Positions 1 to 64,000 of a stretch of 64,000 nt of DNA are shown one piece after another. Both the position numbers and the translations under genes were made by a program. The DNA comes from Arthrobacter sp. zg-Y919. Its GTDB lineage: Bacteria; Actinomycetota; Actinomycetes; Actinomycetales; Micrococcaceae. Below the pieces are notes generated by a model that was given only the letters and a program-made list of their open reading frames with translations, was not told where the DNA came from and searched no databases. The stretch's first letter is position 1, and each line of letters starts with the position of its first letter. Location: the NCBI RefSeq assembly GCF_030142045.1, contig NZ_CP126242.1, positions 2,790,001 to 2,854,000 of the forward strand, written 5' to 3'.

Positions 1-609
1 CAGGAACGGGATGCGCCAGCCCCAGGCCAGGAAGTCTTCCTCGCTCAGGCTGGTGCTCAGCACGTACATCACGAACGTCGCCAGGATCATGCCCACCGGC
101 ACGCCGATCTGCGGGTACGCGCCGAAGAGTCCGCGCTTATTCACGGGAGCGTGTTCCACCGACAGCAGCGCGGCTCCGCCCCATTCCCCGCCGGCTGAGA
201 AGCCCTGCAGGATGCGCAGCACAATCAGCAGGATCGGTGCGGCAATCCCGATCTGCGTGTAGGTGGGCACCAGACCGATCAGGGCCGTGGAAATACCCAT
301 CATGACCAGCGTGAAGACCAGCATTTTCTTCCGGCCGATCCGGTCCCCCAGATGCCCGGCGACGACGGCGCCCAGTGGGCGGAAGAGGAAGCTGATGCCG
401 ATGGTCGCAAAGGAGACCACCTGCCCCAGCGGTCCGTCATTGATCGGCCCGAAATACAGGGTGGCCAGCACCAGGCCGGCTGCCTGGGCGTAGATGAAGA
501 AGTCGTACCACTCGATGGTGGTGCCCACGAGGGTTCCAGCGAGGACTTTGCGTTCCTCCCGGCTCATTTGTCCGGAAGAAGGCACGGCGGATGCGGCGTT
601 GGTACTCAT
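1..609 (-). CDS. MHS-family MFS transporter (partial, C-terminus beyond window start)
   Basis: This reading frame is open from an ATG at 607-609 to the window edge, giving about 203 residues of the N-terminal half. It contains the motif GTTIEWYDFFIYA in the first membrane helix, typical of the metabolite:H+ symporter (MHS) subgroup of MFS carriers (citrate, proline/betaine, shikimate or oxoglutarate transport), and a GHLGDRIGRKK loop between helices 2 and 3. The short hydrophilic N-terminus (MSTNAASAVPSSGQ) precedes the first helix. It is divergent from the DHA2 exporter that starts at 776. The substrate cannot be read from sequence; an organic acid is likely given the aromatic-acid genes downstream. 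Confidence 0.9.
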   Translation of the reverse strand, partial: MSTNAASAVPSSGQMSREERKVLAGTLVGTTIEWYDFFIYAQAAGLVLATLYFGPINDGPLGQVVSFATIGISFLFRPLGAVVAGHLGDRIGRKKMLVFTLVMMGISTALIGLVPTYTQIGIAAPILLIVLRILQGFSAGGEWGGAALLSVEHAPVNKRGLFGAYPQIGVPVGMILATFVMYVLSTSLSEEDFLAWGWRIPFL

Positions 610-775
610 CTAAAACTCCATTGTTTTGAGACGGATAGTGATTCGACGCGGATAGGGGATCATGCACCTGCACGGTGTAAAACTGGTTGCGGGCCATTAG
701 CTCCCGCAGGCAATCCAACACTTCCGGATTGCACGCATCGTAACCATCTCCTCGACCGAACGGCAGCAACGCACC

Positions 776-2281
776 GTGAATAGCTCCAAGCCGGACATCA
801 GACCCTGGCCAGCACTCTGGTCCCTGGTCATCGGGTTCTTCATGATCCTGGTGGATTCCACGATCGTAAACATCGCCACCCCGGCCATCATGGCGGACCT
901 GGGTGCAGGGCTGGACCAGGTGATCTGGGTGATCAGCGCCTACCTGCTGGCCTACGCCGTGCCGCTGCTGATCACCGGCAGGCTGGGCGACCGGTTCGGT
1001 CCGCGCCGCGTCTACCTGATCGGTCTGGTGGTCTTTACCCTCTCCAGCCTCTGGTGCGGCTTCGCGGACAGCGTGGAAGCACTGATCCTGGCGCGCGTGG
1101 TGCAGGGCTTCGGCGCTGCGCTGATGACTCCGCAGACCATGTCCGTGATCACCCGCATCTTCCCGCCGAACAAGCGCGGCACTGCCCTGGGCCTGTGGGG
1201 CGCGACCGCCGGCGTCGCCACCCTGGTGGGACCCATCCTGGGCGGCGTCCTCGTGGACGCGCTCGGCTGGGAATGGATTTTCTTCATCAACGTGCCCGTC
1301 GGCGTCGTGGGCTTCATCCTCGCCTACCGTCTGGTGCCGAAGCTTGCCACGTCCGTGCACCGCTTCGACTATCTGGGCGTCCTGCTCAGCGCGGCGGGCA
1401 TGTTCTGCCTGGTCTTCGGCATCCAGGAGGGCGAGAGCTACGACTGGGGAACCATCGCCGGTCCCATCTCTGTCTGGTCCCTGATCATTTCCGGCATTGT
1501 GCTCCTGGTGCTCTTTGTTGTGTGGCAGCGGTTCAACCGTGCCGAGCCGCTGCTGCCGCTGAAGCTTTTCCGGGACCGCAATTTCTCCCTGGCGAACATC
1601 TCCATCACGGGCATGGGCTTCGCCGTGACGGCCTTCTCCCTGCCCTTGATTCTCTTCGCGCAGAACGTCCGCGGGTTGAGCCCCACGCAGGCGGCCCTGC
1701 TGCTGGCCCCCATGGCGGTCCTGTCCGGGGTCCTGGCCCCGATTGCCGGCAAGACCGTGCAGCGGGGGAATCCCAAGTTCATTGCGGTGTTCGGGTTCGC
1801 GGCGATGGCCGCGTCCCTCATCTGGCTCGGCGCGCTTCTGAGCCCTGACGTGCCGTACTGGCAGCTTGTGCTTCCCATGCTCCTGATGGGCCTGGCGAAC
1901 GCCTGCATCTGGCCCTCGGTTTCCCTGACGGCGACGCGGAACCTGGCGGCCGACGTCGCCGGCGCCGGTTCCGGTGTCTACAACACCACCCGGCAGTTCG
2001 GCGCGGTGATCGGCAGCAGCGCCATCGCGGCCATCATGCAGTCCCGGCTCGCGGCGCATCTGGGCGGCGGAGCGGCCGACGGCGGGACGGCGCCGGCCGC
2101 GGGCGCGTTCCCCGAAGCGCTCAAGGCGGGCTACTCCGGGGCGATGGGCCAGTCCCTGTACCTGCCCGCCGCGGTTATTCTCCTGGCCCTGCTGGCGTCG
2201 CTGTTCTACGCCAAGCCGGACCCGGAGCTGACCTCCGGCGGTGCCCGCGAAACGGCACGGAGCTCTGGCCCCCAGGCCTGA
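776..2281 (+). CDS. DHA2-family (14-TMS) MFS drug exporter
   Basis: The 501-residue protein has the hallmarks of the EmrB/QacA (DHA2) drug:H+ antiporters: LVDSTIVNIATPAIMADL in helix 1, a GRLGDRFGPRR loop and a PILGGVLVDALGWEWIFFIN motif C in helix 5. About 14 hydrophobic segments fit the family. The start is a GTG at 776; no strong Shine-Dalgarno sequence lies before it, so the exact start is less certain than the frame. It probably exports a hydrophobic toxic compound across the membrane. It ends at a strong shared terminator facing the convergent catalase gene. Confidence 0.9.
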   Translation: MNSSKPDIRPWPALWSLVIGFFMILVDSTIVNIATPAIMADLGAGLDQVIWVISAYLLAYAVPLLITGRLGDRFGPRRVYLIGLVVFTLSSLWCGFADSVEALILARVVQGFGAALMTPQTMSVITRIFPPNKRGTALGLWGATAGVATLVGPILGGVLVDALGWEWIFFINVPVGVVGFILAYRLVPKLATSVHRFDYLGVLLSAAGMFCLVFGIQEGESYDWGTIAGPISVWSLIISGIVLLVLFVVWQRFNRAEPLLPLKLFRDRNFSLANISITGMGFAVTAFSLPLILFAQNVRGLSPTQAALLLAPMAVLSGVLAPIAGKTVQRGNPKFIAVFGFAAMAASLIWLGALLSPDVPYWQLVLPMLLMGLANACIWPSVSLTATRNLAADVAGAGSGVYNTTRQFGAVIGSSAIAAIMQSRLAAHLGGGAADGGTAPAAGAFPEALKAGYSGAMGQSLYLPAAVILLALLASLFYAKPDPELTSGGARETARSSGPQA

Positions 2282-2312
2282 CCTGCGCGCCCGGCCCGGA
2301 CCCGGACATTAG

Positions 2313-2348
2313 GAAGCCGGGCGGAGCACCGCTCCGCCCGGCTTCTTT
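2313..2348. terminator. Bidirectional rho-independent terminator
   Basis: A perfect 15-bp stem (GAAGCCGGGCGGAGC and its complement) with a 3-base loop, followed by TTT on the plus strand. It sits between the convergent DHA2 exporter and manganese catalase genes and can serve both. Confidence 0.85.
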
Positions 2349-2360
2349 CGTGCAGCGCAG

Positions 2361-3242
2361 CTATTCCTTGTTCAGCTTGTCCTGCACTTTGCCCGCGGCC
2401 TTCTCCACGGGGTTGGGCACATCAGTGGTGCCGTAGAACCGTGCGTCCGGCCGGGTGGGCGGAGGCATCGGAGCTCGCGTGGTGGGCCCGTCGTGGTAGC
2501 TGAACTCGCCCTTGCCGTCCGGCGTCGGACCCTTGGCCCAGGAACCTTCCTTCGCATGCTCCCCGTCGGAGAAGTTCAGGTACTGGTAGGACACCTCGCG
2601 GTGTTCCTTGTTGAGCGGGAAGTTGCTGGGTACCGGGAGCTGTTCCATGTTCTCCGCCTGAAGTTCCAGGGCCGCGGTGGTCCACTGGTTCTGGTGCATG
2701 GTGTCCCGGGCCAGCAGGAACGCCAGCAGGTCCCGCACCCCGTGGTCATCGGTCATGTGGTAAAGCCGGGCGACGGCGAGGCGGCCCTGCATTTCAATGT
2801 TGGCGTTGGACGTAAAGTCCGCCAGCATGTTGCCGCTAGCCGTGATGTAGCCGCCGGTCCAGGGATTGCCGTTGCTGTCCACCGGGCGTGCACCGGCACC
2901 GGCCGCAATCGCGTGCTGCACGTCCATGCCGCCCACCACTGCTGCAACCGTGGGATCGTCCTGGACGGCGTCGCTGGTAATCCCCAGCGGGGCCTTTTCC
3001 AGCAGCTGCGCAATCATGACGGCCAGCATTTCCACGTGGCCCATCTCCTCCGCAGCAATGCCGTACAGGAGGTCCCGGTATTTGCCGGGGATGTGCGCAT
3101 TCCAGGATTGGAATCCGTACTGCATGGCTACCGTGATTTCGCCGTACTGCCCGCCCAGGGCCTCCTGCAGCTTCCGGGCGAATACGGCATCCGGCTTATC
3201 CGGGGTCGCTTTGAACTGGAGTTCCTGTTTGTGGAAAAACAT
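2361..3242 (-). CDS. Manganese (non-haem) catalase
   Basis: The 293-residue protein is a dimanganese catalase that disproportionates hydrogen peroxide in the cytoplasm. The metal ligands of the Lactobacillus plantarum enzyme (E35, E66, H69, E148, H181) have counterparts here at E35, E66, H69, E150 and H183, within EITVAMQYGFQSW, AAEEMGHVEM, NIEMQGR and TMHQNQW. The C-terminal tail is rich in proline and charged residues, as is usual. It stands alone on the minus strand behind a shared terminator. Many actinobacteria and bacilli express such catalases under general stress or sporulation control, but no operator was recognised upstream here. Confidence 0.95.
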   Translation of the reverse strand: MFFHKQELQFKATPDKPDAVFARKLQEALGGQYGEITVAMQYGFQSWNAHIPGKYRDLLYGIAAEEMGHVEMLAVMIAQLLEKAPLGITSDAVQDDPTVAAVVGGMDVQHAIAAGAGARPVDSNGNPWTGGYITASGNMLADFTSNANIEMQGRLAVARLYHMTDDHGVRDLLAFLLARDTMHQNQWTTAALELQAENMEQLPVPSNFPLNKEHREVSYQYLNFSDGEHAKEGSWAKGPTPDGKGEFSYHDGPTTRAPMPPPTRPDARFYGTTDVPNPVEKAAGKVQDKLNKE

Positions 3243-3440
3243 GCATTCCTCCGCACCTTATGGACCGGCATCGAAGTCGGCTTTCTCCGCTGTCGGGGCG
3301 CCGTGGCCGGTCACGGTGGTTCCAACGTAGACCCGTGCCGGTACCCACGGAAGAGTAGGCAGACCACTTGGCCGACACAGGCAGCAACCGCAGCGTTTTC
3401 CTCCCTCTTTTTCTCCAGCCGCACCGGTAGTGTCCTTGCC

Positions 3441-4913
3441 ATGGTCTCCTCGGAACACACTGAAACTCCCGCACCCGGCCCGGAAACGGCTCCTGCCACG
3501 GACGTCACTGACGACTTCGCCGTCCGCCGGCACACGCTGCCGTCCGGCCTCGGTTACACCACCACCACCGGGCGGATGGTGTTCCGTAAGGAAGAGGTGA
3601 AGGACGGGAAGTCGGACGGCTTCCTGCCCAAGGCCGAGATTTTCCTGGTCGCCTACACCGCGGATGCTCCCGAGACCGGACCCAACCGCCGTCCCGTGGT
3701 CTTTGCCTTCAACGGCGGCCCGGGTTCCTCCTCGGTCTGGCTGCACATGGGTCTGCTGGGACCGCGGATGGTGGATTCCGGCGACGCCGGCGCGCTGACC
3801 CCTCCCCCGTTTGATCTGGTGGACAATCCGCAGACCCTGCTGCAGCACGCGGACCTGGTTCTGATCGATCCCGTGAACACCGGTTTCTCCCGCGTGGTGG
3901 ACGGCAACGACGCCGCCGAGTTCCACGGGTTCGAGGAGGACCGGGACCTGGTGGCGGAGGTGATCCGGCTCTGGACCACGCGCAACAACCGCTGGCTGAG
4001 CCCGAAGTACCTGGTGGGCGAGTCCTACGGCACCCTGCGCGCCGTGGCCGTGGCCGGGAAACTTTTCGATGCCTACGGACTGGCGGTCAACGGCCTGGGG
4101 CTGATTTCCACGGTGCTGAACCTGGCCACCCTGGATTTCGCGCCCGGCCGGGACGCCCCCTACGCCCTGCACCTGCCGACCTATGCCGCCATCGCGCACT
4201 TCCACGGCCGCCTTCCGGGCCGGGAGCTGGCCGACGTCGTGCGCGGGGCCGAAGAGTTCGCAGCGCGGGAGTACGGGTACGCCCTGACCCAGGGTGCGCG
4301 GTTGAGCGCCCAGGAATTTGACGACGTCGTCGCCCGCCTGGCGGAGATCACCTCCCTGAGTGAGGGGTTCATCCGCCGCACCAACCTGCGCTGGGACTAC
4401 TCGCAGTTCTCCGCGGAGCTGCTGCGCGGGGAGAACCTGGCGGTGGGGCGCATTGACGGGCGCTTTACCGCCCCCGCGGAGGACCCACAGGCTTCCATTA
4501 ACTGGGATGATCCCAGCCTGGCGGCCATCAACGGGCCCTACTCCGCGGCCATCAACCACTATCTCCGTGCGGAACTGGGGTACGAGAACGACCTCCCGTA
4601 CGAAATCCTCAGCGCCCGGGTCCAGCCGTGGAGCTACAAGTCCTTCGAGGGTGTGCCCGTGGATGTCACCGGAACACTGGAACGGCTGCTGGCGCACAAC
4701 CCGGCGATGCGCGTGCATGTGGACTACGGCTACTACGACGGCGCCACGCCGCATTTCGCGGCGGAGTACGTCTGGGCGCACCTGCGGCTGACCGAGGAAG
4801 CACGGGCGCGGTTCACCCACCACTACTACGAGGCCGGACACATGATGTACGTGAACCCCGGCTGCCGCGCGGACCAGCTGCGGAACCTGGCGGGGTTTGT
4901 GACCGCGGGCTAG
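3441..4913 (+). CDS. Serine carboxypeptidase (peptidase family S10)
   Basis: The 490-residue protein starts at ATG 3441; the open frame runs much further upstream but overlaps the catalase gene antisense. S10 hallmarks are the oxyanion motif FNGGPGSSSVW (about 90-100), the nucleophile motif GESYG with Ser195, and the C-terminal EAGHMMYV histidine region. The family removes C-terminal amino acids and works best at acidic pH. No signal peptide or lipobox is visible, so a cytoplasmic location is likely, unlike the vacuolar or lysosomal eukaryotic members. Its neighbours give no pathway. Family assignment is secure; the physiological substrate is unknown. Confidence 0.9.
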   Translation: MVSSEHTETPAPGPETAPATDVTDDFAVRRHTLPSGLGYTTTTGRMVFRKEEVKDGKSDGFLPKAEIFLVAYTADAPETGPNRRPVVFAFNGGPGSSSVWLHMGLLGPRMVDSGDAGALTPPPFDLVDNPQTLLQHADLVLIDPVNTGFSRVVDGNDAAEFHGFEEDRDLVAEVIRLWTTRNNRWLSPKYLVGESYGTLRAVAVAGKLFDAYGLAVNGLGLISTVLNLATLDFAPGRDAPYALHLPTYAAIAHFHGRLPGRELADVVRGAEEFAAREYGYALTQGARLSAQEFDDVVARLAEITSLSEGFIRRTNLRWDYSQFSAELLRGENLAVGRIDGRFTAPAEDPQASINWDDPSLAAINGPYSAAINHYLRAELGYENDLPYEILSARVQPWSYKSFEGVPVDVTGTLERLLAHNPAMRVHVDYGYYDGATPHFAAEYVWAHLRLTEEARARFTHHYYEAGHMMYVNPGCRADQLRNLAGFVTAG

Positions 4914-4916
4914 GGT

Positions 4917-5672
4917 TCAGCCCTCCGGCGGGCGGCGGAACAACGCGGTGAGCAGGAAGGATTCCCCAAACCACGGTGAGTCCGGTTCCTGGGCAGCCAT
5001 GGGGCGGATCTCGATTTCCTCGAAGTCCGCAAAGACCCACCGCAGGTCGTCGGGACTGAAAGCGATTCCCGCTTCGAATGTCCCGTCCATGTAGAGCTGT
5101 TCGTCGGGAGCTTCCGACCCCATCCGGCCCCGGGCAAAACAGGCCAGCCCCAGATAGCCGCCGGGCGCGAGGGTGCGCTGCAGCAGTTGCAGGTAGCTGA
5201 TGCGGCGGTGCGGGGGAAGGTGATGCAGGCAGCCTGAGTCGTAGACCAGTCCGTACGTTCCCGAAAGCGCCTCCGTCGGCAGGGCAAAGGCGTCGCCACA
5301 GGTAAATGACACCTCCAGCCGCCGGGCTGCGGCACGCTCCCGGCCCCATGCAACGGCCTCGGAGGAGAGGTCCACGGCATCCACCGTGTAACCGTTTTCC
5401 GCTAGGAAAAGGGCGTTGCGGCCGGGACCCGAACCGATGTCCAGTACCCTCGTCGGCGCGCACACTTCGTCGCTTACCCACCGCGCCAGATTCTCATCGG
5501 GTTTGTCGGCGAAGAACGGGACGGGCCGGGTCCGGTCTGCATAGAACCTGTTCCACCAGGTGCTGCCGGCGTCGTTGGTCCAGCGGACCGAATCACGGGC
5601 AAACAGCCCGTCCATCAGTCTCAGGAGATCATCAACGGACCGCAGGCTGCGGTAGATCGGCGGCTCGCTCAT
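4917..5672 (-). CDS. Class I SAM-dependent methyltransferase
   Basis: The 251-residue protein has a SAM-binding glycine motif VLDIGSGPGRNALFLAENGY (about 95-114) followed by the acidic VDAVDLSSEAV strand and a GDAFALP segment, the usual Rossmann methyltransferase order. Residues 15-50 (DGLFARDSVRWTNDAG) form a family-specific N-terminal cap. It resembles small-molecule methyltransferases of the Methyltransf_25/TehB type. The stop codon lies four bases from that of the convergent carboxypeptidase. The substrate cannot be inferred. Confidence 0.88.
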   Translation of the reverse strand: MSEPPIYRSLRSVDDLLRLMDGLFARDSVRWTNDAGSTWWNRFYADRTRPVPFFADKPDENLARWVSDEVCAPTRVLDIGSGPGRNALFLAENGYTVDAVDLSSEAVAWGRERAAARRLEVSFTCGDAFALPTEALSGTYGLVYDSGCLHHLPPHRRISYLQLLQRTLAPGGYLGLACFARGRMGSEAPDEQLYMDGTFEAGIAFSPDDLRWVFADFEEIEIRPMAAQEPDSPWFGESFLLTALFRRPPEG

Positions 5673-5714
5673 AACGCCAGACCCTACCCAAGCGGATCAC
5701 CCGGGGGAACGGTG

Positions 5715-6215
5715 TTACCGGGTGGCGAAGTGCAGCCAGACGGCTCCGCCCCAGATGGCACTTGCGGTCAGGGCCAGTGCCAGTTCCGCCAGGATGCCGA
5801 TGCCCATTGCCTTTAGTGTTGCCACGCTCGAGGACCACGCGGCGGGCAGGTCCCGCTTGCGGAGCCATTCACTGAGCAGCAGCCCGGCGGCGAACCCGAT
5901 GAACAGGCCGACGGCGGGAATGGTGAACATACCGACAATGCCCAGGCCCACCCCGGCCACGATGGAGCGGGTGGGGATCTGCCGCTCCTTGAGCCGGCGT
6001 CCCGTGAGGAACGCACTGGACAGCATGCCGGCGATCAGGAGCACCGCCCCGATCCCGAAGGCCCACCAGCCGGCAGCGCTCTGAACCCCGAGTGCCCAGC
6101 CCAGCAGGGCAATGATGATCAGGATGCTGCCCGGAAGCACGGGCACCACAATGCCGGTCAGGCCCACAGCAATTACCAGGGCGGCGGCACTAGTTACAAG
6201 AAGGTCGGGATCCAT
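5715..6215 (-). CDS. DUF456 family membrane protein
   Basis: The 166-residue hydrophobic protein has about five membrane segments and the DUF456 signature (VGLTGIVVPVLPGSILIIIALLGWAL near the N-terminus, two glycine-rich helices later). DUF456 proteins are small integral membrane proteins of unknown role. It lies upstream of the methyltransferase gene on the same strand with a 42-bp gap, so co-transcription is possible. Confidence 0.85.
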   Translation of the reverse strand: MDPDLLVTSAAALVIAVGLTGIVVPVLPGSILIIIALLGWALGVQSAAGWWAFGIGAVLLIAGMLSSAFLTGRRLKERQIPTRSIVAGVGLGIVGMFTIPAVGLFIGFAAGLLLSEWLRKRDLPAAWSSSVATLKAMGIGILAELALALTASAIWGGAVWLHFATR

Positions 6216-6302
6216 TTCTCCAGTCTTTCATCAGCGGTTCTGCCCCGGGCGCATTTGCGGTCCGGGGTGGTTTCGGCCTGCCGGTTTGGGATCCTGCTGC
6301 CG

Positions 6303-6347
6303 GTTTGGGAAATCCCTCCGCTGCGCAGTGGCAGGGATTTCCCAAAC
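6303..6347. repeat. Dispersed palindromic repeat, family A, copy 1
   Basis: Arms GTTTGGGAAATCCCT (6303-6317) and its exact complement (6333-6347) enclose a second small palindrome (CTGCGCAG). A near-identical element in reverse orientation lies at 17652-17700. Similarity extends past the palindrome into a flank rich in GGTTT and TTTTTCCC. It sits in the divergent promoter region between the DUF456 gene and the gene at 6512. Confidence 0.8.
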
Positions 6348-6447
6348 TGGTCGGTTTTTCCCGAACGGTAGCGTTTACGCGATCCGCCGGCCCTGAATCC
6401 CGGGCGTGGCGTGTCACACACCCGGCGCGGCCGGGTGGAGTAAATAC

Positions 6448-6459
6448 TAAGGATGCTTA
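6448..6459. promoter_or_regulatory. Palindromic motif TAAGGATGCTTA upstream of the 6512 gene
   Basis: This 12-mer matches 11 of 12 bases of the perfect palindrome TAAGCATGCTTA at 9110-9121 between the GS39-type dehydrogenase and universal stress protein genes. It lies about 50 bases before the start at 6512. A shared stress-type regulator is an inference. Confidence 0.4.
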
Positions 6460-6511
6460 TATGGTGGCATCTTCAGCCCGATTCACCGGACGGAAAACAG
6501 GAGAGCAGTAA

Positions 6512-7582
6512 ATGAGCACCGAACCAGGGAACACCGCAAACGCTTCCACACCCGGACGCGGCGCCTCCGACGGCGGCCCCTTCCGGGACCGCACCGAGCG
6601 GCCGGCACCCATCGACGACAGCCAGGCTGTTGCCGACGGACACCGGGACGAGAGCACCGCCACCCGGGCAATGGACACCGACGCCGCCACGGCTCCCGCT
6701 GCTCCGCTGCAGACTTCCGGCCGCCGATCGGGCAGCCACGCAGCCGAACCGGCAGCGGGCTACCCGGACGAAACCGCCCGGACCGCACCCGTCACCGATG
6801 CCGATGACACCCGGACCCGGGTCGCACCCGTCACCGGTTCCGCCGCTTCAGCCGGTTCCGCAGACCAGGACGGCACCGGCGAACACCGGGGCGCCACTTC
6901 GGTTTCCGCCGTGCGGGATCACCGCGACACGGACAGCGACGCCGACGTCGTGCGCGACCGCGATGACCGGGACGCCGTCCACACCCGCGAGGCATCCCTG
7001 CCGAACCGCGAGGCACTGCTTGCCCGGGAGAAGGAACGCTTCGGCGGCTTCAAGTTCGGTGCAGCGTTCTTCGGCTGGCTGACCGCTACGGGAATGGTTG
7101 TGCTGCTTTCGGCACTGGCTGCAGCGATCGGCGCAGCCGTGGGTCTTTCGGCTGAAACCAACCTCGGCGCGGCACTCGAATCCGCGGCTGCCAACCAGTC
7201 CGCCGGGATCATCGGTGCCATCATCATGCTGCTGGTCCTGCTGCTCTCCTACTTTGCCGGCGGATACGTTGCCGGCCGCATGGCCCGTTTCAACGGCGCC
7301 AAGCAGGGCGTGGCTGTCTGGCTGTGGGCACTGATTGCCGCCGCCGTCGTCATCATCCTGGGCCTGATCTTCGGTAACGACATCCGCAGCATCAGCCAGC
7401 TGAACTCCGTGGCACCGCTGCCGGAGGATCTGGAAGGCGTTGACGCCGGAACCTGGATCGCCGTTGCCGCAAGCCTGGTCGCCACCCTGCTGGGTGCCAT
7501 CCTGGGCGGACTGGCCGGCATGCGCTACCACCGCCGCATCGACCGTGCAGACTTCCGCACGGAGGAGACCACCGTCCGCTAA
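6512..7582 (+). CDS. Membrane protein with long disordered acidic N-terminus
   Basis: The start ATG follows a good AGGAGA ribosome site. Residues 1-165 of 356 are a low-complexity region rich in Thr, Asp, Ala, Pro and Arg with no hydrophobic stretch. Residues about 180-340 contain four membrane helices (for example WLTATGMVVLLSALAAAIGA and IIGAIIMLLVLLLSYFAGGY), resembling the small TIGR04086/YrzE-like four-helix proteins. The protein ends in a basic tail. A long disordered cytoplasmic domain before a four-helix bundle is typical of uncharacterised actinobacterial envelope proteins. No enzymatic motif is visible and its function is unknown. Confidence 0.85.
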   Translation: MSTEPGNTANASTPGRGASDGGPFRDRTERPAPIDDSQAVADGHRDESTATRAMDTDAATAPAAPLQTSGRRSGSHAAEPAAGYPDETARTAPVTDADDTRTRVAPVTGSAASAGSADQDGTGEHRGATSVSAVRDHRDTDSDADVVRDRDDRDAVHTREASLPNREALLAREKERFGGFKFGAAFFGWLTATGMVVLLSALAAAIGAAVGLSAETNLGAALESAAANQSAGIIGAIIMLLVLLLSYFAGGYVAGRMARFNGAKQGVAVWLWALIAAAVVIILGLIFGNDIRSISQLNSVAPLPEDLEGVDAGTWIAVAASLVATLLGAILGGLAGMRYHRRIDRADFRTEETTVR

Positions 7583-7600
7583 GACGCGGATTTCGGTTTC

Positions 7601-7640
7601 AACGGCCGCTGCCCCGGTTTTCGGGTGCAGCGGCCGTTTT
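7601..7640 (+). terminator. Rho-independent terminator after the 6512 gene
   Basis: A 12-bp stem (AACGGCCGCTGC and its complement) with an inner CCCG/CGGG extension, ending in TTTT at 7637-7640. It begins 18 bases after the stop codon. Confidence 0.8.
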
Positions 7641-7720
7641 GCGTTCGGTGCCTGTTAGTGGCGCAGGGTTTCCGGCCGGTGGGGCGACTGAGGCTCCCGG
7701 CTAGAGGCGCGCCGCAGGAT

Positions 7721-8020
7721 GTCCCAGCTCCTGGGACGGGTGGTACTGGTGAGACCCCATCCGCACCAACTGCACCACTTCGTGGGACCCTCTGCGGCTC
7801 CAGGCCCCGGGACCGCACGGTGTCCCAGCCGGTGGGACACCTGAGGCTGCTGATACCCCACCCGCACCAGCCGCACCACTTCGTGGGACCCTCTGCGCGC
7901 CAGGTCCCGGGGACCACACAGTGTCCCGGCCGCTGGGACCTGTAAGGCCGGTGATACCCCATCCGCACCAACTGCACCACTTCGTGGGATGCTGTGCGGC
8001 TCCAGGTCCCGGGACCACAC
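7721..8020. repeat. Tandem array of three 101-bp units, non-coding
   Basis: Units begin with GTCCC at 7721, 7822 and 7923, an exact period of 101. Each starts with a short inverted repeat (GTCCCAGCTCCTGGGAC in unit 1, related forms in 2 and 3), then a conserved core CATCCGCACCAACTGCACC in units 1 and 3 (variant in 2), CACTTCGTGGGA, and a CCAGGTCCCGGGAC-type end. Open frames across it only reflect the repetition. Related single copies lie at 26753-26836. The rest of 7641-8065 shows no gene. Confidence 0.85.
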
Positions 8021-8065
8021 CAGACCCGGAAACCCCGCAGCGTGCCCGCCTGAACACCGGCTTAA

Positions 8066-8101
8066 ACACCTGAGGCCCCGCAGATGCGGGGCCTCAGGTG
8101 T
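8066..8101. terminator. Rho-independent terminator for the SDR gene
   Basis: A perfect 17-bp stem (ACACCTGAGGCCCCGCA) with a 2-base loop, 18 bases beyond the stop of the minus-strand dehydrogenase. On the minus strand it is followed by TTTAAG. Confidence 0.85.
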
Positions 8102-8119
8102 AGCGGGAGCAAACCGCCG

Positions 8120-9028
8120 TTACGGCGAAGGGGTTCCGCCGTTGACGTTCAGGGTTTCGCCGATCACGTAGCTGGACTCCGGGGACGCCAGGAAGACGTA
8201 GGCGGGAGCCAGTTCGGTCGGCTGGCCGGCGCGGCCCAGCGGGGTGCTCTGGCCGAACTCGGGCAGGTCTTCCTTATTCTGCCCGTCGGTCGGCTGCAGC
8301 GGTGTCCAGAACGGCCCCGGCGCCACGGCGTTGACCCGGATGCCCTTGGGTGCCAGCTGCTGGCCCAGACCCTTGGTGAAGTTGTTGATGGCCGCCTTGG
8401 TGCTGGCGTAATCCAGCAGGTTCGGGGACGGCTCGTAGGCCTGGATCGAGGTGGTGTTGATGATGCTCGAGCCGGCCGGCAGATGCTTCAGGGCAGCCTT
8501 CGTGACCCGGAAGAACGAGTAGATATTGGTCTTGAAGGTGTGGTCCAGCTGCTCGTCGGAGAGATCTTCAAGGTTGTCCACGGCAATCTGCTTGCCGGCG
8601 TTGTTCACCAGGATGTCCAGCCCGCCCAGAGCGGATACGGCATCCTCGACCACCTGGCGGCAGTACTCGGGATCCTTCAGGTCACCGGGAAGCTTCACAA
8701 GCTTGCGGCCGGTCTTCTCGACCACCTCGGCAATGTGCTGGGCGTCCGGCTCCTCCTCGGGAAGGTAGGAGATGGCGACGTCGGCACCCTCACGGGCGAA
8801 GGCGATGGCCACTGCGGCACCGATGCCGGAGTCACCGCCGGTAATGAGCGCCTTGCGGCCCTCGAGACGGCCGGTCCCACGGTAGGTGTCCTCGCCATGG
8901 TCCACGTGCGGGGTCATTTCCTTGTCCAGGCCGGGCTCAGGCTGGTCCTGGATGGGCGGCGCGATGGACGGGTAGCGGTCCACGGGGTTCTGGAAGGTGT
9001 ACTGGTCCGACTTGTTGCCGTTTGTCAT
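8120..9028 (-). CDS. GS39-type SDR oxidoreductase (general stress dehydrogenase)
   Basis: From ATG 9028 the protein has 302 residues. It shows the classical SDR motifs: TGGDSGIGAA nucleotide-binding loop, NNAGKQ, and the catalytic YASTK (Tyr-x-x-x-Lys). The 45-residue N-terminal extension with YPSIAPP and the DHGEDTYRG lead-in is typical of the general stress protein 39 (YdaD/YhdF) subgroup, NAD(P)-dependent reductases induced by stress. The open frame extends 18 codons further upstream, but the M at 9028 matches the family N-terminus. It is divergent from a universal stress protein gene, with a TAAGCATGCTTA palindrome between them. Confidence 0.9.
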   Translation of the reverse strand: MTNGNKSDQYTFQNPVDRYPSIAPPIQDQPEPGLDKEMTPHVDHGEDTYRGTGRLEGRKALITGGDSGIGAAVAIAFAREGADVAISYLPEEEPDAQHIAEVVEKTGRKLVKLPGDLKDPEYCRQVVEDAVSALGGLDILVNNAGKQIAVDNLEDLSDEQLDHTFKTNIYSFFRVTKAALKHLPAGSSIINTTSIQAYEPSPNLLDYASTKAAINNFTKGLGQQLAPKGIRVNAVAPGPFWTPLQPTDGQNKEDLPEFGQSTPLGRAGQPTELAPAYVFLASPESSYVIGETLNVNGGTPSP

Positions 9029-9109
9029 AGAAGTTCCCACTTTCGGTAGGTCAGTCCATTCGGGCGGTCCGGCTAGGGCCACCCTAAAAGGCGGACGCTC
9101 ACGCTAACG

Positions 9110-9121
9110 TAAGCATGCTTA
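9110..9121. promoter_or_regulatory. Perfect 12-bp palindrome TAAGCATGCTTA between divergent stress genes
   Basis: It lies 82 bp upstream of the SDR start and 129 bp upstream of the usp start. An 11/12 match is found before the gene at 6512. It is probably a regulator site; the regulator is not identifiable here. Confidence 0.45.
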
Positions 9122-9249
9122 TCACCCTATGCCCGATGAGCGGTTCCGCTCAAGTCCGGGGTTCCACCACACAAATCGCCGCTGCTCTGGCCCTGCCTAC
9201 TGCCGGGGGCGCAGACTGCTGCATATCCAACTGCTTGGAAGGGAACATC

Positions 9250-9690
9250 ATGGCTGAGGGAACCCGGAAGCGGATTGTCGTTGGCGTGGACGGCTCGGAG
9301 GAGTCGCTGGAAGCGCTTCGTCTGGCCCGGCGGCTGGCGGACCTGCTGGACTGCCGCATTGACGCCATCACGGTGTGGGAGTTTCCGGCAATGCTGGCCA
9401 CACCGTTTCCCACCACCGATTGGTCGCCCCGGGTGGAAGCCGAGCGGGGCCTGGCCGAGGCCGTGGAAGCGGCCTTCGAAGGTAAAGGCACTCCGGAGGG
9501 TCTCACCCAGTCAGCGGTGGCCGGCCAGGCCGCCGGGGTGCTGATGGAAGCCAGCCGCGGGGCGGAGATGCTGGTGGTGGGCAACCGTGGGCGCGGTGGG
9601 TTTGCCGGCCTGCTGCTTGGTTCTGTCAGCACCACTGTGGCGGCGCACGCCTACTGTCCGGTGCTCATTGCCCGTCCCCACCGGGACTAG
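9250..9690 (+). CDS. Universal stress protein, UspA family
   Basis: The start ATG 9250 follows GGAAGGGA; the frame upstream of it is not family-like. The 146-residue protein is a single Usp domain: IVVGVDGSEESLEAL at the N-terminus and the ATP-binding VVGNRGRGGFAGLLLGSVS (G-2x-G-9x-G-S/T type) near the C-terminus. Such proteins bind ATP in the cytoplasm and support survival in stasis or hypoxia. Its stop codon falls inside a 33-bp tandem duplication shared with the end of the convergent MFS gene. Confidence 0.93.
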   Translation: MAEGTRKRIVVGVDGSEESLEALRLARRLADLLDCRIDAITVWEFPAMLATPFPTTDWSPRVEAERGLAEAVEAAFEGKGTPEGLTQSAVAGQAAGVLMEASRGAEMLVVGNRGRGGFAGLLLGSVSTTVAAHAYCPVLIARPHRD

Positions 9691-9740
9691 GACCACCGGT
9701 GGACCGGGCCCCACCGGGACTAGGACTACCGGTGGGCCGG
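9676..9740. repeat. 33-bp tandem duplication spanning two convergent gene ends
   Basis: The unit starting CCCCACCGGGACTAGGAC occurs at 9676-9708 and again, with a few changes, at 9709-9740. The first copy holds the usp stop codon and the second holds the MFS stop codon on the other strand. Each has a CCACCGGTGG or ACCGGTGG palindrome that may help termination. Confidence 0.75.
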
Positions 9741-11249
9741 AACGCGGCGCAGCAGCACGGCTGCACCGGCGGCGGCCAGCACCATGGTGAGCATGCCGAT
9801 CAGCGACGTGATGTTGACGCCGGAATCGAAGGCGGCCTGCGCGGAATGCAGCAGCGCCGATCCTGCCTCACCCGGCAGGCCGCGGGCCGCTTCCACCGCT
9901 CCGCCGAGGGTTTCCCCGGCCGCGGCGGTCTGTTCGGAACTCAGGCCGGCCGGAACCTCGACGCCGTTGCGGTAGGAAGCGGTCAGGATGCTGCCCAGCA
10001 CGGCCGTCCCCAGCACGGAGCCGATCTCGTACGCGGTCTCGGAAATGGCCGAAGCGGATCCGGCGCGGGACGGCGGAACGCTGGCCAGGATCAGGTCGTT
10101 GGAAATGGTTTCCGCGGCACCCACGCCCACTCCCAGGAACAGGAACGCGATCACCAGTTCCAGCAGGGTCACTGATTCACCGGCAACAAAGACCAGGCCG
10201 TAGCCGGCGGCGTTGAACAGCAGGCCGGCCGCAACCACGATCGCCGGGCGGACACGCTTCACCAGGGGCACCACGGCCAGGCCGGCGATGACGGTCAGCA
10301 CCAGGCCGGGCAGCATGGTCAGGCCGGCTTCGATCGGCGTCTGCCCCACCACCAGCTGCAGGTGCTGGGAGAGGAAGAAGATGAAGCCCACCATGGCGAA
10401 CAGGCTCAGCAGGTTCGAGGCGATGGAGCCGCTGAAGACCGGGTTCTGGAACAGCCGGACATCGAGCATGGGCTTTTCGCGGGACAGCTGGCGGCGGACA
10501 AACAGGAAGCCGAGCACCAGGCCGACGGCGATGAACGGCAGGCCGGCCGCGGCGCCGTCGTGCGCAAATTCCTTGATGCCGTAGGTCACGGAGAGCATGG
10601 CACCCATGACTAGCACGACGCCGAGCCGGTCAACGGCGCCGGGGCTGGGGTCCTTGGACTCGGGCAGCAGGATGGGGGCGAAGATCAGCAGCGGCAGCAG
10701 CACCGGGATGGACAGCAGGAACACCGAGCCCCACCAGAAGTGCTCGAGCAGCACGCCGCCCACAATCGGGCCGAGGGCCGCGCCGCCGGAGAAACCGGCC
10801 GCCCAGATGGCAACGGCAAACCGGCGCTGGGACGGGTCGGTGAAGATATTGCGGATCAGGGACAGTGTGGCCGGCATCAGCATGGCACCGAATACAGCCA
10901 TCAGGGCGCGGGCAACGATCAGCAGCGCCGCCGAGGGCGCGAACGCAGCCACCAGGGAGAAGACCCCGAAGCCCACACTGCCGATCATCAGCAGGCGCAG
11001 CCGGCCGATCCGGTCACCGAGGCTGCCCATCGGCACCAGCAGGCCGGCCAGGACCAGGGCATAGACATCCACAATCCACAGCAGTTCGACGCCGGTGGGC
11101 GCCAGAGCCTGCGACAGCGACGGGATGGCGAAGCTGAGGACGTTGTTATCGATGGAGACGAGCAGCACGGGCAGCATCAGGATGACGAGTCCCCACCATT
11201 CGCGCGTGCCTGCACGCGTAACTGCGGGATTTTCCTGGACCGCCAGCAC
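9726..11249 (-). CDS. DHA2-type MFS multidrug exporter controlled by divergent TetR
   Basis: The GTG at 11247-11249 is preceded by a strong AAGGAGG site, giving 507 residues; the longer open frame runs through the operator and TetR start and is rejected. Motifs are SIDNNVLSFAIPSLSQAL in helix 1, GSLGDRIGRLR in the 2-3 loop and GPIVGGVLLEHFWWGSVF in helix 5, matching 14-helix quinone/quaternary-ammonium exporters of the LfrA/SmvA/QacA group. The divergent TetR gene and an 18-bp operator lie in the shared control region, so it is probably repressed until a cationic drug or dye binds TetR. Confidence 0.92.
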   Translation of the reverse strand: MLAVQENPAVTRAGTREWWGLVILMLPVLLVSIDNNVLSFAIPSLSQALAPTGVELLWIVDVYALVLAGLLVPMGSLGDRIGRLRLLMIGSVGFGVFSLVAAFAPSAALLIVARALMAVFGAMLMPATLSLIRNIFTDPSQRRFAVAIWAAGFSGGAALGPIVGGVLLEHFWWGSVFLLSIPVLLPLLIFAPILLPESKDPSPGAVDRLGVVLVMGAMLSVTYGIKEFAHDGAAAGLPFIAVGLVLGFLFVRRQLSREKPMLDVRLFQNPVFSGSIASNLLSLFAMVGFIFFLSQHLQLVVGQTPIEAGLTMLPGLVLTVIAGLAVVPLVKRVRPAIVVAAGLLFNAAGYGLVFVAGESVTLLELVIAFLFLGVGVGAAETISNDLILASVPPSRAGSASAISETAYEIGSVLGTAVLGSILTASYRNGVEVPAGLSSEQTAAAGETLGGAVEAARGLPGEAGSALLHSAQAAFDSGVNITSLIGMLTMVLAAAGAAVLLRRVPAHR

Positions 11250-11306
11250 AGCGACCTCCTTCTGGAACAACGTTAGGGATTCATCACGGGAAACATACGA
11301 ATATCT

Positions 11307-11330
11307 ACTGTACCGTCTAGACTGTACGGT
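11307..11330. promoter_or_regulatory. TetR operator in the exporter/tetR divergent promoter
   Basis: The core GTACCGTCTAGACTGTAC (11310-11327) is an 18-bp inverted repeat with one mismatched pair; two more outer pairs match. It lies 58 bp from the exporter start and 47 bp from tetR, so it can control both. Confidence 0.7.
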
Positions 11331-11376
11331 GGCGAATCTGCGGCAGTTTCGTCCGCCGATGGCGTAGCGTGAAACC

Positions 11377-11943
11377 ATGCCCAACTCTCGTCCCGCCCGG
11401 GACCGCATCCTCGACGCTTACGAGGACCTGCTTATTAACGAAGGCCCGCGAGGTGCCACCCTGGATGCCGTCGTCGCGCGCGCCGAGGTTTCCAAAGGCG
11501 GCCTGCTCTATCACTTCAAGAACAAGGAAGCGATGGCCAGCGCGCTGATCGAAAGGCTCCGGGAGCTGGCTGCCACCGATCTGCAGACCATGCGTGAGGA
11601 CCCTGAAGGCCCGGCACGCTACCTCGTCCGCAGTTCCGTGTATGTGGGCAGCGAGCTGGACCGGGCGTTGATTGCCGTGGTGCGCCTTGCCCAGGCCTCG
11701 GATACAGCGGCATCGGACCTGCTGCAGGAGATCCACCGCAGCTGGTTCGACCTGGTCCAGCAGGAGATCGGCGATCCGGCCATTTCCCGGGCGGTTATGC
11801 TGCTCGCGGACGGGCTCTACTACAACGAGGGACTGCCCGGCGGCTGGCCGCAGGACACCCGGGACACCCGCTCCCGCTCGGTTCCCGAACTGCTCAACGT
11901 GGTGGACCTGCTCAAGTCCCACGCGCAGCAGGCGCGGGCGTAA
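11377..11943 (+). CDS. TetR-family repressor of the divergent MFS exporter
   Basis: The 188-residue protein has the TetR helix-turn-helix at residues 9-55 (ILDAYEDLLINEG, then TLDAVVARAEVSKGGLLYHFKNKEAM) and a helical ligand domain with a TetR_C motif ending in PELLNVVDLLKS. Family members bind operators as dimers and release DNA on ligand binding. It is divergent from the MFS exporter, with the palindromic operator between them. A TAGCGT hexamer lies six bases before the ATG, so the mRNA may be leaderless. Confidence 0.92.
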   Translation: MPNSRPARDRILDAYEDLLINEGPRGATLDAVVARAEVSKGGLLYHFKNKEAMASALIERLRELAATDLQTMREDPEGPARYLVRSSVYVGSELDRALIAVVRLAQASDTAASDLLQEIHRSWFDLVQQEIGDPAISRAVMLLADGLYYNEGLPGGWPQDTRDTRSRSVPELLNVVDLLKSHAQQARA

Positions 11944-12013
11944 CCCGCCCCTTCCCGCGATTGCCCGGCGTGGCAGGGCGGACTCCGCATGTGGCATCTG
12001 GCACTCTAGGGGC

Positions 12014-12481
12014 ATGGAAACAAGCACAGCTGACCTGTACGACGAGCGCGGAGACGACCTGGTCTCGGTGTCCCTGCAGTTCCAGGACCTGGGCGGGCAC
12101 ATCGGTTTCACCGGACCGGTCCGCACCGTCCGCTGTCTGGAGGACAACGGGCTGGTCAAGTCCCTGCTGAACTCCCCCGGGGAGGGCGCGGTGCTGGTGA
12201 TCGACGGCGCCGGGTCGCTGAACACCGCATTGATGGGGGACATGATCGCGGCCGCCGCCGCGGAGAACGGCTGGGCCGGCGTCGTCATCAACGGCGCCAT
12301 CCGCGACCGCGCCGCCGTCGCGAAGCTGCCGCTGGGGGTGAAGGCGCTGGGATCCAACCCGCGCAAGAGCGCCAAGAACTCTGTCGGCGAGGTGGATGTG
12401 CCCGTAGAGTTCGGCGGCGTCACCTTCCGTCCCGGCGCAGTGCTCTACGCCGACGAGGACGGGATCCTCGTCGAACCCTAG
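12014..12481 (+). CDS. rraA: RraA-like protein
   Basis: The ATG at 12014 gives 155 residues, the usual length for RraA. It shows GPVRTVRCLEDNGLVKSLL, LVIDGAGSLNTALMGDMIA and GVVINGAIRDRAAVAKLPLGVKALGSNPRKS, the last being the conserved loop around the Arg-Asp pair. RraA of E. coli inhibits RNase E, but many members are divalent-metal aldolases or oxaloacetate decarboxylases, and the RD pair seen here belongs to that active site. It lies eight bases before a dienelactone hydrolase gene, so an enzymatic role in aromatic-acid breakdown is possible. Confidence in the symbol is lower than in the family. Confidence 0.88.
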   Translation: METSTADLYDERGDDLVSVSLQFQDLGGHIGFTGPVRTVRCLEDNGLVKSLLNSPGEGAVLVIDGAGSLNTALMGDMIAAAAAENGWAGVVINGAIRDRAAVAKLPLGVKALGSNPRKSAKNSVGEVDVPVEFGGVTFRPGAVLYADEDGILVEP

Positions 12482-12489
12482 GAGTCCCA

Positions 12490-13068
12490 ATGGCCAACGT
12501 CCTGCTGTTCCACCACGCCCTTGGGCTGACGTCCGGCATGGACGCCTTCGCCGAGGTCCTGCGCGAAGCCGGCCACACGGTGACGGTGCCCGATCTCTAT
12601 GACGGGCGCACCTTCACCGATCTGGCGGACGGGGTGGCCTACGCCCAAGAGATCGGCATGGACACCATCGAAGAACTGGGCGTCAGTATTGCGAACCGGT
12701 TCCCGGAGGAAATGGTCTATATCGGCTTCTCCCTCGGCGTGATACCGGCCCAGTGTCTGGCGCAGACCCGCCCCGGTGCCCGTGGCGCGGTGCTGGTCAG
12801 CGGCTGCGTGCCGCTTGGCGCCTTCGCTGACACCTGGCCGGCCGATGTGCCGGTGCAGATCCACGGCATGGACGCCGATGAAGAATTCGTCGACAGCGGC
12901 GACCTGGACGCGGCGGAAAACCTGGCCGCCACCACACCGAATGCCGAACTGATCCTGTATCCAGGCACCGCGCACCTGTTCGCGGACATCAGCCTGCCTG
13001 ATTACGACATGGACCACGCGTTTGCCCTGACCCGGATGGTGCTGCAGTTCCTGGACCGGGTGGGCTAG
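12490..13068 (+). CDS. Dienelactone hydrolase family protein
   Basis: The 192-residue alpha/beta hydrolase begins MANVLLFHHALGLTSGMDAF and has DLYDGRTFTDLADGVAYA, YIGFSLGVIPAQ at the nucleophile elbow, and GTAHLFAD carrying the histidine. In true dienelactone hydrolases the nucleophile is Cys; here the elbow reads GFSLG, so Ser is the predicted nucleophile. Some close relatives act on other esters. It follows the RraA gene by eight bases and precedes an aromatic-acid transporter. The substrate is unknown. Confidence 0.88.
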   Translation: MANVLLFHHALGLTSGMDAFAEVLREAGHTVTVPDLYDGRTFTDLADGVAYAQEIGMDTIEELGVSIANRFPEEMVYIGFSLGVIPAQCLAQTRPGARGAVLVSGCVPLGAFADTWPADVPVQIHGMDADEEFVDSGDLDAAENLAATTPNAELILYPGTAHLFADISLPDYDMDHAFALTRMVLQFLDRVG

Positions 13069-13245
13069 CAGGTCGTCCGGTCCGGGAACCGCAGCACCCT
13101 ACGCACCGACCACCTGCGGGTAGTGCCGCACGGTGAATGGACATGGTCGGCGCAGTCTGCCACCTTTATTTATTGGAAGTGTGGCGGGCATCTCACCGCA
13201 CCCCCAACGACTGCACCACCTCGTAGACCAAGGACGTTCACGATC

Positions 13246-14469
13246 ATGCAAACACAGAACCGGAAATGGGTAGTCATTCTTTGCTGGCTCACCGTCGTTT
13301 TCGAGGGTTTCGATCTGGTGGCGCTGGGCGCCTCGATCCCCACCCTTCTGGACACCCAGCACGCCGGCATCGACGCGGCAGGGGCCACCTTCGTGGCAAC
13401 GATTTCCCTGGTGGGCGTCGGCATCGGCGCAGCCTTGATCGGCCCCATCTCCGACCGCTTCGGCCGCCGGCTGCCGCTGATCATCTGCGTTTTACTCTTC
13501 TCCATCTTCACGCTGCTGTTCCCTCTGATGCCGACCGTGGCCACCATGGGCCTCCTGCGCCTCCTGGCCGGTCTGGGCCTGGGCGGCTGCATGCCCATCG
13601 CCATCACCGCCATGCAGGAAGCATCCTCCAGTGAGCGCAAGGCACACTCCAGCACCCTGACCATGACCGGCTACCACGTCGGCGCTGTCGCCGCGTCAGT
13701 GGTGGCGCTCCTGGTGGGAGCGAACTGGCAGTGGCTCTTCTACGCCGGCGGCATCCTCGGGCTTCTTGCCGTTCCGCTGATGTGGGCGAAGCTGCCGGAA
13801 ACCTCCCCCGTGGTCAAAGCCGTCAAGGCCGATAAAGCGGCAGCACCCAAAGTCCGGGTTGGTGACCTGCTGAGGAAGCCGTACCTGCGGATCACCCTGG
13901 GCCTATGGGTTGCGGCCTTTATGGGCCTGCTCCTGGTCTACGGACTGAATACGTGGCTGCCGCAGCTGATGCGCCAAGCCGGCTACAACGTGGCGGATTC
14001 CCTGGTGCTGCTCCTGGTCCTGAACGTCGGCGCCATTGCCGGCCTGCTCACCGGCGGCCGTGTTGCCGACCGCCGCGGCGTCAAGGGCACCACCATGTTC
14101 TGGTTCGCGTCCGCCGCCGTGCTGCTGGTTATCCTGAGCATCCGGATGGAGAATCAGCTGGTGCTCAACGGCGTCGTTCTCGTCACCGGCTTCTTTGTCT
14201 TCTGCGCCCAGGTGCTGGTCTACGGCTTCGTCGGCTACCTGTACCCCCGCCACATCGTCGCGTCCGGCATGGGCTTCGTGTCCGCCGTCGGGCGTCTTGG
14301 CGCCATCACGGGACCCTGGCTGACGGGCACGCTGGTGGCCGCCGACCTCGCCTACCCCTTCAGCTTCTACGTCTTCGCTGCGGCGGCCGTGCTTGGACTC
14401 GTGGCGGTGTCCGTTGTCCCGAAGGCAAAGCGCGGAGCCGACGAGCCCGTGGCGGCACCGGCAGGATAG
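13246..14469 (+). CDS. AAHS-family aromatic acid:H+ symporter (MFS)
   Basis: The ATG at 13246 (407 residues) follows an AAGGACG site; the frame extends 41 codons upstream without family similarity. The AAHS signature is clear: FEGFDLVALGASIPTLL in helix 1 with the transport aspartate, then GPISDRFGRRLPL in the 2-3 loop, and the second-half GGRVADRRG loop. Members such as BenK and PcaK import benzoate, 4-hydroxybenzoate or protocatechuate. Benzoylformate decarboxylase follows 12 bases downstream, so mandelate or benzoylformate is a reasonable substrate guess. Confidence 0.9.
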   Translation: MQTQNRKWVVILCWLTVVFEGFDLVALGASIPTLLDTQHAGIDAAGATFVATISLVGVGIGAALIGPISDRFGRRLPLIICVLLFSIFTLLFPLMPTVATMGLLRLLAGLGLGGCMPIAITAMQEASSSERKAHSSTLTMTGYHVGAVAASVVALLVGANWQWLFYAGGILGLLAVPLMWAKLPETSPVVKAVKADKAAAPKVRVGDLLRKPYLRITLGLWVAAFMGLLLVYGLNTWLPQLMRQAGYNVADSLVLLLVLNVGAIAGLLTGGRVADRRGVKGTTMFWFASAAVLLVILSIRMENQLVLNGVVLVTGFFVFCAQVLVYGFVGYLYPRHIVASGMGFVSAVGRLGAITGPWLTGTLVAADLAYPFSFYVFAAAAVLGLVAVSVVPKAKRGADEPVAAPAG

Positions 14470-16074
<1,605 letters not shown>

Positions 16075-16117
16075 CCACGCGGGAGAACGCGTTGACCGGA
16101 GGTGCTGTGGCTAGGTT

Positions 16118-16963
16118 CTAGGCGTTCCAGAGTCCGTAGGAGTCCGCCAACGAGGAGATTTTCTGCGCACGGGCCAGGCGCGGCAGGTAGGAGCCGTCAC
16201 CCACCACGGCGCCGGCGGCGTGTGCCTCCAGCAGTTCATGGGCCCACATGATTTCGGATCCGCTCGGGGAAAGTCCCTGGTTGATGAAGTCCGTGGCCTC
16301 GGGCATCAGGCACAGCTTCCCGGTCATACCCATGCTCTGGGTCACCTTGCAGGCTTCCAGCAGCTTGTCCCCCAGGGCACCGACGGTGGGACCGTCGATC
16401 GGGCCGGGCAGCTGGCCGACGCGGGAGGCGACCACCAGCTTGGAGCGGGCGTAGGCCAGGGCCATGGGATCGTCCGAAGCACCGGTGTCGCGGCGGAAGT
16501 CGCCGACGCCGAACGCGAGCCGGAATGTGCCCGGGGCGCTGGCAATGGCGGTGGCGTTTTCAATGCCGAGGGCTGATTCGACCAGGGCCAGCACCGGGGT
16601 TCCGGCCTGCAGGCGCATGGCGGTGTGGGTGACTTGTTCGGGCTTTTCCGTCATCGCCAGCATGACGCCGCGCAGGCCCGGCGCCTTGGACAGGGCAGCG
16701 AGGTCATCGGCCCAGTAGTCGGTTTCGATGCCGTTCACGCGCACCCAGGCGGTCATACCGGTGGAGAGGGCCTCGACCACGCGTTCGCGGGCTTCAGCCT
16801 TGCCTTCGGCGGGAACGGCATCTTCCATGTCGAAGACCACCGAATCAGCCTCGGACGCCAGCGCCGGTGCAAAATTCGCTTCATCTGCGGCGGAAGCCAG
16901 CAGCCAGGAACGGGACAGTTTTGCGGGAAGGGCAGCGGCGCGGCTGTTTCGGAAAGGGGCCAT
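16118..16963 (-). CDS. HpcH/HpaI-type lyase (CitE-like, beta subunit fold)
   Basis: The 281-residue protein has the CitE features RSWLLASAADEANFAPALASEADSVVFDMEDAVPAEGKAEAR compressed into motifs DMEDAV (Mg-binding Glu/Asp) and RVNG, with ALVESALGIENATAIA and FGVGDF later. Stand-alone CitE-like proteins cleave or form malyl-, citramalyl- or similar acyl-CoA thioesters and are not part of citrate lyase. It is convergent with mdlC, with 43 bp between the stops. The CoA ester it uses is not predictable from sequence. Confidence 0.9.
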   Translation of the reverse strand: MAPFRNSRAAALPAKLSRSWLLASAADEANFAPALASEADSVVFDMEDAVPAEGKAEARERVVEALSTGMTAWVRVNGIETDYWADDLAALSKAPGLRGVMLAMTEKPEQVTHTAMRLQAGTPVLALVESALGIENATAIASAPGTFRLAFGVGDFRRDTGASDDPMALAYARSKLVVASRVGQLPGPIDGPTVGALGDKLLEACKVTQSMGMTGKLCLMPEATDFINQGLSPSGSEIMWAHELLEAHAAGAVVGDGSYLPRLARAQKISSLADSYGLWNA

Positions 16964-17081
16964 AAGTAGACATTACTTTCACGGCTGGCGGTTCCGAAAA
17001 TGCGACGGGCGTCATGTGGCTACCGTCACCCGTGTAAGGGGCACGGATGCCGGTTACCCCTCGCCCCGGTGCAGCAACGGG

Positions 17082-17429
17082 TCATGCGTCCAGCAGTCCT
17101 TCGAGCCGGAGAATGGCGGTGTCGCGCAGCTGGGCGGCGGCCTCGTCCCGGGGTGGGACCTGCGTTTCGGTGCCGGCGGACTGGTCCCCAGGGTGCGGAT
17201 GGTGGGCGAGGGCAGCGTCAATCTCCGCCTCAGTGAAGTCCGGGGCGGCGAGTTCGGCGAAGCTCAGCAACTCCCCTGCCGTGGTGAAGGGCCGGGCAGC
17301 GGCCACCTCGTTGTACCAGCGGGGAATGTCCGCGCAGGGGCGCAGCATCGCCTCCGCGTCCCGCCGGGAAGCGGTATTGAACGCGGTAAGGAAATCCGGT
17401 GCATCCGTCGGCACGTCTTCAAAAGGCAC
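17082..17429 (-). pseudogene. OHCU decarboxylase (uraD)-like gene with internal in-frame deletion
   Basis: From a GTG at 17429 the frame gives 115 residues against about 165 for the family. The N-terminal part (FLTAFNTASRRDAEAML, IPRWYNEVAAARPF, then AHHPHPGD in place of the usual HPRIGE) and the C-terminal helix (AAAQLRDTAILRLEGLLD) fit 2-oxo-4-hydroxy-4-carboxy-5-ureidoimidazoline decarboxylase of purine breakdown. About 45-50 residues in between, where the family has its NxxYExRFGxxFL and AGR motifs, are missing without a frameshift. No ribosome site is convincing. It is probably a decayed gene, unless the short form has a new role. No other uric-acid gene lies nearby. Confidence 0.6.
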
Positions 17430-17762
17430 GGGTGGGTCAGCTTTCGGTCGGAACTCGTCCGCAGCCGGCGCGCTGGGTAGCCTTGCCCGACGCCGACGGG
17501 AGTTGATGATGTTTTGGTCAGTCTGTGCACCCGTGTGATGCCTGTCAAGGAACTTCCCACCACTCCGCCTCCGGATCCCACGGCTGATCGGCGGTCGCCG
17601 CCCTACGGGCCTTGGTCTTCTGCGAATCCCTCCGGTTTGTCGGAATCCGTCCAGTTTGGGAAATCCCTGCCACTGCGCAGCGGAGGAATTTCCCAAATTG
17701 GAGGGGTTTTCCCAAACCGTGCGGTTTTCCACACCGGCGTCCTGCGGCGGGATGCGCCTGAG
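17430..17762. other. Gene-free stretch upstream of the uraD remnant
   Basis: This 333-bp stretch holds the family A palindrome at 17652-17700 and GGGGTTTT/GGTTTT-rich flanks. No coding segment was recognised. Confidence 0.5.
17652..17700. repeat. Dispersed palindromic repeat, family A, copy 2 (inverted)
   Basis: Arms CAGTTTGGGAAATCCCT (17652-17668) and an almost exact complement (17684-17700) enclose ACTGCGCAG. Read on the minus strand it is nearly the same as 6303-6347, with similarity reaching into the flanks. Confidence 0.8.
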
Positions 17763-18674
17763 CTACCCAGCCGCTGAACCCCGTAGGGTCCGCAGCACCC
17801 CGCCGATCCTCCCCTGAACGTCACCGGACAGGGGCCGCAGCGGAGCCGGCAGGTTCTCCCTCGGCAGCAGACCCAGTTCCGCCGCCACCGCGGAAGTCAC
17901 CCGCAGGCCGCCGAACTGCCGGAACAGTTCCCAGACCGGTGCCAGCTGTGCCGACAAACGCCGGGCAGTCTCGGCGTCGGCGGACTGCGCCGCCCGGGTG
18001 ATGGCGAGCGCCAGGTCCGGCAGGGTGCCGCCCAGCACGCTGAACCACACGTCCGCGCCGGCGAGCAGTGCAGGGGCGGCAAACTCGTCACCGCTGACCC
18101 CCAGAGCCATCCGGCCTGGCAGCGCGGCCCGCACCTCACGGATGCGCTGGTCCGCTTCGTCAACGGGGCGGGGCGGGATCTTCACGGCCTCCACATGCGG
18201 AAGGGCACCGAGCCGGGCATAGAACTCGTTTGTGAAAGAGAACCGGGTGTTGGTCGGATTGTCATAAATGCAGATCGGCACCGAACTGGCAGCCGACACG
18301 GCCTCGAACAGTCCGGCCACTTCGTCCTCCGTCAGCGGCTGGTAGGACACCGGAGCAAGCAGCAGTCCGGCGGCCCCGGCGTTCTGGGCATCCTCCGCTC
18401 CGCGCAGGACATCCGAGGTCCGCAGGGCTCCGATCCCCACGATCACGGGCACCGTCCCGGCCGCCTGCACCGCGGCCGCTGCCACCCGGCGTCGTTCCTC
18501 CCGGGACAAATAGGCGTAACTGCCGGTGGAGCCCAAGGCACCGATGGAATCCACCCCAGCCTTCACCGCACGGTGGACCAGCCCGGTGAACAGGTCCAAA
18601 TCGACGGCGTCGTTGATAACAGGCGTCAGGGGAAAGGCGGACATGCCGGTGAACACGGGACCTCGCTTCAGCAT
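17763..18674 (-). CDS. DapA-family class I aldolase/lyase
   Basis: The 303-residue protein has the DHDPS/N-acetylneuraminate lyase fold: GALGSTGSYAYLSREER (variant of the GTTGE binding loop), PICIYDNPTNTRF with the catalytic Tyr, and EAVKIPP with the Schiff-base Lys. The loop variant shows it is not true DHDPS; members of this kind cleave 2-keto-3-deoxy sugars or similar pyruvate adducts. It overlaps the end of the EamA exporter gene by 7 bp and is translated with it, so both may act on the same metabolite. Confidence 0.9.
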   Translation of the reverse strand: MLKRGPVFTGMSAFPLTPVINDAVDLDLFTGLVHRAVKAGVDSIGALGSTGSYAYLSREERRRVAAAAVQAAGTVPVIVGIGALRTSDVLRGAEDAQNAGAAGLLLAPVSYQPLTEDEVAGLFEAVSAASSVPICIYDNPTNTRFSFTNEFYARLGALPHVEAVKIPPRPVDEADQRIREVRAALPGRMALGVSGDEFAAPALLAGADVWFSVLGGTLPDLALAITRAAQSADAETARRLSAQLAPVWELFRQFGGLRVTSAVAAELGLLPRENLPAPLRPLSGDVQGRIGGVLRTLRGSAAG

Positions 18675-19582
18675 CGGGTAACTGACCGGTCCAGCAGATC
18701 ACGCGGCCCCGCCGACCTCGCGGTGGCGCGCCGTTGTCCGGCAGGCCCGGCCAGCACCAAGGCCCCAAGCACCACGGCGGCACCCAGGCACTGTCCCGGG
18801 CTGAGAACCTGCCCGGCGAGCAGCCAGCCGGCGGCGGCCGCAACCACCGGGCTGAGCAGCCCGAGCAGCGCCGTACTGGAAGCGGGAAGCCGGTGGAGAC
18901 CGCGGAACCAGAGGCAGTAAGCCAGTGCAGTGCCGATCAGGCTGAGGTAGGCGTATCCGGCGAGGTTGATGCCGGTCAGTGCGGGCGGCGGCCCCTCCAC
19001 CAGCAGGGCCACCGGCAGCAGGAACAATCCACCGGCCACCAGCTGCCAGGAGGTGGCAGCCAGCAACGTGTCCGGCGTACCCCACTTCTTGGTCAGGACC
19101 ACCCCGGCCGCCATGGCCACCGCTCCCCCAAGCGCGGCGGCCACACCCAGGGCATCCAGCCGCGCCTGCGCCTGCAGCACCAGCAGCCCGACGCCGGCCA
19201 GCCCGGCCACGCCTGCCGCCAACCTGCGTCCCGTCAGGCGTTCGCCGATCCACCGCGAGGCAAACAACGCCACCAGCAACGGCTGGACCGCGCCCACGGT
19301 GGCGGCCACCCCGCCGGGCAGCCGGTAGGCAGCCACAAACAGCAGGGCGAAGAACAGGCCGATGTTCAACATCCCCAGCACCGCCGAGCGCCACCACCAT
19401 CCGCCGCGCGGCAGCCGACGGACCAGCAGGAACAGCAGCAGCCCTGCCGGCAGCGAGCGCAGTAATGCGGCCAGCAGCGGCCGGTCCGGCGGCAGCAGCT
19501 CCGCGGCCACGATGTACGTGGTTCCCCAGACGATCGGCGCCAGGGCCGTCGTCGCGGTCAGGATCAGATGTTTGCTAAGCAC
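18668..19582 (-). CDS. EamA/DMT-family exporter
   Basis: The 304-residue protein has ten membrane helices in two EamA repeats, beginning LAPIVWGTTYIVAAELLPP and with the second repeat around AVAMAAGVVLTKKWG. DMT exporters of this kind export amino acids or related metabolites. The only in-frame upstream start is a GTG at 19580-19582, directly preceded by a stop codon and lying inside the MarR operator; a TATGTT hexamer sits six bases before it, so the mRNA is probably leaderless. It is followed by the DapA-family gene in one operon and is divergent from marR. Confidence 0.9.
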   Translation of the reverse strand: MLSKHLILTATTALAPIVWGTTYIVAAELLPPDRPLLAALLRSLPAGLLLFLLVRRLPRGGWWWRSAVLGMLNIGLFFALLFVAAYRLPGGVAATVGAVQPLLVALFASRWIGERLTGRRLAAGVAGLAGVGLLVLQAQARLDALGVAAALGGAVAMAAGVVLTKKWGTPDTLLAATSWQLVAGGLFLLPVALLVEGPPPALTGINLAGYAYLSLIGTALAYCLWFRGLHRLPASSTALLGLLSPVVAAAAGWLLAGQVLSPGQCLGAAVVLGALVLAGPAGQRRATARSAGPRDLLDRSVTRC

Positions 19583-19607
19583 TTAGCTAACATAGCTAAG
19601 TGCTTAG
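19575..19607. promoter_or_regulatory. MarR operator overlapping the exporter start codon
   Basis: Arms CTAAGCACTTAGCTA (19575-19589) and their exact complement (19593-19607) are separated by ACA. Each arm contains a smaller CTAAG-CA-CTTAG palindrome, so two dimers may bind side by side. The exporter GTG start lies within the left arm; marR starts 21 bp to the right. Confidence 0.85.
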
Positions 19608-19628
19608 TTAATTGCTAGGGTGCATTCC

Positions 19629-20105
19629 ATGAACGATCACGTGGGTATGGTTCTTGAGCAGTGGGCGGCGGAACGGCCGGACCTGGATGTGTCCCCGATG
19701 GCCGTCGTCGGCCGGCTGTCCCGGGTGGCCCGCAGGTTCGATGAACAGTTGGCGGCAACCTTCGCGAAGCACGGCCTGGATGCGGCGTCCTTCGACGTGC
19801 TGGCCACGCTCCGGCGCTCCGGCGCTCCGTACACGCTCAGCCCCAAGGACCTCACCGCAAGTTCCATGGTCACCTCCAGCGCCATCGCGCAGCGGTTGAA
19901 CCGGCTGGAGGCGCAGGGATATGTGCTGCGCGCCCCGAGTTCCGAGGATCGGCGGGGCAAGCACGTGACCCTGACCGACGCCGGCCGGACCGCCGTCGAC
20001 GCCGCCCTTCCGGACCATGTGGCCACCGAACACCGGCTGCTGGCAATCCTGGACGGGAGCGAGCGGAAGGTGCTGGCGGCACTGCTGGCCAAGCTGGACG
20101 CTTGA
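19629..20105 (+). CDS. MarR-family regulator
   Basis: From ATG 19629 (AGGGTGC site before it) the protein has 158 residues; a GTG three codons upstream is an alternative. It has the MarR winged helix: SFDVLATLRRSGAPYTLSPKDL, then SSAIAQRLNRLEAQGYV and the wing SSEDRRGKHVTLTDAGR. The long helices at each end form the dimer. It is divergent from the EamA/DapA-like operon and almost certainly represses both itself and that operon through the 33-bp palindrome between them. Confidence 0.92.
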   Translation: MNDHVGMVLEQWAAERPDLDVSPMAVVGRLSRVARRFDEQLAATFAKHGLDAASFDVLATLRRSGAPYTLSPKDLTASSMVTSSAIAQRLNRLEAQGYVLRAPSSEDRRGKHVTLTDAGRTAVDAALPDHVATEHRLLAILDGSERKVLAALLAKLDA

Positions 20106-20288
20106 CGGTCTGCTTCCGCCTGCGGGACGGCTCTATGACGTCTGCATATGCCGATGTCCGCCGTTGCGGTGGGCAGCGGTTAGACTCTGCGCAAGAGACC
20201 CTGTGGGAGGCCCACGGCGGCGCCCTGCCGGGCCGTCGGCTGCCGCACAGGCCCGTGGAATACCGTCACGATGCTGGAAGAAGTACAG

Positions 20289-21095
20289 ATGCCCGGATTC
20301 ACCCCTACACCGCCCCCGGCCCGCCGTCCGGGACAGACCCCGTCTGCCGCGCCGGGGGCCTGGACCACGCCCGAGTCACAGCTGCCGTCGCTGCCCGTCC
20401 GCACCACCCTCCCGTCGGCACCGGGCAGCCCTTCCGCGCAAAACGTGCGCCGGGTAGACATCCTCCGCGACGACCCGGCGAAGGCGGATGTCCGGGCCCT
20501 GCTCGCCGAGAACCGCGATCTGCTGTATCCCGGTCCGGGATCGGGAGCTGCCGGCCTTACCCCGCCGTTCCTGAAGGATTCCTCGGTGACCTTCTGGACC
20601 GTGCGCGAGGGCGGCATCCTGCTGGGATGTGGTGCCTTGAAGGAACTTCCGGGTGTGCCCGGGGGCGCGGCTGGCGAGTACGGGGAGATCACCTCCATGC
20701 GCACGACGGCGGCCGCCCGGGGATTCGGAGTGGGCAAGCTGCTCCTGCAGCAGATCATCACGAACGCCCGGGCGCGCGGTTATGTGGCCCTGCTGCTGGA
20801 AACCGGAACACAGGAGTTCTTCGCCTCCTCCCGGCGCCTGTACCAGCGGCACGGATTTGTTCCCTGTGCACCGTTCGGGGATTACCGGGCCGATCCCCGC
20901 AGCGTCTTTATGCGCCTTGATCTGCAGGCTCCGGCCGTCCCGACCGATGCGGGCATTCACGACCCGGCCCCGGCCGGCGCCGACACCGACACCCCGGCCC
21001 CCACCCAGGTCCGTCCTCCGCTGTCCCCGCCCGGCACGCTGACCGCTATCCTGGCCGCACAGCGCGCACTGGCCTCCAAGCCACTGAAGCGCTGA
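20289..21095 (+). CDS. GNAT acetyltransferase with disordered ends
   Basis: The second in-frame ATG, at 20289, follows GGAAGAAG and is preferred, giving 268 residues. Residues 60-215 form a GNAT domain: GGILLGCGALKELPG, then GEITSMRTTAAARGFGVGKLLLQQI with the R/Q-x-x-G-x-G/A acetyl-CoA loop, and FFASSRRLYQRHGFVPC. This matches the YsnE/PhnO-like subgroup. The first 60 and last 60 residues are rich in Pro, Thr and Ala and look unstructured. The substrate is unknown. Confidence 0.85.
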   Translation: MPGFTPTPPPARRPGQTPSAAPGAWTTPESQLPSLPVRTTLPSAPGSPSAQNVRRVDILRDDPAKADVRALLAENRDLLYPGPGSGAAGLTPPFLKDSSVTFWTVREGGILLGCGALKELPGVPGGAAGEYGEITSMRTTAAARGFGVGKLLLQQIITNARARGYVALLLETGTQEFFASSRRLYQRHGFVPCAPFGDYRADPRSVFMRLDLQAPAVPTDAGIHDPAPAGADTDTPAPTQVRPPLSPPGTLTAILAAQRALASKPLKR

Positions 21096-21208
21096 CGGTC
21101 CGGGCGTGCTGCCGGACCAGCGGCCGGACCCGCAGCCGGACGCGTAGCCCGGCCGCGGGGCCGGACGCGCGGCCCGGGGGCAGGACTCCGCCCTCTAAAC
21201 TGGCAGGC

Positions 21209-22489
21209 ATGGCACTCTCCACGGCGGACCCGGCGTCCCGCACCCGCACCCGGATCCTCTGGCTCACGCTCGGCTTGCCAGTGGCCCTGGTCCTGGTGGT
21301 TGTTGGTGCGCAGATCCACGGCCTCGACTTCACGGTCTACCGCGAAGGTGCCCGGGCTTTCCTGGGCCTGAGCGGACACCAGCTGTACGACCCGAGCCTG
21401 GTGCAGACCGATACCCGCGGCCTGCCGTTCACCTATCCACCCTTCGCCGCGCTGCTCCTGACCCCGTTCGCTGTCCTGCCCACAGCCCTGGGGCTGGTCC
21501 TGCTGACGGCAACGTCCCTGGCCTGCCTGGTGCTGACCGCCTTCCTTGTTGCCCGCTACCTGCAGGAGAACAAGGTCCTGCCCGCCCGGCTCCACGCGGT
21601 ACTCGGTGGGAACGCGGGCGTCGCCGTCCTCGCCGCCCTGCTGATCGGGGTACTCGGGCCGTGGCGGGAGGGATTGGGCTTCGGCCAGATCAACCCGATG
21701 CTGATGCTCCTGATTGTCGCGGATCTGCTGCGTCCGGCGTCGTCGAAGCTGCCACGCGGTGTCCTGATCGGGCTCGCCGCGGGCATCAAGCTCACACCGC
21801 TGGCCTTCGGCCTGATTTTCCTGGTCCGCCGTGACTGGCGGGCCATCCTGACGATGGGTGCCACCTTCGCCGCCACGGTCGCCGCCGGCTGGCTGGCCTC
21901 ACCTGCCCAGTCCCGCACGTTCTGGCTCGATTCCCTCTTTGACTCCACCCGCGTCGGCGACACCACGGACATGTACAACGTGTCGCTGAATTCGTTCATC
22001 GCGCATCTGGGCACCCGCGAGGCGCTGCAGCGTCCGCTGTGGCTGCTGGCCTCGGCCGCCGTCGTCGTGCTGGGCTTTTTGGCCATCCGCCGCTCGGACG
22101 AGCGCGGCGACACGCTGGCCGCCATCAGCGCGAACGCCGTGGTGATGCTCGCGATCTCCCCGATTTCCTGGTTCCACCACTGGGTCTGGATCGCGCTGGT
22201 GCTGCCGGTGCTGTGGGTGGCGGTACGACGGCGGCGGGCCGGGGTCCGTGCCGGTGGCATCGCGCTGCTGGTGGTGATGGTGCCGGTGTTTATGCTGTCC
22301 TCGGTCACCGTCACGATGATGCTCACCGGCGTCGTGAGCGGACAGGGCCCGGTGGCACTGGAGCTATTCACCAGCCTGGGCGTGCTGCTGCCGGTGGCGG
22401 CACTGGTTTACCTGCTGGCAGCTCCGGTGTCCGCTGAGGACTCCCCGGCACCGGCAGCCGAAGCGACCGGCCAGCCCAGCGCGAAGTAG
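21209..22489 (+). CDS. GT87-family membrane glycosyltransferase
   Basis: The 426-residue protein has about ten membrane helices and the GT-C signature of the DUF2029/GT87 family: an early GLDFTVYREGARAFL loop containing the catalytic aspartate and FTYPPFAALLLTP. Relatives such as mycobacterial PimE are polyprenol-phosphate-mannose-dependent alpha-1,2-mannosyltransferases acting on lipids at the outer membrane face. The last 82 bases overlap the end of the convergent GNAT gene, so both C-termini are encoded by the same DNA. The C-terminal acidic/Pro-rich tail is therefore constrained on both strands. Confidence 0.88.
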   Translation: MALSTADPASRTRTRILWLTLGLPVALVLVVVGAQIHGLDFTVYREGARAFLGLSGHQLYDPSLVQTDTRGLPFTYPPFAALLLTPFAVLPTALGLVLLTATSLACLVLTAFLVARYLQENKVLPARLHAVLGGNAGVAVLAALLIGVLGPWREGLGFGQINPMLMLLIVADLLRPASSKLPRGVLIGLAAGIKLTPLAFGLIFLVRRDWRAILTMGATFAATVAAGWLASPAQSRTFWLDSLFDSTRVGDTTDMYNVSLNSFIAHLGTREALQRPLWLLASAAVVVLGFLAIRRSDERGDTLAAISANAVVMLAISPISWFHHWVWIALVLPVLWVAVRRRRAGVRAGGIALLVVMVPVFMLSSVTVTMMLTGVVSGQGPVALELFTSLGVLLPVAALVYLLAAPVSAEDSPAPAAEATGQPSAK

Positions 22490-22998
22490 ACCTCCGGCAC
22501 GCCGGCATACTGCCGGTCGAGTCCGGGGACGCGTGCCAGGCCGGCCGCCTGCGCGGTCCGCTGGGACACGATGTTGGAGGCGGTGATCCGGGCCAGCACC
22601 GGAAGCTCCGGCAGCAGGTTCCGGCCGCGCCGGACGGCTTCGATGGCCCCTTCCTTGGCGTAGCCCCTGCCCCAGACGGCGGGGTCGTAGCGGTAGTACA
22701 GGTTCAGGATCTCCCGGTCATCCACCAGGGCCCGCTGCAGCCCGGTGAAGCCGATGACCGTCTCCGGCTGCCCGCGTTCGGCCACCGCCCAGTAGCCGAA
22801 ACCCTCGCGCTCCCAGTGGGCGAGGAAAGCCTGCAGGGTCTTCGCCGCCGCGTCAACGGCGGGAGGTTCGGGGTTGTGCAGGTTGGTCCGGGGGTCAACA
22901 TGGATCCGGATGGCGGCATCGTGATCGGTATTTTCCAGGCGGCGCAGCAGCAGGTGCTCGGTAGCTGCGGGGGTCCAGTCGCTCGGGTCTTGGCGCAT
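22408..22998 (-). CDS. RimJ/RimL-type GNAT acetyltransferase
   Basis: The 196-residue protein has a GNAT fold of the RimJ/RimL type: LLLRRLENTDHDAAI at the N-terminus, GYWAVAERGQPETVIGFTGL, and LYYRYDPAVWGRGYAKEGAIEAVRR holding the acetyl-CoA loop, then ITASNIVSQRTAQAAGL. Members acetylate protein or small-molecule amines. The C-terminal 27 residues overlap the end of the convergent GT87 gene. Confidence 0.88.
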   Translation of the reverse strand: MRQDPSDWTPAATEHLLLRRLENTDHDAAIRIHVDPRTNLHNPEPPAVDAAAKTLQAFLAHWEREGFGYWAVAERGQPETVIGFTGLQRALVDDREILNLYYRYDPAVWGRGYAKEGAIEAVRRGRNLLPELPVLARITASNIVSQRTAQAAGLARVPGLDRQYAGVPEVYFALGWPVASAAGAGESSADTGAASR

Positions 22999-23071
22999 GC
23001 GCCCATCCTAGGCGGGGACGCCCCCAGATCAGTTCCACAGCTTGCCATGGGGAGCGGGGTATTCTTCCTGC

Positions 23072-23272
23072 ATGACAATTCCCGGGGGCCACGATTCCGA
23101 CGACCGATCAAGTGACGCCATCATGTATTTCTGTGGTGCGGTTGCCCTGCTGATGTTCTCGATACTCGCGTTCGGCAACGCTTCGGAATGGTTCGACTAC
23201 GCTTCCGGCGCCATCTGCCTCGGTCTCGCTGCCGTACTTGGTTACCGGGGATTCCGCTCGGGAGCGGTCTGA
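23072..23272 (+). CDS. Small two-helix membrane protein
   Basis: The ATG at 23072 gives 66 residues. After a short hydrophilic start (MTIPGGHDSDDRSS) there are two hydrophobic segments, MYFCGAVALLMFSILAF and AICLGLAAVLGYRGF. No homologue was recognised and the ribosome site is weak. The hydrophobic pattern and compact length support a real gene, with moderate confidence. Confidence 0.55.
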   Translation: MTIPGGHDSDDRSSDAIMYFCGAVALLMFSILAFGNASEWFDYASGAICLGLAAVLGYRGFRSGAV

Positions 23273-23337
23273 GCCGGACATACCCGCAAATAAACCCCGC
23301 ACCTTCCCTTTCTCGCGTGGTCCGTCGCGGACCAGCA

Positions 23338-23811
23338 TTAGTCCAGCACCTCCGCAACGTGACGCAGCCACCGGGCGACGACGGCCAGCTCCTGGGCGCT
23401 GAACCCGTCGGTGATCTTTCCGTTCAGCTCCCCGAGGGCGGACTGCACGACGCCGAGCGCTGACTTTCCCTCGGCGGTCAGGTTCACCCGGATGGTGCGG
23501 CGGTCCGCCGGATCCGCTGCCCGGGTGAGAAGCCCAGCCTTTTCCAGCCGGGACAGCAGCCCGCTGAGCCCCGCCGGCGAGGCGTCCACCGCTTCGGCCA
23601 CCTCACCGGTACTCGCGCCGGGACGGGTGGCCAGATACAGCAGCACCCCCGCGGCCGGTGCACTCAGTCCGCGGTCCTCGCCCCGGCGTCCGATCCAGCG
23701 GCGCAGCCGGCGTTCGGCGGTCAGCGTCAGGAAGATCAGCCGCGGCGGACGCCGCCGGCCGCCGTCGTCCGTCCCGCCGCCGTCCGTTCCGCCGGCGCCG
23801 CCCGGCCTCAT
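23338..23811 (-). CDS. MarR-family regulator, coupled to an upstream hydrolase
   Basis: The ATG at 23811 overlaps the hydrolase stop codon (ATGA), giving 157 residues. The winged helix runs through SAPAAGVLLYLATRPGASTGEVAEAV, ASPAGLSGLLSRLEKAGLL and the wing DPADRRTIRVNLTAEGKSAL. It is the second gene of a two-gene operon whose promoter carries a 22-bp inverted repeat over the hydrolase start codon; autorepression through that site is the simplest reading. Confidence 0.9.
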   Translation of the reverse strand: MRPGGAGGTDGGGTDDGGRRRPPRLIFLTLTAERRLRRWIGRRGEDRGLSAPAAGVLLYLATRPGASTGEVAEAVDASPAGLSGLLSRLEKAGLLTRAADPADRRTIRVNLTAEGKSALGVVQSALGELNGKITDGFSAQELAVVARWLRHVAEVLD

Positions 23812-24704
23812 GGCCTGTTCGCGATCCGCCCGTCCAGCCACGCCAGCACCTGCGGCCAGAGGGTGTCGCGGACCCCGCGCCGGAAGAAGCCCATGTGCCC
23901 GATCGCGGGCACCCCGGCGTCGTCGGGTGTGTAGGTGCGCCGCTCTAGCGGGGCATTGGTGAGCCGGCTGTAGATGGCGTTGATCTGTCCCGGGGTGGCC
24001 CAGAGATCGTCGCTGAAGCCGATGGACAGCACGTCGGTCTTGACCCCGGCGGCGCGTTCGGCGGCGTCCATACTCGGATCGTCGAAGAAGTAATTCGGCC
24101 GGCGGGACCAGGAGCTCCACTCGAGCATGGCACCGCCGGGCATGTCCTCGCCCAGCCCCATTTTCCGGCCGGGCACCACGCCGAGCAGCTGGCCGGTGAG
24201 CGGGCCGAGGACCCGCAGGACCAGTCCCACGCGCACCCGTTCCTTCGGATCCTGGATGGTCTTGGTGACGCCGGCGTGCGAGGCCACGGCCACGAACCCC
24301 AGCAGCCCGTCGGTGCCGTTGTTCAGGGCCATCGCGTGTCCGCCGATGCTGTGCCCGACGGCGAGCCGCGGCAGGTCCTGGAACCGCTCGGCCATCCACC
24401 CGGCGGCGGCCGGGACGTCCTGGCTCATCCAGTCCCGCATCCGCAGCTTCCGGTTGGCCCTCGGGCTGCCGGACGCACCGGTCCCCCGGTAGTCGTAGGT
24501 CAGCACCGCATATCCGTTTTCCGCCAGGTACTCGCTGAAGCCGGTGTACAGCCGTTCGGCCACGGCCGTGGCGGGATGGACAACGACGGCGGCGCGGGGC
24601 GCGGCGTCGGCCGGCAGACGCAGGGTGCCGGCGAGCGCTCCACCGGCAGGGACGGGGATGCTGATTCGTTCGGATGTGACTGCTGCCACACTATTATTTC
24701 GCAT
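23808..24704 (-). CDS. Alpha/beta hydrolase
   Basis: The 298-residue protein has an alpha/beta hydrolase core: AAVVVHPATAV, YDYRGTGASGSPRAN oxyanion strand, AVGHSIGGHAMAL with nucleophile Ser, and a C-terminal GHMGFFRRG histidine. It resembles the serine aminopeptidase/lysophospholipase-like group. The ATG at 24704 has no ribosome site; TAGATT lies seven bases upstream, a good -10 box, so the message is probably leaderless. The operator palindrome is centred on the start codon. It is co-transcribed with the MarR gene downstream. Confidence 0.88.
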   Translation of the reverse strand: MRNNSVAAVTSERISIPVPAGGALAGTLRLPADAAPRAAVVVHPATAVAERLYTGFSEYLAENGYAVLTYDYRGTGASGSPRANRKLRMRDWMSQDVPAAAGWMAERFQDLPRLAVGHSIGGHAMALNNGTDGLLGFVAVASHAGVTKTIQDPKERVRVGLVLRVLGPLTGQLLGVVPGRKMGLGEDMPGGAMLEWSSWSRRPNYFFDDPSMDAAERAAGVKTDVLSIGFSDDLWATPGQINAIYSRLTNAPLERRTYTPDDAGVPAIGHMGFFRRGVRDTLWPQVLAWLDGRIANRP

Positions 24705-24714
24705 GCGAAGTAAT
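24693..24714. promoter_or_regulatory. MarR-type operator centred on the hydrolase start codon
   Basis: The core TTCGCATGCGAA (24698-24709) is a perfect palindrome; extended to ATTA...TAAT (24693-24714) it has a single mismatched pair. The ATG of the hydrolase lies at its centre and the putative -10 box abuts it, so repressor binding would block initiation. Confidence 0.75.
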
Positions 24715-24750
24715 CTACACGGGACCGTGGGTTTCGGATACCCCGGGCTC

Positions 24751-24774
24751 TAGGCTTAGGGGAATCGAACCCCT
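24751..24774 (-). other. tRNA 3'-end-like fragment (T arm plus acceptor strand)
   Basis: Read on the minus strand, 24758-24774 is a perfect T arm: AGGGG, loop TTCGATT, CCCCT. A seven-base acceptor-like strand (AAGCCTA) follows, and an AGGTC variable-loop-like segment precedes. No anticodon arm pairs properly and no matching 5' acceptor strand is present, so it is not an intact tRNA. tRNA 3' ends are common attachment sites for integrative elements, but no integrase is nearby. A decayed tRNA or an old att site are the two readings. Confidence 0.4.
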
Positions 24775-24823
24775 GACCTTTCGGATCCAGCGTTAGTGTG
24801 CCGAATCGCGAAACGGTGAAGTC

Positions 24824-25771
24824 CTAGACCACCACAAGTTCCGTTTTCTCAGGCCCATGGTCGGCCATCGTCACGCTCTGGATCGCAGGGTTGTCGTACG
24901 TGTTCCAGTAATAGGTCATCGTCCGGGAGGAGAAGAGCCCGGTGTAGGTGGTTATCTCGAACTCGCCCGAGCCCATGGCCGCACTGCCATCCACCATCGA
25001 GACCCCCTGCAGAGTGTGGAAGGCTCGCGTGACGTTCTCCTCTTCGGTGGTCTTCGGCGGGTAGTGCGCGTGGACGTAGGCCGCACGCACAAACCGGGAC
25101 GGCGAGTAGTAGTCGCCGGGGATCCCCCGCATGAGCGACCCGGAGCCGAACGGGGTCAGATGCGCCTGGTTGAGCACCACCTCCTCCGGGAAGTCGGGCG
25201 AGGTATTGAGGTAGTTGCGCAGGTTCTCCTGGTGCCAGCCGAAGCCGGGTTGGTTGGCCAGGACGTCGACGTCGTCATGGAAGACGTGCATGCCGTCGCT
25301 CGTGTACTCCACAACGATGGAGCGCGTCGAGTCGCCGATCAGCCAGTGCAGCAGCGAGCTCGGATACTGCTCGTTGATCGGCCGATCCACAATGACAACG
25401 TTGTCCAGGGCTGCCTCGACCTCGTCGACAGTGGCGAACTGGGAGGCCACCCAGAGCGGAAACTCAAACGCGGCGACGTTCGTCGCGCCGTCGACCGGTG
25501 CCGGCGCGTACTCCGCGTACCCCGGAAAGTTGAGGCCGCCGACGGCCAGGCCTGCGTCATTGCCGCAGTCAAAGTACAGCGGCGTGTCTTCCTGAACGAT
25601 GCCCATGCCGATGACGGCATGCTCGATCTTCGGCACCGCCCCGAAGGGAGACTTGGTGGCGTACCCGGTGGGCGTCACCACCACCCGCTCCCCGAAATCA
25701 GACGTCCAATCGAGATTCCGGGCGAAATAGAGGTTGCCGCTGCCGTCCGAGAACCTGATGCCTGTGCACAT
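24824..25771 (-). CDS. Choloylglycine hydrolase family (bile salt hydrolase / penicillin V acylase)
   Basis: A start at 25771, after a GGGAG site, places the nucleophile Cys at position 2 (MCTGIRF), as required for this N-terminal-nucleophile amidase after Met removal; the longer frame would bury it. Of 315 residues, C2, R18 and D21 match exactly, and N81, N173 and R226 match the N82, N175 and R228 of bile salt hydrolases within one or two positions. The family cleaves amide bonds in conjugated bile acids, penicillin V or acyl-homoserine lactones. In a soil-type actinobacterium the last two are more likely. No signal peptide is present. Confidence 0.93.
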   Translation of the reverse strand: MCTGIRFSDGSGNLYFARNLDWTSDFGERVVVTPTGYATKSPFGAVPKIEHAVIGMGIVQEDTPLYFDCGNDAGLAVGGLNFPGYAEYAPAPVDGATNVAAFEFPLWVASQFATVDEVEAALDNVVIVDRPINEQYPSSLLHWLIGDSTRSIVVEYTSDGMHVFHDDVDVLANQPGFGWHQENLRNYLNTSPDFPEEVVLNQAHLTPFGSGSLMRGIPGDYYSPSRFVRAAYVHAHYPPKTTEEENVTRAFHTLQGVSMVDGSAAMGSGEFEITTYTGLFSSRTMTYYWNTYDNPAIQSVTMADHGPEKTELVVV

Positions 25772-25997
25772 GTTGATGCTCCCTTTTTTGGCGAAGCCCA
25801 AACGGCGGTTCGCCTGGTGGTGGGGTTACGCCGGAGAACCTGCCGAGGAGTCACGGAGCTGGTCGCCCGGCCCGCAACCGTTCTACGTTTTCAGGGTAGG
25901 CCCGGACCCCGGGCCAGCGGCAGGTTCCCCGCGGAACTTGGTCCCGAATCTGTGCAGGTTCATAGAGCACAGGGTCCAGGTGCCTATAAAAGGGACC

Positions 25998-26684
25998 ATG
26001 ACGAATCCGCCCGATAAACCGCTGGCAGTCTCCCTCCCCTTCACGGGGAAATGGAAGGTGCAGAACAGTCCCCTGCGCCGGGTGCCCAGCCACGGCACGC
26101 ATCTGCTCGCCACGACCTACGCCATCGACTTCGTAGGCGTGGACGACGCCGGTCGGACGGCACCCACAGTCAGCTGGCGCACCGCGTTCAGCACCGAACC
26201 CCCGGAGCTGTTCTTCGCCTTCGGCCGCCCGATCCTTGCTCCGGTTAGCGGGAAGGTAGTGACTGTGCACGACGGCGAAACGGACCACGACGCCCGCCGC
26301 TCGCAGCTGGCCCTGGTGCCTTACATGCTGGGCCAGCAGGGCCGGCTGCGGCAGGGAGCCGGTGCGATTGCCGGAAACTACGTCCTCATTGCCATGCCCG
26401 ACGGCGGGGCGGTGGTTGGGGTGATGCACCTGCGGTCGGGCTCGATCCGGGTTTCCACCGGGCAGCACGTCGACGAGGGCCAGCACCTCGGGGACTGCGG
26501 AAACTCGGGCAACTCCACGCAGCCGCACGTGCATGTGCAGGCGATGGACGGAACCGACCCGCGGACCGCCCGCGGGTTGCCGCTGATATTCCGGTCCTTC
26601 GGCGAGAAACCCTCCCGCGGCAGCACGTTTCTTCGCCGTGAAAATGCACTGCCGCAGGAAGCCTCAACGGTCGAAGCGCCCTGA
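25998..26684 (+). CDS. M23/LytM-type peptidase-fold protein
   Basis: The ATG at 25998, after AAAAGGGA, gives 228 residues. LytM-fold signs are GTHLLATTYAIDFVG (His and Asp zinc ligands), PILAPVSGKVVTVHDG, GNYVLIAMPDGG, MHLRSGSIRVSTGQHVDEGQHLGDCGNSGNS and the HVHVQ zinc motif. M23 enzymes cut peptidoglycan cross-bridges. No signal peptide or membrane anchor is seen, which is unusual for a wall hydrolase and suggests a cytoplasmic or non-classically exported protein. It is divergent from the choloylglycine hydrolase gene. Confidence 0.85.
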   Translation: MTNPPDKPLAVSLPFTGKWKVQNSPLRRVPSHGTHLLATTYAIDFVGVDDAGRTAPTVSWRTAFSTEPPELFFAFGRPILAPVSGKVVTVHDGETDHDARRSQLALVPYMLGQQGRLRQGAGAIAGNYVLIAMPDGGAVVGVMHLRSGSIRVSTGQHVDEGQHLGDCGNSGNSTQPHVHVQAMDGTDPRTARGLPLIFRSFGEKPSRGSTFLRRENALPQEASTVEAP

Positions 26685-26752
26685 CCGCCATGAGGTCCCG
26701 TGGACACCTCCGAGGCCGGCGCCGCGTCCGGGATGGCCAGCACCGGGCGCAG

Positions 26753-26836
26753 CACAGCATCCCACCGGGTGGTGCGGATGTTATCTAAAGGGATCCCAGC
26801 AGCCCCATCAGCACCACTCCGTGGGACGCCCTGCGG
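26753..26836. repeat. Inverted pair of units related to the 7.7-8.0 kb tandem array
   Basis: The plus-strand stretch ending CACTCCGTGGGACGCCCTG resembles the array core with a 9-10 base deletion, and the left half carries the same core on the minus strand (CATCCGCACCACCCGGTGGG when complemented). Together CCCAC..GTGGTGC and GCACCAC..GTGGG can form a long imperfect hairpin. Confidence 0.6.
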
Positions 26837-26853
26837 ACGACGGCGGCTGGGCG

Positions 26854-26915
26854 AATCGAAAGTGCAGTACTTACCGTTTTCCGGCCGAAAATCGGTAAGT
26901 TCTGCACTTTCGATT
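26854..26915. repeat. 62-nt palindromic element, family B, copy 1
   Basis: Perfect outer arms AATCGAAAGTGCAG and complement, one T-T mismatch, then inner arms ACTTACCG/CGGTAAGT and a TTTTC/GAAAA tip. A sister copy at 63349-63408 shares the plan with different but still paired outer arms. Both copies lie between convergent genes. Confidence 0.85.
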
Positions 26916-27003
26916 ACCGGGGACGCCCGTTCATCGCGGAAACAGCTACGGCCCGGGCCCCAACCGGCGGTGCCGGCAGATGCAGCCGTGGAAATCCGCG
27001 TCA

Positions 27004-27801
27004 TTAACTGGCCCGGGCTCCGTCGTCCGCAGAGGGAAGATACTTCGCAGCCAGGGCTTCGCTGCCCCGGGCCAGGAGCGCGACGTCCGCGCCCACCAAA
27101 ATGAAGTCCACCCCGGCGTCGATGTAGCGGCGGGCAGTGGCTTCGGCGAAGGCGTTCACGCCCACCGGCTTCCCGGCTGCCTTCACCACGCGGATGCAGT
27201 GTTCGACGGCCGCAATCACGTCGGGATGCTCCTGCTGCCCGAGGTGTCCCATGGACGCGGCGAGGTCCGCCGGGCCGAGGAACAGCCCGTCCACTCCGTC
27301 GACGGCGGCAATCGCCTCCACGTTCTCGACGGCGGCGGCGGTTTCGATCTGGACCAGCAGCGTCACGGTCTGCGCGGCGTTTTCGAGGTACCCCTCGATC
27401 CGGTTCCAGCGCGAGGCGCGGGCCAGGGAGCTGCCCACCCCGCGGATACCCTGCGGCGGATACCGCACGGCGCGGACCAGATCCGCGGCCTGCTCCGGGG
27501 TGTCCACCATGGGGATCAGCAGGTTCTGCGCGCCTAGGTCCAGGTACTGCTTGAGCAGCACCGCATCCCCGGAGGGCGGACGGACCACCGCGGTGACGGG
27601 ATAGCCGTGCACGGCCTGCAGCTGCGCGAGCAGGGATTCGATCCCGTTGGGGCTGTGTTCGGCGTCGATCAGCAGCCAGTCCAGGCCGGAGCCGGCGCAG
27701 ATTTCGGCGACCAGCGGGCTGCCGGAGCAGACCCACATCCCGGTCTGCCGGCCGCCGCCGGACAGCCGGGCGGCGAAGGTGTCCTCTATTCGAAGCGGCA
27801 T
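27004..27801 (-). CDS. hpaI: 4-hydroxy-2-oxoheptanedioate aldolase
   Basis: The ATG at 27801 gives 265 residues; the open frame continues upstream through hpaH and is rejected. It is a class II pyruvate aldolase: LLIDAEHSPNGIE (catalytic His), VRPPSGD (pyruvate-binding Arg), LVQIETAAAVEN (metal Glu) and GVDGLFLGPADLAASMG (metal Asp). It splits 4-hydroxy-2-oxoheptanedioate to pyruvate and succinic semialdehyde, the last step of the homoprotocatechuate pathway. It overlaps hpaH by 16 bp and ends the operon. Confidence 0.93.
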   Translation of the reverse strand: MPLRIEDTFAARLSGGGRQTGMWVCSGSPLVAEICAGSGLDWLLIDAEHSPNGIESLLAQLQAVHGYPVTAVVRPPSGDAVLLKQYLDLGAQNLLIPMVDTPEQAADLVRAVRYPPQGIRGVGSSLARASRWNRIEGYLENAAQTVTLLVQIETAAAVENVEAIAAVDGVDGLFLGPADLAASMGHLGQQEHPDVIAAVEHCIRVVKAAGKPVGVNAFAEATARRYIDAGVDFILVGADVALLARGSEALAAKYLPSADDGARAS

Positions 27802-28571
27802 GTGATGGTTCCCAACGGTCCGTAGTCGACAAAGACGGTATCGCCCTTGTATACCCACATCGGGCGGGTGAAGGAGCCGGCGAGAATGATTTCCCCGGCC
27901 TCCAGCGAGGTGCCGTGCGCGGCGAGCTTGTTCGCCAGCCAGTACACACCCGCCGCAGGATGGTTGAGCACCCCGGCGGCGACGCCGGTTTCCTCGATGC
28001 CCTGGTTCCGGTACAGCAGGGCCGAGACCCAGCGCAGGTCGACGTCGGCCGGTTTCACCGGGTTCCCGCCGACCACCATGGCGCCCATCGCCGCGTTGTC
28101 CGCGATGGTGTCCACGATGGTCCGGCCCTCCATCTCGATCCGGGAGTCCAGGATTTCCAGTGCGGGCACCACATAGTCCGTGGCATCCAGGACGTCGAAC
28201 AGCGTGCAGTTCGGCCCGGAGAGCGGCTTGCCCAGCACAAACGCCAGCTCCACCTCCACACGGGGATGGGTGTACCGGTCCCAGTCCAGGGTGCAGCCGT
28301 TTTCCAGCACCATGTCGTCGAGGATGACGCCGTAGTCGGGCTCGGTGATGCCGGTGGCGGCCTGCATGGCCTTGGAGGTGAGGCCGATCTTGTGACCGGC
28401 CAGGGACCGCCCGGAGGCAATCAGCCGTTCCCGCCACAGGTCCTGCACCGCATAGGAATCCTCGATGGTCATCTCCGGGTAGCGCGCGGTCAGGCGCGGC
28501 ACCGGGGTGCGGGTCCGTTTCGCTTCGAGCAGCTCATCGGCCACCGCCCGGATGGTCTGTTTATCTAGCAC
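27786..28571 (-). CDS. hpaH: 2-oxo-hept-4-ene-1,7-dioate hydratase
   Basis: The 261-residue protein belongs to the hydratase/decarboxylase branch of the FAH superfamily (HpaH, MhpD, XylJ). Marks are GHKIGLTSKAMQAATGI, the metal-binding EVELAFVLGKPL (Glu-x-Glu), ALEILDSRI and AAMGAMVVGGNPV. It adds water to 2-oxo-hept-4-ene-1,7-dioate to make the HpaI substrate. The 16-bp overlap with hpaI and the order in the operon support the role. Confidence 0.93.
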   Translation of the reverse strand: MLDKQTIRAVADELLEAKRTRTPVPRLTARYPEMTIEDSYAVQDLWRERLIASGRSLAGHKIGLTSKAMQAATGITEPDYGVILDDMVLENGCTLDWDRYTHPRVEVELAFVLGKPLSGPNCTLFDVLDATDYVVPALEILDSRIEMEGRTIVDTIADNAAMGAMVVGGNPVKPADVDLRWVSALLYRNQGIEETGVAAGVLNHPAAGVYWLANKLAAHGTSLEAGEIILAGSFTRPMWVYKGDTVFVDYGPLGTITCRFE

Positions 28572-28669
28572 GGCGGTTTCTTTCTGTTCGTGGTGCGGCG
28601 TGTTCGGAGGGTACGACGACGACGGGCCGGCTTCGGCGCCGCCGTCGGGCTGTTCTAAAGCCGGGCGGT

Positions 28670-29773
28670 TCAGAGCTGGGTGCCGATCTTGAAGCCCTTC
28701 GCGGGCTTACCCGCGGAGCTGCCGCCGCCGTCGTCGGGGCGGGTGTAGGAGAAGCCGTCTGCGCCAATGGTGACCGCCATTTCGGAGGTTTCGGTGCGGG
28801 TGGTGAGCGGCTGCGGGTTGCCGTCCAGGTCCAGGACCAGGGAGGCCTCGGTGTACCAGGACGGGACCACGGGGTTGCCCCACCAGTCGCGGCGCTGGTT
28901 GTCGTGGACGTCCCAGGTGATGGTGGGGTTGTCCGGGTCGCCGGTGTAGTAGTCCTGCGTGTAGATCTCGATGCGGTGGTCGTCCGGATCGAGGATGTAG
29001 AGGTAGAAGGCGTTGGAGACGCCGTGCCGGCCGGGGCCACGTTCGATCCGATCGGAGATGCGCAGGGCGCCCATCTTGTCGCAGATCTGGATGATGTTGT
29101 GCTTTTCGTGGGTCGCGAAGGCCATGTGGTGCATGCGCGGACCGTCGCCGCCGGTCAGGGCGGTGTCGTGCACGGTCTGCTTGCGGTGCATCCAGGCGGC
29201 GTAGGTGACGCCGTCGGAATCCTTGATGTCCTCGGAGACCCGGAAGCCGAGGTCCTCCAGGTAGGCGCGGCCGCGGGGCACATCGGGGGTGACCTGGTTG
29301 AAGTGGTCCAGGCGGACGAGTTCCCCGGCGGAGTAGAGATCGTAGCGCTGGGTGAGGCGTTCCACGTGCTCGGTTTCGTAGAAGAACTCGTAGGGGAAGC
29401 CCAGCGGGTCCTCCACGCGCACGGAGTCTCCGATGCCCTTAGTGAAGCCGTCCTTCCGGCGCTCGGTGCGGCAGCCCAGTTCCTTGTAGTACGCCTCGGC
29501 CACGTCCACGTCCTCGGGGGTGCGGACGCGGTAGGCCAGGGCGGCGACGGCGGCGACCGGGCCCTTGCGCAGCACCAGGTTGTGGTGGATGAACTCCTCG
29601 AGGGAGCGCAGGTAGATGGCGTCGTCGTCCTCTTCGGTGACGTGCAGGCCGAGGACGTCCACGTAGAACTTCCGGGACCGTTCCAGGTCGGTGACCACCA
29701 GGTCCGTGTAGGCGCAGCGGACAATGTCCGGCGGGGCGATGCTCGGGGTGGGGATGCGGTTTTCGATGTCCAT
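28670..29773 (-). CDS. hpaD: Homoprotocatechuate 2,3-dioxygenase (extradiol, Fe or Mn)
   Basis: The start at 29773 follows AAAGGAG; the six-codon longer frame is rejected. The 367-residue protein is very like the Arthrobacter MndD and Brevibacterium HPCD enzymes. Metal ligands correspond at H157, H216 and E269, and the catalytic residues at H202 and Y259, each two positions later than in Brevibacterium (H155, H214, E267, H200, Y257). It opens the ring of 3,4-dihydroxyphenylacetate next to a hydroxyl. In Arthrobacter the relative uses Mn and in Brevibacterium Fe, so the metal is undecided. The C-terminal tail is more glycine- and aspartate-rich than usual. Confidence 0.96.
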   Translation of the reverse strand: MDIENRIPTPSIAPPDIVRCAYTDLVVTDLERSRKFYVDVLGLHVTEEDDDAIYLRSLEEFIHHNLVLRKGPVAAVAALAYRVRTPEDVDVAEAYYKELGCRTERRKDGFTKGIGDSVRVEDPLGFPYEFFYETEHVERLTQRYDLYSAGELVRLDHFNQVTPDVPRGRAYLEDLGFRVSEDIKDSDGVTYAAWMHRKQTVHDTALTGGDGPRMHHMAFATHEKHNIIQICDKMGALRISDRIERGPGRHGVSNAFYLYILDPDDHRIEIYTQDYYTGDPDNPTITWDVHDNQRRDWWGNPVVPSWYTEASLVLDLDGNPQPLTTRTETSEMAVTIGADGFSYTRPDDGGGSSAGKPAKGFKIGTQL

Positions 29774-29816
29774 GGTTTTGCTCCTTTGCAAAAGGCGGGC
29801 GAAGTGTCGGTGACGC

Positions 29817-31334
<1,518 letters not shown>

Positions 31335-31370
31335 GGGTGTTCCTCTTTCGTCGGTGAAGTCTTGGAAGTT

Positions 31371-32081
31371 CTAGATCGGCGAGGGCGGCTGGTGGCTCTG
31401 GGCCAGGAAGGCGTTCAGGGTGTTGGTGCGGTGCGCGCGGGCGGCGTGCTCGACGTCGGCCGCTACGGCGTGTGTCTCGATCAGGTCCAGCAGGTGGTCG
31501 TGTTCCGCGACCGAGGCGTGCGCCCGGTCCGGGACGTAGCGGAAGACGGAGGAGCGCATGCGGCCCAGCCGGTTCCAGCCGCGGTGGACCAGGTCCAGGA
31601 TGTGCGGATTGGGGCAGCGGGCGTAGAGCAGGGCATGTAACTCGGTGTTGAGGGCGGTGAAGCGGACCGGGTCGAAGTTGCCCAGGACCTCGCGCATCTG
31701 GTTGTTCAGTTCCCGGGCCTTAGCCAGTTCCTCGGCGCTGATGTCCGGGGCGGCCAGGGCGGTGGCGGCACCTTCGATGATGCTGAGGGTCTGCATGGTG
31801 TGCAGGTACAGGTCCGGGTCGATGCCGGCCACCGTGGCGCCGACGTTGCGGACGAAGTGCACCAGTCCTTCTGCTTCGAGCCGGCGGATAGCTTCGCGGA
31901 CGGGGACCACGCTGAAGCCCATCTCGGTGGCGATGCCGCTGAGTACCAGGCGGTAGCCGGGGACGAGTTCGCCGCCGAGGATGCGGTCCTTGATTTGCTG
32001 GTAGGCCTGCTCGGACTTGGACCCGGTGCCCGTGGCGGTGCTGGCGGCGGTGCTGCTGGCGGGGCCGGTCACGCTGCTCAT
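31371..32081 (-). CDS. GntR/FCD-family regulator of the homoprotocatechuate operon
   Basis: The ATG at 32081 overlaps the stop of the hpaG fusion (ATGA). The 236-residue protein has a Ser/Thr/Ala-rich start, a GntR winged helix (SEQAYQQIKDRILGGELVPG, then GFSVVPVREAIRRLEAEGLV) and a C-terminal FCD helical domain with D/H metal-site residues (ALNTELHALLYA, VAEHDHLLDLI). FCD regulators bind organic acids. Its place inside the operon and the ATCGTATATGAT site before hpaG support local control. Confidence 0.92.
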   Translation of the reverse strand: MSSVTGPASSTAASTATGTGSKSEQAYQQIKDRILGGELVPGYRLVLSGIATEMGFSVVPVREAIRRLEAEGLVHFVRNVGATVAGIDPDLYLHTMQTLSIIEGAATALAAPDISAEELAKARELNNQMREVLGNFDPVRFTALNTELHALLYARCPNPHILDLVHRGWNRLGRMRSSVFRYVPDRAHASVAEHDHLLDLIETHAVAADVEHAARAHRTNTLNAFLAQSHQPPSPI

Positions 32082-33556
32082 GCCTGTTCCGCTGCCCAGG
32101 CCTCGTACTTTTCCTTCCAGGCGGCGTTCATCGGGTAGAGCCCGTCCACGCCGTGGCCGGCCCGAACCATTTCTGCGATGAACTCTTCCTGGTGTTCCTG
32201 CTTCAGACACGCCTCCACCAACTCCTCGGCCATGGCCGGCGGGATGACGAGGATACCGTCGTCGTCGGCCACGATGATGTCGCCGGGCTGCACGGTGGCG
32301 CCGCCGCAGGCGATGGTGAGGTCGGTGTCCCAAGGGACGTGCTTGCGGCCGAGGACGGCGGGGTGCGGGTTGGCGCAGTAGACGGGCAGGTCGATGCCGG
32401 CCACGGTGGAGTAGTCGCGGACGCCGCCGTCGGTGATGATGGCTGCGGCGCCGTTGTGCTTGGCGCGCAGGGCGAGGATGTCGCCCAGGGTGCCGGTGCC
32501 CTTTTCGCCGCGGGCTTCCATGACCAGGATTTCGCCCTCGCCCACGGAGTCGATAGCGCGTTTCTGCGCGTTGTAGCCGCCGCCGTGGGACTTGAAGAGG
32601 TCCTCGCGATCGGGGACGAAGCGCAGGGTGCGGGCGGTGCCGACCACCTTGCGGCCGGGGCGGGTGCCGGTGAGGCCGTCGATGGAGACGTTGTTCAGGC
32701 CGCGGGCGCGCATCTGCGAGGACAGGGTGGCGGTGGCGACGGATTCCAGCCGAGCCTTGAGCTCCGGGGTCAGGGTTTTCTGCTGGTCCTCGGTGGCGTG
32801 CGGGGCGAGGCCGGCCTTTTCCGCGGACCCCCAGGCTTCCTCGCGCTGCTTGTCGTCAATCCGAGGCTGCGCGCCGAAGGAGGCCAGCGGCGTGATGCCG
32901 TCGGTGACGGTAGTGGCAAGGCGGCCGGTGGTCTTATCGGTGCCGGGCACGTCGACTTCGACTTCGAGGCGGTCGCCGGGGACGGCCACGGAGGCGCCGG
33001 CGGGAGTGCCGGTGAGGATCAGGTCGCCCGGTTCCAGGGTGAGCAGCTGGGAGAGGTCGGCCACCAGCTGGGCGAAGGGGAAGAGCAGGTCCGCGGTGGT
33101 GTCATCCTGCGCGAGTTCGCCGTTGACCCAGGTGCGGACGCGCAGGGCGGCGGGGTCGACGTCGGCCGCGTTGAGGATCGCGGGGCCCACGGGGGTGAAG
33201 CCGTCGCCACCCTTGGAGCGGAGGTTGGAGCCCTTGTCTGCCCAGCGCAGGTCGTACACGCCCAGGTCGTTGCTGGCGGTCACTCCCCCGACGTAGCTCC
33301 ACGCGTCTTCGACGGTGACGCGGCGGGCGGTCTTGCCGATGACCAGGGCGATTTCACCTTCGAAGCCGAGCAGTTCGCAGCCGGCCGGGCGCTCGACGGC
33401 GCCGCCGGTTAGGGCCAGGGAGGAGCTGGGCTTGAGGAAGTAGGAGGGCTGTTCCGGGGTGCGTCCGCGTTCTGCCGCCCGCGAGGGGTAGTTGATGTGG
33501 ACGGCGATGACCTTGCCGGCCTGCTTCAGCGTGTCCGTGGTGGCGTCGTTGCCCAT
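32078..33556 (-). CDS. hpaG: Fusion of HpaG-type FAH hydrolase/isomerase and RraA-like domain
   Basis: The 492-residue protein joins two enzymes. Residues about 15-235 are a fumarylacetoacetate hydrolase domain (KPSSSLALTGGAVERP, EGEIALVIGKTARRV with metal Glu-x-Glu, GDLILTGTPAG), as in HpaG, the OPET decarboxylase/HHDD isomerase. Residues about 270-490 are RraA-like (TATLSSQMRARG, GEGEILVMEARG, GDILALRAKHNGAAAIITDGGVRD with the R-D pair). E. coli HpaG has two FAH halves; here the second is replaced by an RraA-type unit, which in other bacteria can decarboxylate oxaloacetate-like keto acids. It is the first gene of the operon, with AGGAGAG before the ATG. Confidence 0.9.
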   Translation of the reverse strand: MGNDATTDTLKQAGKVIAVHINYPSRAAERGRTPEQPSYFLKPSSSLALTGGAVERPAGCELLGFEGEIALVIGKTARRVTVEDAWSYVGGVTASNDLGVYDLRWADKGSNLRSKGGDGFTPVGPAILNAADVDPAALRVRTWVNGELAQDDTTADLLFPFAQLVADLSQLLTLEPGDLILTGTPAGASVAVPGDRLEVEVDVPGTDKTTGRLATTVTDGITPLASFGAQPRIDDKQREEAWGSAEKAGLAPHATEDQQKTLTPELKARLESVATATLSSQMRARGLNNVSIDGLTGTRPGRKVVGTARTLRFVPDREDLFKSHGGGYNAQKRAIDSVGEGEILVMEARGEKGTGTLGDILALRAKHNGAAAIITDGGVRDYSTVAGIDLPVYCANPHPAVLGRKHVPWDTDLTIACGGATVQPGDIIVADDDGILVIPPAMAEELVEACLKQEHQEEFIAEMVRAGHGVDGLYPMNAAWKEKYEAWAAEQA

Positions 33557-33579
33557 GTCTCTCCTGGATCAAGTACGAA

Positions 33580-33591
33580 ATCGTATATGAT
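33580..33591. promoter_or_regulatory. Likely GntR operator before the hpa operon
   Basis: ATCGTATATGAT is a near-perfect palindrome typical of FCD-type GntR sites, 24 bp upstream of the first hpa start, and overlaps a likely promoter. The remaining intergenic bases to 33730 include a CCCCGGG/CCCGGGG hairpin at 33656-33674. Confidence 0.6.
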
Positions 33592-33730
33592 GAGAGTGAC
33601 ATGTGGTGTAAGTCACGTCAAGGGGTCTTGAAAGACATATAAGGCTGACGCAGAACCCCGGGGAAGCCCGGGGCACTCCCTCGTAGAAAGCCGTAAGACC
33701 GACCCAGATGGTTTCTCCCGCATCACATCC

Positions 33731-35956
33731 CTACCGCTTGAAAGATACGTTGTGCACATTCACTGAATGAAGTCCCGAACCGACGAATTTAATGGGTCGG
33801 GCTTCGCCAGGGACATCCCACTGCTCAACTCCGGGTCCGTTACGGTCCCACTTTGTGAAGGATACGTATGTTGTCCTGGCCCCGGGAGCTATAGGCCGAA
33901 GCTTTCGGGCGAGTAGTGAAGCGAAAGCATGATCATGTGTCGTTACAACCAACTGGCGGAAAGGAAGAATTTTACGAAGCAAATCAACCAATCCGAGCAG
34001 GTGGACGTCGTCGAGGTTCTGTAAGGGGTCATCCAAGACCAAGGCTTTCATATGTGCCGGCGAGAACCCCAAGTTGAAAGCCAGAAATATCGAAACTGCA
34101 AGAGCATTAGCTTGGGACGTGGACAGCGTTTCCCCAGGAGCCCCAACATCGATCTTCGATTCCTCGTCGCGAAGCACCGGCGTTAGACGGTGCTTCCCCC
34201 TAAAACTGCGGGTCGTTATTCCTACTGATCGGAACGTCGGATGTGGATCGATGGCTGAATAGAACTGACCAAGGAGCGGCTGGAGCTGGGACAACCTCTC
34301 AGAGACGAACTTGTCAGCATCAGCTTTAACCAGTTCAAGCAAAGAGGCCGCAACATCGTTGGTATGCCGTCGAGCGGCGATGTCGCTTTCCTTAGCATCC
34401 AAGGTGTGGCGGATTTCGGATGCTTCAGCCATAATCCGATCTCGACGCGACTTAGTCGTTCGAAGCGCAGCAACAGCCTCGAATTGTCCACCAGCTTCAG
34501 ACGCGCGCCTGATCTGATCCCTACGAAGGGTTAGATACTCCAGTTCCATTCGAATTCGGTCTAGCCCGCTGGTGACATCCAAGGCCTGCACAGTATCAAC
34601 TCCGGCAGTCCTCAAGACCTCACGAAGGCGCTCCTCACGATGCTGCCGGGCAGCGAGTGCGGCGGCCCTACGTTCCCGAATCCCCCGTTGATCGTCTGTA
34701 AGCTGACGGAGCAAGAGGTCGGCTTCGCGCACTCGCTGCTTCGCTGAGTCCAACTGCACTCGTTCGCGGTTTACGCTCGTCCTGAGTCTCACGTCTTCCG
34801 AGTCAGCAGCCATTAGCTCGAGGCGGGCGCGATACCGCTCTGCTGCTACGGATTGCCCACACGCCGCACAGTGGTCGGAGACATGCCGCAACAGAATGTT
34901 GGCCATGTTTGCCATGTCTTCCCGCAGCGACTCCGCTCGCCTCAAAACGTCTTCTGCCTCTATTACCGCCTCCTGGAGGGCAGCTGCCTGAGTCTCAGCC
35001 TCGTCTTTTTGCATGGAAATCGCTATTATCTCAGCGGCGATATTCTCCATCGTTGAGTCATCAGGATAATCCGGAAGTGGAACACTGAGCTCGCCCTGGA
35101 TGGCGGTGAGGGCGGACACCTTCTGTTCGACCTCGCTACGATCACGGGAAAGACTGGTTCGCAGTCTGCTTAACGATTCCTCGGTGAGCTCCGCGTCACC
35201 GAGATCAGATAACCCTCTTAGGTCCAGAGCTCGAACCTCCTTGAGCCAATCTCGCCAATGCGCTTGCACCTCAGGTCTGTCTGCGCTTGCAATTTCGGAT
35301 TCAAGTATCTCAAGGCTCGCTTTCAAGTCCTCGAGTTTTCCCCGCTCATCAGCCAATGCGGTGTCTGCTTGGTTGCTAGCCTTTACCCAAGCAACTTTTT
35401 GAGACTGCAATCCGTCCGCGAATTCACGTAGCCGCCCGGCTCCAACCATTCTTGCGACGGCATCAAAGCGCTCCGTGTCTTCCCGTACCGTCAAGAACTC
35501 CCTCAAAGATTCTTGGCGGAGGTAAATAGAATCTATAAATGAATTAACGACCGTTTCAAAATCTTCGTCCGATTCGCTTCCAGCGAGTTGTCGACGCAAC
35601 CAGCCTTCCGCCTCTTGACCGCGCCAAACCCTATTGTCGAGACGTACGCGAAGGGGACATTTCTGCTTGCGCGGATCCGATTCATCGGGGTTGTCGACAG
35701 ATCTAACCACACTCGCAGATTCTCCATCAAAATCTACTTTTAGTTCTACGGACGTCGTGCCCGACTTTGTGTACAGGTTTTGGGGTCCTTGGCTCCCCGG
35801 ACTCTTTCCAGAAAGAACCCACGCTATCGCGTTGCAAATCGTTGTCTTCCCGTATCCATTTGCGCCGACAACTATTACGACGTCGGCATCAAGGTCAACG
35901 CGAATCTCACTCGCGACTCCACCAAATCCGACGATTACGATTTCTTTCAGCCTCAT
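33731..35956 (-). CDS. Rad50/SMC-like ATPase of a three-gene defence operon
   Basis: The 741-residue protein has a split ABC ATPase: Walker A GANGYGKTT (about 32-40) and, after a long heptad-rich coiled-coil region, signature-like LSTSQANALAVS, Walker B ALVLDDPLQNLDD and an H-loop TTHDH. Midway in the coil lies HCAACG, a CxxC zinc-hook motif as in Rad50/SbcC. No SbcD nuclease is adjacent. It overlaps the 212-residue gene upstream by 4 bp and is the last gene of the SIR2 operon. In ABC-three-component systems such an ATPase is thought to sense invading nucleic acid and control an effector; that role is inferred here. Its DNA is AT-richer than the flanks. Confidence 0.88.
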   Translation of the reverse strand: MRLKEIVIVGFGGVASEIRVDLDADVVIVVGANGYGKTTICNAIAWVLSGKSPGSQGPQNLYTKSGTTSVELKVDFDGESASVVRSVDNPDESDPRKQKCPLRVRLDNRVWRGQEAEGWLRRQLAGSESDEDFETVVNSFIDSIYLRQESLREFLTVREDTERFDAVARMVGAGRLREFADGLQSQKVAWVKASNQADTALADERGKLEDLKASLEILESEIASADRPEVQAHWRDWLKEVRALDLRGLSDLGDAELTEESLSRLRTSLSRDRSEVEQKVSALTAIQGELSVPLPDYPDDSTMENIAAEIIAISMQKDEAETQAAALQEAVIEAEDVLRRAESLREDMANMANILLRHVSDHCAACGQSVAAERYRARLELMAADSEDVRLRTSVNRERVQLDSAKQRVREADLLLRQLTDDQRGIRERRAAALAARQHREERLREVLRTAGVDTVQALDVTSGLDRIRMELEYLTLRRDQIRRASEAGGQFEAVAALRTTKSRRDRIMAEASEIRHTLDAKESDIAARRHTNDVAASLLELVKADADKFVSERLSQLQPLLGQFYSAIDPHPTFRSVGITTRSFRGKHRLTPVLRDEESKIDVGAPGETLSTSQANALAVSIFLAFNLGFSPAHMKALVLDDPLQNLDDVHLLGLVDLLRKILPFRQLVVTTHDHAFASLLARKLRPIAPGARTTYVSFTKWDRNGPGVEQWDVPGEARPIKFVGSGLHSVNVHNVSFKR

Positions 35957-36591
35957 GCTCTGAACTCCGTTTCGTGTGAAGCACCGAGGAGTCTGTGGAG
36001 AACCTCAAGTGTTGACATTCCTGATTCGAAGGCGTCAACCATTGCAGGAATATATGCAACTGCATTGGGGTACGACGATAAACGACTGGAGAGTAAGTCA
36101 AGCGGGTCTAACCGACCGTTACCTGGATCAACATTTAGGTCAAGGACAGGTGCTAGGGCTCGGCGAATATGAGGTGTTACTTCCAAGGCATCGGAGACAC
36201 TTCGGGGAAGATCGTCGCCCGTAATAATTAGCTTACGAACCCGTCTCGTATCCGACCGAATGCGCGCGACATCAGCTACGAGGTCATCCGGAATACCATC
36301 CAGTGCGACCAACACCAAGTAGCCATCCCACGACTTGGGATCAGTGTTTACTATGGTCGCCCCAAGGAATTCGATGACCGCATCCTGGGCACGTCCCCAG
36401 TTGCTGACGAGGCTTGGGACTGAGTCGAAGGCCCAAATGGCTATTATTGAATACTCATCTTCAAAGGCTGCGGACCCCTTTGGCCATGTCTCTAGGTATC
36501 GCATTGGGTCTACACGAACCATATTTGATTCGGTAAACAATCGCGTAATCTCAGCAAGTAGAGACTCGTTAGTAACGACCTTGTTAGTCAT
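35953..36591 (-). CDS. Middle protein of the SIR2/ATPase operon (ABC-3C middle component-like)
   Basis: The 212-residue protein has no recognised enzyme motif. It has an N-terminal helical part (NESLLAEITRLFTESN), an alpha/beta core (SIIAIWAFDSVPSLV, DGYLVLVALDGIPDD, RKLIITGDDL) and a helical C-terminus (LDPLDLLSSRL, MVDAFESGMSTLEVLHRLLG). Size and the position between an effector-type gene and a Rad50-like ATPase match the 'middle component' of ABC-three-component systems. It overlaps both neighbours by 4 bp, so all three are translated in coupled fashion and probably form one complex. Confidence 0.7.
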   Translation of the reverse strand: MTNKVVTNESLLAEITRLFTESNMVRVDPMRYLETWPKGSAAFEDEYSIIAIWAFDSVPSLVSNWGRAQDAVIEFLGATIVNTDPKSWDGYLVLVALDGIPDDLVADVARIRSDTRRVRKLIITGDDLPRSVSDALEVTPHIRRALAPVLDLNVDPGNGRLDPLDLLSSRLSSYPNAVAYIPAMVDAFESGMSTLEVLHRLLGASHETEFRA

Positions 36592-38021
36592 CGCATGATC
36601 CCGTCAATAGTAGCCGCGACTTCGCTGAGTGGGGCGTGAAGGAATTCATCAACGAACAAGGGAAAGAGTGTATCCGCTCCTCTAATAAGGTCACCGGAAT
36701 TGCTCGCTCTTATCAAGTCATCCACCCCAGACAAATCCACGTTTGAATTAGTTGCCCCCGCAACCATGACTATGCCGGTACGATTCTGGGGGGCCAGACC
36801 CTCGTTACGGTTGCGGACCTTGGTGCTGATCCCCGCCCAGGAGTTCAGACCCTTGCCATGTGCCATACCGACGACCATGGGAGCGCCGTGGGCGGGGTTC
36901 ACTTTAAACCTGCCATGGTCATCAAGCTCGACTGACGTTGCACTTAAGGCTGTCTTCAACCTGTCCAGGCCCAATAGAAGATGCGCGATGTGTTGGCGCC
37001 GCGCAGAATCGCCTTCCGCTGTGTACTTGCTGGTCTCCAGCAGCCACGTGGAGCGCGCGCTGCCAAGTTTCAACAAGTCAATATTTTCGAGGGGAGCAGT
37101 GACACTCCGCGTCTGCAAAGAGGCCATGCTGGGTTCATCTTTTGCGAGTTGCTCGTGCGCCTCGGTTAGATGATGCAGATGTTCCGTGGTTACTCGCTCG
37201 GCGAGCTTCTGCATGAATTCACCCCAGTAGAGCCCAACAGAGCCAGTGAGGTTCACACCCAGCGCCTCAGAGAATTTTGACTCCTGATTTCGATCCACCA
37301 AGAAGTATGAAGAGTTAGCTTTCGTCGTGAGGCGTGCAACGCTCTCCGTTAGGACATTGGCGGGACTGCCTAGACCAACGAAAATAACAATAGGAGCGGA
37401 GAGATTTGCAGCCGCGATAACGCTCTCCCATTTATCTCGCCACTCAGTGTCTAAGTCGTTCTTCCGCAGCACCCAGTCTTCTTCATTTTGATTGACGCTG
37501 CGGTGGAGGTAGATAATAGAATGAGCACTCAACTTCGCATGCTCGTCGGGCCCCTCGACAAAGGTGACTTCGGACCTATTTCCTAGTTCGGTAAGTGCAT
37601 TCTGAAAGGCAAGGTCATAGTTTAGGGAAATTACATGACGGAGAGCCCCCTCAATAAGCAGAGCGGCCGCGATTAGATGACCCACATTGGGTCTTGCGGT
37701 CCTCCACGAATCCTTGGGCAACCGACTGGTCAGTGGAACCTGGGACCCGTGCTTTGCGTACACTACATCGGCGAGGACAGAGAGGTCGTCCGGGTCATTA
37801 CAGTCTCCTCGCTTCAGCAGACCGTCAGCAACGAGCCGCCGATGAGCCTCCCTCGAGTAGTGCGAACCACTCTCAAATCCTGTCGGTTGCTCCATCGAAA
37901 CGCCTGCACCGACGACTAAGACCACTCGGCTTCCGGCTGCGTCAGTGATTTGTCCGAGAATTTCCGGCGGAATAGCAACCGTGGTTCCGTCCACAGCAAC
38001 TACCTGAGATGTTTCGGTCAC
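36588..38021 (-). CDS. SIR2-family protein, putative NADase effector
   Basis: The 477-residue protein starts at GTG 38021 after GGGGGAAG. The N-terminal half is a SIR2-fold domain: VVGAGVSM (NAD-binding GAGxS), SLNYDLAF (Asn/Asp of the NAD pocket), YLHRSV with the expected catalytic His, and IFVGLGSPAN. The zinc-ribbon cysteines of deacetylase sirtuins are absent, as in bacterial defence SIR2 proteins that deplete NAD+. Residues 300-477 are a separate domain without a known motif, perhaps a partner-binding or sensing part. Sample composition is near 53% G+C (32 of 60 at 36601-36660), much lower than the flanks, suggesting transfer. Confidence 0.85.
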   Translation of the reverse strand: MTETSQVVAVDGTTVAIPPEILGQITDAAGSRVVLVVGAGVSMEQPTGFESGSHYSREAHRRLVADGLLKRGDCNDPDDLSVLADVVYAKHGSQVPLTSRLPKDSWRTARPNVGHLIAAALLIEGALRHVISLNYDLAFQNALTELGNRSEVTFVEGPDEHAKLSAHSIIYLHRSVNQNEEDWVLRKNDLDTEWRDKWESVIAAANLSAPIVIFVGLGSPANVLTESVARLTTKANSSYFLVDRNQESKFSEALGVNLTGSVGLYWGEFMQKLAERVTTEHLHHLTEAHEQLAKDEPSMASLQTRSVTAPLENIDLLKLGSARSTWLLETSKYTAEGDSARRQHIAHLLLGLDRLKTALSATSVELDDHGRFKVNPAHGAPMVVGMAHGKGLNSWAGISTKVRNRNEGLAPQNRTGIVMVAGATNSNVDLSGVDDLIRASNSGDLIRGADTLFPLFVDEFLHAPLSEVAATIDGIMR

Positions 38022-38463
38022 TCTTCCCCCATGACTCTGATGCAGGTGAACACGACGAATACGCGATTAAGTGTAATAAGTCAGACAGTCTAACCGGTTG
38101 AACCACATTTTGAACCTGCACACTGCGTTAGGTCGATAAAGGCCAGTCACCCAGCTAATAACAAGGTGTGAGATCTAGTCGCAAAGTCATGGGTGGCTTC
38201 ATCGCACCGATATCGCCGCCGGACCCGATAGTCTCCGTGTGCGGTCTTTGTTGCAAAATCTCCAATTGCTGCGCTGCGGTCAAGACAACGGCTCGGCCCT
38301 CGCGAGTCCTCACCTAGGGACTTCGGTTCCCGGTCGCCAGTCAACGCGGTGTGTGACATTGACCTTGCCTCGGAATAGGCAAGGCCTTTCACGTGGTTGT
38401 CGCTGGATAGACAAACTTCAGCTCAATGGAACCTTCCTGCGGGCGCGCAACAGAAAGAACCAC
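38022..38463. other. Gene-free stretch upstream of the SIR2 operon
   Basis: This 442-bp stretch is AT-rich on its left side, where the SIR2 promoter must lie (TTATTACACTTAAT on the minus strand near 38068-38081). A CCTTGCC/GGCAAGG hairpin at 38363-38384, with a short T tract on the plus strand, may be the terminator of a lost gene. No coding segment was recognised. Confidence 0.4.
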
Positions 38464-39543
38464 TTGAAACTCTTTACCCCCCTCACCGTCGGCGCCATGG
38501 AACTGCCCAACCGCCTCGTCATGGCACCGATGTCCCGCGTACGCGCCGACCGCAACGGCGTGCCCACCGACATCATGGTCGAGCACTACCGCCAGCGCGC
38601 ATCCATGGGCCTGATCATCACTGACGGCATCTACCCCTCCTTCACCGGCCAGGGCAACGCCCTGATGCCCGGCCTGGTCACCGAGGAACACGTCGCCGGC
38701 TGGAAGCGCGTCACCGACGCCGTGCACGCCGCCGGCGGCCGGATCGTCGCCCAGCTGATGCACTCCGGACGCGTCGCGCACGAGAACATCAACGGCGGCC
38801 GCCCCGTCGTCGCCCCCAGCGCCATCGCGGTTGAAGGCATGGCACACACCTACGACGGCAAACAGCCCTTCCCCGTGCCGCACGCCCTCACCGAAGCCGA
38901 ACTCCCCGGCGTCGTGCAGGACTTCGTCTCCGCCGCGCGGAATGCCATGAAGGCAGGGTTCGACGGCGTGGAGCTGCACGGTGCCAACGGGTACCTGCTG
39001 CAGGAATTCCTCTCCCCCGTCTCCAACACGCGCACCGACAACTACGGCGGATCGCCGGAGAATCGTGCCCGCCTGGTCATCGAGGCGTTCCGTGCCGTGG
39101 CCGAGGCCATCGGCGCCGAGCACACCGGCATCCGCATCTCCCCGGAGCACAACATCCAGGGCGTGCTGGAAACCGACCGCGCCGACGTGACCGCCACCTA
39201 CACCGCCCTGGTGGACGGCATCGCCGATCTGAAGCCGGCGTACCTGAGCATCCTGCACGCCGATCCGGCCGACGAGATGGTCCAGGGCCTGCGCCACCGG
39301 TTCGGCGGACCGGTGCTGATGAACACCGGCTTCGGCTCGGTCACCACCCGCGACGACGCCGTCATGCTGCTCGAAGAGAACCTGGCCGACGCCGCCGTCG
39401 TCGGCCGTCCCGTGATCGCCAACCCGGACCTGGCCCGCCGCTGGCAGGAGGACCACCCGCTGAACGAGATCGACCAGGCCACCGTCTACACCGACGGTGC
39501 CGCCGGCTACACGGACTACCCGGAGCTGGCTCCAGTTTCCTAG
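38464..39543 (+). CDS. Old yellow enzyme / alkene reductase (complete copy)
   Basis: A TTG at 38464 starts the expected N-terminus KLFTPLTVGAMELPNRLVMAPMS, giving 359 residues; the 75 codons upstream in frame lack similarity. It is an FMN-dependent TIM-barrel ene-reductase: GLIITDGIYP, IVAQLMHSGR, ELHGANGYLLQEFLSP (His/Asn-type substrate pair HxxN), TDNYGGSPENRARL and VVGRPVIANPDL. It reduces activated C=C bonds with NAD(P)H. Broken copies of its 3' half lie at 43952-44527 and 55255-55339. A strong terminator follows. Confidence 0.9.
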   Translation: MKLFTPLTVGAMELPNRLVMAPMSRVRADRNGVPTDIMVEHYRQRASMGLIITDGIYPSFTGQGNALMPGLVTEEHVAGWKRVTDAVHAAGGRIVAQLMHSGRVAHENINGGRPVVAPSAIAVEGMAHTYDGKQPFPVPHALTEAELPGVVQDFVSAARNAMKAGFDGVELHGANGYLLQEFLSPVSNTRTDNYGGSPENRARLVIEAFRAVAEAIGAEHTGIRISPEHNIQGVLETDRADVTATYTALVDGIADLKPAYLSILHADPADEMVQGLRHRFGGPVLMNTGFGSVTTRDDAVMLLEENLADAAVVGRPVIANPDLARRWQEDHPLNEIDQATVYTDGAAGYTDYPELAPVS

Positions 39544-39558
39544 CCCGACCGAACGACG

Positions 39559-39595
39559 ACGGCAGGCCTTCCGCACGATGCGGGAGGCCTGCCGT
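39559..39595 (+). terminator. Rho-independent terminator after the ene-reductase gene
   Basis: A 17-base stem (ACGGCAGGCCTTCCGCA with one mismatched pair) and 3-base loop begin 15 bases after the stop. Confidence 0.75.
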
Positions 39596-39758
39596 TCCGT
39601 CGGTGCGGGGGAATCACGCCGTTGACGCGGCACGAACCAAGGGCAGACTGGCCAACCGCAGTGCGGGACTCCCGCACTTCCGTTGCTATGCTCGCGATAG
39701 ATAGATAAGACAGAAACCGATTGGGGGTCGGGAAGCCGCATGGCTGACGACCACCGGC

Positions 39759-39803
39759 TCCACCGAAGCGGGCGAGCACAACTGCTTTCATACGGTCAGT
39801 CAT
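39759..39803 (-). pseudogene. 5' end of a truncated zinc-less/quinone-type alcohol dehydrogenase gene
   Basis: After an AGGAGCAG site the minus strand encodes MTDRMKAVVLARFGG, the standard start of MDR-family quinone oxidoreductases or alcohol dehydrogenases, then loses similarity at once. It appears to be a gene start cut off by a rearrangement. The rest of 39604-39869 holds no recognisable gene; a short frame from ATG 39740 is probably meaningless. Confidence 0.45.
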
Positions 39804-39869
39804 AACACTGCTCCTAATCAGGATTGCTGCCCTGCGCCTGTCGCTCTGGCGCGGGGAACTAACGCTGTA

Positions 39870-42030
<2,161 letters not shown>

Positions 42031-42250
42031 ATGGCAACAGTAATCCTCGTGCGGCACGGCCGGACCCCCGGCGTCGAACTCGACGCCGCCCGGCGAAGCC
42101 ACCGTCACCGTTGCCGACGTTGCGGCACTGCTGGCTCCGGTGGAATGGACCATTAGGTCCGCCGACACGCAGTTCCGCACCGTCACGGCGCCGGACGGAC
42201 AGACCGTCACCCTGCCCGACGTCGTTGTGCAGGCCGCGCGCCGGAGCTAG
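42031..42250 (+). pseudogene. Mosaic of a histidine-phosphatase start and an unrelated gene end
   Basis: The ATG at 42031 begins MATVILVRHGRTPGVELDAAR, the start of an MSMEG_4193-type phosphatase but lacking the residues that normally lie between RHGR and RTPGVELD. The frame stops at 42156. From about 42090, in another frame, a different coding end appears (ATVTVADVAALLAPVEWTIR ... stop at 42250), methyltransferase-like in character. The two pieces are fused by deletion, so neither gene is functional. Confidence 0.55.
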
Positions 42251-42313
42251 AATCCCCCGCCGAGCTACGCCACCCTCCAGGACCCCGTGCCCGAGCTCGC
42301 CGTGTGGCCGCAC

Positions 42314-43021
42314 CTAGCCGTCGCGCCAGGAACCCCGCAGAACCTCGATGCCATCCAGCAGAACGTCCAGCCCGACGGCGAACTCGGTGTCGTAGTCGTA
42401 GCCCTCCTTGGCTAGCTCCTCCACCACTTCGAGCAGGTACGGATACCGGGCAGCAGCCTCCGCCGACTCAGCATCGCGGGTGGCAGCGGCGGCCTCGGCC
42501 GACTCTTCCGGGGTCTCGAAGGACAGGGTCTCCTGCTGCAGCGCGAAGCCGTACACGTAGGCGTCCAGCAGGCTGGTGACGTGGACGGTGGTCCGGAAGG
42601 AAAAACCGTTCTCCCTTAAGCAGCCCAGCAGCGTGTTGTGTTGGCGCAGGCTCTCCGGGCCCGGGCGTCCTGCTGCTTCCATCCGCCCCACCGCCCAGCG
42701 GTGCCGGACCAGTGCGGCCCGGAGGGAGACGGCACGGTCCCGCATGGCCTGCTTCCAGCCGTGCCCGGCGTCAGGCTCCGTGACCTCGCTCCAGACGAGA
42801 TCCACCATGCCCTCGAGCAGTTCCTGCTTATTGGCCACGTGCTTATACAGCGCCATGGGAACCACACCGAGTTCCTGGGAGAGGGTGCGCATGGTGAAAC
42901 CCTCGATACCCACCTGGTCAGCCAGTTCGACGCCGGCGCGGAGTACGGCTTCCCGGTTCAGGCGCGGTCGGGACACGGGCGGCTGCTGCCGGTCCTTGGG
43001 TTCCTGCGGCAAAGCGGCCAC
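42314..43021 (-). CDS. TetR-family regulator (TetR class, long ligand domain)
   Basis: The 235-residue protein has an N-terminal helix-turn-helix (NREAVLRAGVELADQVGIEG, then TMRTLSQELGVVPMALYKHV) and a C-terminal TetR_C domain with SLLDAYVYGFALQQE and FAVGLDVLLDGIEVLR, as in tetracycline-repressor-class regulators. It is divergent from a DUF4386 membrane protein gene. Two GTGTA-N5-TACAC boxes in the shared region are its likely targets. Confidence 0.92.
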   Translation of the reverse strand: MAALPQEPKDRQQPPVSRPRLNREAVLRAGVELADQVGIEGFTMRTLSQELGVVPMALYKHVANKQELLEGMVDLVWSEVTEPDAGHGWKQAMRDRAVSLRAALVRHRWAVGRMEAAGRPGPESLRQHNTLLGCLRENGFSFRTTVHVTSLLDAYVYGFALQQETLSFETPEESAEAAAATRDAESAEAAARYPYLLEVVEELAKEGYDYDTEFAVGLDVLLDGIEVLRGSWRDG

Positions 43022-43039
43022 CTTCCTGGGAATTGATGC

Positions 43040-43095
43040 TTGACAGAGTGTACGTCATACACCTACGTTCATCGCATGTGGTGTACGAAGTACAC
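43040..43095 (+). promoter_or_regulatory. Promoter with two TetR boxes before the DUF4386 gene
   Basis: TTGACA (43040-43045), an 18-base spacer and TACGTT (43064-43069) form a promoter. Operator GTGTACGTCATACAC (43048-43062) lies in the spacer and GTGTACGAAGTACAC (43081-43095) just downstream. Their centres are 33 bp apart, three helical turns, which suits cooperative binding. Confidence 0.8.
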
Positions 43096-43116
43096 CTTTG
43101 GCCGACAGGGAGCACC

Positions 43117-43851
43117 ATGCAAGCCTCCAACCGGACCGCCCGGACCGCCGGGATCCTTTTCCTCCTCACCTTTGTCTCGGCCATCGCCGGGGCCGCACTG
43201 TACGCACCGCTGCTCACCGACCCGAACTACCTCACGGGGCCCGGTGCGGACACCCGGATACTGCTCGGCGCGGTCTGCGAACTGGTGCTGATCATCACGA
43301 ACATCGGCACCGCCGTCGTATTGTTTCCCGTCCTCCGCCGCTACAGCGAGACCGCCGCGGTTGGCTATCTCGCGGCCCGGATTGTGGAATGCACATTCAT
43401 TGCCGTCGGCATCCTCAGCGTGCTCACCGTGGTGACGCTGCGGCAGACCGCCGGTGCCGACGCCGCTGAGTACCTGCCCGTGGCCCGGGCACTGGTGGCA
43501 GTGCATGGCTGGACATTCCTGCTGGGCCCGGGCTTTGTGGTCGGGATCGGGAACGGACTACTGCTCGGCTTCCTGATGTACCGCTCGCATCTGGTGCCGC
43601 GGCCGATGGCATTGTTCGGTCTGATTGGCGGTCCGCTGATGTCGATGTCCGGTATTGCCGTGCTCTTCGGAGCCTATGGGCAGTCCTCGGTTCCCTCTGC
43701 CCTGGCCACCCTTCCCGAGATCATCTGGGAGGCCTCGCTGGGGATCTACCTGGTGGTGGTCGGCTTCCGCCGGCCGCGGAACACTGGAACAACCGAAGCC
43801 ACCCTCGAACAACCTCATGTCTTGGGGAAGCTCGCGAACGAGCACTCCTAA
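43117..43851 (+). CDS. DUF4386 family membrane protein
   Basis: The ATG at 43117, after an AGGGAG site, gives 244 residues with six or seven membrane helices, beginning TARTAGILFLLTFVSAIAGA and including TRILLGAVCELVLIITNIGTAVVLF and FGLIGGPLMSMSGIAVLFGA. This is the DUF4386 pattern; the family has no known function. Tight TetR-type control by the divergent regulator suggests a role in response to a small molecule. The last 15 residues are hydrophilic. Confidence 0.88.
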   Translation: MQASNRTARTAGILFLLTFVSAIAGAALYAPLLTDPNYLTGPGADTRILLGAVCELVLIITNIGTAVVLFPVLRRYSETAAVGYLAARIVECTFIAVGILSVLTVVTLRQTAGADAAEYLPVARALVAVHGWTFLLGPGFVVGIGNGLLLGFLMYRSHLVPRPMALFGLIGGPLMSMSGIAVLFGAYGQSSVPSALATLPEIIWEASLGIYLVVVGFRRPRNTGTTEATLEQPHVLGKLANEHS

Positions 43852-43951
43852 GGTGGTCGGACGCACGCCTGCGGTCACCCTGTTTGAACTGGCCGACGGC
43901 GCCATCCGCCCCTGACGATCGGGCCCTAGCAACAACCTATTCCGGCTGACC

Positions 43952-44527
43952 CGCACCGACAACTACGGCGGCTCCCCGGAGAACCGCGCCCGGATGGTCA
44001 TCGAGACCTTCCGCGCCGTGGCCGAGGCCGTCGGCGCCGAGCACACCGGCATCCGCATCTCCCCGGAACACAACATCCAGGGTGTGCTGGAAACCGACCG
44101 CGCCGACGTGACCGCCACCTACACCGCCCTGGTGGACGGCATCGCCGACCTGAAGCCCGCCTACCTGTCCATCCTGCACGCCGATCCGGCCGACGAGCTG
44201 ATCCAGGGCCTGCGCCACCGCTTCGGCGGCCCGGTGCTGCTGAACACCGGCTTCGGCTCGGTCACCACCCGCAGCGACGCCGTCATGCTGCTCGAGGAGG
44301 ACCTGGCCGACGCCGCCGTCGTCGGCCGCCCCGTGATCGCCAACCCGGACCTCGCCCGCCGCTGGCAGGAAGACCACCCGCTGAACGAGATCGACCAGGC
44401 TACCGTCTACACCGACGGTGCCGCCGGCTACACGGACTACCCGGAGCTGGCTCCCAACGAAGCACCCGACGCGCCCGCCTCGTCGAGTGAGGCCCACGCC
44501 ACTCCTACGAGGGAGCAACCGAACTGA
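43952..44527 (+). pseudogene. 3' fragment of an old-yellow-enzyme gene
   Basis: The reading frame matches the C-terminal 168 residues of the ene-reductase at 38464 from RTDNYGGSPENRAR to TDYPELAP, with scattered substitutions, but has no start and lacks the FMN-barrel N-terminal half. After ELAP it runs into a different tail (NEAPDAPASSSEAHATPTRE). The left edge is abrupt. Its end overlaps the 2-hydroxyacid dehydrogenase gene by 23 bp. It is a separate paralogue rather than a recent exact duplicate. Confidence 0.8.
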
Positions 44528-45545
44528 AAGGATTTGCCCGGTAGCGCAATGCTTCGCCGCGGATGTACCGCCCGACTTCAGCAGCGATGATTTCTGCCGC
44601 GTTCCGGGCAGTTTCCTTGCTTGAGCCCGCCAGATGTGGGGTCATAACGACCCCGGCCGTGGTGAGGAGCCGTGAGTCGCCGGAGATCGGCTCTTCGGGG
44701 AATACGTCAAAGGCAGCTCCGAAGAGCTGGCCGCGCTCCAGAGCGTCCAGCGCGGCATCGTAGTCGAGGAGTGCTCCCCGAGCGCAGTTCACCAGTATGG
44801 AACCTGCCGGCATGGATGCAATTTCCGCAGCTCCAATCATGCCCGCAGTCTCTTCCGTTGCGCGGGCGTGGAGGGACACAATCCGGGACCGTCTGAGCAG
44901 TTCAGGCAGATCCACAAGTTGCGCAGAGCCGACGTCTTCCTGACGGACGTAGGGGTCGTAGACGAGGACATCAGCACCGAATCCTCCGAGGATGCGGGCC
45001 ACTTTCCGGCCGATGGCGCCGTAGCCGATCAGTCCGACGATGCTTCCCTCAAGTTCAGGCCCAACACGGTCATACATGTAGTAGTCGCCGCGCCACTGCC
45101 CTCCCAGGAGATCGCCGTGGGTCGACGGGATCCGGCGTGCCGCAGCGAGCATCATTGCAACCGTATGTTCCGCGGTGGCAGTGGAGTTCCGCCCCGGGGC
45201 GTACGTTATGGCTACTCCGTGCCGGGTTGCGGCCTCAAGATTGGCGTTGACGGGCCCCCCTCTGCCGATGCAGAAGAGACGCAGGTCGGGACAGGCTGAG
45301 AGCACCTTCTCCGTTAGTGGAGCCATTTGGGTTACACATATCTCTACTCCCTGCAGCGCCTGGATCAACTCGTCCTCAGTACCGGAGGCCTCATCCACCT
45401 CTCCGACCCGGCCGAAGGGTTGCACCGGCCAAGGAAGTGTTAGTTCGCTCAAGGTAACTCCGGCCGGAATCTGACGATTGATGGCGTCGACGAGCAGGCT
45501 GGCAGTCACGAAGTGATCACCAGCGGCCAGAATGCGCATATTCAT
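44505..45545 (-). CDS. D-isomer-specific 2-hydroxyacid dehydrogenase
   Basis: The 346-residue protein has the NAD-binding motif GLIGYGAIGRKVA (GxGxxG), with the catalytic set R in NCARGALLD, E in FPEEPI, and H in TPHLAGSS, plus NSTATAEHTVAMML. It interconverts a 2-keto acid and a D-2-hydroxyacid. It ends the minus-strand operon after a SorC regulator, two sugar kinases and a histidine phosphatase, so a sugar-acid or phosphohydroxy acid made from a polyol is a plausible substrate. Confidence 0.92.
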   Translation of the reverse strand: MNMRILAAGDHFVTASLLVDAINRQIPAGVTLSELTLPWPVQPFGRVGEVDEASGTEDELIQALQGVEICVTQMAPLTEKVLSACPDLRLFCIGRGGPVNANLEAATRHGVAITYAPGRNSTATAEHTVAMMLAAARRIPSTHGDLLGGQWRGDYYMYDRVGPELEGSIVGLIGYGAIGRKVARILGGFGADVLVYDPYVRQEDVGSAQLVDLPELLRRSRIVSLHARATEETAGMIGAAEIASMPAGSILVNCARGALLDYDAALDALERGQLFGAAFDVFPEEPISGDSRLLTTAGVVMTPHLAGSSKETARNAAEIIAAEVGRYIRGEALRYRANPFSSVAPS

Positions 45546-45554
45546 GAAGCGTCC

Positions 45555-46187
45555 TTAATTGGAGGAGTTGCAGACAGGTTTGGCTACGGCATCAGCGTTG
45601 TACCTCAAAAGGGCGGGTTGTCCGTTGTTTAGCCTGAGTTCGGTCAGCGAGCAGTTTTTCAACTCTGGGAAAACCCGCCGATAGTTGGATGTGTTGATGC
45701 CCAGGTAGGTGGCCAGGGCGAGTCGGAGGACGGTGGAGTGCGCGACGACGAGGACACGGCCTGCAGGGGACCCGGCGCTGATCCCCCCGAGAATCTCGCA
45801 GAACCGGGACGCAGCGCGAGTTGGATCTTCTCCGCCGGGAAGGTGGTGCACCACCGGATCCTTTTCGAACGCAGCCAAGGACTCGGGGAATCGCTCCTGC
45901 ATCTCGGCCTTAGTTAGTCCCTCTCCCTCGCCGAAATCAAGCTCGGCGAGCCGGGCGTCCGTGTTGAGCGGAAGGGACGCAGCGGTTGCGGCCTTCCGTG
46001 CTGTGAATTCCGCCCGGCTGAGCGGGGAGGACCACACTCCCGTCAGGGACGCCGTCGCTGCCCACGCGGCGAGCCGGTCGCCCTGGTTGAGTCCGTGCGG
46101 CGTAAGCGCTACGTCTGTCAGCCCCGCGTAGCGGTTCTCCGCATGCCAGACCGTTTCTCCGTGGCGGACCAAAAAGAAGGTAGTCAT
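45555..46187 (-). CDS. Histidine phosphatase (phosphoglycerate mutase-like)
   Basis: The ATG at 46187, after AAGGAGAG, gives 210 residues. It has the catalytic LVRHGETVWHAENRYAG motif, SPLSRAEFTARK, ELDFGEGEGLTKAEM with the second acid, and VVAHSTVLR with the second His. Members remove phosphate from sugar phosphates or act as mutases. The ATGA overlap with the upstream kinase gene and the operon context point to a sugar phosphate substrate. Confidence 0.92.
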   Translation of the reverse strand: MTTFFLVRHGETVWHAENRYAGLTDVALTPHGLNQGDRLAAWAATASLTGVWSSPLSRAEFTARKAATAASLPLNTDARLAELDFGEGEGLTKAEMQERFPESLAAFEKDPVVHHLPGGEDPTRAASRFCEILGGISAGSPAGRVLVVAHSTVLRLALATYLGINTSNYRRVFPELKNCSLTELRLNNGQPALLRYNADAVAKPVCNSSN

Positions 46188-47668
46188 AAAGCTCTCCTTG
46201 CATGTGCTGCGACACCGCTGTCGAGCCACCCGCGGTTCTCCAGCGAGGCCAAAAAGACCAGATAAGGCGCCGCAAAGCGGCCGATGTAGTCTGTTCGCGG
46301 TGCAATGGTCTTCGTAACCCGCACCATGCGGCCGGCCATCTCGGCAGTGGTGCATCCCGAAACTCCTGCGGCAGCGAGAACGGCAGCACCTAACGCCGGT
46401 TCCGCACTATGGGGCAGGTGAATGTTCCTGCCGAGAACGTCAGCCCGTAGCTGGGACCAGTAAGAGCTTTTCGTTGCTCCGCCGGTGAACAGTAGTCGTC
46501 CGGAAGTGTCCGCCCCGAGGTAGTCGAGGTAGTCAAAGCACAGCCGTTCGACGAAGGCGAGGCCTTGGAGTACTGCGGCGTAGCGCTCCGCTGCAGTGGT
46601 GGGCGTGCCGATGGTGAACCCGTGTGCATCCGGCGCATTGAAAGGAAATCGCTCACCATTGGAAACGAGCGGGTAGGTGGTTGTGACGCCAGGATGAAAC
46701 GGTTGGGCTGCATGTTCGAGTCTTGCGAGGTCGCTGGCCGGAAAATCACGGCTGATGACCCCGGCCCCCGAACTGGAGGCACCTCCGGGGAGCCATTGGC
46801 CGTCGGGGCCTTTATGGGAATAGACCACGCCGAGGGGGTCTTCGATGATGGTTTCGGACACGCCCTTGAGGACGAGCGTTGTTCCGACGACGGAATTCCA
46901 ATCACCGGGTGTCACTGCTCCGGCGCCCAGCTGGGCAGCGCATCCGTCTGTGGCCCCAGCGACTATCGGTGTTCCGTAGGGAAGACCCGTCGACGCGGCG
47001 GCGTCTGCTCCCAGAGTTGCCAGTAGCGTTCCGGACCTGACAAGGGGTGGAAGGATACTGGGTGAGATTGCCAGGTTTTCGAAGACCGACGTAGGCCAGG
47101 TCTCACTAATGAGATCAGCACCGGACTTGAGAGCGCTGCTGAAGTCGGAGGCAACCAGTCGGCCCGCAAGCCGGCTGTTGATGAAGTCGGTTTGGTGCAT
47201 CAGCCTCGTGTCGAGACGGCTCAGAATTTCGGGCTGGTTTGCCTGCAGCCACGCGAGTTTCGGAAGGGCCCAAGTGGCCTGCATCCGCTGGTAGCCTAGC
47301 TTCGCCCAGTGGCCCTGGCCTTTCGCATTGACAAGGTGAAGAACCTCAGTCGCGCGGCCATCGTCATACATCAGTCCCCGGGTTAGTGGCTTGCCGCTGG
47401 CGTCGGCCAACAAAATGGTGCCGGATGTTCCGTCAACGCAGACACCGTGGATCATGGCATTAGTCGAGGCAAGGACCCGCCTGATGGCAGCCGTAGCGGC
47501 TTCCCACCATTGCTCGGGATCTTGTTCGTGGCGGTTCCCGTTACGGCGGCTGTTCAGCGGTGACGAAGCGGTGGCGAGGATTTCGCCGTCGTCGGCCACT
47601 GCGCAGGCCCGCACACTCTGCGTACCGAGGTCGATCCCGAGCCAAGCGTCGACGGTGGAGGCAGTCAT
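46184..47668 (-). CDS. FGGY-family carbohydrate kinase 1
   Basis: The 494-residue kinase has the two-domain FGGY layout: WLGIDLGTQSVRACAVADDG phosphate loop, HEQDPEQWWEAA, a central GATDGCAAQLGAGAVTPGDWNSVVGTTLVLKG and LLFTGGATKSSYWSQLRADVLG adenosine site. It resembles xylulokinase-type enzymes that phosphorylate ketoses or polyols with ATP. Stop/start overlaps of 4 bp with both neighbours show coupled translation. The exact substrate is not visible. Confidence 0.92.
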   Translation of the reverse strand: MTASTVDAWLGIDLGTQSVRACAVADDGEILATASSPLNSRRNGNRHEQDPEQWWEAATAAIRRVLASTNAMIHGVCVDGTSGTILLADASGKPLTRGLMYDDGRATEVLHLVNAKGQGHWAKLGYQRMQATWALPKLAWLQANQPEILSRLDTRLMHQTDFINSRLAGRLVASDFSSALKSGADLISETWPTSVFENLAISPSILPPLVRSGTLLATLGADAAASTGLPYGTPIVAGATDGCAAQLGAGAVTPGDWNSVVGTTLVLKGVSETIIEDPLGVVYSHKGPDGQWLPGGASSSGAGVISRDFPASDLARLEHAAQPFHPGVTTTYPLVSNGERFPFNAPDAHGFTIGTPTTAAERYAAVLQGLAFVERLCFDYLDYLGADTSGRLLFTGGATKSSYWSQLRADVLGRNIHLPHSAEPALGAAVLAAAGVSGCTTAEMAGRMVRVTKTIAPRTDYIGRFAAPYLVFLASLENRGWLDSGVAAHARRAL

Positions 47669-49164
47669 AGGGGCACCGATTGCTCGCGCATGCGCACCAG
47701 TAGCGGCCAGGTACCTCGGGCACTTTCACGCAACTCGAGGAAGTTCCGGTACAGCCGGTCGTAGAAACGTGCAGTCTCAGGTGACGGGTCGAAACTCGTG
47801 CTGATCCGCACATGTGCGCCGACTGCTGCCTCGATAGTGGATGCTGCCCTAGTGCTGGTGAGACCGAGAAGGTAGGCGCCACGAGCGCCGACCTCTGTAT
47901 CGCTGAGTTTGCGAACAGGCACCCCGGTCATGTCGGCGATCAGTTGAAGCCAACGCGTGTTGTCGGCGCCTCCACCACAGACACGCAGCTCGGCAGGAGC
48001 GGGCCCGGCGGCCTCAAGACAGTCCCGAATAACGAAGGTGAGTCCTTCGAGGACTGCGCGTGCGACGTCTTCGCGCCGGTGCTCAAGGGACAAACCGAAG
48101 AAGCTGCCTCGGGCGGATAAGTCGAGGAAGGGCGCTCGTTCCCCCGCCGGCGAGAGATAGGGAAGGAAAATAAGCCCATTAGCACCGCGGGGGCTGTGAT
48201 ACGCCAACTCGGTGAATTCCACCGGGGTGCTGCAGTTGAGCACTGAGCAAGCCCACTGAATGACTTCTCCGCCAGCCAGAGTAGGCAACGCCCTTAGGTA
48301 ACGCCCCTCGACTCCCAGCCCCACGGTGAGCCCGGCCGGCTCTCCCCCGGTATCAATCCCGTCAGTGACCACTTCCGTGCACAGGGTTGTTCCGAGGATG
48401 CAGCACGCCTGTCCGGGAAGGATCGCGCCAGCTCCAATGGATGTCGCTGCAATGTCATAGGACGCCATGATCACCGGGATCGATGGTGACAGTCCCAGGC
48501 CGGCCGCGACGTCGGCGCTGAGGGGGCGAGAACGATCGGTGTCGCTGAGGATGGCAGGCATGAGGTCTTTCGCCCATGGCATCTCATACGCCTCGAAGAC
48601 TTCCGCGGAGTACTCGCGGGTGCGTATATCCATGAAGGGTGCCGCTCCGTCGGAGCCGTCGACTGCGCGGATACCCGTCAATTTGAAGAACAGCCAGCCA
48701 TCGCACGTCAGTGACGACGTCGACGCCCTAAGCCGGCCGGGATCGTTCTTTCCGAGCCAGGTCAGGATGGCGTTCGGAAGTCCCGCGAATGTTAACGACC
48801 CATTCTTAATGAAGGCACGCTCCAACGTTCCTTCCCGCCGCCAAGCTTCGACGATGTCACCGGCTCGCCCGTCATTCCAGAGAATGGCCGGCCCCGTTGG
48901 CTCCCCGTTCTCGTCGATAAGCCAACTGCCATCGCCTTGTCCGGTGACCGCGAGGAAGTCGACGCGTGTTGGGAGCTGGGCAGCGACGTTTCTGATGCAT
49001 TGGGACACTGCGTCCCAGACGACGCCCATGTCCTGTTCAACCCAGCCGGGATGCGGTCTGTTGACGGCCGCGGGGAGGCGTGCGACGACCATCTCCCTTC
49101 CTTCGTCGTCATAACCGACGGCCTTGATCATGGTGGTGCCCGCATCTACGGCTATTGCTGCCAT
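47665..49164 (-). CDS. FGGY-family carbohydrate kinase 2
   Basis: The 499-residue protein is also FGGY-type but of a different subgroup: AIAVDAGTTMIKAVGYDDEG, GWVEQDMGVVWDAV, AVTGQGDGSWLIDENG, GTTLCTEVV and VCGGGADNTRWLQLIADMTG. This pattern is found in erythritol- and polyol-kinase-like proteins. Two different FGGY kinases in tandem imply two phosphorylation substrates or successive steps. It follows the SorC gene on the same strand after a 70-bp gap. Confidence 0.92.
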   Translation of the reverse strand: MAAIAVDAGTTMIKAVGYDDEGREMVVARLPAAVNRPHPGWVEQDMGVVWDAVSQCIRNVAAQLPTRVDFLAVTGQGDGSWLIDENGEPTGPAILWNDGRAGDIVEAWRREGTLERAFIKNGSLTFAGLPNAILTWLGKNDPGRLRASTSSLTCDGWLFFKLTGIRAVDGSDGAAPFMDIRTREYSAEVFEAYEMPWAKDLMPAILSDTDRSRPLSADVAAGLGLSPSIPVIMASYDIAATSIGAGAILPGQACCILGTTLCTEVVTDGIDTGGEPAGLTVGLGVEGRYLRALPTLAGGEVIQWACSVLNCSTPVEFTELAYHSPRGANGLIFLPYLSPAGERAPFLDLSARGSFFGLSLEHRREDVARAVLEGLTFVIRDCLEAAGPAPAELRVCGGGADNTRWLQLIADMTGVPVRKLSDTEVGARGAYLLGLTSTRAASTIEAAVGAHVRISTSFDPSPETARFYDRLYRNFLELRESARGTWPLLVRMREQSVPL

Positions 49165-49234
49165 GGTTCACTCCTCGTTGAGTCGACCCAACCGCTAGTT
49201 TCGCCAGAAAATCTTCAGTACCCCCGATGAGCAG

Positions 49235-50188
49235 TCACGCTTTACTTTTTTCGTCCTGATCGAGTGCAAACTGCGCCGTGCGGACATCAGTGATGAGTAC
49301 GTCAGCAAGCCCGGATTTAAGCGTCGCAACCACTGCGCGTTCCTTGCCTGGACCACCTCCGATCAGTATTTTCTGAGGAATCTTCACCAGCTGATCCTTT
49401 GAGATTCCGGTGATACGTCCATCAAACCCAGGTACTTCCTTGCCGTCGGCATCCAATAACGTGGTGCCGACTTCGGCCACCACGCCAGATCGCAACAGTC
49501 CCTCGAGCTCTCCAAGCAGGCGGGCTTGATCCGCAAGCAAAGAGCTGTCAGGCCATCCCCCGATAGTCAGCACGGCCATGTCGAGCCGGCCCATGCGGTG
49601 TAGGGACTCTTTTACTGCAGGCTGCGTCGCGATGATGCTTCCTGCTGCCCTATTTGTTGCCACCATGGGCGCGTGAAGCGCATACATTTTCCCGCTCGCC
49701 ACACTGCTCAACGACGTAATGGCCTGCAGGCTCTCCCCCACGTCATTCGTTGCCGTACCTGTCAGCTGCACAACGTCGCACGTGGGGACGTCGCGCACCT
49801 GTCTGCACATTTCGATAATCGTTCGTCCCGAACCCAACCCAACCACTTGGTCCTCCTCCACGAGTTCCATAAATAGTTTGGCGGTAACGGATGCGATCAC
49901 AGATCGTGTCTGTTCGGCGTCGTATACAGGTGCCACCAGTACAAGGGCAGAAGACAGCCCGAAACGTGCTGCCAACCGCCGCGATAACTCAGGATCAATC
50001 GGATCACGCATCCGTGCTCGTACTTCAACCAGGCCCGCGTCTCTGGCACGTTGGACCATTCTGCCCACCGTGAACCGTGAGACCCCCAGCTCCTCGGCGA
50101 TGTCGATGGTCGAGCGATCGTGTTGCAGATGCTGGAGCGCTGCATAAACGTAGCGCACCTGTTCTTCGATAGAGAGTGGTCTGCTCAT
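49235..50188 (-). CDS. SorC/DeoR-type sugar-binding regulator
   Basis: The start at 50188 (AAGGA eight bases before) is preferred over a start at 50209; 317 residues. The N-terminal helix-turn-helix is TIDIAEELGVSRFTVGRMVQRARDAGLV. The C-terminal sugar-phosphate-binding domain has VVGLGSGRTIIEM and ADVLITDVRTAQFAL. SorC regulators sense a phosphorylated sugar. It is divergent from the ABC transporter operon, with an 18-bp palindrome between them, and leads the kinase operon, so it likely controls both arms. Confidence 0.93.
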   Translation of the reverse strand: MSRPLSIEEQVRYVYAALQHLQHDRSTIDIAEELGVSRFTVGRMVQRARDAGLVEVRARMRDPIDPELSRRLAARFGLSSALVLVAPVYDAEQTRSVIASVTAKLFMELVEEDQVVGLGSGRTIIEMCRQVRDVPTCDVVQLTGTATNDVGESLQAITSLSSVASGKMYALHAPMVATNRAAGSIIATQPAVKESLHRMGRLDMAVLTIGGWPDSSLLADQARLLGELEGLLRSGVVAEVGTTLLDADGKEVPGFDGRITGISKDQLVKIPQKILIGGGPGKERAVVATLKSGLADVLITDVRTAQFALDQDEKSKA

Positions 50189-50217
50189 TCGAGCATCCTT
50201 CCGGCTCATCTGAGTAA

Positions 50218-50235
50218 GTGTGATTAGCATTACAC
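50218..50235. promoter_or_regulatory. Likely SorC operator in the polyol divergon
   Basis: GTGTGATTAGCATTACAC has outer arms GTGT/ACAC and inner AT/AT pairs around a TTAGCAT centre. It lies between the divergent regulator and substrate-binding protein genes. Confidence 0.6.
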
Positions 50236-50306
50236 CAGTTTGGTCCCCGACGCATCGACGGCGACGCGTCGCACGAGGGATCACACCAAGCCAAAGGACA
50301 CAGTCG

Positions 50307-51680
50307 ATGAAAAATCACACAGGAAACTTCGGCCTTATAACGCGCGCTGCGATTGCCTCAATCGCAGCCGGTGCGCTCCTGACAGGGTGTGCCGCCAGTG
50401 AGGGACCTTCGGCAGAGGCTGAGGTCGAGTCGTTTGACTGGCGAAACTTCGAGGGACGCGAACTTAATCTCCTCATGAGCGAGCACCCGCTTTCCGCCTC
50501 CATTAAAAAGAACCTTCCCGAATTCGAAGAGAAAACCGGCATCAAGGTGTCCATCGAGACACTGTCCGAAACCGACTACATGGTCAAAACGTTGACCGAG
50601 CTGCAGTCAGAGTCCGGGTCTTACGACGTGTTCATGACGTCCCAGCCGATGAACTACCAATATGCGGCATCAGGATGGATCGAGGATCTGCAACCCTGGG
50701 TGGACGACGAGAAGCAGACCGCGCCAGATTACGACTTTGACGACTTCTACCCCGCCCTCATCGAGGCCGAACGGTGGGACACCACGGATTTCGGCGGTGC
50801 CGGGGAGGGAAGCCTCTGGGCGATCCCCGCCAACGAGGAAGGGTACGCACTCTTCTACCGCAAGGACATCTTGGAGGCGGCAGGCATTGAGGTGCCACAG
50901 ACGATCGATGAGTTGATAGCGGCCGCGAAGAAGCTCGACGGAAGCGAATTTGAAGGCAAGGAGATTTCCGGGTTTGTCAGCCGCGGAGACAAGACGTACC
51001 CCACTCTGAACCCTTTCTCCACTTTCGCGGGAGCATACGGGGTGAAGGACATCACCGATGGAGTCGCCACCGTCAATTCACCCGAAGGCATCGAAGCCAC
51101 TAAGAAGTGGGTCGAACTTATGGGTACCGCGCCGGAGGCGGCGAGCAGTTACACCTGGTACGAAGCACAGCAGGACTTCATCGCCGGCAATGCCGCCTTC
51201 TACATCGATGCTGACCACATGGCACCGGACTTCGAGCGCGAAGGCAGCGCCATCGCCGGCAAGGTCGGCTACGAGCTTCCCCCTGCAGGGCCCGAGGGGC
51301 GCGCATCCAGCTTGTGGCTGTGGTCGCTGGGCATGAACGCTGCTTCCGAGGAGAAGGGAGCCGCATGGCAGTTTATTCAGTGGGCTACGTCCAAGGAGAT
51401 GCTTACGCAGGCCATCGGCGACGGAAACATGAACCCCACGCGCGTCTCTGTAGCGGAAAGCCCGGAAATGGCTGCCGCAACCGAAGGATGGGACGACTAC
51501 AACGCAGTTTGGCAGGAGATTCTCGCCGAACACGCCGCGTGGCAGTATGCGCCGTCGTCTACTTGGCCCGAGGTGGGCGACCTCTGGGCGACGGCGATTC
51601 AGTCGGCAGTCCTCGGTGAAACCAGCGTAGAGGACGCGCTCGACGATGCGGCAACGAAGATAGACGCGGCCATCAAGTAA
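50307..51680 (+). CDS. ABC transporter substrate-binding lipoprotein (CUT1 type)
   Basis: The 457-residue protein starts at ATG 50307 after AAAGGA. A signal peptide ends in the lipobox LLTGC, so Cys28 is lipidated and the protein is anchored outside the membrane. The mature part has the family 1 solute-binding fold (GRELNLLMSEHPLS, YDVFMTSQPMNYQYAASGWI, ANEEGYALFYRKDIL, AFYIDADHMAPDFE). It would capture a sugar or polyol for the two permeases downstream. A stem-loop follows its stop codon. Confidence 0.94.
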   Translation: MKNHTGNFGLITRAAIASIAAGALLTGCAASEGPSAEAEVESFDWRNFEGRELNLLMSEHPLSASIKKNLPEFEEKTGIKVSIETLSETDYMVKTLTELQSESGSYDVFMTSQPMNYQYAASGWIEDLQPWVDDEKQTAPDYDFDDFYPALIEAERWDTTDFGGAGEGSLWAIPANEEGYALFYRKDILEAAGIEVPQTIDELIAAAKKLDGSEFEGKEISGFVSRGDKTYPTLNPFSTFAGAYGVKDITDGVATVNSPEGIEATKKWVELMGTAPEAASSYTWYEAQQDFIAGNAAFYIDADHMAPDFEREGSAIAGKVGYELPPAGPEGRASSLWLWSLGMNAASEEKGAAWQFIQWATSKEMLTQAIGDGNMNPTRVSVAESPEMAAATEGWDDYNAVWQEILAEHAAWQYAPSSTWPEVGDLWATAIQSAVLGETSVEDALDDAATKIDAAIK

Positions 51681-51687
51681 GGCGCCT

Positions 51688-51719
51688 GCCGGGGCCGGCG
51701 CCCCTGCGTCGGCCCCGGC
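51688..51719 (+). other. Intercistronic stem-loop between binding protein and permease genes
   Basis: GCCGGGGCCG (51688-51697) pairs with CGGCCCCGGC (51710-51719) across a 12-base loop. It has no T run. Such hairpins usually protect the abundant binding-protein mRNA and lower downstream permease levels. Confidence 0.6.
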
Positions 51720-51739
51720 CCGACCCGAAGAAAGCTCCA

Positions 51740-52597
51740 ATGAAAAACAAGCCAGCTCTGCCATATCTCTTGGCCCTACCTGGGATCGCGATCTTCGTCG
51801 CCATGCTTTACCCGTTCCTGACTGGTGCCTGGTGGTCATTTAACTCCTACCGGCTCAACAGGGGAGATCCCGAGTTCAACTGGGGTCAGAACTTCGTATC
51901 GCTGTTCTCGACCGGCGAAGGACAACATGCAATCGGCGTCACGCTCACCTATGCCTTCGTCGTGGTAGTAGCCGAATGCGTCCTTGGGATTGGGCTCGCG
52001 ATGCTTTTGAACTACGGCAGGTACGGCAACGCCTTTAGACTGCTAATCGTTCTGCCGTTGTTGCTGCCTCCCGTTATCGCTGCGCTTATGTGGAACGTCA
52101 TGTTGACAGAAAACGGTGTGGTCAACTGGTTCTTGGAAGCACTCGGAAGCCAGAGGCTTTTGTGGCTCAGCGGGCCCGATAGCGCGCTCTGGTCAGTAAT
52201 CCTGATCGACGTCTGGATCTACACGCCGTTCGTCGTCCTGCTGGCACAGGCGGGGCTCAAGAGCATCCCGTCGGAACTGCGAGAGGCTTCCGCCGTTGAC
52301 GGGGCCGGACCGATCCGAAACTTCGTCTCGGTGACTCTGCCCATGCTCATGCCGGTCCTGATTGTCATCATCACCTTTCGCGGCATCGACTCGCTGAAAA
52401 TGTTCGACATCATTTACACCACTACTCAAGGTGGACCAGTCGATGCAACCACCAATCTGCATGTGCTCGCGTACCTCGACGGAATTCGTAATCTCAACTT
52501 CGGTATGGCCATGGCCTCACTGATGGTCTTGTGGGCGCTGTGCTACCTCATTTCCTTCCTGCTCCTGAAGGCCCGCCGTAAGGAGGCCATGGCATGA
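51740..52597 (+). CDS. ABC sugar/polyol permease 1 (MalF-like)
   Basis: The 285-residue protein has six membrane helices (PYLLALPGIAIFVAMLYPFLTGAW first) and the EAA loop ELREASAVDGAGPIRNFVSVTLP that docks the ATPase. With the next gene it forms the import channel for the substrate brought by the lipoprotein. The next gene overlaps it by 4 bp. Confidence 0.94.
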   Translation: MKNKPALPYLLALPGIAIFVAMLYPFLTGAWWSFNSYRLNRGDPEFNWGQNFVSLFSTGEGQHAIGVTLTYAFVVVVAECVLGIGLAMLLNYGRYGNAFRLLIVLPLLLPPVIAALMWNVMLTENGVVNWFLEALGSQRLLWLSGPDSALWSVILIDVWIYTPFVVLLAQAGLKSIPSELREASAVDGAGPIRNFVSVTLPMLMPVLIVIITFRGIDSLKMFDIIYTTTQGGPVDATTNLHVLAYLDGIRNLNFGMAMASLMVLWALCYLISFLLLKARRKEAMA

Positions 52598-53493
52598 GCA
52601 CCACGCTTGAGCCGACCGCTCCACCGCAGAGCACTTCTAGTGCGCACGAAAACGCCAGCAAGCGCCGCCGACGCAAAAAGAGCTTTAAGCACGGGGCGGT
52701 CATTGCCCTCTTGAGCGCATGGACACTGTTTGCGCTGGCACCTATCGTGTGGATTTTCATGATGTCCCTGAAAACCCCGGAAGACATCATCTCCAACCCA
52801 CCAAAGTTTTTCTTCCTACCAACCCTGGCGAATTACGCCGAAGTATTGAGCGGGCCCGAGTTTTTGTCCCCGTTCTTGAACTCTCTGATCGTCACCATTG
52901 GTGCCCTGGTGCTGACCTTGTTCATCGGATTGCCCACTGCCTACGCGCTGGCCCGGTTCAAATTCAAGGGTGGAGAGTCCATCGCCTTCGGCATCCTCTC
53001 CCTGCGATTCGCCCCTGAACTGCTGATCATCCTTCCGCTCTACCTGATCTATCAGAAGAGCAATCTGAACGACACCTATCTGGGGCTGATCCTTGCCTAT
53101 CAGCTGGTGACGCTGCCGATGCTCGTATGGATGCTGCGATCCTTCATCGAAGACTTGCCGCGGGAGCTGGAAGAGGCGGTGGCCGTCGATGGCGGGACCC
53201 GGTGGACTGCCTTCCGACACGTACTTCTCCGCCTAATCGCGCCTGGTCTGGGAGCCAGCCTCATGCTGTCCTTCATCTGGGCATGGAACAGCTACACCCT
53301 CCCACTCGTCCTCAGCGGGAGAGATACCCAGGTCATCACCACGGGCATCCAGCAGTACATTTCCTTCCAATCAATCGATTGGGGGCCCATGGCAGCGGCG
53401 ACCATCATCTCGCTGATCCCGGGCATCCTCTTCGCCCTCCTCTCTCTGCGCTGGGTCGTCGACGGCCTGACCGCCGGCACCGTCAAGGGCTAG
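52594..53493 (+). CDS. ABC sugar/polyol permease 2 (MalG-like)
   Basis: The 299-residue protein has a basic N-terminal tail (SKRRRRKKSFKHG), six membrane helices and the EAA loop ELEEAVAVDGGTRWTAFRHVLL, the MalG type. No ATP-binding subunit gene lies in the cluster; as in other actinobacteria, a shared MsmK-type ATPase encoded elsewhere probably powers it. Confidence 0.94.
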   Translation: MSTTLEPTAPPQSTSSAHENASKRRRRKKSFKHGAVIALLSAWTLFALAPIVWIFMMSLKTPEDIISNPPKFFFLPTLANYAEVLSGPEFLSPFLNSLIVTIGALVLTLFIGLPTAYALARFKFKGGESIAFGILSLRFAPELLIILPLYLIYQKSNLNDTYLGLILAYQLVTLPMLVWMLRSFIEDLPRELEEAVAVDGGTRWTAFRHVLLRLIAPGLGASLMLSFIWAWNSYTLPLVLSGRDTQVITTGIQQYISFQSIDWGPMAAATIISLIPGILFALLSLRWVVDGLTAGTVKG

Positions 53494-53523
53494 GGACCCA
53501 ACCACACACCTCTAGGAGTTCTC

Positions 53524-54570
53524 ATGGCCACCCCTTCCACCATGCTCGCGAGCGTCCTGACTGAGCCCAAAAACATCCAGCTCCAACGCGTCGATCTGCC
53601 GCAACCTCAGTCAGGCCAGGTCCTAATGCGCGTTACCGCAATCGGCGTGTGCGGGTCGGACACGCACTTCTACGAAACCGGCGCAATCGGCGATCTCGTA
53701 GTTCACGGCCCCGTGGTCCTGGGACACGAAACTGCCGGTGAGATAGTCGCGGTAGGCGAGGGCGTCGACCCGCAACGCATTGGTACCCAAGTAGCCATAG
53801 AACCCCAGACGCCCTGCCGCAGGTGTGACTTCTGCAAGGAAGGCAGCTATCACCTCTGCACCGATATGCGCTTCTACGGCGCTTACCCAGTGGATGGGTC
53901 GTTTTCCGAGTACGCGCTCATCGACGATGATTTCGCTCATGCCGTCCCCTCCACAATGACTGCGGAAGAGGCTGCGCTGGTAGAGCCGGTGTCCGTGGCC
54001 ATCCACGCCTGCCGCCGCGGTAACGTCACGGCTGGATCCAAAGTCCTGATCACCGGCGCCGGGCCCATCGGAGCCCTATGCGCGCAAGTGGCACGCGCTT
54101 TCGGTGCCACTGAAGTCGTTATCAGTGATCCAATCCAGCATCGGCGGGAATACGTGGCTGCCCATGGTGCCAGCAGCGTGCTTGACCCGACTACTGATGG
54201 ACTGGAGAAGTACGAGAAACACTTCACGGTCTATATCGATGCATCCGCAAACGCCCGCGCCATCCTGTCAGCCTTCCCCGCCATCCGGCCTGGCGGGACA
54301 GCGGTGCTCGTCGGCATGGGTGGAGAGGAATTACTGGTTCCAATCGCCATGATCCAGCACCGCGAGATAACCCTCACTGGAACCTATCGCTACGTGAATA
54401 CGTGGCCCACAGCGATCGAACTCATCTCGACAGGTGCCATTGAAGTACGATCGCTGGTGACAGGGCGCCTCGGACTCGATGCAGTCGAGGAAGCGCTGAT
54501 GAAGGCGAAGACGGATCCAACCGCCATCAAGACCATGATTATTCCGTCACTGACAGAGTCCGCTCAGTGA
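53524..54570 (+). CDS. Zinc-dependent polyol dehydrogenase (sorbitol/xylitol type)
   Basis: The 348-residue MDR enzyme has GVCGSDTHFYETGAIGD with the catalytic-zinc Cys, GHETAGEIVAVGEGV, the structural-zinc cluster CRRCDFCKEGSYHLC, VEPVSVAIHA and the Rossmann motif GAGPIGALCAQVA. It is closest in pattern to sorbitol, xylitol and L-iditol 2-dehydrogenases, which oxidise polyols to ketoses with NAD+. It follows the permease genes in the plus-strand operon; a GTGA overlap joins it to the HAD gene. Confidence 0.93.
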   Translation: MATPSTMLASVLTEPKNIQLQRVDLPQPQSGQVLMRVTAIGVCGSDTHFYETGAIGDLVVHGPVVLGHETAGEIVAVGEGVDPQRIGTQVAIEPQTPCRRCDFCKEGSYHLCTDMRFYGAYPVDGSFSEYALIDDDFAHAVPSTMTAEEAALVEPVSVAIHACRRGNVTAGSKVLITGAGPIGALCAQVARAFGATEVVISDPIQHRREYVAAHGASSVLDPTTDGLEKYEKHFTVYIDASANARAILSAFPAIRPGGTAVLVGMGGEELLVPIAMIQHREITLTGTYRYVNTWPTAIELISTGAIEVRSLVTGRLGLDAVEEALMKAKTDPTAIKTMIIPSLTESAQ

Positions 54571-55253
54571 CCGGTGTCAGGAACGCACGGCGGCCCCGAC
54601 CACCCGTTGCCGCCCTCTATGTCGACGAGTTGCTCTTCGACATGGACGGTACCCTCATCGATTCCATCGCCGCCGTCGAAGCTGCATGGAAGACTCTCGC
54701 CGAGGAAGAAGGGATAGCAGTGCCTTTCGGTGCCGAGTTCCATGGGCGGACCGCAACTGATCTGGTCCGTTCACTTGTTGTCCCGGACCGGTTTCGCGCT
54801 GTTGTCAGGCGGCTGGAGGAGCTGGAAAGTTCTCAGGTCGGGCCAGTTGTAGGTCTTCCTGGGTCCGCCGAGCTCCTCGCGCGGCTTCCCCCGAATCGCT
54901 GGTCCATCGTCACCTCTGCTGCCAGGCCGGTTGCTCTGGCACGCCTGGCAGCGGCAGGTCTTCCGATGCCGACCCTGCTCATCACCGGTGATGACGTTGC
55001 GCGCGGCAAGCCGGACCCCGAAGCGTATCTGGCAGGCAAACGCTACTCCGGCCACGCACTGGCTTTCGAGGACACAGTCGCAGGCCTGGAGTCTGCGCGC
55101 GCAGCCGGATGCACAACAGTGGCCATCGTGGGAACATCAACCGCCTATGAGCTCAGCCCCTATGCCGACTTCCTCGTCGATTCTCTAGCATCAGTCACTG
55201 CGGAACCGGTGGCTGGCGGTGTTCTTCAAATCAACCTTCGGTTGGCCGCCTGA
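54567..55253 (+). CDS. HAD-superfamily sugar-phosphate phosphatase
   Basis: The 228-residue protein starts at GTG 54567, coupled to the dehydrogenase gene. HAD motifs are LLFDMDGTLIDS (nucleophile and general-acid Asp), VTSAARP, GKPDPEAYL (Lys) and AFEDTVAGLESARAAG (Mg acids). It is like 2-deoxyglucose-6-phosphatase and arabitol/sugar-phosphate phosphatases. In a pathway with kinases it may relieve sugar-phosphate stress or supply a free ketose. Confidence 0.92.
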   Translation: MTGVRNARRPRPPVAALYVDELLFDMDGTLIDSIAAVEAAWKTLAEEEGIAVPFGAEFHGRTATDLVRSLVVPDRFRAVVRRLEELESSQVGPVVGLPGSAELLARLPPNRWSIVTSAARPVALARLAAAGLPMPTLLITGDDVARGKPDPEAYLAGKRYSGHALAFEDTVAGLESARAAGCTTVAIVGTSTAYELSPYADFLVDSLASVTAEPVAGGVLQINLRLAA

Positions 55254-55254
55254 G

Positions 55255-55339
55255 GCTTCAGCGGCTGCGTCATCACCCGCGACGACGCGATCATGTTGCC
55301 GCGAAGAGGACCTGGCCGACCCCGTCGTCGGACGCCCGT
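55255..55339 (+). pseudogene. Short decayed remnant of an old-yellow-enzyme gene
   Basis: The stretch with ATCACCCGCGACGACGCG, GAAGAGGACCTGGCCGAC and GTCGTCGGACGCCC aligns with positions 39331-39412 of the complete ene-reductase gene, with several substitutions and small indels that break the frame. It begins directly after the HAD gene stop, at the right edge of the polyol cluster. Confidence 0.7.
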
Positions 55340-55375
55340 TCACTTCGGTGATTTAGCCGACGGCATCAGAGTTGG

Positions 55376-55942
55376 TCATTTGTACCCGGGGTTCCCATCC
55401 GGCTGCATTTCGAGCGGAGCGCTGGCCGGGACCGGCCAGCGGCCAGTCGCCCGGTGGTAGTCAATAGCGCGCAGCAAAGGTGTCACGTCAAACGCGGTGA
55501 TGTTCAGGCTGAGTTTGGTGCCGTTGGTCCACTTAGCCGTCAAAAACCGCTGCCCTCTCATTACCGTCATGTGGTAGTCAGCAATGTCGCTGTAGGGAAG
55601 AACGTGTTCCTTGCCGAGGCTGCTGCGGAAGGCGACCTCATATTGACGCGGCGCCACATAGAAGTTGCGGTACATCGCCACGAAGGCCAGCCCGCCCAGC
55701 AACATGGCCAGGGAAGCAATCCGGGCACCAAGCGGCCCGTCTGACGAGAACCAGGCCCATGAGCCCATGAGGACCCCGACGCCGGCGCCCACCCACCCAA
55801 AGATCGGCACCACTTTGGGCATCCGGACCCGTTCCGGGTATTCCCTGGACCGGTTCGGATGCGTCCTCGCCCACCACGCAATCGCGCCAATAAAAACCGT
55901 AATGGATGCCGCGAGGAGAAACTCGAGGATATTCGCTGACAT
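55376..55942 (-). CDS. Membrane protein with C-terminal PH-like domain
   Basis: The 188-residue protein has three hydrophobic segments (ILEFLLAASITVFIGAIAWW, VPIFGWVGAGVGVLMGSWAWF, IASLAMLLGGLAFVAMY) followed by a soluble beta-rich part (EVAFRSSLGKEHVLPYSDIADYH, LTAKWTNGTKLSLNI, FDVTPLLRAID) like bacterial PH domains of the bPH2 kind. No function is known. It stands alone. Confidence 0.8.
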   Translation of the reverse strand: MSANILEFLLAASITVFIGAIAWWARTHPNRSREYPERVRMPKVVPIFGWVGAGVGVLMGSWAWFSSDGPLGARIASLAMLLGGLAFVAMYRNFYVAPRQYEVAFRSSLGKEHVLPYSDIADYHMTVMRGQRFLTAKWTNGTKLSLNITAFDVTPLLRAIDYHRATGRWPVPASAPLEMQPDGNPGYK

Positions 55943-56125
55943 TGTTATTTACCTGTCCTGTTTCCCAAGGCGCTAGCTCAGCATTCCTGCCTGAAAATCT
56001 ACCCCAGGCGGACCTGACTTCCGCCAACGGTTCCGCCGGGCGGTGGCAGGGAAAGGCCATGCAGTTCCGCGAAGTCCGAGCAGCAGGACCGATGATCCGC
56101 TGGGACGGACTGCCATACTCTGACC

Positions 56126-56647
56126 ATGACCGTTTACTTCGAATGCACCACCCGGACAAGCCTTCCCATGCCGGAGCTGTTCGACCGTGCGCGGAGCATT
56201 GACGCCCACAAGGATTCGATGGCGCGGTCCCGTGAAGAGGCCGTGGGCGGCGTGACGTCAGGCCTCATCTCAAAAGGTGAGGAGGTCTCCTGGCGAGCCT
56301 GGCACTTTGGCGTGCCGCTGCGGATGACAAGCCGGATCACCGAGATGGACCCGCCGGACTATTTCGTCGACGAGCAGGTCAAAGGCCCCTTCCGGCGGTT
56401 CCGGCATGTCCACGAGTTCAGCGCGGATTCGGAGGGCACCACGATGGTTGACCGGATCGAGTTCGAGGCGCCGTTCGGCCCCCTCGGGAGAGTGGTCGAG
56501 AAGCTGGTGCTGGCCCGCTACCTCCAGAACCTCATTGAGACTCGCAATCGGCATCTGGCTGGGGATTTCACCCGTTCATCGGAGCAAGCATTAGGAGACG
56601 ACCCCGCAGAAGAAATGCCGGCGAGGCCTCCTCGAAACATGGGATGA
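56126..56647 (+). CDS. SRPBCC/START-like protein
   Basis: The 173-residue protein has the polyketide-cyclase-like helix-grip pattern: TRTSLPMPELFDRARSID at the start, MTSRITEMDPPDYFVDEQVKGPF, FRHVHEFSADSEGTTMVDRIEFEAPFGPLG and a final long helix. Such proteins bind hydrophobic ligands or act as cyclases or aromatases. It overlaps the MOSC gene by 4 bp, so the two are co-translated. Confidence 0.88.
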   Translation: MTVYFECTTRTSLPMPELFDRARSIDAHKDSMARSREEAVGGVTSGLISKGEEVSWRAWHFGVPLRMTSRITEMDPPDYFVDEQVKGPFRRFRHVHEFSADSEGTTMVDRIEFEAPFGPLGRVVEKLVLARYLQNLIETRNRHLAGDFTRSSEQALGDDPAEEMPARPPRNMG

Positions 56648-57270
56648 TCCATCAAATGACATCTAGCGCGAATCCGGCGACCGAACGTGTCGCCCAAGAG
56701 TCTGAAGCTGCGGGCAGCACCCTAACGACGGATTCGAGAGTGCTCTCGGTCAGCCGAAGCAGCAGGCACAACTTCAGCAAGGACCGGGTGGAATCGGTTC
56801 TGCTGGTGGAAGGGCTCGGCATCGACGGAGATGCGCATTCCGGCACCACCGTGCAGCATGTGTACAGAAAGCGGTTCCACCCGACGGAGCCCAACCTGCG
56901 GCAGGTGCACCTCATCCATGCGGAACTGTTCGATGAACTGGCACCGGCCGGCTTCGAACTGCACCCCGGCGACCTCGGAGAGAACATCACCACCCGCGGC
57001 ATCGACCTCCTGAACCTGCCCGAAGGAACACTCCTGCGCATCGGGCCCGACGCCGTCGTGCAGGTAACCGGCCTGCGGAGTCCCTGCCGGCAGATCGACC
57101 GCTTCCAAACCGGGCTGCTCAAAGCGGTGCTGCCCCGCGACAGCGCGGGAAAAGTCGTGCGCAAGACGGGAGTCATGGGCATCGTGCTGGCCGGCGGGCT
57201 GGTAAACATCGACGACGAGATCCGCGTCGAGGTTCCGGCCGGGCCGCACCGTCGACTCAAGTGCGTCTGA
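56644..57270 (+). CDS. MOSC-domain protein
   Basis: The 208-residue protein has a MOSC domain: EGLGIDGDAHSGTTVQH, LIHAELFDEL, LHPGDLGENITTRGIDL and the conserved Cys in GLRSPCRQIDRF. MOSC domains bind molybdenum or sulfur carriers as in YiiM and mARC, reducing N-hydroxylated compounds. Another 30-residue hydrophilic stretch precedes the domain. The final codons are repeated at 59394-59408, beyond the three-gene operon downstream. Confidence 0.9.
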   Translation: MIHQMTSSANPATERVAQESEAAGSTLTTDSRVLSVSRSSRHNFSKDRVESVLLVEGLGIDGDAHSGTTVQHVYRKRFHPTEPNLRQVHLIHAELFDELAPAGFELHPGDLGENITTRGIDLLNLPEGTLLRIGPDAVVQVTGLRSPCRQIDRFQTGLLKAVLPRDSAGKVVRKTGVMGIVLAGGLVNIDDEIRVEVPAGPHRRLKCV

Positions 57271-57275
57271 ATCCT
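57256..57275. repeat. Direct repeat flanking the HxlR/LLM operon, left copy
   Basis: CTCAAGTGCGTCTGAATCCT matches 19 of 20 bases of 59394-59413. This copy is the last codons and stop of the MOSC gene. Confidence 0.75.
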
Positions 57276-57288
57276 TGCCAGCAGTCCA

Positions 57289-57837
57289 CTAGGTTGTGGC
57301 GAGAACCCTCAACTTGTCGATTACGTCGCCAATGGCGATCTCGATGCGACTGTAAACCTCGGCGTTAAGCACCAGGTTGCCCTCGAAGTCGCCCGCATTG
57401 GCGTAGAAGCCCACCGGGATGGTGGCGGCTTGGAAGAATCCGAAGAGGGGTCGAAGCTCGTGTTCGATCACCAGGGCGTGCCGGTCACTTCCCCCTGTTG
57501 CTACGAGGATGACTGGTTTGTTTGTGAGTGCGTACTGGCCGGTGAGGTCGAAGAAATGCTTAAACATCCCAGAGTATGAACCCCGGTATACGGGAGTAGC
57601 CGCGATAAGTAGATCGGACGACTCTACGGCGCTGAACTCCGCCTCAACTTCCGGCAACAGGGTTTCGCGCTCGATAGCGGTGAAGAACGATGGGCCCAGG
57701 TCGTACACGTTGGTTTGATGTACTTCCAGGTCCAACTTCTGCCCTAGCGAATCCGTGATAAGCGAGACGAGCGCCATGGTCTTGGAGTTCGCATTCGGAC
57801 TGCCGTTGACGATTGCGACCTGTAGGGGGCGGCTCAT
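57289..57837 (-). CDS. NADPH-dependent FMN reductase
   Basis: The 182-residue flavodoxin-like protein has VAIVNGSPNANSKTMALVSLI (FMN phosphate loop), LLIATPVYRGSYSGMFKHFFDL and KPVILVATGGSDRHALV. It resembles SsuE/MsuE reductases that hand reduced FMN to two-component monooxygenases. It overlaps the LLM gene by 4 bp, a fitting partner. Confidence 0.92.
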   Translation of the reverse strand: MSRPLQVAIVNGSPNANSKTMALVSLITDSLGQKLDLEVHQTNVYDLGPSFFTAIERETLLPEVEAEFSAVESSDLLIAATPVYRGSYSGMFKHFFDLTGQYALTNKPVILVATGGSDRHALVIEHELRPLFGFFQAATIPVGFYANAGDFEGNLVLNAEVYSRIEIAIGDVIDKLRVLATT

Positions 57838-58895
57838 ACCTTGACCGCGTTCTGCTTCGCGGTCTCCTCACGGATGACGGGAGCTACCTCTGTCCCCAGT
57901 AGTTCGATCGCTTTCAGATGCTGTTTCTGGGGAAGTCCGCCAAATCCCATCTGGAATACTGCTCGCGAAACCCCATACAGCTCGTGGTACGCAAGCAGCT
58001 TGTCAATGATCTCTTGGGGGCTGCCCACGAGGAGACCGCCCGAGGGTGTCGCCTGTGCGTTGAAGGCGTTGCGCGGGATATCGAATCCGACTCCGCGTTG
58101 ATGATTGTTCTCCCTCAATCCGCGAGCGAAGTATGGGTAGAAATCGTCCCGCGCTCCCTGACTCGTATCGCCCACCAAGCCGTGGGCGTTAATGCTGATC
58201 GGCAACGCGGCGGAGTCGTGGCCGGCGTCTGCTGCGGCCTGGCGGTAGAAGTCGACAGGGCGCTCGAACTGTGTGATGGGTCCAAGAAGTAGAGCTAAGG
58301 CCATGGGCAGGCCCAGCTGCCCGGCCCGGATGGCCGAGGCTGGGGTTCCGCCTACTCCGACCCAGATGGGCAGCTCACCCACGGGCCGTGGTGCAATATC
58401 CAGGCCAGTCAGAGGCCGTGTGAAGGCGCTGCCGGGCCATGTGCCAGGGTTGTTGGCACGAATGGCGAGCAGGGCATCGAGTTTCTCCCGGTAGAGCTCG
58501 GCGTAGTCCGCCAAGTCATAGCCGAACAGGGGAAATGACTCTGTGTAGGAGCCCCGGCCGGCAATGATCTCCGCCCTGCCGCCGGAAATCAGGTCCAGCG
58601 TTGCAAAGTTCTGGAAGACACGCACCGGATCCTCCGAACTCAAGACGGTCACGCCGCTGGTGAGCCGAATGTTCTCGGTAACCGTCGCGGCCGCTGCGAG
58701 CACCATATGAGGTGCTGATGCGATGAAGTCCGATCGGTGGTGCTCACCCACACCAAAAACGTCCAGTCCCACTTCGTCAGCCAGCCGCGCCTGCTCGAGA
58801 GTCTGACGCATTCGTTCCTCCGGAGAGGGCATGCTGCCCGTCGCAAGATCGGTCGTCAGCTCCCCAAAGGTAATGATCCCTACTTCGAACGCCAT
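57834..58895 (-). CDS. LLM-class flavin-dependent monooxygenase
   Basis: The 353-residue protein is a luciferase-like TIM-barrel enzyme (GIITFGELTTD, LADEVGLDVFGVGEHHRSDF, LTSGVTVLSSEDPVRVFQNFATLDLISGGRAEIIAGRG, PIWVGVGGTPAS). It would use FMNH2 from the coupled reductase to oxidise a small organic or organosulfur compound. The start is 2 bp after the HxlR stop, so the three genes form an operon. Confidence 0.93.
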   Translation of the reverse strand: MAFEVGIITFGELTTDLATGSMPSPEERMRQTLEQARLADEVGLDVFGVGEHHRSDFIASAPHMVLAAAATVTENIRLTSGVTVLSSEDPVRVFQNFATLDLISGGRAEIIAGRGSYTESFPLFGYDLADYAELYREKLDALLAIRANNPGTWPGSAFTRPLTGLDIAPRPVGELPIWVGVGGTPASAIRAGQLGLPMALALLLGPITQFERPVDFYRQAAADAGHDSAALPISINAHGLVGDTSQGARDDFYPYFARGLRENNHQRGVGFDIPRNAFNAQATPSGGLLVGSPQEIIDKLLAYHELYGVSRAVFQMGFGGLPQKQHLKAIELLGTEVAPVIREETAKQNAVKV

Positions 58896-58897
58896 AA

Positions 58898-59302
58898 CTA
58901 CTTCCCCTCGCTGTCGGTCGGAGCTGCCACCGGAGTGCTGGCGTCTTGCTCACCGAATGAATAGGCGTGTCCCCACGATGTGATGTCACGCAGAATGGGC
59001 AGGAGTGCCAGACCTGCGACGGTCAAGGAGTACCGAACGCGAACCGGCCGGCCATCGACGACTTCACGTTCCACGAGGCCATCGTTCTCAAGTTCCCGCA
59101 GTCGCTTGGCGAGCATGGTGTCACCAATGTGCGGGATGAAGCGGCCGATGTCCGCGAATCCAGTCTCGCCGCGCCCTATTGCCTCGATGATGATCCCACT
59201 CCAACGGCGGCCGATGATGTCCATGGCGGCGATGAAGGATGGGCACGCCCCGTCGGCAGCTTCCTCTTCGTGCACCATCGGTGCGGGTTCTGCGTGCGTC
59301 AC
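58898..59302 (-). CDS. HxlR-family regulator
   Basis: The 134-residue protein starts at GTG 59302 after GAGGAGA. It has the HxlR winged helix with the N-terminal Cys (ADGACPSFIAAMDIIGRRWSG), FADIGRFIPHIGDTMLAKRLRELENDGLVEREVV. HxlR proteins often sense reactive electrophiles or oxidants through that Cys. It is the first gene of the operon and likely autoregulates through the palindrome at 59343-59357. Confidence 0.92.
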   Translation of the reverse strand: MTHAEPAPMVHEEEAADGACPSFIAAMDIIGRRWSGIIIEAIGRGETGFADIGRFIPHIGDTMLAKRLRELENDGLVEREVVDGRPVRVRYSLTVAGLALLPILRDITSWGHAYSFGEQDASTPVAAPTDSEGK

Positions 59303-59342
59303 GGTTCTCCTCGTTTGCTGTGGAGTTTGGATACTTTCATAA

Positions 59343-59357
59343 ACGTAGTAGCTACGT
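59343..59357. promoter_or_regulatory. Likely HxlR operator
   Basis: ACGTAGTAGCTACGT is a perfect inverted repeat with a 3-base centre, 41 bp upstream of the HxlR start. It lies in an AT-rich promoter region. Confidence 0.65.
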
Positions 59358-59393
59358 CAATAGAAGTACTCCAGTGACAGGATCGCATGGCGG

Positions 59394-59413
59394 CTCAAGT
59401 GCGTCTGATTCCT
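59394..59413. repeat. Direct repeat flanking the HxlR/LLM operon, right copy
   Basis: CTCAAGTGCGTCTGATTCCT matches the MOSC gene end at 57256-57275 in 19 of 20 bases. Confidence 0.75.
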
Positions 59414-59422
59414 GACCCGTGG

Positions 59423-59992
59423 TTAATCCTCGAGTGTCCGAATCACCCGCGCGGGTGAACCCACGGCCAGGGACTGCGCCGGAACGTCCTTGGTGACGAC
59501 GGCGCCGGCTGCCACCACGGCATCGTCACCGATGCTCACGCCCGGCAGCACCGTGACGTTGGAACCGAGCCACACGTTCCGGCCGAGCGTGACCGGTGCC
59601 GGATGCATATCCGCACGCCGGTCCGGCGACAGATCGTGGTTCAGCGTCGCCAGGACCACGTTGTGGCCGATCAAGCAATCGTCGCCGATATGGATGCCGC
59701 CCTGGTCCTGGAATTTGCAGCCGGCGTTGATGAAAACCCGTTTCCCCAGGGTGATGTTTCGGCCGAAATCTGCGGAGAACGGCGGGAACAGGGCCACGGA
59801 CTCGTCCACCGGTTTCCCAGTGAGGCGGGAGAGCAGCTCCCGTACCCGTGCCGGTTCGTGGTAGCCGCTGTTGAGCTCGCCGGTGATCTGCAGGGCCGTC
59901 TGGCTGGCGTGGTGCATGGCTTCATGCAGCGGTGAGCCCGCGGTGATCGTTTCGCCGGCGTTCAGCACTGCGAGCAGTTCCTCGAGTTCCAT
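59423..59992 (-). CDS. Maltose/sugar O-acetyltransferase
   Basis: The 189-residue protein has an N-terminal maltose-acetyltransferase cap (YHEPARVRELLSRLTGKP) and a left-handed beta-helix of hexapeptide repeats (FPPFSADFGRNITLGKRVFINAGCKFQD, then VWLGSNVTVLPGVSIGDDAVVAAGAVVTKDVP). The catalytic His lies in TLNHD. It acetylates sugar hydroxyls with acetyl-CoA. It stands alone with AAGGACT before the start. Confidence 0.92.
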   Translation of the reverse strand: MELEELLAVLNAGETITAGSPLHEAMHHASQTALQITGELNSGYHEPARVRELLSRLTGKPVDESVALFPPFSADFGRNITLGKRVFINAGCKFQDQGGIHIGDDCLIGHNVVLATLNHDLSPDRRADMHPAPVTLGRNVWLGSNVTVLPGVSIGDDAVVAAGAVVTKDVPAQSLAVGSPARVIRTLED

Positions 59993-60218
59993 GGGAGTCC
60001 TTTACGCGTAGGTTGCGGATCAAAGTGCCGGCGCAGGCCGCCGCGCAGCTTCACAGACTTTGCCCACATTCGCATCACCCGCTGCGCGGGACAAGAGCCG
60101 CGCTGTGGCAGGATCGGCCGCATAAGCCGCTCGGGATTTCACTGTTTCATCCGCTGCAGATGCTCATCTGGGACGGCAGGTACGACCAGATGCACCGGGC
60201 CAACAAAGAGGAGAAGCC

Positions 60219-61259
60219 ATGCGTGGCTCAGCACTGATCGTCGGAGCAGGCATTGCAGGAACCGCCGTCGCGCGGGGACTGCTCCGAGCAGGATGGTCGG
60301 TGCGGGTACTTGAACGCTCTGCCCATCTGCCCGGCAGCGGAACGGCACTGGCCATGTGGCCCGAGGCGATGAAGGCCCTGGACGCGTTGGGTGCCGGTGA
60401 CGCAGTCCGCGCTGGTTCGGTGGAAGAGCACGGCGCACGGCTCCTGAAACCCGACGGCAGCCAGATCGCAGCCATGGGCCGCGGCCGAACCGCGCGCATG
60501 GTCCCGCGCACGGTCCTGATGGACGCTCTCTCCGGGGATTTGCCCGCCGGAGTTATCGAATGGAATTCACCGGTCGCCGGGCCCTCATCCCTACCCGATG
60601 CCGCTATTGTGGTGGCCGCCGACGGGATCTCCAGCCGCCTACGCGCCGCCTACCTCGGAGCACCGCCCCGGGCGCTGGGTACGGTGGCTTTCCGCGGTGT
60701 TGTTTCCGGCCCGGCCGGCGGGGTTACCGAGACGTGGGGCCGCGGCCGGCTGTTCGGCATTACGCCCCTGGATCCCGGCAACACTAACTGGTTTGCCTGC
60801 CTCCGTTCCGCAGACCTTCCTCCATTGGGTTCCCCGGAGGCCTTCAGCATCCACGGGGCAGATCTGCTGCGCAGCCTCTACCACGGGTGGCACCCGGACG
60901 TCACCCGGGTGCTGGGAAAACTGGACGGGAGCCCGCTGGATTACCGGGAACTGTTCGATGTTCCACCTCTCCGCTCCTACATTTCCGGCAACGTTGCCCT
61001 GCTGGGCGACGCCGCGCATGGCATGGCACCGAACCTTGGCCGCGGCGCCTGCGAGGCACTCCTGGACGCGGTTGCCCTGGTCGACGCCCTAAGCGTGGCT
61101 CCCGACGTTCCCGCAGCTCTGCAGCGCTACGACGCCGGCCGGCGTCGGCGGGGAAACGGAATGGTCCGCGCGGCACGGCTGCTGAACGGTATCGGCACGG
61201 CCAAGCGTTTCACCGGCATCCGGAACCTCGCGGTGTCCGCCGCGGCACGGTTCAGCTAG
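60219..61259 (+). CDS. FAD-dependent monooxygenase
   Basis: The 346-residue flavoprotein has IVGAGIAGTAVARGLLRAGWSVRVLER (FAD ADP site) split in motifs GAGIAG and the terminal Glu-Arg, RTARMVPRTVL, and LLGDAAHGMAPNLGRGACEAL (GD motif). This is the group A aromatic hydroxylase/zeaxanthin epoxidase-like pattern. A strong AAAGAGGAGAAG site precedes the ATG. The substrate is unknown. Confidence 0.9.
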   Translation: MRGSALIVGAGIAGTAVARGLLRAGWSVRVLERSAHLPGSGTALAMWPEAMKALDALGAGDAVRAGSVEEHGARLLKPDGSQIAAMGRGRTARMVPRTVLMDALSGDLPAGVIEWNSPVAGPSSLPDAAIVVAADGISSRLRAAYLGAPPRALGTVAFRGVVSGPAGGVTETWGRGRLFGITPLDPGNTNWFACLRSADLPPLGSPEAFSIHGADLLRSLYHGWHPDVTRVLGKLDGSPLDYRELFDVPPLRSYISGNVALLGDAAHGMAPNLGRGACEALLDAVALVDALSVAPDVPAALQRYDAGRRRRGNGMVRAARLLNGIGTAKRFTGIRNLAVSAAARFS

Positions 61260-61289
61260 TCCTGCGCCGTCATTTCTGACTCGACTGAT

Positions 61290-62270
61290 TCACCGGGTGC
61301 GAGCGAGCTCCTCACTGGAGTACTGCGCTTCAATCTCTTTACTCCAAGCACGCGCATATAGGCCAAGGGCCCCCTGTTCCCGCAGCGGAAAACCCAGCCC
61401 GTTGAGTGCGTGCTGGGTAGCCCCCATAGCCAGCTGGTGTGCACTGCGACTGATGCGTTGTTTGTCTGCCCGGTACAAATACTCATCCATAGACCTTGCC
61501 CAGCGCTTCCGCCAGATATCCACTGCCGGCTCTGAGGCAAGGGCGGCCATCATCCTGTGTGCGGGTGCAATCCGGGGTGCAATCCGGGCCCTCATTGCCC
61601 TCCGCGCCTGCGAAGCGTGCGATCCAAAAGAACCTGTACACGCGTGCAGATGAGCGTTCCAGTAGTAGTCCCAGCTGGTGGTTCTGCGGTCGGGCCACAC
61701 AGCGGACCGGGGCCCGTGCATCATGGCGTGGCCGGTGTCGAAGAGAAGCAGGGCAGCCAGCATCGAGCGTGTGTTGAGGCTGGGAAAGCGATTGACCGCC
61801 CACAAGGTCAAATCCAAGGAGATCTCGCCAATCTCAGCTACCAGTTCCAAGCCCTTTGGCCCACCGAACCGTGCAAGTGCCGCTTCCACCACCTCAGGTA
61901 CCGGCCCACCCGGCGCTGGCGGATAAACGAGCCCCGGCGAGTGGGAGGTCTTCACGGTACCCAGCGTGGCAACGTTTTCGTCCGCCAGCGCGTCCGCAAA
62001 CTTCCATAAGCGCTTAGCGACGTCGTCGGGGGCAAGCAAATGCAGGAGCACGGCCTGATGGTCGGATTCCAGAATGCGTGACAACCGAAACCGGTTCCCC
62101 TGCTGAGCCCTCAGTTGGGAAGACAGTGGGGCCACAATGCGGCGGATTATTTCATCACCTGCTTCCTTACGCTCCGGCTCTATGGTCAGGATGGACCACA
62201 GGGTGGTTGTGCTGGCGTGCTGCTGCACCGGACGGGTAGCTGCTTCTCGATGAACAATGTTCGATTGCAT
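61290..62270 (-). CDS. Stand-alone lantibiotic dehydratase C-terminal-like (SpaB_C/TIGR03891) protein
   Basis: The 326-residue protein has the layout of the thiopeptide/lantibiotic dehydratase C-terminal domain: an N-terminal strand and helix (LWSILTIEPERKEAGDEIIRR), FRLSRILESDHQAVLLHLLA, and PEVVEAALARFGGPKGLELV, close to the (R)YGGP...E motif of that family, then a long helical part. The LanB N-terminal glutamylation domain, a cyclase and an obvious precursor peptide are all missing from the window. Alone, it may be an elimination enzyme for a RiPP or a repurposed relative. Assignment is by pattern and tentative. Confidence 0.5.
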   Translation of the reverse strand: MQSNIVHREAATRPVQQHASTTTLWSILTIEPERKEAGDEIIRRIVAPLSSQLRAQQGNRFRLSRILESDHQAVLLHLLAPDDVAKRLWKFADALADENVATLGTVKTSHSPGLVYPPAPGGPVPEVVEAALARFGGPKGLELVAEIGEISLDLTLWAVNRFPSLNTRSMLAALLLFDTGHAMMHGPRSAVWPDRRTTSWDYYWNAHLHACTGSFGSHASQARRAMRARIAPRIAPAHRMMAALASEPAVDIWRKRWARSMDEYLYRADKQRISRSAHQLAMGATQHALNGLGFPLREQGALGLYARAWSKEIEAQYSSEELARTR

Positions 62271-62616
62271 TAGGCCGCTCTTTTCATCCCCAAAAATGAT
62301 TTTTTCTTGGCGTCGCTAGGTGTGTTCCCAACACTGTGTTCCCAACACTGTAAATGTCCATACGGGCTCTCAGAAATTGCCAATTTGTGTCAGAGACTCT
62401 TTTCCTGCGCAGGCGGAGCGACTATGGGTTTTGCGAACCAGCGACGCACAGTACCAGACCTTTCTGTTACCAAGGCCTAGGCGTTCGTGACCGAAGCGGC
62501 TTGAAGCCGCTGCTGTTCCAGGGGGAATTCCTGTGCAGCAGGGGCGGTTTCCTCCCATAGGGACAGACGCGGGACACCGCGGCCGGCCCAGCTGAACACT
62601 ATCGAAGGAATATGCA
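62271..62616. other. Gene-free divergent promoter region
   Basis: This 346-bp stretch contains tandem 14-bp palindromic boxes (62321-62348) and AT-rich sequence near the 61290 gene start (62285-62308). A 68-codon frame at 62354-62560 lacks a ribosome site and is not called. Confidence 0.5.
62321..62348. repeat. Two tandem 14-bp boxes TGTGTTCCCAACAC
   Basis: The box occurs at 62321-62334 and 62335-62348. Each contains the palindrome GTGTT-CCC-AACAC, so it looks like a double regulator site between the divergent genes at 62270 and 62617. Confidence 0.7.
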
Positions 62617-63339
62617 ATGCCAACATTGGGAATTATCGGCAGCGGGAACATCGGATCGGCCGTCGCGCGGCTCGCGGTTGCCGCGGGCATGAACGTCGTT
62701 ATCGCCAACTCGCGGGGACCTGAAACACTCTCGGACCTGGTCGCCGAGCTCGGGCCGCTGGCCCAGGCCGGGACGGTGGAAGACGCCGCGAAACTCGGCG
62801 ACGCCGTCGTGCTTTCCATTCCGCTGAACGCGGTTTCCGCTCTTCCGGACGGACTTCTGGCCGGCAAAATCGTCCTGGACACCAGCAATTACTACCCGTC
62901 CCGGGACGGGCGCATCGCCGCACTCGATGACAGCACCGTGACCACCAGTGAACTGGTGCAGAGTTGGCTTCCCGGAGCGCAGTACGTCAAGGCGTTCAAT
63001 AACATCCTGGCGCACCACATTCCGCTTCTCGCCCGCCCCAGCGGTGCCGCGGACCGCTCCGCGCTGCCCATCGCCGCCGACGACGAGTCGGCCAAGGCTG
63101 AGGCGGCGGCACTCCTCGACGGGCTGGGCTACGACGCCGTCGACGCCGGCGCCGTCGCCGTCGCCGAGAGCTGGACGTTTGAGCCGGACTCCGTGGGCTA
63201 CACCCGTCTGTACCTCGCGGACGAGAGCACACCCGATGACCAGCTGATGAGCTCGGTTCCCGGCACAACGCCTAAGGCGAAGGTCGAGTCCGCCCTGGCC
63301 TCGGCCACCCGCGTGAACGTGGCGGAACGGCTCTTCTAA
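62617..63339 (+). CDS. NADP/F420-reductase-type Rossmann protein
   Basis: The 240-residue protein begins LGIIGSGNIGSAVARLAVAAG (GxGxxG) and continues VIANSRGPETL, AVVLSIPLNAV, LDTSNYYPSRDG and VKAFNNILAHHIP, the pattern of NADPH-dependent F420 reductase-like proteins. Such proteins bind NADP(H); many outside F420 producers have unknown partners. A GAAGGAA site precedes the ATG. It is convergent with the gene at 63443, with the family B palindrome between them. Confidence 0.9.
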   Translation: MPTLGIIGSGNIGSAVARLAVAAGMNVVIANSRGPETLSDLVAELGPLAQAGTVEDAAKLGDAVVLSIPLNAVSALPDGLLAGKIVLDTSNYYPSRDGRIAALDDSTVTTSELVQSWLPGAQYVKAFNNILAHHIPLLARPSGAADRSALPIAADDESAKAEAAALLDGLGYDAVDAGAVAVAESWTFEPDSVGYTRLYLADESTPDDQLMSSVPGTTPKAKVESALASATRVNVAERLF

Positions 63340-63348
63340 TCCTTCGCC

Positions 63349-63408
63349 ATCGAGTCTGCACAATTTACCGATTTCGGGCTGATAAACGGTAAATCGTGCA
63401 GACTCGAT
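63349..63408. repeat. 60-nt palindromic element, family B, copy 2
   Basis: Perfect outer arms ATCGAGTCTGCAC/GTGCAGACTCGAT, a mismatch, inner arms ATTTACCG/CGGTAAAT and a TTT/AAA tip. The plan matches 26854-26915 with compensating arm changes. It begins 10 bp after a stop codon, between convergent genes, so it may also end transcription. Confidence 0.85.
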
Positions 63409-63442
63409 CCGGGGGCGGGCCGCGTATCCAGGAAGCCCAGCC

Positions 63443-63994
63443 TCACTTCACGGCGTAGGTCACCCGGACTCCCCCGTTGTCGAGGCGTTGTTCCCGCAGG
63501 AGGCGAAGTTTCAGCGACAGTCCGTCGGGCAGCGCCCGCGTGCCGCCGCCGGCAATTACCGGGCAGATCACCAGTGACACGACGTCGACCAGCCCCATCC
63601 GCATAGCGCTCTTGGCCAGCTCCGGACCCCCGATCATGACGTTTCCCGCAGCTTTGGCCCGTTCCACGGCTTCCGGGGTCAGGGCGGGTTCCAGGGTCGT
63701 CCGCCCGGTGAACACCTCCGGGAGCGTGGAGGAAAACACCACCTTAGGCACCGCCGTCCAGGCCGCCGCAAACCGGTTCGCCCCCGGCGGTCCCACGGCC
63801 AGGGCTGGATCGGTTTCCCACACGGCCATGGTTTCGTACATACCCCGCCCGTAGAGCACGGCGGCCGCGTCCTCCAGGTCCTCTGAATGTGAGGCAAGAA
63901 AATCCTCGGTCGGCTCCAACCAGGCGAAGTTGCCGTCAGCGTCGGCGCTGTAGCCGTCCAGTGAGCAGTTCATGGAGTAGGTAAGCAATCCCAT
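63443..63994 (-). CDS. DHFR/RibD-like reductase family protein (start near window edge)
   Basis: Translation gives GLLTYSMNCSLDGYSADADGNFAW at the N-terminus, the RibD C-terminal/DHFR-like signature, with VLYGRGMYETM, VVFSSTLPEV, NVMIGGPELAKSAM and VCPVIAGGGTRAL-type motifs (CPVIAGGG). The fold is a NADPH-dependent reductase; many such proteins have unknown substrates. An ATG at 63994 is used, though a GTG at 64000 or a start beyond the window cannot be excluded. About 183 residues, close to full length. Confidence 0.88.
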   Translation of the reverse strand: MGLLTYSMNCSLDGYSADADGNFAWLEPTEDFLASHSEDLEDAAAVLYGRGMYETMAVWETDPALAVGPPGANRFAAAWTAVPKVVFSSTLPEVFTGRTTLEPALTPEAVERAKAAGNVMIGGPELAKSAMRMGLVDVVSLVICPVIAGGGTRALPDGLSLKLRLLREQRLDNGGVRVTYAVK

Positions 63995-64000
63995 CCGCAC

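What the first reader, a model, noticed from the sequence alone, without database searches (positions are those of the whole stretch)
33731..38021. Three-gene SIR2 - middle protein - Rad50-like ATPase island, likely anti-phage system
Three genes with 4-bp overlaps encode a SIR2 (NADase-type) protein without zinc-ribbon cysteines, a 212-residue protein of no known family, and an SMC/Rad50-like ATPase with a CxxC hook but no partner nuclease. The block is AT-richer than its flanks and interrupts an aromatic-catabolism and reductase neighbourhood. The layout matches predicted ABC-three-component conflict systems, with SIR2 as effector. The pairing of this particular middle protein and the extra C-terminal SIR2 domain with a zinc-hook ATPase may be an uncharacterised subtype.
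Basis: partly seen in the sequence, partly recalled or inferred. Interest (0 to 1): 0.82.

Follow-up and report, generated by a model that had tools for sequence, protein, structure and literature searches.

The report
SIR2-armed Lamassu-type phage defence operon
A bacterial chromosome carries a three-gene set that very probably senses invading DNA and then destroys the cell's NAD+; it belongs to a known class of phage-defence systems and sits in a chromosomal slot where sister species keep other defence genes.

Summary
Three minus-strand genes overlapping by 4 bp (window 38021-33731) encode a SIR2 protein, a 212-aa middle protein and a Rad50-like ATPase with a CxxC hook. Best reading: a Lamassu/ABC-3C operon with a SIR2 NADase effector. 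The ATPase matches PADLOC LmuB (E 2.6e-43). The SIR2 model (pLDDT 91.7) resembles ThsA, DSR2 and KomC and keeps the catalytic Asn and His. The middle protein resembles Pfam MComp1, an ABC-3C middle component, only below its cut-off. All 7 loci examined (about 4 independent lineages) keep the order SIR2-middle-ATPase. New evidence: the operon fills a variable slot between an FAA-hydrolase/RraA gene and an FMN-oxidoreductase gene. In 9 of 14 sister-species slots examined, other genes match PADLOC defence models, one being a complete lmuC-lmuB-lmuA set; 0 of 10 hand-picked window genes outside the slot do. SIR2 effectors are already listed for Lamassu in a review, so this is a divergent member of a known kind; no PADLOC LmuA or LmuC model recognises its effector or middle protein. 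Defence activity, trigger and NAD+ loss are inferred. The middle protein's weak likeness to PD-(D/E)XK-type folds is the most novel open point.

The parts
36588..38021 (-). LmuA-like effector: N-terminal SIR2 domain plus a separate C-terminal alpha/beta domain (477 aa, GTG start, start uncertain)
   Evidence: ORF; SIR2_2 E 2.6e-4 (below cut-off); model pLDDT 91.7, ThsA/DSR2/KomC matches
37164..37970 (-). SIR2 domain (about residues 18-286)
37896..37910 (-). GAGVS nucleotide-binding motif, residues 38-42
   Evidence: G38, A39, G40 and S42 each present in 105 of 112 rows, the other 7 gapped
37620..37622 (-). catalytic Asn134
   Evidence: 111 of 112 rows; equivalent to N133 of DSR2 / N113 of ThsA by motif
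37503..37505 (-). catalytic His173
   Evidence: 112 of 112 rows; equivalent to H171 of DSR2 by motif
36591..37109 (-). C-terminal domain of the effector, residues 305-477, probable docking domain
   Evidence: separate alpha/beta element order in the model, ten-residue pLDDT means mostly 83-98 but 57 and 68 for residues 431-450; no Pfam family in the window protein
35953..36591 (-). middle protein, MComp1-like / LmuC position (212 aa)
   Evidence: MComp1 E 0.011, below cut-off; 12 of 29 members of the family alignment match MComp1 at E up to 1, best 0.003
33731..35956 (-). LmuB-like Rad50/SMC-family ATPase (741 aa)
   Evidence: PADLOC LmuB E 2.6e-43; AAA_23 3e-13; Rad50 and SMC chains in PDB
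35843..35866 (-). Walker A GANGYGKT, residues 31-38
   Evidence: N33, G34, G36, K37 in 60 of 60 rows
34859..34870 (-). CAAC zinc-hook motif, residues 363-366
   Evidence: both Cys in 60 of 60 rows
34112..34126 (-). ABC signature LSTSQ, residues 611-615
   Evidence: L611, S612, S614 and Q615 in 60 of 60 rows; FSTSQ in the distant copy L072
34010..34042 (-). Walker B LVLDDPLQNLD, residues 639-649, with Asp in place of the usual catalytic Glu
   Evidence: D642, D643, P644 in 60 of 60 rows
33625..38350 (.). variable chromosomal slot holding the operon; the right edge lies between about 38351 and 38447 in 12 of 14 relatives
   Evidence: DNA similarity to sister species stops at window 33622-33634 in 14 of 14 and resumes at 38351-38447 in 12 of 14 (38591 and 38571 in L057 and L060, where the right-hand gene is incomplete)

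Best explanation
This is a Lamassu/ABC-3C-type abortive-infection operon. The Rad50-like ATPase (LmuB) and the middle protein (LmuC/MComp1-like) form the sensor, which probably recognises DNA ends or unusual structures on phage or plasmid DNA. At rest they hold the SIR2 protein (LmuA) inactive through its C-terminal domain. On activation the effector is released or assembled, its SIR2 domains multimerise and hydrolyse NAD+, and the infected cell stops supporting the invader. Shown here: the three conserved genes and their order, intact catalytic and ATP-binding motifs, the SIR2 fold by model, and the location in a slot rich in defence-type genes. Inferred from other Lamassu and SIR2 systems: the trigger, docking, release and multimerisation, NAD+ loss, and defence itself.
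Against: The effector matches no PADLOC LmuA model (its only PADLOC hit is a SIR2 Argonaute-associated model, E 6e-4) and the middle protein no PADLOC model at E up to 1. The MComp1 match is below its curated cut-off (16 against 27.3 bits). hhalign to one MComp1 domain gave E 0.0017 but only 15% probability. Asp stands at the catalytic Glu position of the ATPase, where PMC10586767 reports Gln for LmuB. The Lamassu set found in the same slot of G416 is not matched by our three profiles, so kinship among these systems is distant. No activity data exist. The operon was not found in viral contigs, phages or plasmids and is rare.
Confidence: 0.85

Rival explanations
1. Primarily an anti-plasmid / anti-conjugation system: the same sensor and NADase, but the natural target is plasmid DNA rather than phage.
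For: The Lamassu member DdmABC acts on plasmids as well as phages (PMC12409362 passages). In Leucobacter, Microbacterium and Mycetocola the operon sits on a shared 10.6-kb DNA module with a TrwC relaxase gene, so it may serve competition between mobile elements there (Pfam scan of the Leucobacter copy only).
Against: No plasmid record in the collection gave a match to the middle protein; in the window the operon is chromosomal, in a slot shared with anti-phage gene types.
Confidence: 0.2
2. A DNA-repair or NAD-dependent signalling operon: a Rad50-like ATPase with a SIR2 protein that deacylates or modifies proteins rather than destroying NAD+.
Against: No Mre11/SbcD-like gene flanks it; other long ATPase frames, probably SbcC and SMC by length, are elsewhere in the genome (1040 and 1237 aa). 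No zinc-ribbon cysteines in SIR2. Most top structural rows are defence NADases. No full-length ATPase match in the 28 other genus genomes.
Confidence: 0.06
3. A toxin-antitoxin-like selfish stabilisation module: the SIR2 protein is a toxin kept in check by the other two, serving the element rather than the host.
For: Operon on mobile modules with recombinase and relaxase genes; one copy has its SIR2 gene interrupted by an IS3-type insertion while the other two genes stay open.
Against: A two-protein ATPase sensor is more elaborate than an antitoxin; LmuB homology points to DNA sensing; the slot's other contents are often defence genes.
Confidence: 0.08

Closest known systems
Lamassu superfamily (LmuA-LmuC-LmuB; ABC-3C; DdmABC)
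   Same: Three genes in effector-middle-ATPase order, LmuB-type Rad50-like ATPase with zinc hook, effector with N-terminal enzyme and C-terminal extra domain.
   Different: SIR2 effector instead of the Cap4 nuclease of DdmABC; effector and middle protein are not recognised by PADLOC LmuA/LmuC models; Asp rather than Gln at the Walker B Glu position (Gln from PMC10586767).
MComp1 (PF20289), ABC-3C middle component 1
   Same: Aligned stretch 58-128 with a W-x-x-YL motif followed by an I-x-x-D...RK stretch.
   Different: Below the curated cut-off in the window protein; with an extra C-terminal helical part beyond the matched stretch.
Defence SIR2 NADases (ThsA of Thoeris, DSR2, KomC, SPARSA SIR2-APAZ)
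   Same: SIR2 fold and Asn/His catalytic pair.
   Different: Sequence barely related (best PDB profile hit E 0.024); partner genes differ; the C-terminal domain was not matched.
Rad50/SbcC
   Same: ABC ATPase halves and CxxC hook.
   Different: 741 aa, shorter than Rad50 or SbcC, and no Mre11/SbcD gene beside it; LSTSQ signature.

Membership tests
Lamassu / ABC-3C system | SMC/Rad50-like ATPase of the LmuB family | tested here: met
   PADLOC LmuB PDLC03859 E 2.6e-43, residues 1-685
Lamassu / ABC-3C system | Effector LmuA with N-terminal enzyme domain and extra C-terminal domain, encoded in the operon | tested here: met
   SIR2 about 18-286 plus separate domain 305-477; but not matched by any PADLOC LmuA model
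Lamassu / ABC-3C system | Small middle component between effector and ATPase | tested here: met
   212-aa gene in position in the window; in 7 of 7 loci
Lamassu / ABC-3C system | Middle component belongs to a described MC/LmuC family | tested here: inconclusive
   MComp1 E 0.011, below cut-off; 12 of 29 members match at E up to 1, best 0.003; hhalign E 0.0017, probability 15%; no PADLOC match
Lamassu / ABC-3C system | Anti-phage or anti-plasmid activity requiring effector catalysis | not testable with these tools
   needs experiment
SIR2 NADase effector | SIR2 fold | tested here: met
SIR2 NADase effector | Catalytic Asn and His of defence SIR2s | tested here: met
   N134 in 111 of 112, H173 in 112 of 112 rows; DSR2 N133/H171; also TTNWD and KVHG in the distant copy L072
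SIR2 NADase effector | NAD+ hydrolysis | not testable with these tools
   needs assay
Rad50-Mre11 (SbcCD) repair complex | Adjacent Mre11/SbcD nuclease | tested here: not met
   FAA_hydrolase/RraA and OYE-type genes flank the operon
PD-(D/E)XK nuclease fold (middle protein) | Fold | tested here: inconclusive
PD-(D/E)XK nuclease fold (middle protein) | Catalytic D...(D/E)xK motif | tested here: inconclusive
   Conserved E44, K86, W88, D89, D114 (28 of 29), R116, R117, R119, K120, but no clear (D/E)xK triad seen by eye; distant copies vary at some of these

The most novel reading that the evidence does not exclude
The middle component has an inactivated restriction-endonuclease-like fold that acts as a DNA (end) reader, standing where Mre11 stands in Rad50 complexes, and passes the signal to a SIR2 NADase through the effector's C-terminal domain. 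Lamassu middle components of this family would then descend from a nuclease subunit that lost catalysis and became an adaptor.
Probability: 0.2. Interest if true: 0.55.

Novelty: new member of a known kind. Interest (0 to 1): 0.38.

Why it matters
If right, it gives a compact actinobacterial example of an SMC-type DNA sensor wired to an NAD+-depleting effector. That would show directly how one sensor chassis can drive nucleases, proteases or NADases. Current PADLOC models would probably miss the operon as a system, because only the ATPase matches a Lamassu model. The slot is useful in itself: the same place in sister species holds many different genes of known defence types, so unassigned genes there (for example a 959-aa AAA_16 protein, L049:267-3146) are good candidates for new systems.

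Tried and rejected
Mobile carriers: the middle-protein alignment found no relative in viral contigs, and tblastn of the middle protein found none in phages or plasmids at E 1e-5.

C-terminal domain of SIR2: no Pfam family in the window protein. Among 53 members scanned, the only hit there was a weak recurrent Peptidase_M17_N (6 of 53, best E 0.017; where in the proteins it lies was not shown). None of 10 members then scanned singly showed it, so I did not use it.

MComp1 as a family marker: PF20289 over cut-off was found in 1 of 296 phylum genomes and not in G000. That locus has no match to our SIR2 or middle-protein profiles; its MComp1 is fused to an LmuB-like ATPase.

PDB profile searches gave no useful match for the middle protein (best E 0.36) and only weak SIR2 hits (E 0.024).

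Empty site: no sister species with a truly empty slot was found among the 14; the smallest interval still has about 2.4 kb of other DNA. So target-site duplication could not be tested.

Selection in the slot test: 14 of the 28 other genus genomes were examined, those with the left gene and at least part of the right gene near each other on one contig. In L057 (G398) and L060 (G417) the right edge is an incomplete copy of the right-hand gene. G413, G403 and G402 stretches were fetched too but left out of the count, because their intervals are long or cut. Of 62 ORFs of 100 aa or more found in the 14 intervals, 26 were scanned with PADLOC: 12 matched at E up to 1e-3 (9 of 10, 1 of 6 slot proteins, 2 of 10). 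They were chosen mainly by size, so the share is not that of a random draw. No match among what was scanned: L049 (2 of 2 ORFs scanned), L050 (1 of 12; most of its ORFs look by eye like lactate-racemisation and other metabolic genes), L051 (4 of 5), L052 (2 of 3); L061 was not scanned (0 of 7). The control set of 10 window genes outside the slot was chosen by hand.

Motif patterns: my first patterns missed the catalytic Asn motif and the ABC signature in the most distant copy, L072; read directly they are TTNWD and FSTSQ, with KVHG for the His.

Literature: searches. 'Lamassu-Sir2' is in no held paper; it is a DefenseFinder subtype name that I recall. Krishnan et al. 2020 (ABC-3C, recalled) and Haudiquet et al. 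2025 (Lamassu structures) are not held, so their content was not checked.
Full report
WHAT IS THERE. The block has 54.0% GC against 65.2% for the rest of the window and lower GC3 than nearly every other chosen ORF. The window is part of a single-contig genome of 3.08 Mb.

THE ATPASE. It matches PADLOC LmuB (E 2.6e-43) and Rad50 and SMC heads. Key residues of Walker A, the CxxC hook, an LS[TS]SQ signature and a DDP Walker B are invariant in 60 of 60 aligned sequences; the more distant L072 has FSTSQ. Asp stands where ABC ATPases usually have the catalytic Glu; PMC10586767 reports Gln there for LmuB generally, so slow ATP turnover is plausible but untested.

CO-OCCURRENCE. L014-L017 are 89-92% identical in DNA over 10.6 kb (4.7 kb for the short contig L016) and count as one lineage, so about 4 lineages are independent. 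In L016 only the C-terminal part of the SIR2 gene is on the contig, behind an IS3-type transposase gene. As a cruder sign, 12 contig lengths (one being our own contig) are shared between the SIR2 and ATPase hit lists, and 8 of these also with the middle-protein list (counted by eye). The system is rare: the middle protein was found in 1 genome besides our own among 396 phylum genomes and in none besides our own among 396 order genomes; SIR2 in 1 besides our own of 396 phylum genomes and 1 besides our own of 394 class genomes. Among 29 genus genomes only ours has a full-length ATPase match.

THE SLOT. The gene to the left (window 32078-33556, FAA_hydrolase+RraA) has a close match (85-100%) in 29 of 29 genus genomes, one of them broken. 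The gene to the right (38449-39543, FMN oxidoreductase) has a close match (81-100%) in 28 of 29; in G396 the best is 60%. What lies between them differs. DNA similarity stops at window 33622-33634 in 14 of 14 sister species examined and resumes at 38351-38447 in 12 of 14. These 14, of 28, are the ones with the two flanks near each other. Their slots contain, by best PADLOC names: LmuC-LmuB-LmuA (L048), HEC-06 with GmrSD domains (L054), PDC-S06 (L055), Old/GajA-like (L058, L060), NsnB/HEC-03B (L059), PDC-M32A (L057) and PDC-S35 TIR proteins (L053, L056). That is 9 of 14 species, and 12 of 26 proteins scanned out of 62 ORFs; the other 5 species gave none among what was scanned. The 10 window genes outside the slot that I scanned gave 0 matches. 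Several PADLOC names are candidate systems rather than proven ones, and a single-gene match is not a complete system. With those limits, the slot is a defence hotspot, and the operon is most likely one of its interchangeable contents.

HOW IT LIKELY WORKS. By analogy with Lamassu: the ATPase plus middle protein detect DNA ends, hairpins or stalled replication (proposed for Lamassu in PMC10586767 and PMC12904381, passages read). Activated LmuA is released and forms a tetramer in studied cases (cited in PMC12409362, passages read). Here the released enzyme would be a SIR2 NADase, as in DSR2 or ThsA. All of these steps are inferred for this operon.

MOBILITY. In Leucobacter (L017) the operon lies directly behind a large serine recombinase gene, and in Microbacterium, Mycetocola and Leucobacter it shares a 10.6-kb DNA module that includes a TrwC relaxase gene (the Pfam scan was of the L017 copy). 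In G165 (L066) it lies beside a DUF499/HmaC gene.

VERDICT. Novelty is modest: a divergent SIR2-effector Lamassu/ABC-3C family, found in a defence hotspot.

Noticed in passing
window 33625-38447 and L048-L061: The slot between the FAA_hydrolase/RraA gene and the OYE-type gene looks like a defence hotspot in this genus: 9 of 14 sister slots examined carry proteins matching different PADLOC defence models.
   Followed up: yes
L048:377-5421: The same slot in G416 holds a complete Lamassu set (LmuC, LmuB, LmuA; E 1.6e-71, 3e-192, 1.1e-139) that our three profiles do not match.
   Followed up: partly
L049:267-3146 and 3177-3953: Slot in G423 holds a 959-aa protein with only a sub-threshold AAA_16 match and a 258-aa neighbour, neither matching PADLOC: candidate new defence genes.
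   Followed up: no
window 43949-44454: A partial copy (93.9% identical, bases 580-1085) of the OYE-type gene of 38449-39543 lies 4.4 kb downstream; fragments of this gene also occur near the slot in several sister species, suggesting recombination through it.
   Followed up: partly
L017:350-2377 and 9123-12425; L014-L015: In other actinobacteria the operon lies on a shared 10.6-kb module with a TrwC relaxase gene; in Leucobacter a large serine recombinase gene is directly upstream.
   Followed up: partly
L016:1-1304: An IS3-type transposase gene abuts and interrupts the SIR2 gene in Microbacterium lacus SDZm4 while the middle and ATPase genes stay open: effector loss by insertion.
   Followed up: partly
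L073:576-3674: A protein from G116 carries an MComp1 domain and an LmuB-like ATPase in one chain, so middle component and ATPase can be one polypeptide.
   Followed up: partly
L017:6775-8535 (and L015:10887-12647): A 586-aa gene, without Pfam match in the L017 copy, follows the ATPase in the mobile copies but not in the window.
   Followed up: no
L066:978-3812: A DUF499/HmaC ATPase gene sits directly upstream of the operon in G165, another defence-type neighbour.
   Followed up: no
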